Part shown: positions 1 through 64,000 of the stretch, piece by piece
How positions within the stretch are numbered: the first letter of the stretch is position 1
Layout: each line of letters opens with the position of its first letter
Source of the DNA: Plicaturopsis crispa FD-325 SS-3
Lineage: Eukaryota; Basidiomycota; Agaricomycetes; Amylocorticiales; Amylocorticiaceae
Reading direction: 5' to 3'
DNA: 64,000 bases
Assembly (NCBI GenBank): GCA_000827205.1
Contig: KN832566.1
Span: 700,543 to 764,542, forward strand
Notes under the pieces: model-generated
Seen by the model: the letters and a program-made list of their open reading frames with translations, nothing else
Told to the model about the DNA's origin: nothing
Database searches by the model: none
Position numbers and translations under genes: made by a program

Positions 1-1444
1 GCGCCTGCAGCTGCACCCCCGAAAGTGGCAGCGGCCACCTTCGCCCCAGTACCAAACGCCGGTCGTGCAGGGGGTGCGGGTGCGGGTGCTTGGAACGCGG
101 CCGAGCGGCTGCGCGCGTCCTCTTCCTCTGCCTGCTTCTTCGCTAGTGCTTGCCGCTCGCTCCATGTAAGTTTCTTTCCGCTTCCGCCTCCGACCGGGGC
201 TGGGGGTGGGGCTTGTGCTTGCGACTCCATAGCGGCGAAAGGGTTTTTGAGCTTCTTGGGGGCGGGCAGCGAAACTGGGGTATAGGCAGTGCCCTATGGA
301 AGACGACTTCAATCTCAGTGACTACAGGAATGCGTGGGATACATACGACAGGGCCAATGCGGTCCTCCTCTGCAGGTTTGGTAGGGATGTTCGAGGATTT
401 CACGGGCGGGGGGCCTGACGACATATAAGACGGCGCGGGTGTACTTGCTGGAGCCGTCGGCCTTGGTGCGGTGGGCACTTGAGGAGGACGAGTAGCCGCG
501 GGGGGAGGCGGGGGTGCAGCAGCAGCAGCGGACGGTTCGTTGTCCCACGCATCCGCAGGCGCCTTGCCCGTGCTAAAAGGCAGTTTCGTTGCCGGAGACG
601 TGGACGATCCGGAGCCAAAGGTGGGGCGCGGTGCAGAGGGCAACGACGGCGCAGAAGGCTTGGAGTAGCCGGTCCCCGGTGCTGGTGCTTTCTTCAGGCC
701 TGCGATGTCGGGTCTACCTACCGGGGTATAGTTCGTGCCGACCTTGGCAATCGGCTCGAATTTGCGCGCTTGCTCGTTGTGTGACGAATACTTTGCGCCC
801 GAGGCAGCTTCGACGCGTCGCATGATGCCGGACGGCGTCACATCAGACTATAAAACAGAGCCACGTCAGAGCATACCGGCTGAGGATAGAGACATTGGAC
901 CAACCTCGTTGCGTGCGCTGACGACGACATGAGTTCCGCGCAGGAACTTCGCGACAGAGCTGGAATGGGTATGGAACAGGCCCTTCTTAGATTCTGGGAC
1001 GCCGTCGCCGCACCAGTTGATCTGAACGAATTTCGGGAGTTTGCTCTATCAAAGGACCGTCAGCGATCTGTGTTCATCCAGGACATCGACGTGTCCTGCA
1101 TCGCGGTGCCCGCAGCAGCTTCATCCCGATATGGTTGCCTGCTGAGTGCACGACACCATACACTACTCACATTGGTGTCAATTACCCGCGCAAACGCGTA
1201 TTGAATGCTATATCGTCGCCCGTTAACTCAAGAATCAGCGCCGGGCGGAGAGATCTAGCACGTACCGCCCATCCGAAAACTCCTCCTCAAGCTCCTCCAA
1301 TCCGCCGTTTCCAGTACTTTGCACTTTGAGATCGTTGGTACCCTTCTCATACGTGAACAGAGCCCAGTCTATGCCATTGGCGTTGACGACATCTTGATAC
1401 GCTTGGCTGATCTCCTTGCTGGACAAGTTCACTTGGAGAGACAT
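1..1444 (-). CDS. ABP1: Abp1/drebrin-like actin-binding protein, 3' end missing
   Basis: Cortical actin-patch protein that binds F-actin and helps activate Arp2/3 in endocytosis. The start ATG is at 1442-1444 and opens an ADF-homology domain (MSLQVNLSSKEISQAYQ, then WALFTYEKG). The domain continues through small exons to a segment reading PKFVQINWCGDGVP and LRGTHVVVSARNE near 900-1050. A conserved linker follows (KYSSHNEQARKFEPI, then GTNYTPVGRPDI). After it come a Pro/Ala-rich region and a second GTAYTPVSLPAP motif beyond an intron at 294-346. A charged helical stretch (WSERQALAKKQAEEEDA) leads off the left edge. Family members end in one or more SH3 domains, which would lie outside the window. 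The domain order and the two repeated YTPV motifs make the family assignment firm; some internal exon borders near 1050-1280 are approximate. Confidence 0.88.
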
Positions 1445-2550
1445 TGGCTGCTCCCGCTATATGATGGATCGAAAGTTAGTGGTGTTCTGGCTCTCAAGCA
1501 GTTACCAGCGCACTTAGCGATGCCTATACGCGTCCGAATAGTTGTTCCAGATGAATCGACGATATGTGGAGAACAAAGGTATTGGACAAGTCTTGGATGC
1601 GGGCTGCGGAGGATTTCAAAGTGCGGTGCAATTGTGGCGCAACGACGCTTGCTTTACACCGTCATCTGCAGATAGCTTTCTGGCTCTTTCAGGCTTCCTG
1701 CTCGGGCTGTTTATTCTCTGGGACGCGTTTTGGATAACTCAGACCTGCAAGCGCGGCTTTGCGGGTTGGATTGGCATCATGGCTGGAAGTCCTTACGCGA
1801 CGCTGACTTCAAATCCCTACCTCCCAAAGCCATTCCTAGTCGACCTTCTGTCGAAACCTATGATGAAAAACTATCGGGCTCTGGTTCTGTCTCCCGCTCT
1901 CTACTTCTAACGGCTCGGCTTGCTGTCACTCTACACCAATCACCACAGTGGGATCCTCGACCGTATGCAACCCGACGACTCCCTTGGCCGGCGAGATAAT
2001 TACATTGCTCTTGGTATTGATCACCGATGCACAGAAGATATAGAACGCGCCGTAAAAGTTGGGTCCTTTCCAGGCGTATTGCATCCTAAATGTGATGCGT
2101 CTTGCGCAAAGCAGGAGGGTCAAGATGGAGCCGCCAAGTTGGGCAAGTGCTCAATAGTGCGTCCTGTTCATAATCCTCAAATATCATGCCGGTCATTTGG
2201 CTAACATGCTAGGTACGCAGGCGGTGTACTGCGCACGTTTATCACCATAACATAGATGGAATATCTCGGAGACGGCGCGCGAGCTCCTCGGTATGGCGTT
2301 GGATCACCAGTAGGCTGACAAGTAGATACCACTTCTTCTCAGTGACCCGCATTCGCGTGTCGCTCTGGGGCACCACACCTGTCTTGACATTCGCTGTAGT
2401 TTCACGTATGCATAGCTTTATATATAACCTCCTCTACCTTTGCGCAGACTCGAGCCATTTCTGAGAGTCGAGATTTAATTTTCGGCAAGATGAACGCGTT
2501 CCGATTGCCGACACGGTTTCGCCCACTGACGGAGACGAGACCATCTGAGC
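1445..2550. other. Unassigned stretch with minus-strand coding-like fragments
   Basis: This holds the Abp1 promoter side and no gene I can assemble. Two minus-strand pieces look protein-like: 1926-2141 (hydrophobic, with ILTLLLCARRITFRMQYAW and FYGAFYIFCASVI) and about 2248-2400 (EKKWYLLVSLLVIQRHTEE). They could be exons or remnants of a membrane protein, but I could not join them in one frame with convincing splice sites. Confidence 0.3.
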
Positions 2551-3276
2551 GACTGGGGCGGACGTCCGCCGAACTCGTTCGCCGGACGTTCGCCGGACGA
2601 TCACGTGGCAGGAACAATGTGGCGGGAACAATGAGAGGCGCGAAAATATACCTCCTGCTCCCAGAAAGGATATTGTACCCTCTTTTCTTTGGTGTAACCA
2701 AGACGCGACGACGTGTCAAAGGAAGTCAGAGGTGCCATAATACTGACAAGCCCCAGTAAGCCTCTCCACAGATGGCCAATATTGATGTCATTGCAAGTGC
2801 CACAGAGTCCCACTCAGGCTGTACTTATCTTCAAGTTCTACATAAAACACAGTCCCAAGCACACACTTTGGAAGTGGAAGGAACGTATTCCAACGGTTTG
2901 CAGTGACCAGGGTATATAAGTAAGTCGATAAGTACACGTAAGACTGCCGAGAGGTTAATACATAGCATCGCTTCACAGTATGCGTTGTCATATTTCCCGC
3001 GCTAGTCAAAGCTGACAGCGACCAAAAAGCCGACGAGTGTAGGTGATAGATAGTGCGGCTGCATGCTCAAGCCCCCTGTATACGAGACTAATAGTTAGTC
3101 GCGTATGTATACGCGCGGGCTCACAGCAATATTAATGATTTACTCGACGCGTCGGAGAGACGCGCCAGTCACGTTGCAAGCAAATTGAGCCGAGCTGGAT
3201 CAGCTTGCATCCGGTGGCGCCTAAGTGGCTCATTTGAGAGTTCGCCGGACGCCGGACGAACGTCCGCCCCCGTCGA
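2551..3276. mobile_element. Inverted-repeat-bounded block, possible MITE or decayed DNA transposon
   Basis: The left end (2554-2600) reads GGGGCGGACGTCCGCC and continues into repeated CGCCGGACG units. The right end (3236-3272), read on the other strand, begins GGGGCGGACGTTCGTCCG and then also runs into GGCGAACTC. The two ends are imperfect inverted copies about 720 bp apart. The inside has no convincing coding region. Near its centre is a hairpin with arms GACTAA/TTAGTC flanked by GTATAC on both sides (3078-3112). I see no clear target-site duplication, so the exact ends and the class are unsure. Confidence 0.4.
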
Positions 3277-3367
3277 TCTGATATTCTGACAGAGACGGCT
3301 TTACTATTTGCTTGCTTTCACATCACCTTTCGTCGTAAATCCCAGCTTGCGTCCTACGTTCGCCCCA

Positions 3368-5364
3368 ATGGCGGCGCTGCCTGTGTATCTCCTGGCCCTG
3401 ATTGTACCGGTCATAGCGCACAAGCACCACGCTGAGCTCACCGAAGAGCAAACGAATGCACCCGTCGATGCAACGTTATGGATCCATATTTTCATCCAAG
3501 CTCTCGCATGGGGTGTCATATTTCCGATAGGGATGGTTCTGGGAATGACGAGGAGTCGCTGGCACGTCCCCATGCAGGTATGTGTATCCCTTCGTCATCG
3601 TTATGTGCGTAGGCCATAGCTAATCAACTTATGGATGTACAGAGCGCAGGAATTGCATTGACGGCGGCAGGTTATATTCTTGGCCATGCGCACAAGGGCC
3701 GCCAATTTCTTGCATCCGCGCACGGTCCGACGGCGAACGTCCTATTTTTCCCTTTGCTTGCTCAACTGGTAGTCGGGGTTTACTTGAAACTGCACATCCA
3801 TGAACGCACGCTTCGTCCGTGGGCAGTGCGTGTCCATGGCTTCATCGGAAAGGCGTTCCCTGTCTTCGGGTGGACGCAGATGATGTTTGGCGTTATCGCG
3901 TACAGAGGTTACTGCAGGCCTGGGTTGGGTCTCGGACAGTGCGCGGCGCATTATATCATGGTACGAAACTTTGCACCCTTTCATCGCAAGAACGGCTTTG
4001 ATATTGGTACGGCTCTATAGGGGAGTGGGTTCATTGCCTACGGTGCTATCATGACGATCCTGCGAGTGCTTGCCGAAGGCTGGGTTCGACGCAGCGGACG
4101 GAGTCCAGAATGGTGGGATTCGTGGGTCATCATGGCTTGGGTATGCAATATGATATATCTTGTACCTCAAGCATCGTGCTGACAATGAACCGGACGGCCA
4201 GGGAGTCGGTGAGGAGAAAATTTTGCGTCGTTATTGACTAACAGACTAATGTTTTGCCGAAGTCAATACGTTCACAGAGCATCGTGGCTCGCATTGGTCC
4301 GTCAAAGATATGGAGCATACGTGCGTGTTCTTTTGTCTGTTTTCGCATCCAAACTAACATTCAAGATACCACAAGAATCTTGGGCATACTATGTGCGTCT
4401 TTTCTCCCTCTCTCCCAACATTTTGGGTATTAATTGTGAGTACAGGGTGGGCTGGTGGTATCATGGGAATCTGGCTGTCCCGCAAAAACCAGCGTTCTGT
4501 CGTCCCCGGATTGATGTGTGTTCCGTCTTATTGCTACGTTTGATTTATCTTGCCACTGATGCAGCGGATTGGTGCAGAATATTGATTACGGGGTGGGCTA
4601 TGACCCAACACGCGCAAGCCCTCATGCTTTCCACCAAAGTGCGCATCTCTGTCATTCACAGCATAATATCCATATCAATCCTACATCCTCTAAACGACCC
4701 ATAGGTGCATTCTATGTTCGGGAACACACTGATGGCTGCCGGCTTCTCTCACATCATCGAAGTCTGCTTTGTTGCACCAAAACACTCTGCGGATCCCGAG
4801 GAGCACAACCGATCCATGGACGGAGACAGCGATCATACTCTAGCAGACGCGTCCCTGACAGGTAACAACGCTGACTCCGCCCGGGGCTGGCGGACATACA
4901 GATACCTGCCACCCTTCGTACGTCCCGTATGGAAAGTAGTTGTCCCTATTCTGACTCGCAATCATGTAGCTGCTTGTTGCATCTGGCCTGCTATTCATAT
5001 CGGCCACAGACGAGGAATTGCGCTTCGCCAGTGACAATGGTATGGACCATGTCACGTACATCTTGATCATGTACAGGTACGTCCATAGCACTGTTATCTG
5101 CCTACTCCTACTCACTCACTCCATCTAACCTCTAGCATCGCGTTCCTGTTGTACGCGTACATGCTCATGCTCATGCATCTTTACGCCATCGGCACGGCGC
5201 GGCGGGAAAGCAACGGCGTTGACGTCGAGATCGAAATGACGGGTGGACCGCGGAATAAGTGGTACGCTCGGGTGCCGGGGGTCGAAGGGGTGCAGCTTCC
5301 TGACACGCCGAGGGACGAGTTCTCGAATACCCCGTTGCATGTCCTTGGTGACGACGAGGATTGA
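3368..5364 (+). CDS. YTP1: Ytp1-like multi-span membrane protein (DUF2427 + YTP1 domains)
   Basis: The start ATG at 3368 opens a signal-like segment ([20 protein letters not shown]), followed by the conserved [20 protein letters not shown] and [10 protein letters not shown]. An intron separates this from [27 protein letters not shown] and [18 protein letters not shown], which is the cytochrome-b561-like DUF2427 half with its histidines. The second half (YTP1 domain) reads [49 protein letters not shown] and [12 protein letters not shown]. About ten exons with short introns join cleanly; one acceptor sits only a few bases after another AG (4320-4380). The C-terminus is polar and ends VLGDDED. 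The yeast protein is an integral membrane protein resembling respiratory-chain proteins, with no proven activity. A heme or redox role is inference from the histidines. Confidence 0.85.
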
Positions 5365-5610
5365 CCAGTATACATACATAGTACATTACCGTTTCGCTTT
5401 CGTTGTGTTGTGTTAACTAATAATGGTTTGTTGCTATCTGTCATCTTCCAACCTCCGGCATCCATGCTGCTCAGCCTGTGCCGTAGTACTTCAGCCACAC
5501 TTTTCAATGAGAATTGTGACGGTTCCCGTATTTCGTTCGTAGTGTACAGATGTGAGTACTGAGTACAGATACATTTACTGGCGCATTTGATGCAATCGCC
5601 TGCAGGTCCT

Positions 5611-6765
5611 TCAAGCTACGACATTAACACTGCCACCTCGTCCCCGCCCCCGCCCCCTCCCCCTTCCCCGCGCGCGTGGTGCCCGTCCACTACCAGCTGC
5701 GTCCACGTCCATCTCACCCGCGTCTTCCTTGCGCCGCCCACCTCTCCCACCACGGCCCCGCCCGCGTACAGCGGCACCTTGAGGATATCCACTGTCGGGA
5801 TTGACGAATCCACCATTCTTACCCCCTCGGCCGAAACGGATCGCACGGGGGACAAGTTGCAGCGAGCCCATTTGCCCTGCCAAGCTATCCACATCCCCGT
5901 CCGCTTCGGGCGCAGGTCGACGCCTGCTCCCCTTCGAGCGGTCCTTGGATTTAGGCTTGCGAGAGAACGTCTCCTGCGTCACTGTAGCGGGAGACAGCGC
6001 CTCTGATCCCATGTCGTCCTCGACTATCGGGCCATCGCTCTCCATCCACGCATCGCTTGTTTCTTCCTGGTCGTTCTCGTCATCATCATTGTCGTCATCA
6101 TCGGTGCCGGTCTTCCCATTAGTCTCCTGATCGCGTGCGTGCCAGTCGCCGCGGAGCATGCTCGCCCCGTCGCCCCATTTCTTGAGCAGGCCGCCGACGC
6201 CCTTGTTGGTGACGGCGAAAAAGTATTTATCGGGGTACGCGTGCATCTGCATGAGATGCAGCCGGCGTCCTTTCGGTGTCCGGAATTTCTTTTCACAGCT
6301 GGGAAGTAGGCAAGCGAACTAAGCATTGCTCAGTCTTCAGATTATTGCCCGTGTCATTAGAAGAGAAAATAGCTCACAATTTTCTCGCCGCGCTCTTTGC
6401 GGACAGCTGCAATCGGATCATGGCACTCCGTTTGGTGCTAAATGCACGCACTTGTCAGTGGGATGGTTGCTTGACTATGAGCAATAGTGTGTACCCACCA
6501 GTTGAAGTAACCAAGCGTCGGGGAATACTGTTGCGCATCCCCGTTGCTCACACACATGGGCATGGTGCGAGGCGTAGTGTGCTTCGAGCTCTTGGGTACT
6601 TCCGAGTGCTGTTGGACGGGCCTGGCTACATGTCGGTGGGAGGGTACACAGCAAAGGAGCTACAGATGCACGCGACCGGGAAGCCTTGTGTGCCGGCTCT
6701 GGGGAAGAGGCAGTAGATGAGGTAGATTGTGTTGGAGAGCCGGTTCGGGGACGTTTCGACGACAT
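5611..6765 (-). CDS. ZNF511-like C2H2 zinc finger protein with RG-rich tail
   Basis: The start ATG is at 6763-6765 and the stop at 5611. Two introns lie at 6438-6498 and 6319-6377, and removing them restores three spaced Cys/His fingers: LCTLPPTCSQ, then HVCEQRGCATVFPDAWLLQLH with TECHDP, then FACLLPSCEKKFRTPKGRRL followed by HLMQMHAYPDKYFF. This spacing and the HAYP..Y.F ending match the ZNF511 family, a small conserved eukaryotic zinc finger group of poorly known role. An acidic stretch (DDDDNDDDEND) follows. The last 60 residues are rich in Arg-Gly repeats, as seen in RNA- or ribosome-associated proteins. It is transcribed divergently from the KH-domain gene at 7192, so the two share a 426-bp promoter region. 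The family is clear; an RNA-binding role is inference. Confidence 0.75.
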
Positions 6766-7191
6766 CGTGGATAGGGCGTATCGAATTGCTGAAGACGAAA
6801 AGACTTATTTCCTCCACACTGGGGGATACGGTATATACACACGCAAGTTTGCTTTATGCATCGTTGAGCGGGAGGTATACCAAAGAGCAACAAAGCACGT
6901 ACCGAATAATCCAATCTTTAGAGTACAAACAAGTTTCCTGTGATCTGATTTTCGATCTGAAAGCACGGCTTGTATCACCGTTCAGTCCGTTATATAGTAC
7001 ACAGAGTAAGCTTGACGATGAGCAGGTCCTTCAGAGTACAGTCGAATCGCAAAGGTGAGACATGGGCGTTTAGGATAGGGAGACATTCCCGAAATGGGCA
7101 CCATATGTTTTCGGCTCGGCGCGGTCGCAGTAACAGAAGCCTCTCAGCGTCTCTCCCTCTCACCACCAGCGCGCGATTCGACACAACAGCG
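6766..7191. promoter_or_regulatory. Shared divergent promoter region
   Basis: This is the 426-bp interval between the start codons of the zinc finger gene on the minus strand and the KH-domain gene on the plus strand. It contains several TATA-like AT stretches (for example TATATAGTAC near 6990), but I can assign no specific factor site. Confidence 0.4.
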
Positions 7192-8829
7192 ATGTCCAGC
7201 AAACGCAAATGGGACCAAGAAGCCGCTCCCGGAACAGATGAAGGATCTCCAGCTGCTAAGGCTGCGAAAGCAGATGACGGCAAGACTGCATCTGAAGCAG
7301 CGGCAGCGGCAGCAGCCATTGCTGCCAAAATAGCCGCACAGTTTGCTGGAGGGCTCGCGGGGTCTCCGCCCCAAGGCGGTGGCACACCCATGCAGGATCC
7401 GCATCTAGCAGCGTTCATCCACAACATCGATATCAACGATGTGAGGAATAGGTACATGTTGACGAAAGGTCCAACGCAGCAGCAGGTGTGTTGCATTTTG
7501 CCACGAAATCTGTCCGTCCTCGAGCTCACAATATACATATCAAAGATATACGAAGAAACAGGTGCTTCTGTCGGAACGAAAGGCGTTTGGTACCCTGATC
7601 GTTTGAAGGCAACGGAGAAGGACCCGCCTCTGTACCTCCAGATCACAGCGCCAACGCAGGAAGTCCTCCAGAAAGGTATCGACAAGGTCAATGAGCTCAT
7701 CGCGATTGATTTGGGCTCTCTTGTCGAGGACAAGAAAGATCGAATGCGTGAAAAGGTGGGTAGTCCAGTATCGGCCATGAAGAAGGGACATCATGTTGAC
7801 GTGCACGTCTCAGCGTAAATGGCCCGAGGAGAAACTCCCTGTTGGCCTTGAAACTATTCGCAATTTTAATGTACGCGCCAAGGTTGTGGGCCCTTCCGTG
7901 CGTATGCTTTTTTTTGTTCTCCGGCGCTCATAATGATGACATTATCGTTCATAGGGAATGTTTGTGAAATACATTCAACAAGAGACTGGCACACGTGTAC
8001 AGATCAAGGGTCTTGGCTCTGGTTTCGTCGAACAAGAAACAGGCAAAGAAGCGGAAGAACCAATGTACATTCATGTCACGTAAGTTCCGTCTTACTTCGC
8101 GTCCTTTCCTGAACAAAACCCACGACATTCGCGCTAATGTATACCGCTGTAGAGGTCCAGATGAAGGACAAGTTGCCCGTGCACGTGTGCTGACCGAGGA
8201 TCTTCTTGAGGTCGTGCGAGCAGAACACGCAAAGATGGCCGTCATCGTACATCAACAACAAATGGAGCTACATGTGGCTCAGGCGCAGTATGCTGCATAC
8301 AGTACCATGGCTGTGCGTACAATTTCTCTTGCTCTATCGTCTGACCCCGTTCGCTATCGAGGAACAGCGGCGCGATGTTCTGCATAGTAAGCAGATACGT
8401 GGATGGGCGGCTAACGATTTTATTTTCTGCTGATATTCTAGGGCTACGCCCCACCGCCACCGTCAAGCGCCCCGCCTCCACCTCCGCCAGGCGAGAATCC
8501 GCCTCCGCCGCCCGGTGGTGCGCCTCCCCCACCACCTGGTGCCCCTCAAGGATCGCCCCCATCCGCTGATGCGAGCCAGGATGCCTTTGCTCAATATTGG
8601 TAATATCATTTTTTCCGCTCCAGTCTATTCCCGTTTTCATTCAATGGTGTACTGTTACTGACGAATGAGATCTCGCAGGGCTGCCTACGGTTATGACGTG
8701 AACTCGCCGCAGTTCAAGGAATGGGCGGCTAGCCAGCAACAGTATGCTCAGTATTACGCAGCGCAAGGCCAAGCCGCTGGCACGTCAGCGTCGCCTCCTG
8801 GGACGGCTGCTCCAGCACCGCCGGCTTGA
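7192..8829 (+). CDS. KHDC4-like KH-domain splicing protein
   Basis: The chosen ATG at 7192 gives MSSKRKWDQEA, the usual lysine-rich start. After an Ala-rich segment come INDVRNRYMLTKG and, past an intron at 7486-7545, YEETGASVGTKGVWYPDR, DPPLYLQI and KVNELIAIDLGSLVEDK. The next exons carry the second KH unit: GMFVKYIQQETGTRVQIKG, LGSGFVEQETGKE, EEPMYIHVTG and VLTEDLLEVVRAEHA. Introns at 7756-7813, 7898-7954 and 8080-8152 join in frame. The tail is proline-rich and then Gln/Tyr-rich (QQQYAQYYAAQGQ), ending at TGA 8827-8829. KHDC4 (Blom7) binds RNA and affects splice-site choice, so a nuclear splicing role is expected. The upstream reading frame back to 6970 is open but lacks family similarity, so the start at 7192 is preferred. 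Confidence 0.85.
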
Positions 8830-9487
8830 GCTCACCCGAGGCCAACGGGTGTTCAGCAGAGATTCCAACGGTAAATCAAAGCGCTTACGAAGTGTCAGCT
8901 GAGAGGGGTGCGGCTCATTTTACTAGGCGATCTTCTTGCTTACCATGTATCTCGCATTTTTCTTCTGCTTAATCAGGGATTGGGAGATGGTTTCCGTGAG
9001 TGCACGACTATGGCATGTGAACTTACGTGGGGCCTTGTATAATACAGTCACAGTGACGCCTTGTACAGCAATAACATCACTACTGGACTATGTTGTTCCC
9101 GCAACACGGGACGTACTCTTCGCGTACTCCAACAGTTTGCCGTCTTACCACCGAATGACAAGTTCCTACGGACCGATAAAATATGGTTCAACGATTCATC
9201 ACATCAAATGCTATTGATATCGATCTCTTCCAACACACACACGCCCTCGAAGCACCAGCGGAGGAGACTGGAACCCGATTCCATCGTGCAACATTTCCTG
9301 GCCCACCGTTTTTTTCGGCGTTTCCACCATCGATCATCCACGCGAACTTCATGATTCAAGTCGAGATGAGGGAAAGGAGCCCAGGGAATGCCTGGGAATG
9401 CTCGAGAACTCTTAAGAACCCTTGAGAACACGCGAGGCGCCCCGATATCAAGTACGTGAGGCAGATTGAGTTTAGAGTTGTGAACTA
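8830..9487. other. Non-coding spacer after the KH gene
   Basis: This is the 3' flank of the KH-domain gene. I see no conserved protein or RNA here. A short stretch at 9385-9430 repeats motifs of the kind CTCGAGAACTCTTAAGAAC, with no assignable role. Confidence 0.4.
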
Positions 9488-10201
9488 GCAGGGCTGCTCA
9501 ATTCTTACAGCCTGTTGCATAAGTCCGTGAAAACGCAAACTTTTATTTTCGCCAGAGTGTGACAAGACAAGATCCGTTCCACGGCGACAGTGGGTAGCAA
9601 CGGACACCAAAAATAGGTCCGGATGCTCGAGCTCGTTGCCTCTCGCGATGGGGTCGCCCATCTGCTCATCGTGCGCCCCGCCCCCGACGACAATAAAGCT
9701 CTATTTCCAATACACTGCAAGTTTACCATAGCGAGGAAGTACATGGAACCCTCCTCTGAATAGCTAACATGATGGGGGTTCACACCGTGCTACTAACGGC
9801 GACGTTCAAGTTAGCGCGCTCGTCGTTTGTGACAGCGAGCTCAGGGTGCTGAGCGGCGGCGACGCGCCCTTCTCGGAAGGGCTTTAGCAACGGTTGCGCA
9901 TCGGTATTTCTTGCCGGCGTGACATGGGTCACGGATCCCCCGAGAATAAGAGTTGACGCTTTCACGAACTTATGCAACAGGCTGTAGGTCGGTCGGTCGG
10001 TCGCAAAAATTTAAGTCACGTTTGGTCATGCGCTGCGTGATCTGGAGCTTTTTGCCACCATTGCCGAACGCTACGAAACAGTTGCCGAACGATGGTCTCC
10101 AGCCAAAATCGAGCGGGAGAACTGCAAGATGTCACATGACTTATACTGTTCGTGACTTAACTTTTTGCGACCGACCGACCGACCTAAGAATTGAGCAGCC
10201 C
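9488..10201. mobile_element. Outer MITE (Tc1/mariner-like, TA-flanked), interrupted by a second MITE
   Basis: The left end reads GGGCTGCTCAATTCTTACAG and continues CCTGTTGCATAAGTCCGTGA (9491-9530). The right end is its inverted copy, running from about 9953 (GACGCTTTCACGAACTTATG, CAACAGGCTG) to 10201 (AGAATTGAGCAGCCC) but split at 9987-10184 by another element. The flanking dinucleotides are TA at 9486-9487 and TA at 10202-10203, as expected for the Tc1/mariner superfamily. The left end carries three extra bases (CAG). Without the inner insert the element is about 514 bp and has no transposase, so it would depend on enzyme made elsewhere. Confidence 0.75.
9987..10184. mobile_element. Inner 198-bp MITE inserted in the right inverted repeat of the outer MITE
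   Basis: The terminal inverted repeats are about 35 bp. The left end reads GGTCGGTCGGTCGGTCGC followed by AAAAATTTAAGTCACG, and the right end is its inverted copy (CGTGACTTAACTTTTTGCGA, then the CCGA repeats). TA dinucleotides at 9985-9986 and 10185-10186 form the target-site duplication. Removing the element and one TA restores an unbroken right arm of the outer MITE. That shows the order of events: the outer element came first and the inner one second. No coding capacity. Confidence 0.85.
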
Positions 10202-10905
10202 TAACAACGAGGCACACGGAGGGAGCTGCACCGCCGTCGTGGTTTTCGTGCTCCTCTGTACGTCCAAGCCCAACATCCGAATTTTCCGCTATGTTTACTC
10301 ACGACTTGTGTTTCTCCAGGAGACCACAGCCGTGAATGATACCATTCCTATATTTACTTGCTTCCATTGGCCGGAAATGGCTGAACCATGTATGCGGCCC
10401 AAGTATATAGGGCAGACCCACCGAAGACAAGTGAATATCATAGCCATCATTCAGATCATACTCACTTCAGCATCTTGCGACACCGGGTCTCCAAACGCTC
10501 TGAACTCAAGCGGTTGTGTAAAGCACTGTGAGTTCGCCGTCCTAAATCCACTGTTTTTGGAAGTACTGACGTCGGTAGTGGAATCACAGCCACATCTATA
10601 CGACCATCGCTCCGCCGATAGTATTGCGTCTACGGCAGTACGTAGGTAAGCAACAATACTCTACGTCTGTATTGTTGCTCGCTCCCTGACAACCTGCTCC
10701 ATAGACAGGTAGCCAGTAGGGTAACATCTTGCCCTGCGGCGAATACGACGGTATTTGCTAGAAGCTTCCTGGTCTGAGGGCCGATTGCCAAGGGGAAGAC
10801 CAATCATTGTAGGTCGCCGTACATATTCTCCAAATGACGAGATTGGGCGTCTAATAGTGACATATAACGTCCCGTAAATGGCCAGAACTCGCACCACAAT
10901 TTACC
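10202..10905. other. Intergenic stretch before the F-box gene
   Basis: About 700 bp between the MITE pair and the F-box start codon. One plus-strand frame is open for about 150 codons (10191-10649), but it begins inside the MITE and its composition is not protein-like. I assign nothing here beyond promoter sequence. Confidence 0.4.
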
Positions 10906-12693
10906 ATGCGGGGGAATGCGCCTTTTCTACGCCTCCCCGAGGATATTTTCTTCATTATATTCACCTTTCTTCCTATCCGTGACATTCTCCTCCTCCGCCT
11001 GGTAAGTCGTCCCGACAGTCCAGCGTACAGTACGAGTTGTTCTGAATGCTGAGCCCTATCCGTCACTGGACAGACAAATAAAAGCCTCTCTGCGCTCACC
11101 TACGACCGTTCAATTTGGTTCAATATAATCCACGCCCGCATCCTTCGCCAGCATATACCACTGCCTCCCATCATTGTCGCATCCGGACCTACGTCAGCTC
11201 TCCCGCACCTCTCCAGTCTCCCTTCGTCCACGCTCGAATACCTCGCGCGACGCGCTCTCAGTCGCCATCACACATGGACCGCATCAAGCCCCGTCGCCTC
11301 GCGCACTGAGGCATTCCATTTCGTCCTTCCACGAAGCTTGCATACAGGCACACGACCTTTCATTCGCGTGGTCGAGCTGAAGTTTCTGCCAGGGTACGCT
11401 GGGCGGTACCTTTTCTCTGTCAGTGCCATCCGGCGGTTCCGCACGGACCCGGAAGCCATATTTGCTTTCCAGTGCTGGGATGTCCACGGGCCGCCTTTGT
11501 GCGTTGCAGAGCGCCGGATAGAAAGGGTGACAAGCTGGGCAGTCAATGCTGTCCCTTTCCCGGGGATCTCTGCGGCGGTTGCGATACAATATCCTGAGTC
11601 AGCGTCGGCCTCTTCATGTTTCCCGTGTTCTTACTCTGTTACTTCTGCACAGCACCGAGTTTTTGGCTATTAACCCATCTCCAGATAGGCCAGTGTATGG
11701 CTTCCATACCCTTTCTGTCTTTCCCGAGCACACACGACGTATACGGGCGCTATCTGGTCGTACCATTGCGTGTGAGGGAGATGGGGAAGATGTGACCGTG
11801 TGGATCTGGGATATCGAGAGGCCTGACAGGGTGCTTGGTTTGCAGAATCCAGATAGGAATCTTCAAGTGAGGCTCTCAATTTTACTTCCTTTGAAGGATC
11901 GCTATAACGCCACGGACTGAAATCTCTTCTGCAGCTCGTAAAACCACAAGCAGTCTATATCACGGCGAACAGTGCCTACGCAATTGTCATCCGGCAATCG
12001 ACGCTTGAGCTGTACCCTCTACGGTCTCTTTATTGCACCACGCGGCCGACGTCGGTGAACCCCTCCGTCGTCCACCCCCTCGCAACGCACACCTGGCGAT
12101 GGCCCATTGACAGTATCGCTCTTGCACCTTACGAAGCCGGAAACGCTCACAGAACGGACGCGTTGCCTAGCACCGACGACCACCCACCGATAAACATGCT
12201 CATCCGCTTCGGATCCGCCTTCCCGTGGCCTGTAAATTTGCTGCACCACTGGATCCTCCAGCCCAATCCCCTCGGCGAACCGCATCCGTCTCCGGACACG
12301 CCAGTTCCATACGCCTTCCCGCCCGTGCAGGGGCCGACGCCTACCTTGGCTGCGCCCGTGCGGCTCTTCGAGGAGAGCCCGATGTGCATCGGGCGCTGGG
12401 GCACTGCGATCTGGGTAGACAGCCATACCGAGGGCGCCGGCCCGGGGGACAGTGGGCAGCGCGCGACGGGGCGTGTGCTCAGTGCCCGGCCCGTCGCGGA
12501 GGAGGAGGTAGCAGATGGGCTAGAGGATGTAGATGCAGAGGACGGCGCGGCGGCGGTAGGCGGGATGTATGCGAGCAGCGTGTATGCGACGAGGCCACGG
12601 CACGAGATCGTTCGTGTTGCTGTGGACGAGGAGGCGGGACGAGTCGCGCTGGGGTATGTTAATGGTGCCATTGAGTTGATGGAGTATGAGTAA
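10906..12693 (+). CDS. F-box domain protein
   Basis: The ATG at 10906 starts an F-box within the first exon: FLRLPEDIFFIIFTFLPIRD, then ILLLRL. The exon ends at 11001 with a GTAAGT donor, and the next begins TNKSLSALTYDRSIWFNII, the usual continuation of fungal F-box proteins. Two more introns (about 11597-11652 and 11865-11935) join PDTEFLAINPSPDRPVYGF and, downstream, LQ to LVKPQAVYITANSAYAIVIR. The C-terminal half (about 350 residues) has the spaced hydrophobic and WDIERPD-type motifs of a beta-propeller-like region and ends GYVNGAIELMEYE. F-box proteins recruit substrates to SCF ubiquitin ligases. The substrate cannot be told from sequence. Agaricomycetes have large expanded F-box families and this fits that type. 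Confidence 0.78.
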
Positions 12694-12911
12694 CCTGCCC
12701 GCACTGGATGTGATTTTCGACCTGCTTACGGCTCTAGATGTGCTTTTATCTATTCGAGTAGCGACATGCTCACTTGAGCATACATATACCCTCTTCATCT
12801 ATTCACCGATCATGTTCGCAGAAGGTTCAAGAGAACCACTAACATTTGCATTGAGATGATAGAAATACAGTTGCATTTTACTTCGATTCGATTGGACATA
12901 CAACGAACGGC

Positions 12912-14279
12912 CTAGGACGCAATAAGGACCTACGAGTATTAGCAAGTCAGTTAAAGCAATGGGGATCCTTGAAAGAATGGCACGTACCGCCGACGGCGTA
13001 AGTCCTAGCTCGCGAAGGGTCTTGGAGAAATCTGACCGAGCAAATTGTTTCCTACGCAACGAACGAACCGTCAGAACACAATGTTCCTAAGATATCGCGA
13101 ACAACAGCAATTTATGTACCTTGGGAAATGTTGTGCGAAGCTAACACTATCGACATCAACAGAGAGCGTCTGGCCCGCAACGAATTCGGCGACCTCTCTC
13201 AGAGCTATAAACACACATGTAAGCGCAATGCACAAGCGATACCATGGAGAAAGAATCTTACGCGCGTCACTGCTCAGCGTAGTCGTCCATGGACCACCGC
13301 CACCACTCGCCATACGTATCTGCAGCCGCGTCTCCTTGAAGTCGCGTCCGGCTACGCCTGTGGACGGTGCTGCATGCGAAGCAGCCGCAGGTGCGGACGT
13401 CGACGCGGCATCGGGGACAGCGCGTCCCTCGCGCAGCGCCTTCTCGCGCGCAGCCTTCTCGGCACGCGCACGCTTGTCTGCTTCGATCTGCGCTTTAATG
13501 GCTGTGCGCGCTTTGGCATCCTCGATTTTCTCTGCGTGAAGACCGTGGTTAGCACGAGCGAGGTTTATCAGTACTACATATGAATATATCACGCACCTCG
13601 CTTCTTCTGCTCAGCCTCTTGCATAGCTTGTTTCAGCTTGAGGTCCTCCTTGATCTGCACCAAATCCTTCCCTGCTTTCCGCCGAATCGCCTCGTTGACC
13701 TTGTTCTCCCGCGCCTCCTCCTCCGCCTTCTTCGCCCGCTTGATTGCCATCTTTTCCCGCAGCTCAGCCAGACGCGCGGCCTTCTCCTCCGGCGTCAAAG
13801 GCTTGATCTCTTCCGTGGACTCAGCAAAGTTAGTGTGCCCGGACTTCGAGGCGTGGAAGTTGGCGAGCTCGGCGTTGCGGAACGATTTGTTGCACTCTTG
13901 GCAGATGAGGCTCTGAGACGCGGTCAGCGCAAGTCGCTCGCGAGGAGAATGAGCATCATCGTACCTTAGCTTGTGGATCGCCTCCACCACTCAGGGCTGC
14001 TGCCTCGGCCTGCTCATCGCCGTCCTCGTCCACGTCCATGTCGTTACTCGCACTTGGTGCGGGTGGCGCGCTCAGGTCCGGCACCGGCTTGCCTTCGTTC
14101 TCGAGGATATGGTCCATGGCGGGCTGCAAACCGCGGTTGTTTGTCGCCTTCAGCGCCCCTACATAGATGGAGAAGAACATTCAGCGCCAGTGTTTCGAGT
14201 GGTGCACATGGAAATGGGACAGACAGGCGACGCGTGCGGGGTCAAAGCCCATGCCGAGGAGGGTGTCTTTGTCGCTCAT
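12912..14279 (-). CDS. UBA-C2H2-UBX domain protein (UBXN1/SAKS1-like)
   Basis: The start ATG at 14277-14279 gives MSDKDTLLGMGFDPARVAWA, a UBA domain (LLGMGF motif) continuing as NNRGLQPAMDHILENEGKPV after an intron. An acidic linker leads to a C2H2 finger (LICQECNKSFRNAELANFH, then KSGHTNF). A long charged coiled coil follows (EKAARLAELREKMAIKRAKK, later EADKRARAEKAAREKALREG). The C-terminal UBX fold is split by introns: FKETRLQIRMASGG, LREVAEFVAGQTL, SVSFAQHFPR, KQFARSDFSKTLRELGLTPS and VLIAS, then stop at 12912-12914. Proteins of this order bind ubiquitin by UBA and the Cdc48/p97 ATPase by UBX, linking ubiquitinated clients to Cdc48. It is convergent with the F-box gene (218 bp apart). Confidence 0.85.
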
Positions 14280-15208
14280 CTTAGCGATCGAGGATACTTG
14301 AGGATATGTAGGGCTTTAGTTTCTTTCAGAGCCGTGTGTTGTCGAGAAAGTGAGCTGCAGCTGGACGTTTCAAGGAAATTGAACAAGGGTAGTACTTATG
14401 GTGAAGAAAGAGACTCGGGCCACACTTGGCCGCGGCGGTGGCGTACGTCACCTCTCCCCTTTACCACGACGTCCGTGGCACTCGCACAGTACTGCTCTCG
14501 ACGACGCTCGTCCGCTTTCCTATGCAACTGAAGCGGCGAAGAGCACAATAAGAAGTTGGGATGGTACGAATATATGTTACAAATCACTAGTACTGGGCTA
14601 TGATGTTTAAGCACGTATCTCCCTTCTCGAGCTCTCTCAAAAGAGTGGGCTCGCTGTCACTTGCTGCTTCCGTCAGAGTTACCCTAAAAATGTTAGGCCA
14701 TGACCTCTCCGTCGCACCAATGACATCCAGTCGAATCTGACGTTGACATCCAGAGAGCACTGACTTATGCGGCGGGCGCAATGGTTATCTCTTGTGCTTA
14801 AAGACAATTTTGTTATTCTTCAACAACTCCACAGTGCAGCATCCGTAGCGGAAGAAGGAGTCAGGAAGATCAACCACAGGGACAATGGACTAGGTCAAGG
14901 ACAGATTCAGAACGACTTCTTCCCGAGGCTTTACTTAGTAGAAGTCAGTCCGCCCTGAAAATTTAAGTGACACGAAAATTTCCACACATCTCCATTCCAA
15001 AAATCAAAAGCGTCTATACACCGGTGTAGGGAATATTGGCACACTGGTCTATCCTACAAAGTGTTCGTCGGACTCGGAGACTCGGATCGTCCCAATTAAG
15101 CGAAAGCGTTGAGTAGCGCAGAAGCTCCCAAATGCGGAAGTGTTATGTATATGCTCAATCTCAGTGGCCTTTGTCCTCATCTCCACCATTAAAGAACGAC
15201 TTTCATCT
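14280..15208. other. Intergenic stretch, promoter side of the UBX gene
   Basis: About 930 bp between the UBX start codon and the tRNA gene. I see no conserved protein, RNA fold or repeat in it. Confidence 0.45.
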
Positions 15209-15309
15209 GCCCCATGGCTAAGTTGGTCAAAGCGTCCGACTGTTACAGCATTGGTTGCCTCGGCACCTACTGGCATCGGAAGGTCCTGAGTTCGAGCCTC
15301 AGTGGGGCA
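15209..15309 (+). tRNA. tRNA-Asn (anticodon GUU) with a 29-nt intron
   Basis: The acceptor stem GCCCCAT pairs with GTGGGGC (15302-15308) with discriminator A. The D arm is GGCTAAGTTGGTCAAAGC. The anticodon stem TCCGA pairs with TCGGA (15276-15280). The T arm CTGAG-TTCGAGC-CTCAG is perfect. The anticodon loop is CU-GUU-A...A with GTT at 15242-15244. The intron occupies 15246-15274, just after base 37, the standard place for nuclear tRNA introns. A run of six T follows at 15311-15316 as a Pol III terminator. Confidence 0.93.
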
Positions 15310-15310
15310 G

Positions 15311-15316
15311 TTTTTT
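15311..15316 (+). terminator. Pol III oligo-T terminator of tRNA-Asn
   Basis: Six consecutive T start two bases after the discriminator base of the tRNA, the usual RNA polymerase III stop signal. Confidence 0.8.
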
Positions 15317-15862
15317 GGCGTTTGTGCGAGTTTTATTGCGAGTCCGCCCCAAAACTCAGCGTTCAACGTCCAGGACTTGCAAAAACAATGGACGAAGTGA
15401 TCTAGAGGACATTTTTTGTGTACCTTAGGGGGTGCCCAAGGTTGACCTTGGTTAGATTAAGATCTTGGTGCAGTCTCTTTGAAAATCGGTCGAGTGCACT
15501 AGTCGGGTACTAAGTCTAAGGGTATCCATCACATTGCATTCAGAGCACCCTGATGGCACCCCCTTCGGAGTCGCAAGTACATTCCATAACGCGTACACAT
15601 TCCAAGTACAAAGGCGTACCTGCGTCGCGTCGCGCAGCGTGAGCGCGTGAGCTTTGCAGGCGCGCTCGTGCGCACTCCGGAGACCGGGCTCTTGAGTTGC
15701 CGGGATTCGGCCTGGCTCGGCGTTGGCGAGAACTCTGACGTCGGCATCGGTGAGGTCCTCTTCTGTCAAATATGGTTGTCCCAAGCTCGTCTTCAGAACT
15801 GCAAAGCACGCACTCATCTCGCTTTTCTTGCCAACCACATCCAATCGTCTAAGCCAACTGCA
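15317..15862. other. Spacer between tRNA-Asn and the Fmp52-like gene
   Basis: About 550 bp with no recognised gene. The minus strand has short open frames, but they lack protein-like features. Confidence 0.4.
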
Positions 15863-16751
15863 ATGCCATCCGCCCTCGTTCTTGGCGCGACAGGTCAAAC
15901 TGGCCAGCACGTCCTCGCGACGCTCCTGAGTTCCAAGCACTTCACGCGGGTCGGAGAGTACGGGAGACGGCTCACCGCGCTGGATGGGATTGCAACTGGA
16001 AAGGAAAAGCTCGAGCAGAAGACGATCGATTTTGAGAAGCTTGAGGAGAGCGGGCTGAAGGACGGGAAATGGGACGTGGTGTTTGTCACGTATGCCATTT
16101 CGTTAAAGCGTTCGGATTGAGGGGACTTACACTTCTTCATAGACTGGGCACGACGAAGAAAAACGCTGGAAGTGCAGAGGCGTTCGAGAAGATCGACAGG
16201 GAGTATGTGATCAACGCCGCACGCGCTGCGAAAGCTGAAGGCACGGACCAACGCATTGTCTATGTCTCGGTGCGTTCTTCATGAAGTTCTCTTGTTATTC
16301 ATCTCTAACAACGGCGTCAAACAGGTCGCGAGTGCGGACCCCAAGTCGTCCTTCCTGTACACCAAGAGCAAAGGCCTGACTGAACAAGGGCTCGCTGCAC
16401 TCGGGTACAAGGACACTATCATATTCCGTCCTGGCCTCCTTGCAGGCACGCAGCGGTCAGAGTCCAGGATCGGGGAAACAGTCTTTGGGTACGTCCTCCA
16501 CTTTCTGTTTTGGCACTGTTCCCTACTTGATGCTATGCCGTCTGTACAGGTATGTAACCGGCGCACTATCGCGTATCAGTTCCTCGCTCGAGATAAATGT
16601 CGCGACTCTTGGCAAAGCCATGGTCACTGCGGGCCGCCTCGGCTCTGACGGTCTCCCCCCTTCAATCGGTGCGAAGGAGGCGTGGGGTGGGCATGGGTTC
16701 ACGGCTATCAGCAATTCGGGGGCATTGAAACTGGCAAAGGTGGAGGAGTGA
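15863..16751 (+). CDS. FMP52: Fmp52-like NAD(P)-binding protein, copy A
   Basis: The ATG at 15863 gives MPSALVLGATGQTGQHVLAT, whose GATGQTG is the glycine-rich dinucleotide-binding loop of a Rossmann fold. Next come VGEYGRRLT, then WDVVFVT joined by an intron at 16089-16141 to LGTTKKNAGSAEAFEKIDRE. Two more introns lead to VASADPKSSFLYTKSKGLTE, with the YTKSK catalytic-type Tyr-xxx-Lys, and then DTIIFRPGLLAG and YVTGALSRIS. It ends LKLAKVEE at TGA 16749-16751. Yeast Fmp52 is found at mitochondria and ER, and human TIP30/HTATIP2 is a relative; the substrate is unknown. An inverted paralogue lies at 26404-27380 with matching intron positions, so the two arose by DNA-level duplication. Confidence 0.85.
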
Positions 16752-17197
16752 GGATTGTGATTCCTAATATGCTACGCTCGCCCATGCACATTGGGTTGTA
16801 ATATGTCTACTCTTGTACTCGCATCTCCTGCTGGGGCTCTAGATTTCTATCGCGGGCGTACTATGTCAAGAACCAGCATGAACTTTCCCGGGGGCGTGGA
16901 AACGCACTCAGCCAAAATAAATCCCCTTGCTTCGCCAACGTCGCCCAACCTCTTGCTATCAGCGACGATTATAGCTAGGACCTACGCCGCAGTACACCAC
17001 GGGACTGCTTTGTACGAAGGCATACTTATATGCGACGATACCGTACGCAAGTCCTTCGTTTACTATTACGGGCGTCAATCATCCTACCAGGCGGCCAGGC
17101 CACCATCATGGCATGGCAACCCCCCACGCAACATCTCATCTGAGGCGTCTTACCGGGTCTGCCATCTGCGCCTCGACGTCGTATCTGGACCGTTCGC
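16752..17197. other. Spacer between copy A and the membrane protein gene
   Basis: About 450 bp holding the 3' flank of the Fmp52-like gene and the promoter of the next gene. No other feature seen. Confidence 0.4.
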
Positions 17198-18236
17198 ATG
17201 CCCAACGTATCATTGTTGGCACTACTTCAACTTGCAATCCCGCGAGCGGCAGCGCACACTACTCCAATCGGGCGGTCGAGAGCACGGGCAGCCAATGCGG
17301 CGCAGAACGTTACCATCGAGAACGACTCGTCTGCCATCACCTACACACCCCCAGCGTGCGATGCGTCGACGCAGTGCGGTAACAGCACAGGCGGATGGTG
17401 CGTCGAGTTCACACTCCAGGCAGACGCTTCCGCGACTGTGTACTGATGAATGATTGCGAACCTGCTCCGTCTGACGACCACTGCACACACATCGCCTATG
17501 TATTGCACAGGCGGATACAGCTCCTCCCGGGCACGCCAGCCAATACGACCACCTCGACGGACGGCCCGGACCCACAATCGGGCGGCATCATCCCGCAGAT
17601 GTTCCTCACCTTTAAAGGTCCGTCCGCTCACACCCCCCGCGCGCAGCCTTCCCGCACCGACTCATCCGGCCGCACAGCGTCCGCCGTGTACGTGCATGTC
17701 ACGCCGGACTCCAACGCGACGGTGAACATGACGCTCACCTCCGTACCCGCGGACGTCGTGCGCAGCAGCGCCGTGGATACGTCCGCGGTCGGGGGCACCG
17801 TCGCGGCGGTCGGCCTCGACGAGGCGCAGACGACGACCCTGGTCTTGACGCTCGCGTCACCGAGCGGTGCGGTCCTTGGCATCGACAGCATTTCCCTCAC
17901 TGTCAGGTGCGCAGATGGCTGGGGTACCTGCATCAGATGCTGCTGCACAACTGACCGCTATAAATGTGCAGCGCGCCGGAAGCGTCAGGGTCTTTCCTCC
18001 CGTCCGCGACGCTCCCACCATCTAGTGCCCTGCCTACGATCGCGGTGCCCACGGCCTCCCCAGCCGGTGCTGCATCAGATCATGCTACAGCAGAAGGGCT
18101 GGGAATAGGGATTGGGCTGGGTGTGCCCCTCGTATTGGCTGGCCTAGCTGTGACCTTTCTCTTCTGGAGGCGATGGAAACGGCGGCGGAAAGAGCGACAG
18201 GTAGGTCAGGAAGCGGAGATGGTTTGGTTTAATTAA
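17198..18236 (+). CDS. Secreted-type single-pass membrane protein, Ser/Thr-rich
   Basis: The ATG at 17198 begins a short signal peptide (MPNVSLLALLQLAIPRAAAH). The extracellular part has NVTIENDSSAITYTPPACD and, after an intron near 17443-17512, IIPQMFLTFKG, a Ser/Thr-rich stretch, SAVYVHVTPDSNATVNMTLT and LDEAQTTTLVLTLASPSGAV. A further intron (near 17906-17971) joins this to a Ser/Pro stalk, one transmembrane helix (LGIGIGLGVPLVLAGLAVTF) and a basic tail (WRRWKRRRKERQ), ending EMVWFN. This is the common Agaricomycete layout of a beta-sandwich ectodomain, stalk, helix and short tail, with no known function. The reading frame through the first intron is uncertain. Confidence 0.6.
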
Positions 18237-18741
18237 GGGCCTTGAGCGTACTGGTTGTATCATATTTATCAAAGGTATTTAACATCGCTATAATGGCTAC
18301 TGCGCACGGAAAGATACAGGCTTGTATGAAGCTGTTGCTTGAAAACGTGGAGACTTGAAGTTTGAAGGACGGAGGCGCATCGGAACGCGGGACTTGCTCC
18401 TTGCCTCCTTCCACGACAAGCTCGCGATATCTCTGGCCCTCGGCATAGACATAGAGGATACGTGGCTAGAATATTCACACCGCCAGGCATTTTGCACTCT
18501 GGGCGCTTCAAAATGTAGACCATATCAGTGCAGCAGCTGTTTAAAATGAAACGCAAGCTCCAGCCAGGTACGTTCATTTACGTCGAGCCGATCTCCCTCA
18601 GTGTCCATGCTCTCTCCATAATGAAACTGTACGTACGCGATAAGGCGTTTGCCGTCTCCACTGTCCAAACACACCGTCCACGCGAGACCAGAGCACTTCC
18701 CAAACGAGCAAAAGCGGTGAAACTCGGCGCCCATTGTTCTC
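18237..18741. other. Unassigned stretch left of the duplicated gap flank
   Basis: No gene recognised. The minus strand has several open frames of 60-100 codons, but none has a domain, a convincing start or plausible splicing. Confidence 0.4.
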
Positions 18742-19193
18742 GGCAGAGGCCACCGAGGCACACGATGGCCGTCGATTTGCCCTCTTCAGCCTCTGGCTAT
18801 TGTTGTTGACGGCGCGCAAACGGCGAGCATGTTCCATACTGACTTTCGAGACGGACGAAGGGACTCAACGGAGTACAAGGATGCCCACGCACGGCGTACA
18901 ATGAACGGGCGAGTGGCTGCCAGTGGACCCACAATCGCCGCGTGTATTTGGATCAAGTTTGTACACCGGTCTCTGTAAACAACCACGACTTTTCTTTACT
19001 ATCGTTGTTCCCTTTCTCGGACGCTACCAGATCTCGGACACTTGCAAATTTCTCCATCGTTTTTTGACCTTTCTCCGTAGTCTAAAATGCACACTGTGCT
19101 ATGGAATGTAGGCTATCAGAATATCTGGTTTTCAGAGAAGAACAACAGATAACCGTTGTACAATAAATGGACTACTGGGCCAATCTTTGCTGG
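18742..19193. repeat. 452-bp direct repeat, copy 1 (left flank of the assembly gap)
   Basis: By eye this is identical, base for base, to 19455-19906. It ends exactly where the run of N begins. Such a layout is expected when two contig ends overlap but were not merged, so copy 1 is probably the same locus as copy 2. Confidence 0.9.
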
Positions 19194-19454
19194 NNNNNNN
19201 NNNNNNNNNNNNNNNNNNNNNNNNNNNNNNNNNNNNNNNNNNNNNNNNNNNNNNNNNNNNNNNNNNNNNNNNNNNNNNNNNNNNNNNNNNNNNNNNNNNN
19301 NNNNNNNNNNNNNNNNNNNNNNNNNNNNNNNNNNNNNNNNNNNNNNNNNNNNNNNNNNNNNNNNNNNNNNNNNNNNNNNNNNNNNNNNNNNNNNNNNNNN
19401 NNNNNNNNNNNNNNNNNNNNNNNNNNNNNNNNNNNNNNNNNNNNNNNNNNNNNN
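19194..19454. other. Assembly gap (261 N)
   Basis: A run of undetermined bases. Its flanks are the two copies of the 452-bp direct repeat, so the gap may contain no real sequence at all. Confidence 0.98.
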
Positions 19455-19906
19455 GGCAGAGGCCACCGAGGCACACGATGGCCGTCGATTTGCCCTCTTC
19501 AGCCTCTGGCTATTGTTGTTGACGGCGCGCAAACGGCGAGCATGTTCCATACTGACTTTCGAGACGGACGAAGGGACTCAACGGAGTACAAGGATGCCCA
19601 CGCACGGCGTACAATGAACGGGCGAGTGGCTGCCAGTGGACCCACAATCGCCGCGTGTATTTGGATCAAGTTTGTACACCGGTCTCTGTAAACAACCACG
19701 ACTTTTCTTTACTATCGTTGTTCCCTTTCTCGGACGCTACCAGATCTCGGACACTTGCAAATTTCTCCATCGTTTTTTGACCTTTCTCCGTAGTCTAAAA
19801 TGCACACTGTGCTATGGAATGTAGGCTATCAGAATATCTGGTTTTCAGAGAAGAACAACAGATAACCGTTGTACAATAAATGGACTACTGGGCCAATCTT
19901 TGCTGG
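19455..19906. repeat. 452-bp direct repeat, copy 2 (right flank of the assembly gap)
   Basis: Identical to 18742-19193, starting at the first base after the gap. The offset between copies is 713 bp. The repeat encodes nothing I recognise. Confidence 0.9.
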
Positions 19907-20964
19907 CTTCGGCATGTATGGGGCCTCGCGCATGTATCTGACATGCGACAGGCGAAACTCGCGTGCGAGGAGCGTTATCGGGTTCGTGCAGACGACGTCG
20001 CAAAAGGTTGGGAAGAAAGCTGCCCAACGACGCGTGAAAACGGGCTCTCTTCGAGGAGGAGGAAGCTGACCTTGTACCAGCAATCACTCTAGGTCCAAAT
20101 TTCCCTCTCCAAACTGCACACATATGCCTTAATGAGACGGGTCATATCCCAGAAAAACTCGCATATATGAATGGGCACCTCTAGCGTGCTGCCAATGCGA
20201 TTCGAGGATGAGAGCCGGCTATTCCGACAGCGGCGACGAGACGCATTGAGCCGCAAGCTATGTTCGACGAGCCGGCTCCTTTTCGAGTTTGCCATTTACA
20301 ATGAGCGTTCTTATTGGACTCTACAGCAGTTTCAGCACCAGATGTCGAGTGGGATGGGGAGGAGGAGGAACTCGGACGCCTGCCATGGGTCGTGAGAAAC
20401 TGTCCGAGATCCCGTTCCAGTGTAACGAAAAAAGCCGACATTTTGACCCCTACCTTCGCTCTTCGAGGAGGGCACAAATGTCTTAGTAATTTGGTATGCA
20501 GATGAGCAAGACCTTGTACAGCTCAGATATAAAAAAAGAAAGACAAAAAACCAGAAGAAAGTTGTGCTTTTTGCGAAACAGTGAGTTGTGTCCGAGATCC
20601 GGCACAATGATAGTATATCCGTTCGCGTCCACTTTGCTATTGTCCACTATGCGACCAGCCACCCATTATCCCCCAGAACCTTTTGTCCACCAGAGCCTTC
20701 AAATACTCTAGGTGAGTGCCCAGGATGCTGCACAGACTTCGTTGACCGTCGTTCGTCCATCGCATTCACATTGCTATCCATCGTCGCTGCTTTCCTCGCT
20801 TTCTTGAACATTAACTGACTTGTCGTGTTCGCTCTTCGTCCTTACCGCATCCCACGACACTTAATCGATCATTTTTAACGCCCAACTAATCCCCCACATC
20901 GTGCGTACTTTTTGTTTTCCATATCTCACGAGCGATGCAGCTTACGGTGCACTGTAGATCTATC
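19907..20964. other. Unassigned stretch right of the gap
   Basis: About 1 kb up to the next start codon. No domain or RNA found. The last 200 bp are pyrimidine-rich, as in basidiomycete promoters and 5' UTRs. Confidence 0.4.
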
Positions 20965-22302
20965 ATGTCTGACGCAGCCACGCAGCCACCTGCCTACGCG
21001 TTCCTTGCCCACCCACCTCCCGCTCCTGCGCCCAAGTCCAAGCGCCCTCAGCGCAAGCCAGCGCCCATCCACCCGCCCCCTGCTACTCCGCGCTTCTCCG
21101 TGCGTCTGTCGCCCAGCCCGTGGTCTACCATCGCCTCCTGGGCATCCTCCGTCCAGCCCGGCTCCCCGGCACCCGCTAGCGCATCCCCAGGGCCCCGCCG
21201 TCGCGGTTCCTTCTCTCGTCGTCCATCGATCACATCTCCCTACCCTCGTCGTCGACCCTCCGTGTCCGTGTCCGTCTCCGGCGCATCCCCGACCTCGTTC
21301 AGCATCATCCGCACACCCTCGCTTGCGGACTTCAAAGCCGATCTCACCGCTCACGGCTACGCGCCCGTATTCGTCCATCTCCCCAATACGCCGTCTACAC
21401 CCTCTGTGTACCGCCCCCAGCCGCGCACGCCACCCCCGTCTCAGCAGGCGAAGAAGACGCGCACGCTCCGGACATTCAGGTCCCTTGGCATGCTCCGCCG
21501 CGCCCGCGTCCCCAACTCTCCTACCAAACCGCATTCGCCTACGAAGAAGCGCACAGAGATGAAGAAATCGAAGGCCGCGAACAAGAAGACCCTCTACCCC
21601 CCGCCTCTTGCCAACGAGCTCGCCCTCATGCAGTTCTCCGGGGGCGGAACAATGTCCCAGCACGCTCAGGCTCTGCAGGCTGCCCAGGACACCGCAGGCG
21701 TTGGCTGCGCGTACAAAGACGCGCAGGGCACTCTATGGTGGGACGCAGACGAGGCGCTCGAGTACAAGCACCTCCTCGAGTCTCCCTCGCACAAGGAGAA
21801 CGGCTGGGTGCAGTTCGTCGGCCCCGACGGCGAGGAGCGCCGCGAGAGCGTCTCGACGCAGAACCTGGACCCCATGTCCTCGCAGGACTCCGACCTTGAC
21901 CCCGCGCGCGCCGTACAGCCCGCGGATGACCTCACCGCTGCGCGTCCCCCGCTCCTCGCCATAGCCCCGCGCCGCCGCCGCTCGCCCGGGTACATGACCG
22001 TCGACGCGGCCGCGCTCACGGGCCTCGCGGGCAACAACAGGAAGACACGCCGCCGCCCGGCACCGCTGGCGCTCCACCCACAGCCGCAGCAGGCGTGCAC
22101 GGCGAGCTCGCCAGGCGACGCGCGCCGTGCGTTTTTGGACGCGAGCTTCGCGCCTGCCCCTGCCCCTGCGAAGGTTGTGGAGATGCCGGTCGCGTCGCCC
22201 AGGCAGGAAGTTCCGCCTCCGTCGGCTGCGTTTGGGATGCGCCGCGCTGTGCGGAAGGCCTCGCGCATGCAGCTCTTCGGTTTCATGACGCGTGGCGAGT
22301 GA
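20965..22302 (+). CDS. Pro/Ser-rich hypothetical protein (conserved type in Agaricomycetes)
   Basis: A single long exon. The ATG at 20965 (MSDAATQPPAYAFLAHPP) is preferred over an in-frame ATG ten codons upstream because it lies closer to the conserved-looking start; either is possible. The protein is about 445 residues, mostly disordered, rich in Pro, Ser and Arg. A more ordered segment in the middle reads YPPPLANELALMQFSGGG and then YKDAQGTLWWDADEALEYKH, a pattern I have seen in unnamed Agaricomycete proteins. The many basic and SP/TP sites suggest phosphorylation, but no catalytic or binding domain is visible. It ends at TGA 22300-22302. Confidence 0.7.
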   Translation: MSDAATQPPAYAFLAHPPPAPAPKSKRPQRKPAPIHPPPATPRFSVRLSPSPWSTIASWASSVQPGSPAPASASPGPRRRGSFSRRPSITSPYPRRRPSVSVSVSGASPTSFSIIRTPSLADFKADLTAHGYAPVFVHLPNTPSTPSVYRPQPRTPPPSQQAKKTRTLRTFRSLGMLRRARVPNSPTKPHSPTKKRTEMKKSKAANKKTLYPPPLANELALMQFSGGGTMSQHAQALQAAQDTAGVGCAYKDAQGTLWWDADEALEYKHLLESPSHKENGWVQFVGPDGEERRESVSTQNLDPMSSQDSDLDPARAVQPADDLTAARPPLLAIAPRRRRSPGYMTVDAAALTGLAGNNRKTRRRPAPLALHPQPQQACTASSPGDARRAFLDASFAPAPAPAKVVEMPVASPRQEVPPPSAAFGMRRAVRKASRMQLFGFMTRGE

Positions 22303-22956
22303 GCGTTTCCTCTGCCCGCTCATCATCACCCAGCGATACCCGATACCCCTTCAACGAATTACAAAAACACGACAATCTAACGAGTCCCGAAAACATGTTA
22401 TCTCATGCTTGGCTGGCCCTCCCTCATCATCATCACTCTGTATCATCCATCTCGCTCTCAGGATCGCTGTCCCTGTATCGACTAGCACTTCCTCTTGTAT
22501 ATCGCTTCGCACTTGATTATCTTACTGCTCTGATGCTAATTATCTGTATTAAATATTGACTATGCACGTCTTGCCTATGCGTAGATGCTCCCCAATGCCA
22601 TTTTTTACGCGACACTCAAATGTCTGACACTGAGCAATTTTCACGTTTCTGACAGACTGACTTCCCCACAATTTCTCCGTGCCTTCTGGCATCCGCGATG
22701 TTCAAAACATAAGTAATAGCACCGTTTCCTGCTCTTTGCCTCTTTCCAAGTCCCTACCCCCAATATTTAGGTCGCCGATAGGCCATACCAGACTGCTCAC
22801 ACTTTGCCAGGATCAAAACCACCCGACGCAGCCCCGACCACTTCGAACGCAGCCTGCCCAATACCGGTGTCCATAGACCGCAGCCGATTTAGCGCCCGGT
22901 TATCCTTCCCAAACCCCGGCTGGATACTTCATCAAAACCTGCGCGAGCTGGCAGGC
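22303..22956. other. Spacer between the two disordered-protein genes
   Basis: About 650 bp, pyrimidine-rich toward its left, holding the 3' flank of one gene and the promoter of the next. Nothing else seen. Confidence 0.4.
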
Positions 22957-25900
22957 ATGCTGCACAGGCCGCCGTCGCCATCGTTTTCGCCCCCACCGCT
23001 GAGCCCAAGCCTCACGCGCCGCACGTCGATGAACCGCCCGCGCCTCCCTGCGGGCCCGCGCAGGCCCGGCACCGCGACGCCCACCGCTACGCATTTCCAG
23101 TTCAACGCAGCAGCATCGGAGCAGCAGGGTAGACACGAGAGGCAGGAGGATCATGTGCTGCACCCTGCGCGGTCGATGTCGAGTTTGCGGTCCGTGAGCA
23201 GTGTGGACAATGGAGAGCGGTATGCGCATAGTTTGGGTGGGGCTCGCGATGAGATGGAGGTGGTGCACGAGGAGGGACAGTCGTCGAACCGACAATGGGA
23301 CCAAGCCAGCGCAGCGTCGCAGCCGCAGCCGTCGAGGTTGCGGACGGCGAACAGTGTCCAAAGTTTCCACCAAGGGCTGCCCGTTTCACGCGACGAGGAG
23401 GCGCACCTGGCATACCGACATGAGGAGCACGACCGCGCCTCGTTGTTACACCGCTCGCCAACGTCTTCCTCGGTAAGTTCTTTTCGCGTATGTTTTCATA
23501 CTTACTGAACAATAAACAGCTGCCCCGGTCGTATGAGCCACCTGCGCCTCCGTTCACGAATACCGACAGACCACCCTACGAGCAGCCACCAAATCCATAC
23601 GAGTACCAGCCGCCACCCGCACCCGAATCGCCGCCCCCTCCGCACGAAGACCACACGCACCGCCCACCGCGGTTCTCCACGCTCCACCCCCGCAAGGCCG
23701 AAAAATCTGTCCAAACGACCGCTCCCACGCCCGGCCTTCTCACCATCCCCACACGCTCGCCCTCCCCCTCCACCCCGCGCTCCGCGAACACCGTCCGCAC
23801 CATCTCCAAACCCGTCCTGCTCACGCCCCCGCCTACCGCGACCTTTACGCCGCCGACCCCGCCCGCGCAGTTCCGTGGCCTGCCCCTCGACGCCGCGCAC
23901 TGGACGCTCACGCCGCGCGAACTCCAGCACACCGTCTCGCGCAGCATCCGCCTCTCCGCGTCGCCCGCCTTCGTGCGCCTCCTCCCGCCCGCCGTGCTCG
24001 CGGAGGCCGTGCCCACGGAGGCGCAGCGCCTGCAGGACGTGCGCGTGCGCGCACAGGCGCGCTGGCGCTGGGAGGTGCAGCGCCGCACGATGCTCATGCA
24101 GGCGCTCCTCTCGCAGGCGCAGCTGCTCGGCGAGGAGGGTTCGGTTGTGGAGGGCCTCACGACGCAGCTCGCTGCGACGTGTGCGGCCCTTGACGCGGTT
24201 GCGTTCGAGCTCACCGAGACGGCCGCGTTAGATGCGCATCTCGCGCAGGTCGTCCCGCAGCATCACGCGTCCGCGCTCGCCATCGCGTTACGGAAGCTAA
24301 ATACGGCGTATGGGCGGCGAACGGAGGACCTGCGGGAGTCGCAGAAGAAGGTGGCTACCCTGGAGGCGGAGTTGAGTGAGGCATGGGCTGTCGCTGAAGG
24401 ACTAGCAAAGGAGATGGATGGCAGGGATGCCGTGGCTCAAGACGGAGCTGTCGAGAATGTCCAGACGGTCGATGAGGTTCAAGCGGACGTGGTTCCCGCA
24501 GAAGGCACGATGGATGCAACCTTGACAAGTACGAACACCGAACCGGCCGACGTAGGGGAAGACGAGGAGGAGTACGATGACGTTGAAGAGGGCGAGGTCG
24601 TTAAGTTCACCGCAGTCGCAATGCCTTCTGGCACCACTGCGAAAGCCACCCTCGTCGAGTCGCCCCGCCAGGCACATTTTGCCCAGGGCTCCATTCCCAC
24701 CCATACGGAGGGCATGGCGTCTATACAAGCACTCGTCAATGCCGATGCTCATTCTCCCGACCTAGTGACAGCAAACCTAGATGCACGTCCCCCAAGTACC
24801 AGGACAAGCCCCAAGGGAAGTCCACCGACCCTGAATATCGACACGACCCATTTACCCTCTTCCACCGCTCACTCTCCTGTAATCACACTGTCCGACGACG
24901 AGGAATCGCCCGTATACGTTCTGAAATCCCCTAGCAAGGAAGCGGTATCCACCAGTGTGCAGGATAATCTCCGTCCATCGGAAGAAAAGAGGTCTTCGTC
25001 CTCAAAACTGGATACGAAATCTCCCATTTCGCCCCCTCCCGTATCACCGTCCCGCTCCCCCGTATCTCCTTCGCTTTCCGCTGTTTCTCCGCGTGAACGT
25101 TGTGCGTCCTACTCTTCTTTGACCCCCATTTTCTTTTTTCTGTTCTTTCTAACAAGGTCCGGTTTTAACAGTGCCTCCCCAACGCCCACACCTACTCTCA
25201 GTCATAGACACCAGATCGCCCATATCCCCTGCCACCTCCTCACCTGATACCCCATTATCGAAGTCGCCCAAGTCCTCCGCATCAAAGTCCGCCTCTCCTG
25301 CCCGCTCGCCGCTGTCACCCAGCACTCCCAGTGAGGCGCGCAATGTGAAAGGCTCGCGGCTAAGCCGTGTGTCGAGCGCGAAGAAGCGCAGCTCGCTTGT
25401 GTCGAGCGCGAGCCTGAGGCTGCCGCGGTGGAATAGGGAGACTGCGCCGCCCGTCCCACAGCGGGAACAGGATGCTGGCCCTGGTGAGTACATCCATCTT
25501 GCTTCCTCTTCCCCGTCCGAATCTTCGATTTTTTGTGGGTCCAATTTACCGACGCTCACTATTACCCACTAGCGTACCCCGACTCTCACGCGGAGCCCCC
25601 GCCCTATCAATTCTCCGCGGCCTCAGAGATACCCTCCCTCTGGATGGCCGCCGACACACCGCACGCGCACGCGAACCGCGTGCAGTCGATGCAGCCGGGG
25701 CAGCTGGAGGCGTACCTCCGCGGCCCCCCGCAGCGCCAATCGATGCAGCCCCTGCGGCGGCGGAACAGTTCCGAGGACGTGCACCCCTCCACCGCGTCGG
25801 ACCACGCGCAGCACTCGCACGACACGCTCCTGCAGCCGCTGCGGCGGCAGCGGTCGCACGAGTCGACGTTCCGGCCGCAGACGTCTGCCTCTGCGGACGT

Positions 25901-26063
25901 AGGCGTGGGCGGCGAGGAGAAGCGGCGCGGGAGCGGGGGCAGCACGAAGTGGAAGTGGGAGTGGGGGAGCAAGGGCGGGAAGCGGGGGAGCCACTCTTTG
26001 TTCCGCAGCGGGGGCAGCGAGACAAGCACAGCTATGCGCTTGGCTAAGTCGGCTCTCATTTAA
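22957..26063 (+). CDS. Long low-complexity hypothetical protein with a central helical domain
   Basis: The first ATG in frame is at 22957 (MLHRPPSPSFSPPPLSPSLT). Four exons join cleanly: introns at 23473-23519, about 25101-25171 and about 25482-25572. The N-terminal 300 residues are Pro/Ser/His-rich. A helical region of about 230 residues follows (LTPRELQHTVSRSIRLSAS, RWRWEVQRRTMLMQALLSQA, LAIALRKLNTAYGRR and a coiled coil TLEAELSEAWAVAEGLAKE). Then comes an acidic stretch (EDEEEYDDVEEGE) and a Ser/Pro-rich tail with many SP sites. The C-terminus is basic (STKWKWEWGSKGGKRG). No domain I can name. The layout suggests a scaffold or adaptor protein, which is inference only. Confidence 0.65.
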
Positions 26064-26403
26064 AATTGCATTATATATACTAACACGGTCGGAGCTATAT
26101 TGATCCAGTGCCAGCACACCTCATCCACACCCATTTACATATCTCGTCAAGCATATGCTCGCTTTCGCTTTTCGCTTTCAACTGTTTGCTTGAACATCAT
26201 ACCCTCATTTACCTGTTTGTATCTATGCTGACTATAGTATATCCACGATAATCGATTATTTCTTCTCACTTCTCAGTCGAGCTCGTAGGGATTGAAGTGA
26301 AGCCAAGTCTCCTGCAAGCGACGGATACGTGCGTGCACCATCTGGCCATGAATCGTCCAAGAACATGAATGAATACATCGACAACCTTACAAACCAAAAG
26401 TAC
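26064..26403. other. Convergent spacer
   Basis: 340 bp between the stop codons of the disordered-protein gene and of the inverted Fmp52 copy. AT-rich, with likely 3' processing sites for both genes. Confidence 0.4.
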
Positions 26404-27380
26404 TCATTCCACGACCTTGGCCAAATCCAGCGCCCCCGCATTCCCAATTACTGTGTATCCGTTCCCATCCGCGCCGTCGTCCTTAGTCGCCCCAACAGTG
26501 GACGGGAGTGCAGCAGAGCCCAGGCGGCCAGCATTGACGACTGCCTTGCCGAGGAGGGAGACGTTTATCTCGAGCGAGGAGCTGATATACGAGAGCGGGC
26601 CGGTTATACAGCTGTATTTGCCATGGTGTTAGTCGGTACTTCGTGATACTGTTTTATTTGAGACGACATACCCAAGAGCATATTCCAGCGGTCTGAATTT
26701 AGGCCTGTGGGTGCCCACAAGAAATCCGGGGCGGAAGATAATGGCGTCCTTGTATCCGAGTGATGCGAGGCCCTGTTCCGTCAGACCTTTGCTCCTAAGG
26801 ACGAAACTGCATGAGCGGACAAGTCAAGTAGACATTGGGTCGCACAACGGACTTGGTGTAGAGGAACGACGACGAAGCGTTCGCGCCTGCTGACTATACT
26901 TGCCAATGACGCTGTTAGAGATACGGCCGGGCAACCGATTGATATGCAGGCGGCAGACGTACGGAGACATATACGACGCGTTGGTCGGCACCTTCAGTCC
27001 TTGCGGCGCGTGCAGCGTTGAGAACATACTCCCTGTCGATCCGCTCAAACGCCTCTGCACTCCCTGCGTTCTTCCGTGACGTTCCTAGCCTGCATGCGGT
27101 AAAGTTGTGAGCTCAGTACCTCAAGCTACCCAAGCCAAGTCCGGGATACATACGTGATGAATACGACATCCCATATCTTGTCCTTTAGACCACTCTCCTC
27201 GATCTTCTCGAAGTCGATGATCTTTTGCTCGAGCTTGTCCTTGCCGACTGTAATCTCGTCCAGCGGGGTGAGGCGTCTCCCGTACTCACCGACGTGGGTG
27301 AAATACTTGGAAGCAAGGAGCACCTTTAGGACGTGCTGTCCTGTCTGTCCTGTCGCACCTAGAATAAGAGCAGAAGGCAT
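26404..27380 (-). CDS. FMP52: Fmp52-like NAD(P)-binding protein, copy B
   Basis: The start ATG at 27378-27380 gives MPSALILGATGQTGQHVLKV, nearly the same as copy A, then VGEYGRRLTPLDE and WDVVFIT. Later exons read LGTSRKNAGSAEAFERIDRE, then SSSFLYTKSKGLTEQGLASL, DAIIFRPGFLVGTH, ITGPLSYISSSLEINVSLLG, and the end GYTVIGNAGALDLAKVVE. The stop is at 26404-26406. All exons join in frame, so the copy looks intact. It has one more intron than copy A, splitting the TKSK motif with a GTCCGT donor, and a changed stretch before the last intron. The Rossmann loop and Tyr-xxx-Lys motif are kept, so it probably still binds NAD(P). It lies in opposite orientation to copy A, about 9.7 kb away. Confidence 0.8.
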
Positions 27381-27756
27381 GCTGAAGGGTATATATTTGG
27401 CGAATTGACCGGTCTATGGAATGTTGAACGCAGGACGCGCAAGTTCAGAGGGTGATATGACGCGTTCGACTTTCGTTCTCCGCGGCGCGTGTAGAAATCG
27501 TATCGAAAATGAGTGCGTCGAGGAGGACACTTCGCTTTCTGGCTCTCTCGCAAGTCTTGCAAAGTCAAAGGAAGAAGATCGTTCAAAATCATAATACTTC
27601 GAGGGCTGGGTACTACAATACAAATTAACCGCGCAGACACACAACAGTTGGAATGTACGCAGTAAGGAGTCATTTCAACGAAAAACGAAGCCGTAAACAC
27701 TAGTGTCCAAGATCACTACCGAAACAAAATCACTCGAATCACGAATAGAAAAACAT
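27381..27756. other. Spacer between copy B and the repeat-protein gene
   Basis: 376 bp holding the promoter of Fmp52 copy B and the 3' flank of the repeat-built gene, which lie head to tail on the minus strand. No other feature. Confidence 0.4.
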
Positions 27757-29672
27757 TTAGTTGAGGTCGTTGAGGTCGAGCTCGCGGCTGAAGAGACCCT
27801 CGAGTGCTTGGATGCCCTGAGTGACGACGGCGTTGGCGGCTCCACCGGCGACACCTCCAGCAACTTGGCCTCCGGCACCCTTGGCAAGCGAACCGAGACC
27901 GCGCGCCTCAAGTTCTCGGCTGAAGAGGCCCTCCAGCGCTTGGATGCCCTGGGTCACAACTGCGTTGGCCGCACCTCCGGCGACACCGCCTGCAACCTGT
28001 CCTCCGGCGCCCTTTGCAAGAGAGCCAATGCCGCGCTCCTGGAGCTCGAGCTCACGGCTAAAGAGGCCCTCGAGGGCCTGGATACCCTGGGTCACGACGG
28101 CGTTGGCGGCACCTCCTGCGACACCGCCAGCAACTTGTCCTCCAGCACCCTTGGCAAGCGAGCCGAGGCCGCGCGCCTCAAGCTCACGGCTGAAGAGACC
28201 TTCGAGGGCCTGGATACCCTGAGTTACAACAGCGTTTGCGGCGCCTCCGGCGACACCACCAGCTACTTGTCCTCCGGCGCCCTTCGCGAGCGAACCGAGA
28301 CCACGCTCCTCGAACTCACGGCTGAAGAGGCCCTCGAGTGCTTGGATGCCCTGAGTGACAACCGCGTTGGCGGCTCCACCTGCGACACCACCCGCGACCT
28401 GTCCTCCGGCGCCCTTCGCGAGCGAACCGATACCGCGCTCCTGGAGCTCGAGCTCACGGCTGAAGAGACCCTCGAGCGCTTGAATGCCCTGGGTAACGAC
28501 TGCGTTTGCCGCGCCTCCGGCGACACCGCCAGCAACCTGGCCTCCGGCGCCCTTCGCGAGCGAACCGAGGCCACGCGCCTCGAGTTCACGGCTGAAGAGA
28601 CCCTCGAGGGCCTGGATACCCTGGGTCACAACTGCGTTGGCGGCTCCACCGGCGACACCACCCGCAACTTGGCCTCCAGCACCCTTGGCAAGCGAGCCGA
28701 GGCCACGTGCCTCAAGCTCACGGCTGAAGAGGCCTTCGAGGGCCTGGATACCCTGTGTTACAACGGCGTTGGCGGCGCCTCCGGCGACACCACCAGCAAC
28801 TTGTCCGCCTGCACCCTTCGCGAGGGAACCGAGCCCGCGCTCCTGGAGTTCGAGCTCGCGGCTGAAAAGCCCCTCGAGTGCTTGGATGCCCTGAGTGACG
28901 ACGGCGTTGGCGGCTCCACCTGCGACGCCACCTGCGACCTGTCCTCCGGCGCCCTTGGCAAGCGAACCGAGGCCTCGCGCCTCAAGCTCACGGCTGAAGA
29001 GGCCCTCGAGGGCCTGGATACCCTGAGTGACAACCGCGTTGGCAGCACCTCCGGCGACACCACCCGCAACTTGTCCTCCAGCACCCTTCGCGAGCGAACC
29101 GAGCCCGCGCTCCTGGAGTTCGAGCTCACGGCTGAAGAGACCCTCGAGCGCTTGGATGCCCTGAGTGACAACGGCGTTGGCGGCTCCACCGGCAACACCG
29201 CCTGCGACCTGTCCTCCAGCGCCCTTGGCAAGCGAACCGAGGCCTCGCGCCTCAAGCTCACGGCTGAAAAGACCCTCGAGTGCTTGGATGCCCTGAGTAA
29301 CGACGGCGTTGGCGGCGCCTCCGGCGACACCACCCGCAACTTGTCCGCCTGCACCCTTTGCGAGCGAACCGAGCCCGCGCTCTTGGAGTTCGAGCTCGCG
29401 GCTGAAAAGACCCTCGAGCGCTTGGATGCCCTGGGTAACGACGGCGTTGGCGGCGCCTCCTGCGACACCACCCGCAACTTGGCCTCCGGCGCCCTTCGCG
29501 AGCGAGCCGAGACCACGGACTTCGACGTCACGTCTGTGAGGAGGGACTAGTCAGATCAAAAACATTGAGATAAGATTGGAAAATAGGCTTACTGGATAGG
29601 GTGCGCGAAAGAAGGAGCGGCGGCAGAGAGGACTGCGGCGGCGGCGATGAGCGAGGTGGATGCGTGGACCAT
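27757..29672 (-). CDS. Secreted protein made of 13 tandem glycine-rich 44/46-residue repeats
   Basis: The start ATG is at 29670-29672. Exon 1 (29593-29672) codes a signal peptide, MVHASTSLIAAAAVLSAAAP, followed by SFAHPIQ. An intron at 29534-29592 (GTAAGC...CACAG) joins it in frame to one 1777-nt exon, giving 618 residues. After RDVEVR the protein is 13 repeats of GLGSLAKGAGGQVAGGVAGG, AANAVVTQGIQALEGLFSRE and a linker of LEAR, LELQER or FEER. It ends RELDLNDLN. Each unit contains a GxxxGxxxG glycine zipper followed by an amphipathic stretch, and units of 46 and 44 residues largely alternate. There is no dibasic KR or RR site between units, so classical Kex2 cutting into peptides is not supported, although each linker ends in a single Arg. 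Function unknown. Wall, surface-coating or membrane-active roles are all inference. Confidence 0.85.
27778..29520 (-). repeat. Tandem coding repeat array, 13 units of 132 or 138 bp
   Basis: The units fall at about 27805, 27937, 28075, 28207, 28340, 28478, 28610, 28742, 28880, 29012, 29150, 29282 and 29420 (position of the conserved codons for QALEG). Spacing is 132 or 138 bp. The two lengths mostly alternate, suggesting growth by a roughly 270-bp double unit through unequal exchange. Confidence 0.9.
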
Positions 29673-29868
29673 CTTGGGATGAGATTTGTGATAAATGTAA
29701 GGAATTCGTGAAAAAGTGGAGTGAGTGGGTAGTGAAATGAGTGTTTTTGGCTAGGAAGTCGTTAGGCGGAGAAAAGCTCGGTGGTAACCAGTACCCTAGA
29801 GAGTATACTTAGAACGAAAAGTGGGGCGGGAGAGCGCAGCTGAGGAAAAAGCTTGCAAGAGGGTGGGG

Positions 29869-29875
29869 CTTTATA
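29869..29875 (-). promoter_or_regulatory. TATA box of the repeat-protein gene
   Basis: On the minus strand the sequence reads TCTATAAAGCCCCACCC, with TATAAAG about 197 nt upstream of the start codon. The canonical form suggests a strong, regulated promoter; the distance implies a 5' UTR of roughly 160 nt. Confidence 0.5.
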
Positions 29876-29947
29876 GATTTCATCAGCCGTACGAGCGGTG
29901 CAGAGAAAGCACAGATGCTCAGTAGATGCCCATTGCACTGATGCCCA

Positions 29948-30538
29948 TCAAACTACACTGTCGTGATTTGGGCATACTTTGAGGCAGTTGCTGATGGTTG
30001 TCCTCCGGTCATCATGGGCTTGAGAAATGCATCCATAATCGATAGGCTCGAAGCTACTTTTGCAGGGGATCCAGACCAAAAAATACGACAACGACTTGGG
30101 CGGCGGTGTGTTAAGAGCTGGAGGCTGTTCGCAGGATGTTGTTTGTGCAGGCGGCCGATGACACCTTCGATCCCGTTTAGGAAGGTCAGTAAGTTCGGTG
30201 CCACGGCCGCTCAATTTCCTTTGCTCGAGACTTTGCTTGAGCATTACGTTGACCTTTCCGATTATCTCTTCAGTACACTCATGCAATGCAAGCGATAATT
30301 CCTGCATACCGGTATACATTTTCGTGTCATATCTATTCATAGTACTATTCAACATTGAAGCCCGGCTTAGAGTGTGCTCACACAGCCACCGGAAGATCCC
30401 TCGGTGGCAGGCAGGCTTGCGTCCGCTACGGCCAGGGGGTGGATGAAACAAACAGTCCATCCTGTGCTGGTTCCCATGCCGCGCGAATCCTCCTATGCGA
30501 ACGTGTGCTGCTGACTGACGTATGAACCATGGGATCAA
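29948..30538 (-). pseudogene. Decayed coding remnant, family unknown
   Basis: The minus strand shows protein-like sequence in two overlapping frames: GMQELSLALHECTEEIIGKV with NVMLKQSLEQRKLSGRGTEL in one, and TFLNGIEGVIGRLHKQHPAN with SLSIMDAFLKPMMTGGQPSA in the other. The sense passes from the first frame to the second near 30190 with no usable splice site, so a one-base frameshift is the simplest reading. I do not recognise the family. Confidence 0.3.
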
Positions 30539-31239
30539 GTCTTTCGCATCGCATCGCCGCGAGTATCACCAGATGTCAGCGTCACCGGGGAGAGAGAAGG
30601 CCTCACAAGCTTGGCATCAGCTCACCACAACTTGCTACCTACGTTACCGTATGTCGCGCTGACAGCCCTGTAATTCAAACCAAATCTCTTTAGTACCTCG
30701 CCTTAACGTCTTGTAAAACGACACCAAGAGCTATATGTGCAATATACTTCAGCATATATTGCTTTGCATCGCAGTTACAATCATTCACGTAGCATTGATA
30801 AAAAAACGAAAGGAAATCAGAATAAACGTGGGGGGAACGGGTATAGACGAGGATGAGGCTCGTTCGCCGGTCGGGTTATACTGTATGTGTCGGTGGGTGA
30901 GATACGCGGTGCACGGCGTTGCGGAGCCGAGGTGATGAATTTTGTTCAGTTTGAAGAGGGGAAGGGGTTACACAATATGACTGTGCGCAGCGCGGACGAG
31001 AAACAGCTAAGATAGAACAGTGCGGAGGCGCAGGGGAAGGCAGGACAGTGAGTGAGTATGAGCAAGGAAACAGAGGGTCGGCGGGGTGCCGAGCAGCCAG
31101 TCGAGCGCCCCAGGCCCCCGAGGGCACGCACGCCAACAAGGACAAGGTTACGCCCGCGCGCGTCAACGCATGTGGGGGTGGTACAGCAATATAAAACAAT
31201 CAGCTACGTGCGATGAAGGCGTATTCGTACGGGTGGGGC
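30539..31239. other. Unassigned spacer
   Basis: About 700 bp between the decayed remnant and the stop of the next minus-strand gene. No gene or repeat recognised. Confidence 0.4.
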
Positions 31240-32930
31240 TCAGATCCCACCGTAGACGTCCGAGTCGTCGTACACCGTCTCGGGGCGCTTCTGCTCAGGG
31301 GCGGGCGTCGCGTCAGCGCTCCTGCGCGCTACCGGCGCGGGGGCGGGCACGGCTGCGGCTTGGGGAGCGGCGTCACCGTGTCCACTGCCGAGGGAGGCAA
31401 TTTCGGGCAGCATAGGCGGAACCGACGCGACGCGCGGGACATGCGCGCGCTCTGGCAGCGTCGGGCTATCGTTCACCGCGCGTAGGGCCGCCGCGCTCTG
31501 TTCATGTTCATGTTCAGCAGGGTCCGCGAACGGCGAGATGGCTTCACGGGCCTCCGGGAGCGCGGGCAGCGCCTGGGCGGGCGGGGACTGCAGCTTGCGC
31601 GAGATCTCCTCGTACTGCGCGGCCTGGAATGGCGTCACGCTCGAGCGGCTGAGGTCCGCGTAATGCGCAGACGCGGGCTCCTGGCTGTAGCGCGGGGGCA
31701 CGGAGCCGCTGCGCGAGAGGGGCGGCTGCGGCGCGCCGTATTGCTGCGACTGCTGGCGCAGCAGCGGGCCCTGAACGGAGTCGTACGGCGACCCGAACGG
31801 CGAGCCCTCGCCCCAGCCGTCCTGCGGGCCGGCGTTCGCGGTGTGCTGGCCCCAGGAGTCCGGGGTGTTGGCGGTGGGCGGCGGGGACATGATCTGGCCG
31901 GGGTGGAAGGACGGGTAGGCGGGCTCGCCGCCGTACGCGGCATAGGAAGCTTGGGCCTGCGACGGCTGGCGGGAGAGCATTTGCGGGGGGTTTCCGGCCG
32001 AGACGAGGCCGACGCCGCCGGAGGTGACGGAGTCGTGCATGTTGTGCTGGATGCGGCGCTCGATCATGGTGGGCGGGCGCGGGTTCCACTGGCCGCCGTT
32101 GTTCCAGCTATCGTTGCCGTTGACGGAGCGCGCATCGTCAACGAGGACGGCAGACTGCCTGAATGCCTGGGCATTCCACGCGTCATCATCAGCACCACGC
32201 TTCTTCCAGCGGCGCTATATTAAATTATTAGCACGACTATCCCGCTTACAAATATGGAGGGGGACGCACGATAAAGAACACAGCTCCAAATGCTACGGCG
32301 GCGATGGCTACACCTGCAGCCGCTATTCCACCTACAACTGCACCCGTACTGATGTTGCTGCTGGTGTTTGCACTGGACGTCGAAGAAGCAGCAGCGGACG
32401 AGAGAGACGCGGAAGCGAAGGAAGCGGTCTGGATCGCTACGGTCGTCGAGGTAAGGGGCGGCGCGACCGATGTCACAGGGACTGCCGAGGTGGTAGGAGT
32501 AGTCGAGGTAGACGTAGAGGTCGTGGTCGGCGTAGAGCTGCTGGTTGTTACAGGTGCGGCGCTGGTGGTGGTGGGAACCGCGGACGTTACGGGAGGCGCT
32601 GAGGAGGTAGTAACGACGGGCGGGGTAACAGGCGCTGCAGATGTAGTGCTAGGTACCACTGGCGTTACCGGCGTAACAGACGGGGTCGTTGGGATGACGG
32701 GCGTCGTAGCAGGGGGTACAGGCGTCGCCGGATCTATAAAGAGGTCAGACCCGCCACAAATTTATATCAGCGCTGCACGTACCGGTGGTAGCCGCAGGCG
32801 GCGTCGGGGTCGCCACCGGAGGATCCGTCGAAAATATGGCGGTCGGGCTGAAGCGGGCATCGAGCTTGCCCGCCCTGGCCTTGAGGCTAGGACTTTTCCT
32901 AGAGTGTCTGCGTGCGCTGTCGTGGGTCAT
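31240..32930 (-). CDS. Ser/Thr-rich single-pass membrane protein with long cytosolic tail
   Basis: The proposed start at 32928-32930 gives MTHDSARRHSRKSPSLKARA, basic and with no signal peptide, so an upstream exon may be missing or the helix may act as the signal. After an intron the protein is a Thr/Ser/Pro stalk (VTPVTPVVPSTTSAAP, TTTSTSTSTTPTTSAVP). One transmembrane helix follows (GAVVGGIAAAGVAIAAVAFG, then AVFFI). Past an intron with acceptor near 32215 comes RRWKKRGADDDAWNAQAFRQ. The cytosolic tail is about 300 residues, rich in Pro, Gln and Ser, and ends PETVYDDSDVYGGI with two YDD/YGG tyrosines. The heavily O-glycosylatable stalk and helix resemble fungal wall-stress sensors of the Wsc/Mid2 kind in layout, but there is no WSC domain. 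That role is inference. Confidence 0.65.
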
Positions 32931-34238
32931 ATTGGGGGAAAGAATGTCGATGTAAATGAATGTGGTGGAAACGAGAAACGGGCAGCGAGACCCGAAACTC
33001 GAGACTCAGAGGATGGCGGGCGGGAGGAAGAGGTAAAGGCGCTGTGGAATGTGGGCACCGGCGTCGATGGAACAGATGGAAAACAGGGTGGGGACCGTGT
33101 CACGCTCGTCCATGCGACCCCATCATTTTCGCTAGTGTGTCACGTAGTTGTGACACCCCGTAACGACCACCGGACTCGACCACGCGAGAGCGAAGATGCA
33201 AAAATAGCACCGTGTAGATCCTCTTTTCCAGCATTTATTCGCCCTGCACCTTCTGCGAGAACAAGAAACAGTGCATATGAAATGAGCTCGTTTCGAGGGA
33301 CGTTGTGAGGGAAAACACTCACGTATTCGGGCGTACTATGGTGCAGTGGCTTTTCCTCTGTCTGGTTGCCAGCATTCGACAAAATCTAGCTAGTAGCAAT
33401 ATCTCCATTCACGTTCATCTCGTTCCGGAATCACGATGGCACCGCGCGGCGCTCTTGGAGAGCACTGTGTCGGACTCAAATCCAGCAGGTGCAGTGACGT
33501 CTGGTCCCGTATACTTGTTACCGCAAGCTAAGTGTGCAGCCTTCGTCAACTGTGACAAAATCCTTGTCCTTACCGCGTCTTTGCAGTCATATGGCAGCCT
33601 AAAAAAACATCGTGCCCGAGTCTTGGACACGGTGGCGTTTCCTGACGCGCCACCAGTGAGTCGCGTCAATCTTCCAGACGAAAAGGTGCTTACCTTGCTT
33701 CAGCACGTCTATATCATATGTAGATATGTAGACCTCGCATATTTCAGGTAAAGGTAATGAAACTCGGAGTCCAAGCTAGTCGCAGAGGTTGCGATCCCGT
33801 TCGGTTCAAGTACTCTAGTACTTACTACGCCAGCGGCGGCGCAAGCGAACAGTTGAGTTTAACCCGTTGATACACATCGTCGGTATCCAAGATTGATCCA
33901 GGCTGACATGGGCTCACTTTCTATCTTTCAACGGACGCCTCGTAGAGCCGTGTATATGAGACATCTTTGAGGAGGTCCCAAGGATTTCAATAGCGTTTCG
34001 TGCATTGCTCTAAGTACGCGTCGCGCATATTGTGATCGCGTGAGCAGCGTGACTCGGAAAGCCCCTTTCCCAAATTCAAAATCGACTGCAAGTGACTCGG
34101 TTTTCTGCTGTTTTCTGTATGTACTTTCGTTTTCTCTGCAGGTGCATGTAATCGATATCTACTACTTTATTCTATTTCGACTAGACGCATCGTTGCACGC
34201 CCGTCGCAAGGCTTAGAATCTCCGTTAGACGAGCGGCT
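32931..34238. other. Divergent intergenic region
   Basis: 1.3 kb between start codons of the membrane protein (-) and pyridoxal kinase (+). One plus-strand frame at 33305-33751 is open for 148 codons but has no domain or clear homology. I treat the region as two promoters plus spacer. Confidence 0.4.
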
Positions 34239-35522
34239 ATGAATATCGATGTCCCCGGACGGATCCTCAGCATTCAATCGCACGTCGCGTTTGGATATGT
34301 TGGCGGCAAGGCTGCAGTGTTTCCGTTGCAATGCCTGGGGTACGATGTAGACGTACGTATGTGCAATTATACTGCATATGTGCGTACTGAAATGATCTTA
34401 CTATGTGCAGGTAGTGAACACCGTGAATTTCTCGAACCATTCCGGTCCGTGCGTCATCCTCCGATCGAGATGTTGCACTGGCTCAATCGTCTGTAGGCTA
34501 TGGCCGTCTGGGCGGGACGAAAGCGAACGCCGCAGAACTCACTGCGCAGTTCGATAACATGGAGCAGAACGGACTGCTCGTAACGAGAAGGCTCCTCACC
34601 GGTGCGAGCGGATTTTTTTGCGCGTCTCGGTGCTCGCACTGATACACAGCAGGATATATCCCTGGTGCCGAAGCACTCTCCGCTGTCTTCGCGTTTGCAA
34701 AAAAGCTAAAGGAACGACAGCACGATCTCATATATCTTCTCGATCGTACGTGGTCACCCCCATCTATCTTATCAAGCCAAGATTTCACACAAAACTCATC
34801 TTGCAGCTGTCATGGGCGACGCGGGGCGGCTATACGTCGCTCCCGACGTGGTCCCCGTGTACCGGGCCATGCTCCCTCTCGCGACCGTGATCACGCCGAA
34901 CTGGTACGAAGTAGAGGTGCTCACCGGGACCGAGATCAAAGACATGCACTCCCTGCGCAGCGTCCTGCGGATCTTCCACGAGGAATATCACGTCCCCAAT
35001 GTCGTCATCAGCTCCATGCCGCTCAAGCCATGGCTCCTCGCCGCACTCCCACCCCACCTCCGCCCTGCCGGCGACGGGGAATACCTGCTCTGCGTCGCCT
35101 CCACCACAGACAGCGCCCCGTCCGCCGTGCACGTCGAGTGCGTGCCGTTCATCAACGGGTACTTCACCGGCGTCGGGGACCTCTTCTCCGCGCTCCTCCT
35201 CGCGCACTTCCAGCAGCCACTCCCCGAGTCCTCCCCTGAGCCCGAGTCCGCGCAGACGCCACTATCGTACGCGGCGCACCTCGCGTTGAACAAGACGCAC
35301 GCGATCCTGCGGCTGACGCACGAGCACGCGATGCGGCTGCCGGAGGAGGAGCGGCTGCCGACGGACGAGGAGATGGATCGGGCGGAGCCGGTGAGGAAGT
35401 ATCGGCGCATGAGGGGAAGGGAGCTGAGGGTTGTGCAGGGGCAGGATATTATAAGGGGTGGGGTGGCTGGGGACAGACAGATGCATTTGTGGAGCGACTT
35501 TTGGACACGGAATATAGAATGA
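34239..35522 (+). CDS. Pyridoxal kinase
   Basis: Phosphorylates vitamin B6 vitamers with ATP to make pyridoxal 5'-phosphate, in the cytosol. The ATG at 34239 gives [20 protein letters not shown], with the family [20 protein letters not shown] start. Exons continue with [18 protein letters not shown] (substrate loop), [50 protein letters not shown] and [13 protein letters not shown]. The catalytic loop near the C-terminus reads [19 protein letters not shown], with the expected GxGD aspartate. About five exons; the last is long. The C-terminal part after [15 protein letters not shown] is longer and more charged than in bacterial enzymes, as is usual in fungi. Confidence 0.93.
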
Positions 35523-35918
35523 ACCGTGACACATACACCAACAAGAATCGAAAGCGATCCAACAGGCCCTATATCTTTTGGGCCGCGATTTTAGCACGAT
35601 AATGCGCAAATGTCCAGTATTTCCCGATTGGGCGAAAGCGTTCAGTATGCATCGGGGCCGAGACAGGCGGTGGTTGTCTCCGGCTACCTCTTTTCGCGTC
35701 GATCCTTCGAGCAAGAGACGCTGTATGGTGTTTAAGTAGTAGTAAGGACTTAAGTAGTCGGATTTGCGTATGGCTGCAAGATATTATTCGATTTTGCTGT
35801 GACTTTCCGCATTTCAGCCACCAGGAACAAACTGATGCAAATATCGCCTTAGCACTGCGCGCCGCAATAACGAGGATACCATTATACTTGACGCTGATCT
35901 TCCACGAAACATATCACG
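35523..35918. other. Spacer between pyridoxal kinase and ARP2
   Basis: About 400 bp with the 3' flank of one gene and the promoter of the next. Nothing else seen. Confidence 0.4.
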
Positions 35919-37479
35919 ATGGATCCAGGACCTCCACTAGTAGTCGACAACGGGACTGGGGTGCGCTATATCTCTATGTATCGCAGCGTTTTCGATTTAC
36001 AATAGCCCACAGTTCGTGAAAGTCGGATACGCCGGCTCTAACTTCCCAGAACATGGTACGTCGCAGATCACCCCCGGCCGACGCGCATGCTCAACATGCC
36101 GCGCACCCAGTATTCCCCTCTATTGTCGGACGGCCAATACTGCGAGCGGAAGAACGCGTTGGGTCGGCCGTGATCAAGGACATCATGATCGGCGACGAGG
36201 CTGCGGAGAACCGCAACTACCTGCAGGTCACGCAGCCCATGGAGCACGGCATCGTGCGCAACTGGGAGGACATGAAGCATCTGTGGGACTACACCTTCGA
36301 CGAGAAGCTCAAGGTCGACCCGCGCGGGCGGAAGGTGCTCCTCACGGAGCCGCCGATGAACCCGAAGCAGAATCGGCAGCGCATGGTGCAGGTTATGTTT
36401 GAGGACTATGGGTTCGACGGCGTGTATGTGGCTATCCAGGCAGTGCTGACGCTGTATGCGCAAGGTGCGTGCTGAGTCATGGCGAGAGAAGGCCGTGCTT
36501 GATGTGCGTGGCGTGTAGGGTTAACGACGGGCGTGGTCGTTGATTCCGGCGACGGTGTGACGCATATCGTCCCAGTATACGATGGATTTGCGCTCCCGCA
36601 CTTGACGAGCCGACTCGATATCGCCGGACGCGACGTGACGCGGTACCTCATCAAGCTCCTCCTCATGCGCGGCTACGCATTCAACCGTACAGCGGATTTC
36701 GAGACCGTCCGAGAAATCAAGGAGAAATTATGCTATGTCAGGTGAGTGCCTACCGTCAACCAATACGTGAATGCGTCGTCATGCGTGCCTCAAGCTACGA
36801 TCTCGACCTAGACCAACGGTTATCGGAGGAGACTACCGTGTTGGTCGAAAGTTATACGGTATGGCAATCCAGATTCTGCACATATGGTTTTGTTGATTTT
36901 TTTTGCATAAACCGTAGCTTCCGGATGGTCGGACAATCAAAGTTGGGTCCGAACGATTTGAAGCACCCGAATGTATGTTCCAACCTCATCTAGTCGACAT
37001 TGAGCAACCGGGTGTCGCAGGTAAGTGTCTCTTATCATTCTCCTTGTCGTCGTTACCAAATTGTTCCCGCAGAAATGCTATTCCAAACTATTCAAAACGC
37101 CGCAGTCGATATCCGGCAAGAACTGTACAAACACATTGTACTATCCGGTGGTTCCAGCATGTATCCCGGTCTTCCAAGCCGTCTGGAGAAAGAGATGAAG
37201 CAGCTCTATCTTACGCGTGTGCTCGCCGGCGACCCCACAAGACTGAACGTCCGTCAATTCTCATCCATCATCCCGTGCTCATCTCGCTGACCCTTCACGG
37301 CCATACAGAAATTCAAGATCAGGATCGAGGACCCGCCACGCCGTAAACACATGGTGTTCCTCGGTGGTGCGGTGCTGGCTGACATCATGAAGAATCGTGA
37401 CGAGTTCTGGATATCGCGAGAGGAGTGGTTCGAGCAGGGCCCGAGGGCACTGGATAAGCTTGGCCGGGGAGACAATTGA
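35919..37479 (+). CDS. ARP2: Actin-related protein 2 (Arp2/3 complex)
   Basis: Subunit of the Arp2/3 complex that nucleates branched actin filaments. The ATG at 35919 gives [14 protein letters not shown], the phosphate-1 loop of the actin fold. Further exons read [126 protein letters not shown] and [16 protein letters not shown]. It ends [11 protein letters not shown] at TGA 37477-37479. The insert PEH/EAPE and the ending distinguish Arp2 from actin and Arp3. Length and all nucleotide-binding motifs are normal. The gene has many short introns. Confidence 0.95.
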
Positions 37480-37819
37480 GCGATATTGGGACGAGGACAT
37501 TGCGATTACGATTGCCTATGACGCATACATAGGATGTACACTCCCGGTCAACGGTAGCCCCGTTTTGTACGGTTTCTGCCTTTCTATCGCTGTATGCAGT
37601 GAGGCCAAGGCCACGCTTGCGATGCCTTGCCCAACCTTGGCATGTCCAATAGACTCAGGAGCTTTGAGCGTAAAAGGAAAAATGATTTTCGGACGATTTT
37701 GAGAAATTTACATACGGAAACGTGCGTTTGTGCTCCTGACGCGCTGCGGCCAACGCGTGCAAGCCTACTGCTATATCGCTTTCTACCTTCTGGGGGCTTC
37801 CCTTCGTAGTATCGGCAGC
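37480..37819. other. Spacer between ARP2 and the START-like gene
   Basis: 340 bp with no recognised gene; contains the 3' flank of ARP2 and the next promoter. Confidence 0.4.
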
Positions 37820-40800
37820 ATGTCTGACGGCTCACGGTATGTGCATAGGCCACTGTAGTTCTGCTATGCGAGCTAAGCGCTGCCCGTTACAGACTGCGAG
37901 ATTCATGGTACGAGGCGCTGAACGGCGCCGAGGCTCACTTCAGAAAGCTGCTCACATCCCCGGCTGCGGAGTGGAAGCGCGTCGCTGTGACCACGAATAC
38001 CGAGCCATCTTCTCCCAGCAATAAAGGAAAGGCGCGCGCCGTAGCGGAGCCTGGGCTATCCGACATCGTTGTGCATCGCAGGTCCGGGAAGTCGGGGGAC
38101 AATATCTTCAGAGTCGTGCTAGACTTCCCGACTGGCGACGAACCTGTGTCTCTTGAGGCATGGAAGTCTGTGCTGGCGACGCCGGAGCTGAGGCAGGACT
38201 GGGACCCCGCCGTGGAGGAGGCGCACCTCGTAGAAATGTTCGACACGTCTACGCGTATATTCAAGACAAATTACACGCTCGGATGGCCTGCAAAGTGCGT
38301 TTTCTGGTATCCTCATTTACCTCTTAAACTAACCCTCTTGAAGTCCTCGAGATGCTGTCACGATTTCTCGTTCATTTCACGACCCCACGACTGTCATCGA
38401 CATCTCTACGTCCTTGCCGCGATCAGCTGACGAACCCGCCTATTTACGACCATCTCCTCCATATGTCCGCTCCCACGTCACCCGTGAGTCCTTTTTCTCT
38501 AGAGTGCTCTCTCCGGCTCATTGCCTGCGGCAGTCTTTGCGTGGTGTGTGCAGCATATACAGCCGCAACCAGGTTCGGAGACACAGAAGAGAAAGAACAC
38601 GAGTGGGAGACTCCGCGTGACATGCTTTTGGCAACACGACTTTCGGGCAGTGTGGAATTTCGGCTCGTCGGCGGCGGTGTCCCAGCAGCTTTGCACGATG
38701 GTCTTGGGCCTATTTAAGACCGTCGCGCAGCGCGGCACGCACGTTCCGATGCTCACCGGGTATGGCAATGGTGTCACCATCGAGCGCGTGCGGTTCCAAG
38801 TCGACAGAGCGGCTCTCACCGTGGACTATGCCATTATTCCGGACGACGACGAGCAGCCCAACCACCCGCCAGAAAATATGCACGGGCTGGATGAACTGCA
38901 TGCTATTCGGGAGCAGCGCCGGCTGACGCGTGCTATCGAATGTGCGTTGCCGTTCCCCGAGGGCTGGGACGTGCAAATATCTACGAAAGCGTCGTCTAGC
39001 CACGTGGAACAGCTGCCTTGGTCTACTCAGGCCATCCGAAGCAGCTCCGCACCTTCCCCGACGTCCGCAAAGACATCTGAGAAAATCATTTTCCGTGTCA
39101 CGCATTCACCACTCACCGATAACCATTCCGTGCTGAAAGTAAAGCTCATCGTCGAGCTGTCCGGACCGTCCAGCGGTTTGCGCCTAAACGGCATATCCCA
39201 GACGATTCAGGATATTGAGGACCGAGATCCGTCGTCTTACTTCATCACACAACCAATTCTACAAGATGTATCGAGTACGGCAGAGCAAAGCTTCCATACG
39301 GTGTCCTCTACCAACACAGTGGATAGTGCCACCTCCGGCACCTCAAGGTTGTCTGCTCCACACCCAGGCATTATTGGTCCCAACTCAGAACGCTCTGCGG
39401 CCGCGGAGAAATCTATTCTGTCCCGAGTGAGACGGAGCTATATCTACTTTTCGTCCCTCCTCCAAGAGCCGGAGGCCAAATGGAAACGCAGTATGTCTTC
39501 TTCCTCTAGGTATGCTGGTGCACTGACTCAAGATTACTTCCGTTGTAGCCACTGAAAATCGTGGCGTCTCTATCACCCAACTCGATTCAATCGATCCCAC
39601 ATTGGTCGTCTACAGGGCGGAGGCCACATTCGTTGGTGTAGGTCTGTGGGACCTGTACGGGGCGCTCGTGTCACCCGGTGCAAGGATATTTTGGGACAAG
39701 CAACACGAAGACGGCGTTCTTCTGGAGGACGTCAACGAACTAACGGAGTTATGGCACTTCAAGACACGACCCGCCTGGCCAGTGAAGTATGTTCCCCCAC
39801 TCTGAGGAGTGCTGGAACACGTGCTAACGTGTTCTGTTCCCATTCTAGTGGCAGGGATGCGGTTGTTCTCAAAACAGTGTACAAATCGCCTACGACCATT
39901 CACGTTTTCTCTTTTTCCGCAGACGACCCACATCTATTCCCAACAATCCCTCCTGTCGAACCAAACGTTATCCGCACCCAGATTGATCTGCAAGGCTGGG
40001 CTATCGAGGCTTTGTCGCCCACTACAACCCTGCTCACCCTGCTGGAACAGTCCGATCCGAAGGGCTGGTCAAACAAAGCTTCAATTCCACAGCAGATGAT
40101 CAACGCCCTTGCTGGTGTCGGCGAGTTCGCGATTAAATGCGGCGGGCCGCCCGCCGTTACGCGTTTGGCGGGAGCCAAGGCGAACCAGATACGATATGAT
40201 CACGAGCGCGGCAACTTTCGTATCGAGTACGAGGGTTCTGCCAGTCGACGGACGCTGGCCGAGAACGCTCTTGCGAAAGGAGAGGAGACAGCTGCTCAGG
40301 CGCCGCTCATCGAATGCGAGATCCGTTGCGACTTCGACACGTGGGCGTCATCTCTCGACATTGTCATCGACCCGCCGCCACAGTCAATATCTGCGCTCCG
40401 GCGCCACAGGCTTTCAGCCGGCGGAGGCGGCCTGTGGCTCACAGTGAACCACGACGCCATGTTCACCGGCGATGAGCGTATCCTCACGATTGTTCGCAGG
40501 GGACCGTCATCTACGAAGGAGAAAGGTCTGGTCATGGTAAATGGCGCGAAAGTAACTGTCGACACGGAGGATCTATCGGAGCACGAGATCAAGGTCCTTA
40601 CCAAGCGCAAACGCACAAAACCTATTCGGATACCACTCGACCAGCCGCCCGTAATGGGCGTCATCAGGCGGCGGCGTGCAGAATGGGATGCTGCCGGGTC
40701 ATCCTCTGGATCGACACCGACGTCGGAGAATGGACCATCCAGCGGGGCGTCACCCGGATGGGCGGCGGCACCGAGGTTCCCGAGTCCCCTAGCAAGGTGG

Positions 40801-43320
40801 TTCACTATTGCTGCAGACACCACGCAGCAGGCCGTCGCTGCCATATCTCCCGCAGCACCCTCCGGAGACGACTTTGCTCTATCCTCCTCCAAGGCACCGA
40901 TGCAATATGCGCTGGAAGCCCTCGCATGGACTCAGGACTGCCACTCTCGGACGTCTACCGGCTGGACAGTCATCACTGACAAGGGCATGTCTGTTCAGCA
41001 ACGCCTTGCGCCCGAAATCTCGCCAGTCGTCCCTGTACACAAAGGAGACAAGGTGATCGAGGGTGTATCCGCTGAGGAGCTGGCGTCCGTGATAACGAGC
41101 TACGGATGCCGCAGACAGTGGGACGACCGGTTCGATTCGTGCTGTACCTTAGAAGGGTTTGGCGCAGAGAGCCATACATCGTTTTTGGTCTCAAAGGGCG
41201 GATTCCCATTCCGAGATCGCGGTTTCTATCTAGCCTCCGTCATGGCGCGTGGTCATGTTGCGCCTCCTTTGTCCCGTCGAAACACGGGAGAACAGGACGC
41301 ATTCTCGGTCGACAGCAGGAACGTGATATTTTGCGTGTCCGCGTCCTTTAGTCCCGACTCTGTCTCGTCATTCTCGACAGCGGCGTATAACTCCTACGGA
41401 CTGCCCATCGGTCGTGTATTCGTGGACGCCTGGATCCTGGAGACATTGGATCCCTATACCACGGAGAAATACGCCATCCCATCCGCACGCTGTACACGCC
41501 TCGTTGCAGTCGATTACGCAGGATCGGTCCCAGCAGCAGTAAATTCCATGATCAACGCGACCCTGCCAAGGGCTATCCTGGCCGTGGAGGCGTATGTGAA
41601 AAACATATCGCCGCTCCCTATCTCCCGTTTGCCCGCAGCTGGTGTCGTGATCGCTGACAAGAAAAGCGACGAACTTGTGGCCTCCTCCCCTTCATGGAAA
41701 CTTCGCCGCCGGGATGACAAACGCATACTCATTACAACGCACTATTTTCCCGATGAGCGCGCATATCACAGTGCCCTCCTCCTGACCCTGCCCGCGCCAG
41801 ATAATCGTCAATCAGAGGAGGCGACACCGCGGCCAAGCAGGATAACTCTGCAGAGACCTGGCTCACCGTCTGATCCCGTGCAGCATGTCCGGTCCGAGAC
41901 CATGTATTCGTCTTCGTCGATGCCGGCTTTATCGGCGCGCAGTCGCGCGTCTTCCGAATCTACGTCGGTACCCTCTCGCGAAAACAGCGCCTTGCGCTCT
42001 TCGTCATCGGCCTTCACGCTCAAAGGCGAGGTGCGGCCATTCACGGACCTGCTCGTCGCAGAGCTGGTGGTCGACACGAAATTGTATCCTGCGGGATATC
42101 AGGTACAGGCGTCTTCGCGAATACGCGACTCACTGCTACGTGTTCCATTGGCGAAGCCCAGCAAGGGAGAGACGGCTTCGCCGCCATCTCGGGTGCTTCC
42201 TCTTGCGTATGCAGTGCACACCATGCCCTCTTCGCCATTGCATTCCTCTGGACTGAACGCGGACCGCCCTCCCCGACACTTATTGAGGATAACCCTTCCC
42301 ACTGCTCAGTATCAGATTTCGACGGTTCAGGATCCGCTGACGGGCGAGACTCGCAGCGCGCCACCGAAGCCGCAATGGCTAGTCGATCTTGAGGAGAAAG
42401 GCGCTATAGTGGATATTGATATCCGGCCTTCGTCTACGGAATCGAAACGCACTAACGGCGGGGTCTTGATCGACGGGGCAGAGGTTACCGTTGTAAGTGA
42501 GAAGGAGAGTCTAACGAAACTGGGACGAGACGAGCTGCAGGATGACCGAATCTCCAAGATGCCCGTCCTTGCGAGGTAGGCGATTGCTTTAACGATATCC
42601 GCCCTCTTGTTCAGCCGCTAAAGATATTCTTTGCAGAATTGCTAATGAAGCCGAGACTCTTCCAGACGAGCTTACGGTACCCCTTGCCATTGCGGACTAC
42701 CTCTTAGATCCCACGGCAGCTCCTGCACCCACCAAAGCCGGACAAGATACCAAGGAGCTGGAAGAAATCAGTGAAGGCGGCGATGAACCGCAAGGACCTG
42801 TAAGTCTTGAACACTGCTGTTTGGGACACGAGACTAACAGAGACAATGTCCTATCATAATCCAGCAGCCAGCAGAGCAGAAACTACCCGTGCCGCCACCA
42901 GCACCCCCTGCATCTTCGAACGGCCTTCTGAGCTTCCTGAATTCATATCCCAATCCGTTATCGCGGTTCACGAGTTCTTCCCCACGTACTCAGTCACCGG
43001 TTCCGTCTCCACCTCATCGATCCCCTGCTGGTCCCCGAGTTCCGGGAGGGCTGCCTGACCTCGACGGGCGCTGGAATTCTTCAGCGGTCACGGCACCGTC
43101 GTACACGCTGTCAACGGTTATTGTCGTGGCGCTTATAGCATTTTTAATTGGCTCGCTGCTGCGATCGCTCTTATCGCCGGCGGATTTCATCTACGTGGTC
43201 TCGGACCTACAGGAGGCAGAGGCGGTAGACGCTGGATGGCGGGAGATCAAACGGCTACTTGAGGTGAAATACCTAGTCGGCGGATGGGACTTCCAGGTCG
43301 CGGTTGTCCGACGACATTGA
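37820..43320 (+). CDS. Very large START-like lipid-binding membrane protein
   Basis: The ATG at 37820 lies in a 17-nt first exon (MSDGS, then R split by the intron). The next exon reads RDSWYEALNGAEAHFRKLLT. An N-terminal START-like region follows: LEAWKSVLATPELRQDWDPA, VEMFDTSTRIFKTNYTLGWP, DAVTISRFF, then TCFWQHDFRAVWNF. A second START-like region near 41.0-41.6 kb reads EGVSAEELASVITSYGCRRQ, WDDRFDSCCTLEGFGAES, GRVFVDAWILETLDPYTTEK and TRLVAVDYAGSVPAAVNSMI, which are typical START motifs. The one transmembrane helix is near the C-terminus (LSTVIVVALIAFLIGSLLRS). About 1,700 residues. START domains carry sterols, phospholipids or ceramides between membranes, so a tail-anchored lipid-transfer or contact-site protein is the likely role. 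The exact ligand is unknown. Confidence 0.7.
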
Positions 43321-43970
43321 CATTGGCATATATATATTGTTTCCTCGCCACCTAGGGCGACTAATCCTGCATACAATCTTGTACAGTTTACCATTGGCCT
43401 TGTGCTATCTGTAGCGTAGTAATTTATACCACAGCTGAGAAGAAAGAGTGAAATTTTTCGAGAACACAGGGCCGGTAAAGACTTGCGGAAACGGGCGGGC
43501 GGCAGTGGGCCAGAGAGGCTTGGGTTCGACTCCGACGAAAGTGTTCCCAAGAACTGTCCTCGCGCTTCTCGTCTGGTCTGTCTGTCGCTTTTCTCCTTCT
43601 CCCCCTCATCCCTTTTCCCCCAAGCCTCGAGCTCGCTGTTGGCCTCGACGAGCTCGCCGTTACTTCTATCTGTAATATCTAAGATATTGCCTTGCTGTAT
43701 TTCTCTACGCTGTGCACGCTCCAAGCGCCCGGGATACCCTCTCTCGTCTCGGAGTCTCGAGCCTATTTTATCCACGCGCGCTCGCACACGCCCAAGTCAA
43801 CGCTGTTCTTCATTCTGACTCCATTTCGCCCCACTCCCCCTCTATAAATCTACTGGGCGACACCTCTAGTCTGCTATCGTTTTTCCTGCTCACTGCGTGC
43901 GGCCTCCCGTCGTCTCCGTCGGTCTCGAGCCCGCGTTTACTTTCGATCTACAGGCCGTGTAGTGCTACCG
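43321..43970. promoter_or_regulatory. Pyrimidine-rich promoter and 5' UTR of the LisH gene
   Basis: 650 bp between the START-like gene and the LisH gene. From about 43570 onward the plus strand is strongly CT-rich, for example CTTTTCTCCTTCTCCCCCTC. Such tracts are typical upstream of transcription starts in basidiomycete genes. No specific factor site assigned. Confidence 0.45.
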
Positions 43971-46683
43971 ATGTCCTCAGCAGCACCTCCTGCTCAGGGT
44001 ACCACAGCTCCGCCACAAGGAGAGTCGTCGCCGCCATCGACGCCTCTGTCGTGGGAGGGCGACCGAATGTGCGTCACTTTGTATCTATTTCTCCATGTGC
44101 CAGCCTTTAACCCGAAGATGCAGGTTTAACATCTACATATACGATTATTGCCACAAGCGAGGTTTTCGAAAAACAGCACGAGAGCTGCTGAGCGAAGCAG
44201 ATATCTCTGCGGACTCCACACCACCAATCAATGCGAGACAAGGTCTCCTATTCGAGTAAGTTATTTTCGGTCTCTACGTCGCTAACGCTTCCTCAAGTGG
44301 TTTCTTTAGATGGTGGAGCGTATTCTGGGTTTTGTTTACAGCAAAGAGCAGTGGGAGTGGTACGGAGGATGCTATGGCTTACACACAGGTAAGCTCATTA
44401 ACTTCTTCCCTCGTTTGCGGCGTCTTCGATAAGAGGTGTAATTTAACTTTGCGCGACAGCACCAAGCCCAACAACTAGCAGCGCGACAAGCTCAACAGCG
44501 GGCGCCGCAGCAGCAGCGTTATGTGAATGGTATGCAGCGGCCCCCCGGTGCTCCGATGCCCACAAACGGGCAGATACCCAACGGTGTTAACGGCCCTCCA
44601 GGTGCTCCGCCTGGTCAAGGTCCCGTGCCTAGCTCCTTTCCTATGGGTGGTCCGGGCCTCCAGCAGAACGGTATGCCCGGTCCTTCGGGCGCACCCCCTG
44701 CGCCAGGCGGCCCACCGCAGCAGCCGCAAAATTTCGGGCAGCAGATGCAAGGACAGCGACCAGGCGGCCCTCAGCAGCGCATGCCAAATGGCGTCGGCAT
44801 GCCTCCGTTCCAGTCACCTACTATGGCGCATTCACCGCAAAACCCTGGAGGCGGTCCCGGCCAACAGCACCAGCAACCTCCGATGGGCCAGCTCGGACCA
44901 TCGCCGCATCTTGCGCCCATGAACCGAGGGGGTATGCTTCCGCCCAATGGGCCGCAGGGTATGGGTAATCCGGGCCCGGGGCCGCAGACATTTCAGCAGC
45001 GTCCACCGAGCCGATCACAAACACTGACTCCCGGGCGAAGCGGTGCGGCGATGATGAACCCCAGTCCATCCATGGCAGCGCGTCAAATACCTGGTGGCAT
45101 CCCAGCTGGGGCCTACGACCCGGCTTTGACCCAAGAAATAATGCAGATCCCTCAACAAATTCTCGTCGCGATTAAAGCAGAGCTGGGTCTGGCGGATAAG
45201 GATTACCCGATGCTCACGACGGAAGACAAGGTGAGTGCCCGCAGAGTGCTGTAGCAGGCGTCAGATACTGAAAGACGCGTGCGTACAGCAAAAAATCGCG
45301 CTTGCAGCGAGGAGTCGGGGAATCAGAAACCCTCCGTTAAATAATGCCGTCGCCGGTCCATCCGATTCGAAGCTACCTATGCATCCGCAAAATCGGCAAC
45401 AACAGCAACAGCAACAACTCCAGCAGCAGCACCAGCAGCAGCAACATCAGCAGCAACTCCAACTCCAGCATCAGCAGCAGCAACAACATCTTCAGCAGCA
45501 ACAGGCGCAGCAGCGGGGTCACAAGCGGAACAGCACGTCTCCTGAAGATGTAAGATCACCTGTTCAATAACACGTAGACCCGGCATCCTTATGTTTTGTT
45601 CTTTCTAGCAGGAGCAAAAACAACAACGTAATGATTCGTCACCGCCCGATCGTAAACGCATTCGACGATCACCCAATGTTATGGAGCAGCAGAATCCACA
45701 AGTCGGGGGCCCGATGCCATATCCTCCTGTGCATCCGCAAGGTGCGGGAGGTCCAGGTCCAGGAGGCCCGCAGCAGATGCCCAACGGCATGATGCGCGGG
45801 CCAATGAATGCGCCTCCGATGAACGGGTTCCCTCCGCAAGGAATGCAGGGCATGCCCAACAATCCTGGTATGCACATGATGGGCGGGCCGCCAATGGGAA
45901 ACACGATGAGCCCTGGTATGAATCATGCCGCGTCAGGCGGGATGATAAACCCACAAATGCAACAGGTGCGTACTTGCGTATCTATTGGTCGACCGTTTCT
46001 TGACAGCCACCCTCCAGATGCAATACCAGTACCGACAGAGCATGCACAATATACACAAGAACAATTTACCGCCAGGCGCACAACCACCTGGCGGGAATGC
46101 CCAGTCGCCCGCGTCGACTGATCCTTCGTTCAACCCCAACGGCCCACCCGGTGGACCGCAGTTCCCACGTGGACCGAATCCGAACAAGCCGATGAGCAAC
46201 ATGATGCCGCCCCCGTCACCTGCTAGCGGTCCTCCGAAAGACCAATCCGGACCTAACAAGGATACAAAACCTGGCAGTACCCCGTCTAATGGCCATCCTG
46301 AGGGATCGCCACGAAATCCTCCGTCGAGCACAGGTCCCGGGCAAGGGCAGGGACCGCCAAACTCGGGCCAACCAGGTACCAATCCACCGACGCCTGTTCA
46401 GAGCAACATGACGGCTCCGTCGCCATCCGCTGTCCTGGGCAACACCAACCCTACCTCGACACCCAATCAATCGTCGCTTCCCCCGCCGGACCCGATGAAT
46501 GGCCTATTCCCGGCAGAGTTCCTAAGCGGCGTTGGATCGATTGGCGATGATTTCGACCCTACCACTATGTTCAGGAACAGCAGCGATCTCCCGTTCGGAC
46601 AAGACGAGGCAGCGTTCGAACGAGACTTTGGGCAGTGGTTCAACCAGGATGCGGTTGGATCGCTAGACATGACGAGCAAGTGA
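43971..46683 (+). CDS. LisH-domain transcription regulator, Flo8/SSDP-like, with polyglutamine
   Basis: The ATG at 43971 gives MSSAAPPAQGTTAPP. After an intron the LisH motif follows: MFNIYIYDYCHKRGFRKTAR, ELLSEADISADSTPPI and LLFEWWSVFWVLFTAKSSG, the pattern shared by fungal Flo8/Som1 and animal SSDP proteins. The rest is disordered, rich in Gly, Pro, Met and Gln, with MPNG and PPG repeats and a tract of about 25 glutamines broken by His and Leu (45397-45514). A basic NLS-like segment (PPDRKRIRRSPN) follows. The C-terminus is acidic and aromatic (FGQDEAAFERDFGQWFNQDA), like an activation domain. About six exons. Flo8-type proteins act in cAMP/PKA-linked control of filament growth and adhesion, and the same role here is inference. 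Confidence 0.75.
45397..45514 (+). repeat. CAG/CAA polyglutamine tract in the LisH gene
   Basis: Mixed CAA and CAG codons with scattered CAC, CAT and CTC encode Gln with a few His and Leu. The interrupted codon use suggests moderate rather than extreme length instability. Confidence 0.85.
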
Positions 46684-47394
46684 GGGTTCGAAGGAGCGAA
46701 CGTTGGATGTGGGATGTTTTTATGGTATGATCTTGTTTTCGATCTCGTCACCTTCCTTGCCGTGTTGCTTGTCGTCTCATCTACTCAGCCGATCTGTTTT
46801 GTTTGCGGATATGTTCTATTTATCACTAGGCTGCTGCTGCAGCTGAATACCTTGCTTTCTCACTAGATACTATTCGGTCTACCCCCCTCTTCTTGTTCCC
46901 CCCGTTCTCATGCTGTTTCTATCGGATCGTCACTCCTCGCTTGTTAATCTGTCATTGCATGTACTTACCATCGTCACTATCACACTATATCACCGCCCAG
47001 AGGCAGGAGGGCTTTGCACGAGAGCGTAGCTATATTATAATGTACCGCGATCGACTTCGAAAAAATTGGAAAGGGATCGCGAGAGTCAGGACGATTCCGA
47101 GACTTACCAATTATCTTGCACCAGGATGTCGCTTTCATAGACGATGAAACTTCCTCCACTTTTCCTTGCATACCTGGGTCCTGCAGTCATCGGTACGCCA
47201 GAGGTTATCCAGCTCAGTTATTTACTGACTTACTTTGATTGTACAAGCACGCAGATTACTTATTACAGACTAAGTTAACACTACCGCCATCACAGATGCA
47301 CATGGACACTATTAGTTTTCATATGCTGCCGCATGCGCACAGTTGCGCACGGTCTGTATACATAGGGAAATGATACGGAGCAGCCTGACCATCG
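46684..47394. other. Spacer between LisH gene and membrane protein
   Basis: About 710 bp, CT-rich on its left half, which is likely 3' UTR. No gene or structured RNA recognised. Confidence 0.4.
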
Positions 47395-48674
47395 ATGGCT
47401 TTTCTCTGCTTCCATGGTCGACGCTGCTCAATAGCGGTCGTTTTCGCGTTTCTGTGTTGTGCATTCGTTCAAGCCGACAACTTGAATGTAACAGTGACGG
47501 CGACTGACCCCAGGATCGACTATACCGGTCCCTGGGTTGTTCAGGACAATGGCGGGCACACGTTCGCGGGGAATACTAGCTGCTCGATGTCCTTTTCCTT
47601 CCAAGGTGAGTTTGAGCTAGCAGCTAGAACAGTGTAGCAGACGCTAATCGCTTATCTGCAGGCTCGGCGATAGCGTACCACTCTGCCCATAATCCTAATG
47701 GCGGAGTCGCGCAGCTATCTGTAGATGGCGATAACGTAGCCGTGGTCGACGAATCGACAGGGACGACCAAGGGCGCGAATTCTACACCGGCTGTACTATA
47801 CTCGCAAGGAGGGCTCGATGCGAGTAAAACGCATACGTTGACCTTGCAATGGATTGGGCCCGGCTCTCTGGGAGGCGGCTATGTTGAGCTGTATAGCCTT
47901 GAGTACGCTCTATCTAGTTGCTATCGGGCCAATATCAGTATTGACTCTAATGCTCAATCTCAATGCGTAGATATACCCCGGCTTCTGCAAGCTCGTCAGC
48001 AGCTAGCTCACAATCAACCACAACCACCACAGCGGTACACTCGCACACCGGCGCAATCGCCGGTGGTGTGGTTGGTGGTGTGGCCGCTGTAATCATCGCA
48101 CTGGTGCTAGCCTGGTTTCTTTGGCGGAGGAGACAGCAACATGAATACGAGCACAAAGATGACTTCGAAGGTAAATCACCAAAATCCAGAGCATCTTTTG
48201 TAATCGGTTTCTGACACAGCATATGTGACAGTAAACGCGCCCTTTACGATGCAAGGAAGTTCAGTCGTGGTCTCCAGACCCTATGTGCCAACCTCTTCAC
48301 CTTCGACCGCCGTATCGATACCGAACGCATCCGTGAACAACAACAGTGTCTCCTACCTCAGCTCTTACTCCGCCGCCACACCTCGTGGTGCAGACGAGTC
48401 CAGCTACGGGGCTAGCCCCACTACCACCGCCACATCCGCACCATCTGTGCACGTTCCTCGAAATTCGTCCCAAAGCTCGCCCGTCGCGTCGAGTGTAAAC
48501 TCGTCGCATCTAGCCGCACGGAACGTGGGCTTTAGCAGCACGCTCAGCGACATCGGCGATGCGGATGTGGACCCCCCTCCCCGGTATTCAGAGCCTTCTC
48601 GGACACAAGGTCTCCCCGCTCCCCCTACTTCGCATCCGGGTCCGGAGTCGCATCAAAACACTCCATTTTCTTGA
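47395..48674 (+). CDS. Secreted-type single-pass membrane protein, receptor-like layout
   Basis: The ATG at 47395 gives a signal peptide (CSIAVVFAFLCCAFVQAD). The ectodomain reads VTVTATDPRIDYTGPWVVQD, NTSCSMSFSFQ, then GSAIAYHSAHNPNGGVAQLS and HTLTLQWIGPGSLGGGYVEL. This is the jelly-roll-like galactose-binding layout common in Agaricomycete surface proteins. A Ser/Thr stalk (SSSAASSQSTTTTTA) leads to one helix (AIAGGVVGGVAAVIIALVLA) and WFLWRRRQQHEYEHKDDF. The tail after an intron near 48170-48231 is Ser-rich, has DPPPRYSEPSRT (a PPxY-like site) and ends HQNTPFS. Three introns. No enzymatic motif. A surface sensor or adhesion role is inference. Confidence 0.68.
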
Positions 48675-48915
48675 GTTAAAGGGTTGGACTATCTATGTAA
48701 TTGTTTACAGTGTACTTTTGGGGCTCGTGCACGCTTCGCGTATGGTCGACGCAATCTCTGCGATTTCTTGGATGCACGCCGATTTATCTGGTCTCACCAT
48801 TGCTTTAGATGGTGCTTTATGTTCTCGTACGCACACGCTCATTATTATTAATAAAAAGTCCAACTGCTACAAATCTCCATCCATATCTTGCCATCTACTA
48901 TTGATCCCAAGTCCT

Positions 48916-50533
48916 TCAACTTTTCCCGGCTTGCTTCAAGCCCTTCCCTGCCTTGCCAAGTCCCCACCCGAAGCTCACGCCCCCGCGCTTGCGCTTTACC
49001 TCCCCCCTCGCTTCAGCCCTCTTGTGCTCCTCCACGGTCGCGCACAGTCCGCTAATAGTCGTCCACGGCGGCGCATATCCAAGACCCCCTTTCTCCGGTG
49101 GCAGGCGTGCTCGTGCATCGTCAAAGATGAGGTGCACCATTACTAGCGCGAAGAGCGACGGTTGGAGATTTATAATGTCCCCCTTGATAGGTGGTAGGAA
49201 GGCCCCCAGTGCGCGCAGTACTGTCCAACGCGAGACGGAGAGAAAATATTGGGCGAGGTAGTACATCTCGATTATGTGTGAGATGAATAGCATCAATGTC
49301 GGAGACAGGGTGGGGAACCGTGTCTCGCCGCAAGTGAGCGTTTCGAACAGGCGGTAAACGTCGCCGTAAGTAATGGGCGGGCCAGAGTCCCTGACCGTGA
49401 ACGCCTGTCCACCAATATCGGGATTGGGGCTTCCGGCAGCAACCTCTAGCAGTCGTTGTTCATAGCACCTGCCGTGTGACGACGTTAGTGAGCTGTGGAA
49501 ACTAAGTCAGAGGTGGACAGTGGGCTTTACAGATGGGCTAGCGAGCAGTTCTCCACGTAGACGAAGTGGTGCAGGGTGTTCGATATCCACGTCGGCGTCG
49601 TTTTGCGCACCAGGTCTGCACCGCAGAGCATGTCGCCTGGCCCGAAGATCCCGTTGCCAGGGCGTATGCACCCGGTCCTCAGCCCACCTTTGCCGTCGGC
49701 CTCGCGCACGCACCGGTCGGCGACGGCCTTGGTGAGCGCGTAGTTTGAGAAGAAGTGCTCGGGGCGTTTCGGGATCATGTTGTCGTCGTCGTTGATTACT
49801 TGGACACTGTAGTCTGGACGGTGCTCCCAGGGCCAGAGCCAGAAACGTGAGCGGCGCACAAAGATGCTCCCGGAAGATGTGTACACAAGGGCAGTGGCAC
49901 CAATGGACCGTGCGGCAGATAGTATGTTCTGCGTCCCCTGGACGTTGACCTTGGCAGAACGAGACACCAGAGAGGGGTGCCTTTCATAGAACCGAATGCT
50001 AGCAGCGGCGTGGAACACTGAAGTACCTATGGCTGGCGCCGGCCCCGCTCCGGTGGAAGGCCATTCCTTTTGAAATGCAGCATCGACGGCTGTCGCGTCG
50101 GAGATGTCCACCTGCATAAAATCCACCCCTTTAGACAGCGCATCGATAATATCTAGGCGAGTTGGCGGGTGTATGTCTAGAATGCGTATGCGGTGTGGAT
50201 CCTCGCCGCGCAGCAACAGATGCATTACGATCCATCCACCGAGAAATCCTGCCTGATAGATTTCGGTAGTTAGTGCTAAAGACCGATAAACTTTCGAACA
50301 ACAATACTCACTCCGCCAACAACGATGTACCGGCGTCCCGTCTTGGGCGGCAGATGGTCCACCACTGATAGGGGCGGCTGTTTCTCTGCAAGACGCGCAA
50401 GAGCAGGCGTCATCCTGAGGGGCGAAAAGGCGGCTGCATCTGGAGGCAAGGTACTCAGCGCAGCATCGTTGTGGCGTACGTACAGAAAAACCAGAGCTGC
50501 GAAGGCAAAGAGAGAGAGCAAGAGTGCCAACAT
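48916..50533 (-). CDS. 3-beta-hydroxysteroid dehydrogenase/Erg26-like enzyme
   Basis: The start ATG at 50531-50533 opens a membrane anchor (MLALLLSLFAFAALVFLYVR). After an intron the Rossmann loop reads YIVVGGAGFLGGWIVMHLLL, then RIRILDIHPPTRLD, FMQVDISD, VFHAAASIRFYERHPSLVSR, VNVQGTQNILSAARSIGATA and LVYTSSGSI. The catalytic Tyr-xxx-Lys is in FFSNYALTKAVADRC. It continues GCIRPGNGIFGPGD and LHHFVYVENCSLAHL. The C-terminal half has a membrane-like helical part and ends KAGKGLKQAGKS. Family members oxidise 3-beta-hydroxysteroids or sterol carboxylates with NAD(P); yeast Erg26 acts in C-4 demethylation of sterols in the ER. Whether this is Erg26 itself or a paralogue cannot be told. Confidence 0.82.
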
Positions 50534-51192
50534 CTCCTACTTACAGGCCTAGGGGGTAGAGCTCGAGGGTATATGTCGGAAAACATCAGAGGAGATTTCC
50601 AGGAAAATCTCACACGAAGGCCTCCTATGTGCTCCCCCTAGCCAACTCCTGTCAGGATGCATTTGACCAGTGGTCGACGTTGTAATGAGGACTGCTGTGA
50701 CCCGCCTACCCATTGACAATTTCTCTTGTCCACGTTGTTGCGATCGGCGTGGCAAGGAAACAAAGTTGAGCGATATAAACATGTCATTCCTCAATCGTAC
50801 AACTCTAAAAAATCAACAGCAAAGGTAAAAGGTTGGCCAAGCAGGATCCACAAAAGAATGGAAAGTGTCCGACTGCGGAGGATAGGACAGTGCATCAAAG
50901 CAACGGGAATACAGACGAAGGCGGAGGCAAAGTGCAGCGAAGGCAAAGGAAGGTAAGGGCAGGGCCAAGTCCGATCGCGAGAGTTGAAGACCCAATAGCG
51001 AGAGCAGCAAAGCAAAGCAGGATTGACCTCCGGGTCCACGCCAGGATACATTCAAACGGGACGACAAGATGTTGAGGGAGATGAAACCGACAGTCCAAGA
51101 AACATCGGCATGGGCTGCCAACTCTAGCAAGAAAACAGGGACGCGCATCGCGGTCCCCGCATTTTGTTTTGTGTTGTTGTTCGTCTGCCAGC
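50534..51192. other. Spacer between HSD gene and HSF gene
   Basis: About 660 bp upstream of the HSD start codon and downstream of the HSF stop, both on the minus strand. Rich in AG on the plus strand. Nothing assigned. Confidence 0.4.
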
Positions 51193-53505
51193 TTATCGGG
51201 GGGAGCCGTTCGTGTTTGTCACTGTCGAAATGGACAGCATCGGCGACGCGGGGACGCGCGCAAGCGTGCCCATGTTCGGAATGCCGATCGCGCGCTGCCC
51301 GCCGAGGCCGCTGCCACTCCGCGGACGCGTGCCCGGCTGCTGCTGCCAGGCCGCGTTCACATTCACCCCGGGCCCGTACCCCAGCGGCGCGGAGTCGCTG
51401 CGTGCGCGCGACATCTTCTTCGGCTGCCCGGCCGCGCTCGAGCCTGGCGCGCCGTCGCCCTCGTTCGTGCGCTGCCGCTTCGAGCTCGCGCGCCCATCGT
51501 CGTTCAGGTCGTACGGATCCATCATCGAGCTCGAGCCGGGGGACGGCGGGAGCGGCGTCGACGAAGCGGACTCGTGGCGATAGGGCATGTGCTGGAAGCT
51601 GTGTTGCCGCGAGAGGGTGTGAGGCGACTGCGTGTGCGAGGGCGGATACGACGTGTACGGGAAGTCCGCGGTCGTCGGGCTCGAGTTCGGGCTGTTCATC
51701 GAGTGCATCGAGTGCAGCGACTGGCTACTCATGCTCATCGAGAGCCGCGGCGGATGCCGCGAGTTCGAGGGCGGAGAAGTGATGTAGATGTTCGGGCTCT
51801 CGCTTGCTTCGAGCAAGTCCGTGGGGAAAGGAGGCACTGTGGAAACCGTTGAGTAGTGTGAACACCGCGAGACAGGCCGTGCGCACCGCTCCCCGGGAAC
51901 CCTTTCCCAACCACGTCCCAGAGCCCCTTCATCGCACCCACTAGCCGCTCTACCTTACGCCGCTCGGCAAGGAGCGCGTCCCACACCTTGCGGTTCTCGT
52001 CGCGCATTTGGTTTAGCTGCGCGGCAACCTCGCCGGGAAGCTCGACGCGGTGCTTGATCGCAGGATCGGGCTCGAGCGCCTTGCGCTTGATCTCGTCCAG
52101 AAGATCCGGGCGCCCGCGCAGGAACTTGTGGTGCGAGAATTCCCATGTCTGGGCGTCTGTCGTCGTCCGCTGTGCTCGGGGCGTCTAATCCGCGAAATGA
52201 GGGAATGCATCTGATTGCGTACTAGATGATACGCACCCGGTTTATCTTGTGAAAGCCATACATGTTGAGCTGCCTCACAAAACTCGAGAACTGCAACGTA
52301 CGTGGTCAGCGGAAGGAACGAGCGAGACAAAAAAAAAACACGCACGTTGTTGTGCTTGAAGTGCGATCCCAATATACTTCGACTAAACTCGCCGACGTTG
52401 GATACAACAAAGCTGAGTGAATGTAAGCAACGCGTCGAGCTGTCGGTGCAGTCGATTCACCTGGTACCGAGATCTGTCCACGCGATGAAATGCGCAGACT
52501 TGGGGTCGTTGATCATTCTTCATACCGCAGTCAGAAGATGCTGCGACTAAGAGATGTGTGCACTCACTGATACAGTTTGGTCACAAAATTGTTCGTGCCC
52601 ATCGGTTTGCCCAGGATGCTCATGGAGCTCGTCGGGATGATGCTGAGCCCGCTCTCCAGCGGCTTGAGCATGTCCTCGCCCTCGCCCCCGCTCGTGCTCC
52701 CGTCTATGGGGCTGTTCCCGCCCGCATTCGCACCCGCAAAGCCGACGTCCATGTCGTCGTACGACGCAGGCGTCCCGATCCTGAGCTCCATCGCGTGCCC
52801 ATCATCGTACATCAGCTCCTCGCGCGGCGGGGGCAGCGTCGCCCCGCCGTTCGCGGTGAAGCTCCGCTTCTTCGGGACAGATTTTTCGACCTCGGACGAG
52901 GAGGACGAGCGGCTAGAGGTCGCGGTCAGCGCGCGGCGCCCGCCAAGGTCATAGTGGTGGTTCTGCTGGTGCTGGTGCACCTGCGCGTCATCATATCGCA
53001 GCGTTGCGGGCCCGCCGTGGGCGGTATCTGGCGGCGCGTACTGGAACTGCTGAGACAGGTGGTGCGAGTGATGGTGCGCGAACGGATTCTGGGAGGGGCT
53101 GATGGGGGTAACGGGGGACAGCGTGGAGCTCGCTGTGGAATTGGAGTGCGAGTTCAAAGGGGACGGATTGATGGGGGATATGTTTGTGGGCGACGTGACG
53201 GAAAGCGAGGAGAGATTTAGGGACAAATTGGATCGCTCGAGCTGGTGCATGGACCCGGCGTCTGCGCCGTGGTGGGCCTGCTGCTGCTGCGACTGCTGCT
53301 GAAAATATGGGGGATAATGCTGCTCGTTCAGCGACGTCCCAGCCGACGCCGGTGAGGGAAACGAGGACGGTACGCCAGACGGTAGGAGGTGCGGGAGCCA
53401 TGGCTGCTGGCGCTGCTGCGGCGACGGTTGGGGCTGCTGCTGCTGCTGTTGCTGCTGCTGGGAATAATGGGACTCGCCTGAGGGCATTCCGTTGTAGTTA
53501 TCCAT
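51193..53505 (-). CDS. HSF-type DNA-binding transcription factor
   Basis: The start ATG at 53503-53505 gives MDNYNGMPSGESHYS then polyglutamine. About 310 disordered residues lead into the HSF domain, spread over several exons: NNFVTKLYQ, MINDPKSAHFIAWTDLG, TSFVVSNVGEFSRSILGSHF, KHNN, FSSFVRQLNMYGFHKINR and TWEFSHHKFLRGRPDLLDEI. The recognition helix FSSFVRQLNMYGFHK is canonical. A short coiled coil for oligomerisation follows (AAQLNQMRDENRKVWDALLA, VERLVGAMKGLW). The C-terminal 215 residues are Ser/Pro-rich with NLS-like RASSKRQRTN. There is no response-regulator receiver domain, so it is Hsf1- or Mga1-like rather than Skn7. It likely binds nGAAn elements as an oligomer in stress or morphology control. 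Confidence 0.88.
53433..53460 (-). repeat. CAG-type polyglutamine run in the HSF gene
   Basis: Plus-strand GCT GCT ... TTG GCT GCT codes Gln on the minus strand, near the N-terminus of the transcription factor. A second, shorter Gln-rich run lies at about 53275-53300. Confidence 0.8.
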
Positions 53506-54385
53506 GCTCGATTGGACCCTTCTCCCCGTTCCGAAACCTGGCTACGACGCCCGGGAGAGAAAATACGGACAGATGTAAAGTGCTGGCGCGGAAAGACAGT
53601 GCAGCATAAAAAACGAACGGACTACAAGAACATATGCGTGCTCAGCGCATGGGCAGCTGCAGGTGATCCCAGATAGTCTACAGCTGCAAGTCGAAGACAC
53701 TCGGAAAGTACTTAGGAAAACGAGGAGAGATACGGGCTTTTTTTGCGATCAAACGAGCTGAGCCTGCGGTGCTGCACGCTGCCGGCCGCAGATAGCTGCA
53801 CGTTTCTTTTTTGGCTTGGAAAACGCCGGTTGGTTCACAGAATCACGAAAAAAACCGATGAGCTCGCGATTGCGAACAGAAGCAAGATGCCATAGATGAT
53901 CTTGCCGACAGACACCCTCTGATCACATCGGACTACAGTCTGTACCCAGCTCTCACAGCACCACCTGACGGAGCAGTCGCGCGACAACATTGAATCGGTT
54001 GCGCACGACATCGGGGCGTTCTTCGCACACGGCGTTGGTGGAATGAGTCGGATCAGGCATCACCAACGAGATCAAGCACAGACAGATAAACGATCAGATT
54101 ATGTCCATTCGGCGGGCTATCTGCAGGTGCATCGCAAGGCGCATTTCAAGTTACAGCAATGTGCCAAGCATGAGTCGCGCACTCACCATTTGCACTCTCT
54201 CGTGCGACATTTCGCACATTTGCAGAAAACTATATTACAATGTCCCATCATATCAAAAGGAAAGCACAAAACGCAGAGCAGCTAGCATCGCACTTGCAGG
54301 TCAATTGGTAGCCTCGTGGCGGGTGGATGCGAAAAACAAACGAACCAGCACGATAAACGAGGTCAGATGTAGAGAAACACGGTTA
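53506..54385. promoter_or_regulatory. Long upstream region of the HSF gene
   Basis: 880 bp without a gene between the HSF start codon and the stop of the coiled-coil gene; both are on the minus strand. Long upstream regions are common for regulators. I looked for arrays of GAA/TTC heat-shock elements and found no convincing one. Confidence 0.4.
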
Positions 54386-55166
54386 TCACATTCGTCCATT
54401 GGCCTCGTGGATGTAGTCAGGCGGCTGCATGCACGAGGATTTCATGAGTGAAGCAGGTAATTGAGTACGATAGACTTACGTCTGAGTCCGACGCTCGATG
54501 GCGTGAATGTCCATTGCTAACACCATTCCCATTAGTGTGACCGTTCATGTATTGAGGCGCATGGGGTGAGTGACTGTGGGGGTACATGGGGCCCGCTTGC
54601 GGCTCGTGAGGCTGCACGATGTATTGATATAGCGCAGGCTGCGATGGAGCCGCTAAGTTCATAGCATCAAGCAGTAAGCTGGGGAAGCAGACACTGTCAA
54701 CCGATGACCGTAATAACCAGTGATTGTGAGCAGAAGTACGTACTCATTTTCGGCCTGCAGCTTTCTTATCCTCTCATTTGCGATGGCCAGGTCTCGTTCA
54801 TGGTCCTCATGGAGCTGAAGAAAGTCAACAACGGAAGGCAGTCTGTCATTGCGAAACGACGCGTCGAGTGGCGGATGGACACACTGCAGACACTTGATCA
54901 TATTTCTCGCGCATCGCTTGAAATCTAACAGTACAGAGTCAAACGCGTTTATTCAGGAAAAGGTAGATACAGTCTGCACGCGAAGAACATACTTCTCCTT
55001 GTACCGACGACTCTGCTGTGGTGCAGGTGTTTGCGACTGCGAGTGTGCATTGGTTGGCGTCCACAAATCTGGATAGGTTGTGCGACGATACCTTTCCCGC
55101 CTCATCCACCTTTTCCTCTCTCTCTGGTCTCGGTGTTCTTCGCGATGTCGATGCACTGGCGTCCAT
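54386..55166 (-). CDS. Small hypothetical protein with coiled coil
   Basis: The proposed ATG at 55164-55166 gives MDASASTSRRTPRPEREEKV, then SSHNLSRFVDANQCTLAVAN. The next exon reads DFKRCARNMIKCLQCVHPPL, a helical coiled-coil part (VVDFLQLHEDHERDLAIANE, RIRKLQAENE), and after an intron a Pro/His/Asn-rich tail (AAPSQPALYQYIVQPHEPQA, NGHTNGNGVSNGHSRHR). A last short exon reads PPDYIHEANGRM and stops at 54386-54388. About 200 residues. The heptad segment could be a leucine-zipper-like dimer region, but the usual basic bZIP region is not visible. Transcribed divergently from ATP4, with only 175 bp between start codons. Confidence 0.55.
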
Positions 55167-55341
55167 GTTGTAACGTATGAAACTTGTATGAAACTGAGCA
55201 GAGAAATAAAGCGCGTCAAGCAAGCGCTGTGGCGGCGTGGCGCGTCGTAGAAAATCGGAAGTGGAAAATATATTCCCACAGTCGACCACATCCACCTTTC
55301 CCTTTCGTCTGTCGCTGCCAGCCTTTTCCTCAAACTCTCCA

Positions 55342-56350
55342 ATGGCGTCTAGAATTGCGTTGAGCTCGCTCAGAGCATCAGGTATCTTCGTTTCGCACAG
55401 AAATACGCAAGGTCTAGCGCTGACATGGTGTCGTAGTCCGGCCCCAGGTGGTCGCGGCTGTCCCTCGAGCCGTCATCCATGCGTACGTCGCACAACGACT
55501 CGAATCGGACAGGAACAAATGATTGACGTGCCCATTGACTATGCTACAGACGAACAATGGCGACCAACCCCACACCGCCCTCTGAACGCGCTTCCGAAAT
55601 CCTCGAGAAGGTCCCCTCCTCCCCGAACCTCATCACCAAGACCGGCAGCGTCGTCCTCGGCACGGGTCTCGTGGCGACCGCCATCTCCCAGGAGCTCTAC
55701 GTGCTGAACGAGGAGTCCATCATCGCTATCGGCACGTTCATTCTTTTTGGCTACATCGCAAAGGTGCGTCGCGACGTGAGGGGCGTGCTGCGGGAAGGTC
55801 TCATGCGCGCGTATAGGTTGCTCGGGAGCCGTACAGGGATTGGGCCGAAGGCCAGATCCAGAAAATTAAAGGGATTCTCGACTCCTCTCGCGCCGAACAC
55901 ACGCAAGCTGTGAAGGACCGCATCGCATCCGTCGAGCAAATGAAGGACGTTGTCTCCCTGACGAAGGGTCTCTTCGCTCTCTCGAAGGTCAGTAGTTCTC
56001 GGGTCTTTACCCTTGCAAGTATGCTCAATCATTATCTAGGAAACCGCGCAGCTCGAGTCCGAGGCGTTTGTGCAGCAGCAGAAGGTCGCGCTTGCTGCCG
56101 AGGTCAAGTCTGTGTTGGACAGCTGGGTACGGTACGAGCAGCAGGTCAAGGAGAGCGAGCAGGCCGACTTGGCGAGGACTGTCATCGAGAAGGTCCTCAG
56201 CAGCATCAAGGACGAGAAGACACAAAGAGAGATTCTCCTCGGGGCTGTTGCAGAGGTTGAACGTGCGTATCCTACCCTACCTTCCCTCCATACGCTGTCT
56301 ACTAACTGCACTCATGTGACACAGAGCTCGTCAAGAGCAAGGCCATCTAA
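55342..56350 (+). CDS. ATP4: ATP synthase subunit 4 (F1Fo stator subunit b), mitochondrial
   Basis: Peripheral-stalk subunit that holds the F1 head of mitochondrial ATP synthase against rotation. The ATG at 55342 gives MASRIALSSLRASGIFVSHR, a basic amphipathic mitochondrial presequence; introns in the first 200 bp are likely. The mature part reads NPTPPSERASEILEKVPSSP, then TGSVVLGTGLVATAISQELY and ESIIAIGTFILFGYIAK, the two membrane segments. The long helical stalk follows: KIKGILDSSRAEHTQAVKDR, MKDVVSLTKGLFALSK, ETAQLESEAFVQQQKVALAA and SSIKDEKTQREILLGAVAEV. The last intron restores QLVKSKAI and TAA at 56348-56350. Length and motifs are as in fungal Atp4. Confidence 0.9.
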
Positions 56351-56790
56351 GCTACTGTTGTTTGACACAATAAATTGTTTCGGCGTTGTTCTTTTCAGTC
56401 ACTGAGCCGGTCTCCGGCTATGTCCGCATGAGTCCCTCTCTCCTCAACAAACGTCGTGCCCGCTGCCTGTCTTGTGCCTGTATGTGCATGTGCCTCGAGC
56501 AGGACGAAGTATCTCCCTAGCTCTGACTTTGTGGCAGATGTTGCTGCCCTATGAATTTTGAAAATTGAAATCATGAAATCACGGACCTACAAACGTAAAC
56601 TGCTGCAACTTGCACCGAGCCGTGACGACGCGCTTCAGACGCCGCGCGCGTTCGATACATGTCCGAATCCCTGTCCCAGCCGAGACTTGTAAAATCTCGC
56701 CCAAGTCACAGTCTCCGTCCTATAGCTGCCCCAGTCCCTGCTCAAGACAAGAGCCACGAGAAAACGACACCAACGACCACGCTATCGACC
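56351..56790. other. Spacer between ATP4 and DNM1
   Basis: 440 bp containing the ATP4 3' UTR and the DNM1 promoter. No other feature seen. Confidence 0.4.
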
Positions 56791-59665
56791 ATGGCCATGG
56801 ATTCCGACCTCATAAAGACAGTGAACAAGCTGCAGGACACGTTCAGCAACCTCGGTAGGCACTGCGTTCGGTCTGTATATTGGCGTGGACCTGATGTAGA
56901 CACTGTTTGGTGCAGGCGGGGAGCTGGATATGCCCCAACTTGTCGTTGTACGTCGCTGGTTGAACGATCTCACGCGGAGAAACTTTGCTAACGGCCAGAA
57001 TCGCAGGTTGGCAGTCAGTCGGCAGGAAAATCCAGTGTCCTTGAAACGTCAGTGGTTGCTTTCCTTTTGGAATCGTCTTGCTTGGGACTGACGATATGTC
57101 TTAGCATCGTTGGCCGAGATTTCCTTCCCCGCGGGCAGGGTATCGTGACCCGTCGCCCGCTCGTCCTCCAACTCATCCACACGCCCGAGCCAGACCCAGC
57201 TTCATCCACTCCCAGAGAATGGGCGCAGTTTCTGCACATAGACAAACGCTTCACGGACTTCAATGAGATAAGAAAGGAGATAGAACAGGAGACGTTCCGT
57301 GTTGCGGGGCAGAACAAGGGCGTCAGCAAGCTGCCTATCAGCCTGCGCATATACAGCCCGGATGTTCTGGATTTGACGTTGGTGGACTTGCCAGGCTTAA
57401 CGAAAGTGCGTAACCACGCCACTGGCTCGTATGGTCCTGCGTTTACAGTTTGCATAGATCCCAGTAGGCGACCAGCCTAGCGATATCGAACGCCAAATTC
57501 GCAATCTCGTGGTTGACTACATCTCCAAACCCAACAGGTGAGTGCAATGGAATTTACGCCCGACCTCTACCTGACCCGGCGCGAAAGTGTCATCTTATCC
57601 GTATCACCGGCGAACGTCGACCTCGCGAACTCCGAATCCCTGAAGCTCGCGCGGACGGTCGACCCCAACGGCCGAAGGACGATTGGTGTCCTTACGAAGC
57701 TCGATCTCATGGACGCGGGCACCAACGCGCTCGATATCCTCACCGGGCGCGTCTATCCGCTCAAGCTCGGGTTCATCGGCGTCGTGAATCGCAGCCAGCA
57801 GGACATCAACGTCGAAAAAAGCATGAAGGACGCGCTGGACAGCGAAACGCGCTACTTCCAGGACCACCCCGCGTATCGGAACATCGCACACAAGAACGGC
57901 ACAAAGTACCTCGCGCGGACGCTCAACCAGGTCCTGATGAACCACATCCGCGACAAACTGCCGGACATGAAAGCGCGGCTCAATACGCTGATGGGCCAGG
58001 CGCAGCAGGAACTAAACTCGTTTGGAGACTCCGCGATCTACGGCGACAAGAACCAGCAGGGCGGCTTGGTCTTGCGTCTCATGACACAGTTCGCGCGCGA
58101 TTTCGTCTCCTCAATCGAGGGAACGAACGTCGACATATCTACAAAGGAGCTCTCCGGTGGCGCGCGCATATACTATATTTTCAACGACGTGTTCGGACAT
58201 GCTCTTGCCTCCATCGACCCAACGCACAATCTCGACAACCAGGACATTCGCACTGCTATCCGTAACTCAACGGGCCCAAGGCCGAGTCTCTTTGTTCCGG
58301 AAGTCGCCTTTGACCTGCTCGTCAAGCCGCAGATCAAGCTGTTGGAGGCGCCCAGCTTACGCTGTGTCGAGTTAGTGTACGAAGAGCTGGTAAAGATTTG
58401 CCATAATTGCACCAACAATGTCAGTCTCCCACCTGCATTTTAATGAACGTGTTTTCACATATACTCGAATTTAGGAACTGTCACGATTCCCCAGGCTCCA
58501 CGCACAGCTCGTCGAAGTAGTCTCAGAGCTCCTGCGCGAACGTCTGGGACCGACTTCCGAGTACGCACAGAGTCTCATCGAGATCCAGGCGGCGTACATC
58601 AACACAAACCACCCCTCCTTCATATCCGGTTCCGCTGCTGCTGCACAAGCTGCAACTGCCCCCTCACCCCATCAAAATCACATCACGCAACGGGTACGTT
58701 TTTCTGCGCGACGTTCCCATGTTCGATACTTACTTATTTACCGCGCCTATGTAGCCCTCGTCGACCGAGCCGATAAACGGCGCACGCTCGCAAGACGACG
58801 AAGACGACGAGTCGGCGGACGACGAATCGTCCAGTGTTAATGGTATAACTCCCCGCTCGGATGGCCGCTCGGTCTCTTCCACGCTTCATGATCGCTCACG
58901 GACGGTTACCGCAGCGACCCAGTCGGGTACGCTCAGCAAAGCCTCGAAGCACCAGCACCTGCAGCACCAGCACCACCGGCATTCGACTGGCGGGCACACG
59001 CAGTCGTCGCAGAGCAGCGGCAGCGGGAGTGGGACGGCGCGGGAGACGTTCTTGAACTATTTCTTCGGGCAGAACGGTCCTGGGCCTATTGCGGGCTCTA
59101 ATATGGACCGTCAGGCGAACGGCGGCGGAGGGACGCAGCAGCATAACGCGATCATTCCTGTTGGGCGTGATGTTTCTGCAGATAACTCCCTGTCTTCGGG
59201 GCTTATGGCAGGGAAGCGGTCCATGGACGGTAACAATGCCGCTTACGATATGAAGAGCCTTGGGCGGCACATCGAGGCTGTGAGTCGATGTGTTTTCCGA
59301 GTATGACTATTTGTCTGATGCATAAATTCCTCCAGATCTCACCCATGGAGGGTGGACCTCAATTGACAATGAGGGAAGAGATGGAGACGTCTCTTATACG
59401 GTCGCTTATAGCTTCGTACTTCACCATCGTCCGCCAGAGCATCCAAGACCTTGTCCCAAAAGCTATCATGCACTTCCTCGTCAACTTCACCTCGCAACAG
59501 GTCCAAAACCGGCTGGTGTCGTCGCTCTACAAGCCTGACCTCTTCACGGATCTGCTGAACGAGGACGAGGGGCTGGTCGCGGAGAGGACGCGGGTGAAGG
59601 CGCTGCTGGACGCATACAAGGAGGCGTTCAAGACCTTGTCGGACGTTAATCTGAAATCTTCGTAG
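56791..59665 (+). CDS. DNM1: Dynamin-related GTPase Dnm1 (mitochondrial and peroxisomal fission)
   Basis: Large GTPase that assembles in rings to divide mitochondria and peroxisomes. Two in-frame ATGs at 56791 and 56797 give [20 protein letters not shown]; the first is used here. GTPase motifs are complete: G1 [14 protein letters not shown], switch region [21 protein letters not shown]3 [11 protein letters not shown]4 [10 protein letters not shown]. An intron at about 57539-57590 joins YISKPNS to [20 protein letters not shown]. The middle domain reads [18 protein letters not shown] and [20 protein letters not shown]. Insert B is long and disordered, with an acidic [16 protein letters not shown] run and a His/Gln stretch. 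The GED at the C-terminus reads [32 protein letters not shown]. It ends at TAG 59663-59665. The PANVDL and IHxD motifs fit Dnm1 better than Vps1. Confidence 0.93.
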
Positions 59666-60014
59666 ATGCGCTGTACTACCGTATGACTCTACTTTCTCGG
59701 GGGTGTCGTTCATGATTTTCACGTTCTAATACCTATAATTCGCGCTTGTGGCCTTATGCATTGGATGTCCGGCACTGACTCATAGGCACTGACCTCGAGC
59801 AGTACCTCGCGGTTCGGATGCACTTGAGTTATAATAAAGGATTCGGCTAATTAGCAGGCAACGCGAATACAACAAATCGCATATGACAACTGGGAGCAGT
59901 TGTGTTCACCGGCGTCGCGCCTTGCTTTCGTACTCTCCACCGTTTGTCTACTTTCTTTCCAGTCGCTCGCTACAGCCCTACATTATCACGAACGGACACG
60001 ATACATAATTCAAA
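59666..60014. other. Spacer between DNM1 and the next gene
   Basis: About 350 bp with the 3' flank of DNM1 and the promoter of the following gene. Nothing else seen. Confidence 0.4.
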
Positions 60015-62762
60015 ATGGCGCAGGCTGTATACGATGATCATCCCCTAGAAGCTTACTTGCGAGGTACGCGACATGGCGCAGATCCGACATAGGCATATGT
60101 TTCCTGACACGAGTACCGCACAGAGGTCGGTGAAGTGCCAGAGCTCATGCCAGGCGGTTTCTCTGAGTTCGCACCGGAGGACGAGACACTGCTCGACGAA
60201 GAGGACGAGGACGAGCAGGAGGCTGAATCGTTTCCCCAGCTTATAGCAAGACTGTTACAAGTACGTCGCGTCAGGATCTAGCGAGGATGTCGTCTAAACA
60301 TATTTCTGTGCCAGATACTGCGCTCTATAGTATTGTCAGCGCATGCGTCGTCGCATTCTAGTATGTTCGCAGAACGCTTCAAGTACGATGTCATATCCTC
60401 GAACCTCCTCTCCACTACCTTCGCTACGCCATTACCCGGACATCGACGCCCGCTATCACCCCCTATACCCATCCCCGGTAGCGACAGGCCAGAGACCCCC
60501 GAATTTCTCGATGCTACCCCTTCCAATGCGAATGCACCCCAATATTCATTTGAGACATTTGCAGCCGTTGGCTCCCTTGCCATTGCAAGCTCAGGACATA
60601 TCATGCTGGGGGTCACATTGCTCGGCCTAGCGCTTGTGTCCCGCGATTTTCTCGCCGCGGATCCAGCTGTACCCGATTGTATGACCCCGGTATGTCGAAG
60701 TAACTCACTCTAGCATTCGCCATGGAGCTAAAGTGATGCACGGTAGACGTTGGAGGCTCTCAAGGCATTAGTGGCGGCAGGAAATGTCTGGGACTCATCT
60801 GTACACGAAGCGATCACCATCCTCGAAAGCGAAGAGCGCAGGTAAGCCTGCATTGTCCGCCATCTACTTAACACTGACTGTCTGCGAAGTATATTCTACG
60901 GACCTATCACGCCTTCCTCTCCGTCATCCTCTTTACGCGTCGCTCTCCACTCATCTCTAAATACCTCGCAGACGCAATGTGACAACGTTCGTCAACTGTT
61001 CTCCGCCCTGACCTCCCCCACAGAGCTCTCTCAACTCTCTGAGATGTACGCGCCTCCATCTCCTGCACCCTCGAGAACCTCCTTTACCTCTTCTATGCTT
61101 GATCACCCGCGGCCGATATCACATCCAGGCTCCTCGCGCGTCCGCACTCTCTCCACTCCCGCGGACAAACGGTCGACTTGGAATGGCTCATACTCGGGTC
61201 TCGCTCTTGCAGGCCAGCTAATGAAACCTCGTGAAAAGCGGCGTTCGGATTTATCCTCCCTCTTAGATATCACTACATCGCGGATGAGCAGGTCGAGCAT
61301 GAGCGCCCCTCCTACTCCAGCGATGGTTCTACCGGAGGGGCTGGGCGACGTTCAGGAGGAGGAGACTGGCGAGGTGCCATCCAACGAGAGCGAAGCATCA
61401 CATTTTGGAGCATCGGCATTGGAGCTGCGGCGAAAGCGCAGAACTGCCGGACTCGAGGCGTTAGGAATGCCCCAATCTGCAGGCTATTTCAACAGCCCCA
61501 CAACGCCTCTATCGCCATCGCCGTCCCCGTCGAAGGCAAACCGCGAGTCAAGGAGCATGCCTTCTTCACGATTTACGATGATGCAGACCACACGGCATCC
61601 TCTGTCGTTGTCCGCCCTAAATCACGCACTGCAGGGAGCCATTGCATCGAAGCGATACGCATGTTCGCACCTGCTTGCGTTGCGGTTCGAGGATGCGGAT
61701 GACGAAGGGTACTGGGAGGATGTGCGCTCCGTCATGAGCTTGCTCACGAGCACATTTGTGGACGCCTCCTCGCGGCTTACGGATGCGTTGGAGGAAGCAG
61801 AGCGGAAGAAACTGCGTGACGGCACACCCAGTCCCTCGTTCTCGCGCCCCGTCTCGCCGTCGGCGGAGAGAGCACCTCGGGGAGCAAGGACAATGTCCCA
61901 GATGGTCTCATTTGCGCCTATGCCGAGCCACCTGACACGCTTCGCCGCGCATGTTGACACCATCTCGTCCGCCCTCAACGACGCGCGGGAGAACCTGGAG
62001 CAATGCGTCGCCTCGTTGCGCGAGGAGCCCACTCACCGTCGATCTGATTCTGCGGCAGACACGGCCGAGCCACCGGAATCGGCTGCGCTGCAGGCCTACG
62101 AGCGGCTGCGACGGGAACTTGGCCTTGCCCTCCGCGAATGCGAGCGCGGCCGCGAACGCCTGCTCGATATCGTGGCGCCCCCGAAGACCGAAAGCGAGGA
62201 CGATGGTGACGACGTGCCAGCCCTCGCGCCCGACGTCGGGAGCGAGGAATCGGATAAGCAGGAGTCGGCCACACTGTACTACGACCTGTCACGTAGCGAA
62301 GAGGGCCCAATCAAGTTCAGCGCGGTGCCCGCTGGAGGCGTTCGTGCTGACGATGCCACGGCGCATTTACTCCGCGAGGCATCGGAGCAGCATCTACCCC
62401 CGCAGGGCATCGAGCAGGTGTTCGAAGCGGATCCAGATATAGAGGGTGGTGTGTCGTTCTCCCGGGAGCGGTCGAAGCTGTCTCGTGAGGAGCGTATTCG
62501 GTTGATGAAGCTGCGCAGGGAGAGCGGCGGTATCGGCTTGGGTCTCAGCCTGCCGTCTGACTGGCCAGAAAAACCAGCCAGGGAAAGTTGGGGGCCAGGC
62601 GGAGAGGTCGTGCAGGAGCTGAAGGACGTCATCTGGCAGGTGGGGGAGAAGCGGCGGAAATTGTCTGAAGGCCTCCCTCGGACCAACGACCCTTTCATGG
62701 CAGGGAACGAGGATGGCACACCTGATGTCCACCCATTACCGAGGCCGTCTTCCCCTTCATGA
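60015..62762 (+). CDS. Possible myosin-binding (Inp2/vezatin-like) protein
   Basis: The ATG at 60015 gives [16 protein letters not shown], then [20 protein letters not shown] and an acidic run. The next exon reads [39 protein letters not shown] and a hydrophobic pair of helices ([36 protein letters not shown]). Later parts include [20 protein letters not shown], and a helical region [20 protein letters not shown] with [20 protein letters not shown] and [20 protein letters not shown]. It ends PLPRPSSPS. Helices near the N-terminus followed by a long helical domain resemble the myosin-binding domain of vezatin and yeast Inp2, which links organelles to myosin V. That link is from memory of family layout and is tentative; the fallback is a conserved hypothetical membrane protein. 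About five exons. Confidence 0.6.
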
Positions 62763-63291
62763 CTAGCCTCGGTTTGTTTTCGTGGTTTGTGGTCATACAT
62801 TATCGTATATAATTCGTAAATTTGCTTCTTATCGCGAGCGTTATTATTTAGTGGTTCGTGCGGCTCTGCTACATCTTGCTCCTTCCTCTACTTACATTGA
62901 GCTACACATACGGAAATATATCTTGGCCTTGCGCCTGCTGGCTTTATCAGTCTCGCAGTCTCGCTTTTGCAATCCTATCGAAGTTTGCATTCATGTCATT
63001 TCGTAAAACACATCAATATGTAAGTAGGAAACGCGGGGACAGGTGTTTACAAGATCCCAAAACAAAGCCGCGTAAGTATCTAGCAATTGGTATGTGATTC
63101 TAAGGTGGGTAGGCAGAGGTAGGTAGGCAGTAGCAGGGCGAAACCGATGAGTATGTGCAGAGAGGCCCGGGACAGTACAATACAGAATAGCAGCGATGAA
63201 GATAACCGAGACAGAGGAGCCAGTGTAACCAAAACAGCGGGGAAGAATCCATGGGAGAGAGTCCTGAAAAACGGCAGTGAAAGTAGGCAGA
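62763..63291. other. Convergent spacer
   Basis: 530 bp between two stop codons, AT-richer than the genes around it. No further feature. Confidence 0.4.
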
Positions 63292-63962
63292 TCATGCAGA
63301 GGGGACCGCCTCGACGGCTGGAGGCTGCCCCTTCACGCTGACCCACTTCTCCTTCGCGTCTTTGGTAGTTTCGGTGGCTGCTGGAGCGCATTCGACTTTG
63401 TCCGATTCTTCCTCCGAGGTTACGCTTTCCTCTGTGTCGCCCTCGATGCCTTCATTGTTCTCGGAGTCCGTGCTTGAGGCCGATTCGCTGGCGGTGGAGG
63501 GCTCAGACACGTTCGCGGGGGCTGTGGCCGCGATATCGCGGGCAGATTTCTTAGCCTTCACTCTCGCCTCTCGCCTCTCAAGTCGCTAGAATTTGGAATC
63601 AGTACGGTAGGCTCGGAGCAGCATTCGATGAACGTACCTCTTTTGCTTCCTTCTCTTCCTTCTTCATACGTTCGTGTACCGTCAGTGCTCAGGATTCGAA
63701 AGATGAGCGAAATACCATACCTCTTTGGCTGCGAGCTCTTCTTTCTGTACGCGCGGTTCTCAGTATGCCACTCAACGATAAATTGGATCTTGTCTGCGAT
63801 CTGCTCACCTCCTTTTTCGCCTTCTCCTCGGCTTCCTTCTTCTCCTTGGCTTCTTTCTGCGATTGACAGTGTTAGAGAGGGCGCGTAGCATGCCCATTAC
63901 AGAGGCCCACCTCGGCTTTATCCTTCTTAAGTTTTTCGCGCGTCTCTCGCTCTTGGATGATC
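63292..63962 (-). CDS. 3' end of a Lys/Glu-rich gene built from repeated micro-exons
   Basis: The stop is at 63292-63294; the gene runs off the right edge. Exons read, in protein order: IIQERETREKLKKDKAE (63911-63962), KEAKEKKEAEEKAKKE (63809-63856, 48 nt), KEELAAKE (63721-63744, 24 nt), KEEKEAKE (63638-63661, 24 nt), then RLERREARVKAKKSARD and a tail (63292-63585). All of these exons except the last end in GAG before a GT donor, and all introns (about 52-64 nt) are in phase 0. The tail is acidic and Ser-rich (EGDTEESVTSEEESDKVE), ending VSVKGQPPAVEAVPSA. The charged segments should form one long helix or coiled coil. I do not recognise the protein. The upstream part lies beyond 64000. Confidence 0.65.
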
Positions 63963-64000
63963 CTGCGAATCCATAAGTTACGTGCGTGAGAGAGAAGCAC

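Follow-up and report, generated by a model that had tools for sequence, protein, structure and literature searches.

A 13-unit tandem-repeat gene of Plicaturopsis crispa encoding a predicted secreted protein and candidate LxxR-processed precursor

The window analyzed here is a stretch of 64,000 nucleotides from Plicaturopsis crispa FD-325 SS-3 (contig KN832566.1, positions 700,543 to 764,542). The array gene lies on its minus strand at 27757..29672 (ATG to stop) and encodes 618 amino acids after splicing. Exon 1 (29593..29672, 80 nt, ATG at 29672) encodes a signal peptide-like segment (residues 1 to 23, MVHASTSLIAAAAVLSAAAPSFA) followed by HPIQ. This was deduced from hydropathy (Kyte-Doolittle value of 2.52 over 9 residues) and from inspection, in which LIAAAAVL was taken as the hydrophobic core and SFA was found to precede the H. 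The predicted 59-nt intron (29534..29592) has a GTAAGC donor, a CTGAC branch-like site, and a TCACAG acceptor. When GT or GC donors 20 to 199 nt after the ATG and intron lengths of 40 to 109 nt were scanned, one alternative open splice solution was obtained, a 71-nt intron with a GC donor. Exon 2 (27757..29533) contains the array of 13 units (27760..29514) and the stop codon (27757-27759), each unit being composed of a near-invariant 39-residue core, GLGSLAKGAGGQVAGGVAGGAANAVVTQGIQALEGLFSR, and an acidic spacer. A TATAAA sequence at 29870..29875 on the same strand, 203 nt upstream of the ATG, is a possible promoter element, although it is a single hexamer for which the chance level was not computed. 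An initial annotation of this DNA, which gave no strand, was confirmed from the sequence in its coordinates, its length of 618 residues, its 13 units of 44 or 46 residues, its 59-nt intron, and its open frame. Its description of a secreted tandem-repeat protein is likewise supported. The locus is probably an intact two-exon minus-strand gene, and its expression is predicted.

Each of the 13 units begins with G[LI]GSLAKG, and the first is joined to the signal peptide by HPIQRDVEVR. Only 2 of 507 core residues differ from the consensus, both being Leu to Ile at position 2 (L2I), and the remaining protein differences between units are confined to the spacers. These were ELELQER (five copies), ELEAR (six), EFEER (one), and a terminal ELDLNDLN (one). 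Spacers 1 to 7 are, in order, ELELQER, ELEAR, ELELQER, ELEAR, ELELQER, ELEAR, and ELEAR, and spacers 8 to 13 are ELELQER, EFEER, ELEAR, ELELQER, ELEAR, and the terminal ELDLNDLN. Units 1, 3, 5, 8, and 11 are consequently long and units 2, 4, 6, 7, 9 (EFEER), 10, and 12 short, ahead of the terminal unit of 47 residues, and the claim that units of 44 and 46 residues mostly alternate was correct by this order. Independent detection of the array by TRF gave 12.9 copies of 132 nt with 81% matches and further periods of 270 nt (6.5 copies) and 402 nt (4.3 copies).

Selection was analyzed over 42 aligned codons (39 core and 3 spacer) in all 78 unit pairs. The mean pS was 0.498 and the mean pN 0.0065, corresponding after Jukes-Cantor correction to a mean dS of 0.82, a mean dN of 0.0065, and a ratio of 0.008. 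Nucleotide identity between units ranged from 79 to 92% (mean, 86%), and among the 39 core codons, third positions accounted for 35 variable columns, first positions for 1, and second positions for none. The protein sequence of every copy is held by strong purifying selection, as in polyubiquitin, itself not a secreted protein. The mean codon mismatch between units was 0.42 compared to 0.54 when codons were dealt randomly per residue, and the synonymous sites are therefore well toward saturation but short of it. The high dS, the low dN, and the third-position variation together imply that the array is neither young nor freshly homogenized. Thus, of the three histories proposed initially, selection was upheld by the dN/dS ratio, while a young array and recent homogenization of the DNA were rejected on the mean dS and the codon mismatch.

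Growth of the array by a double unit had also been proposed, and this was rejected because units two apart were at the random level of mismatch (0.426 versus 0.416 in random orders, P 0.64). Furthermore, units sharing a spacer were not significantly closer (P 0.20). Units four apart had a mismatch of 0.336 compared to 0.417 in random orders (P 0.002, or approximately 0.024 after correction for 12 lags), and this was the only low lag among the 12. Of 91 pairs formed by codon sites with two states, 60 showed four-gamete combinations, which suggests exchange between units, so that dS is an average over a mosaic rather than an age. From the lag, spacer, and four-gamete results it was concluded that the alternation in length is real, yet the present units are not simple descendants of a repeated pair. 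The array may undergo slow concerted evolution, and dS could be raised further by selection for unlike codons, which would protect the repeats from recombinational loss. The nearest printed parallel seen is that of the polyubiquitin genes, described in the available part of PMC10457151, which are likewise head-to-tail repeats encoding the same protein with synonymous differences; repeats with many such differences are held there to evolve in concert, slowly. The protein is unrelated to that of the array, and the analogy is limited to protein identity with synonymous divergence.

The codon usage showed strong preferences for some residues, with AAG used for 13 of 13 Lys, AAC for 15 of 15 Asn, and TTC for 14 of 15 Phe, and with AGA, AGG, and CGG used for none of 27 Arg. 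Such strong preference is typical of highly expressed fungal genes, and high expression is therefore suggested for the array gene by these codons. The bias was mixed overall, since the 45 Gln codons were divided between CAG (27) and CAA (18), the 119 Ala used all four codons (GCG 25, GCA 23), and GGA accounted for 34 of 143 Gly.

The 595 residues following the signal peptide contain 27 Arg and 13 Lys, with all of the Lys in SLAK|G. The contexts of the Arg were LFSR|E (13), LEAR|G (6), LQER|G (5), VEVR|G (1), FEER|G (1), and PIQR|D (1). Twenty-six of them lie exactly at the ends of cores, while the remaining one (PIQR) opens the spacer-like DVEVR. The last unit also keeps LFSR|E, giving the same predicted ends for all 13 cores. 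LxxR was found at 24 of the 27 Arg, and Leu, Val, or Pro occupied P4 in 26. No adjacent basic residues occur in these 595 residues, which confirmed the reported absence of a dibasic site. Processing would still be possible because LxxR is accepted by Kex2. In the available text of PMC8528282, the Kex2 rule is given as Arg at P1, Leu or another aliphatic residue including Val, Ala, and Pro at P4, and a variable P2. LXXR was strongly preferred in a yeast library screen (PMC6258133, available in part). Similarly, several products of Coprinopsis KEX2-processed repeat proteins (KEPs) expressed in Pichia were apparently cut after a single Arg, and three kex2 genes are stated for C. cinerea and other agaricomycetes (PMC9769878, same limit).

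The 24 LxxR sites compare to a mean of 3.1 and a maximum of 12 in 5,000 whole-protein shuffles, a comparison in which repeat copies are counted as independent. They are copies of three site types. Leu was present at P4 in three of the six distinct site types, with P 0.024 from the Leu content of the protein itself and P 0.008 from the rate of 12/153 in four other, hand-chosen ORFs of the window, while an aliphatic residue or Pro was present in five of the six (P 0.051). When a single unit was shuffled 100,000 times, both Arg had Leu at P4 in 1.1% of the trials. These site statistics are suggestive, not strong. Moreover, 21 of the 27 sites carry at P2 a residue (Ser in 13, Ala in 6, and Val and Gln in 1 each) outside Lys and the five next best residues given in the available part of PMC8528282, and cutting by Kex2 could accordingly be poor at such sites. 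A literature search, in which the matching papers were covered in part, found no repeat precursor with LxxR between its units.

The 39-mer has a net charge of +1, or 0 without its Arg, and the spacers range from −1 to −3. Across three joined units, hydropathy over 19 residues peaked at 0.94, which is below the usual values for membrane helices. The motif GxxxGxxxG occurs once per core, as had been noted, but at least as many were obtained in 41% of 20,000 core shuffles (P 0.41). A special glycine zipper was rejected on this basis, the motif not being in excess over the glycine content, and a literature search for glycine zippers in fungal or secreted proteins gave no match. Amphipathicity was assessed for the whole core and four sub-segments with uncorrected P values. 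The moment of the whole core as a helix was 0.10 (P 0.59 by shuffling), while higher moments were obtained toward the two ends, namely 0.48 for the last 15 residues (P 0.03) and 0.32 for the first 11 (P 0.02); the P values for the first 26 and the last 18 residues were 0.57 and 0.06, respectively. The amphipathic stretch described earlier is thus retained as a leaning of the two ends and does not extend to the core as a whole. The core of unit 1 (29398..29514), which is the predicted released 39-mer, was modeled alone by AlphaFold without an alignment as one helix spanning residues 2 to 37 (mean pLDDT 87.7, pTM 0.45), with pLDDT values of 73.8 to 87.7 over five models. AlphaFold often yields helices for lone short peptides. 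Exon 2 (591 aa), modeled in the same way, gave a mean pLDDT of 42.8 and no usable model of the chain.

Profile searches assigned the protein to no family. Exon 2 had one Pfam match (E 0.48, 11.4 bits, below the cut-off of 25.1), and a 187-aa piece had five, all below cut-off (best E 0.0031, 17.6 bits versus 27). There was no match among NCBIfam profiles, so that no Pfam or NCBIfam family, glycine-zipper families included, was above its curated cut-off. A 290-aa piece used as the query against PDB sequences gave 4 matches with E no higher than 1, the best at E 0.1. Pattern searches matched 1 stretch in viral contigs and 29 in prokaryote genomes, with 0 confirmed in either, and none in plasmids; absence from these collections says little, as they are not fungal genomes. 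Five peptide strings from the array did not occur in the literature searched. A paralogue in the window was rejected after an array-masked tblastn with the core, for which the best hit (E 0.012 over 16 residues) was one Gly/Ala match among many. The segment at 48050-48097 (+), GAIAGGVVGGVAAVII, resembles a Gly-rich membrane helix, and its weak similarity to the core (E 0.012) was taken as compositional.

The surroundings were scanned against Pfam (E ≤0.01) using 39 of the 140 window ORFs of at least 130 codons and one shorter ORF, besides the array. Families above their curated cut-offs were KH, 3-beta-HSD with related NAD families, dynamin, actin, phosphomethylpyrimidine kinase, and START, and no sign of a peptide-making cluster was seen among these 40 ORFs. 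The dynamin-family exon is at 57517-58440 (+), its closest solved chains being Dynamin-1-like protein (E 1.6e-97), and actin-family stretches are at 36020-36472 and 36918-37343 (+) (E 8.9e-32 and 2.7e-05, the second below cut-off). A short ORF at 27126-27380 (−), beginning with MPSALILGATGQTGQHVLKVLL, starts 376 nt past the stop of the array gene on the same strand and matches an NAD(P)-binding profile weakly, at a score below cut-off (E 0.0065). An Rfam tRNA match at 15208-15310 (+) (54.9 bits) is 103 nt long and so probably contains an intron; ARAGORN in its bacterial setting found no tRNA. A CAG/CAA-type repeat with periods of 3, 15, and 27 is present at 45396-45514.

Several known classes of secreted protein or precursor were considered. 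A hydrophobin was excluded, as hydrophobins have eight cysteines and the 595 residues beyond the signal peptide lack Cys. The same residues contain no Tyr, which excluded a dikaritin (ustiloxin-type) RiPP precursor. No UstY-type (DUF3328) profile was matched (E ≤0.01) among the 40 window ORFs scanned, a search in which split exons could be missed, and HxxHC, the UstY-type motif, had 7 single matches in the six frames of the window. An alpha-pheromone-like precursor was also rejected, since the spacers ELELQER, ELEAR, EFEER, and ELDLNDLN are without the repeated XA/XP dipeptides (STE13 motif) that would follow the Kex2 site in such a precursor.

The closest resemblance in layout was to Rep1 of Ustilago maydis, which, in the available part of PMC4617103, has 652 aa, 12 repeats of 34-55 aa, and ten peptides of 35-53 aa. 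Both proteins are secreted (predicted for the array protein) and similar in length (652 versus 618 aa), in their mostly tandem repeats (12 versus 13), and in unit size (34-55 versus 44-46 aa), and both have sites for processing between units, known in Rep1 and predicted here. In contrast, the Rep1 repeats are imperfect and amphipathic, while the array cores are nearly identical and, as a whole (moment 0.10, P 0.59), not amphipathic, with a leaning that way in their last 15 and first 11 residues, a comparison made by description. The array protein also differs in its sites, each a single Arg and most of the LxxR type, and in its lack of a dibasic site. The initial annotation had set it apart from Rep1 on the latter ground; this difference stands, but the contrast is weakened by the single-Arg sites that flank every core. 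KEPs share with the array protein a signal peptide, here assigned by inspection and hydropathy, and three or more repeats separated by putative cleavage sites (PMC6339444, PMC7329392, PMC9769878, each available in part). The 13 units of 44-47 aa fall within the definition, which asks for three or more tandem repeats, each 8 to 100 aa long (PMC7329392). The surveys rely on dibasic sites, namely KR/RR and then KK (PMC6339444), KR/KK/RK/RR (PMC7329392), or KR/RR/KK/RK supplemented by visual screening of proteins shorter than 300 aa (PMC9769878), and none of these pairs is found in the 595 residues. Under the published dibasic definition, as far as these partial sources give it, the array protein is not a KEP; that it works like one is suggestive but unproven. 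The extended LxxR motif is shared with Kex2-processed pro-domain effectors and LxxR substrates, although in such effectors an N-terminal pro-domain is lost, whereas in the array protein LxxR recurs throughout the repeats (PMC8528282, same limit).

We hypothesized that the array protein is a secreted, LxxR-processed polyprotein precursor working like Rep1 and probably yielding a self-associating surface peptide, a proposal that we regard as evenly poised between right and wrong. The signal peptide would be removed first. A kexin-type protease of the late secretory pathway would then cut after the single Arg bounding each core, at LFSR|E on the C-terminal side and at LEAR|G, LQER|G, VEVR|G, or FEER|G on the N-terminal side. 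The products would be 13 copies of one 39-residue peptide plus short acidic spacers, and a Kex1-type carboxypeptidase may trim the Arg to leave 38 residues. The peptide, predicted to form a helix that is rich in Gly and Ala and close to neutral, would most likely self-associate and, by analogy with the Rep1 peptides of Ustilago, coat the hypha or some other surface. Its near-neutral charge, helical form, lack of Cys, and production in 13 copies would suit a coat that self-assembles more than a peptide with a lytic or signaling function. The surface or membrane role suggested in the initial annotation likewise stays conjectural.

The invariance of the cores counts against the precursor model insofar as it is equally expected of an intact self-assembling protein. 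A modular secreted or wall protein, in which 13 joined helical units with ELEAR/ELELQER linkers form a fibrous or elastic coat, would agree with the absence of a dibasic site, and purifying selection on identical modules would suit a repetitive scaffold as well, with the charged spacers of two lengths serving as hinges. Such a linker needs neither Arg at the core ends (26 of 27) nor Leu, Val, or Pro at P4 (26 of 27), and LFSR is kept in the terminal unit though no unit follows it; we consider the intact protein to be somewhat unlikely, while still deserving weight. Less probable again is that processing is confined to the R|G sites or is the work of another protease, for which a yapsin-type or an extracellular trypsin-like enzyme would be candidates, yielding 44/46-mers or mixed fragments with a membrane-active or signaling role. 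The near-identity of the cores compared to the variable spacers points instead to the core as the product, and the 39-mer, at +1 or 0 when trimmed, has a near-neutral charge that would be unusual for a lytic peptide. Cutting of this kind is nevertheless favored by the Glu at P2 of LQER and FEER, which is among the five best alternatives where LFSR has Ser (PMC8528282, in part), and by reported products of other KEPs, some ending after a single Arg and many in Lys (PMC9769878, in part).

A further alternative, that there is no coding constraint on the minus strand and that the array is an unexpressed repeat or a gene of the other strand, was considered very improbable. A plus-strand frame of 617 residues is indeed open at 27697-29547. 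This frame shares the codon register of the gene, where TTA, CTA, or TCA codons alone could close it, and it is open because the spliced gene contains none of them. The variation at minus-strand third positions (1, 0, and 35 over the 39 core codons) would correspond to first positions of the antisense codons, and an antisense gene was rejected on these two grounds.

The array protein could represent a hidden class of fungal multicopy peptide precursors in which monobasic LxxR sites replace dibasic sites, possibly served by a specialized kexin paralogue, and which the KEP surveys, in the parts available, did not seek; we put this wider idea forward tentatively, as having a lesser but real chance of being correct. 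With no dibasic site and with 618 aa, compared to the limit of 300 aa in the visual screen, the array protein would be missed by the published KEP pipelines as described in those parts. In one survey, 69,264 tandem-repeat proteins were reduced to 7,878 by the dibasic rule, and further LxxR precursors could be among the remaining 61,386 (PMC7329392, in part). If the units are freed at LxxR, then dibasic-site counts would underestimate the secreted peptides of fungi, and the search rule should change. The combination of an almost fixed protein sequence with diverged synonymous codons offers, independently of the protease, a simple sequence test for arrays in which every unit matters.
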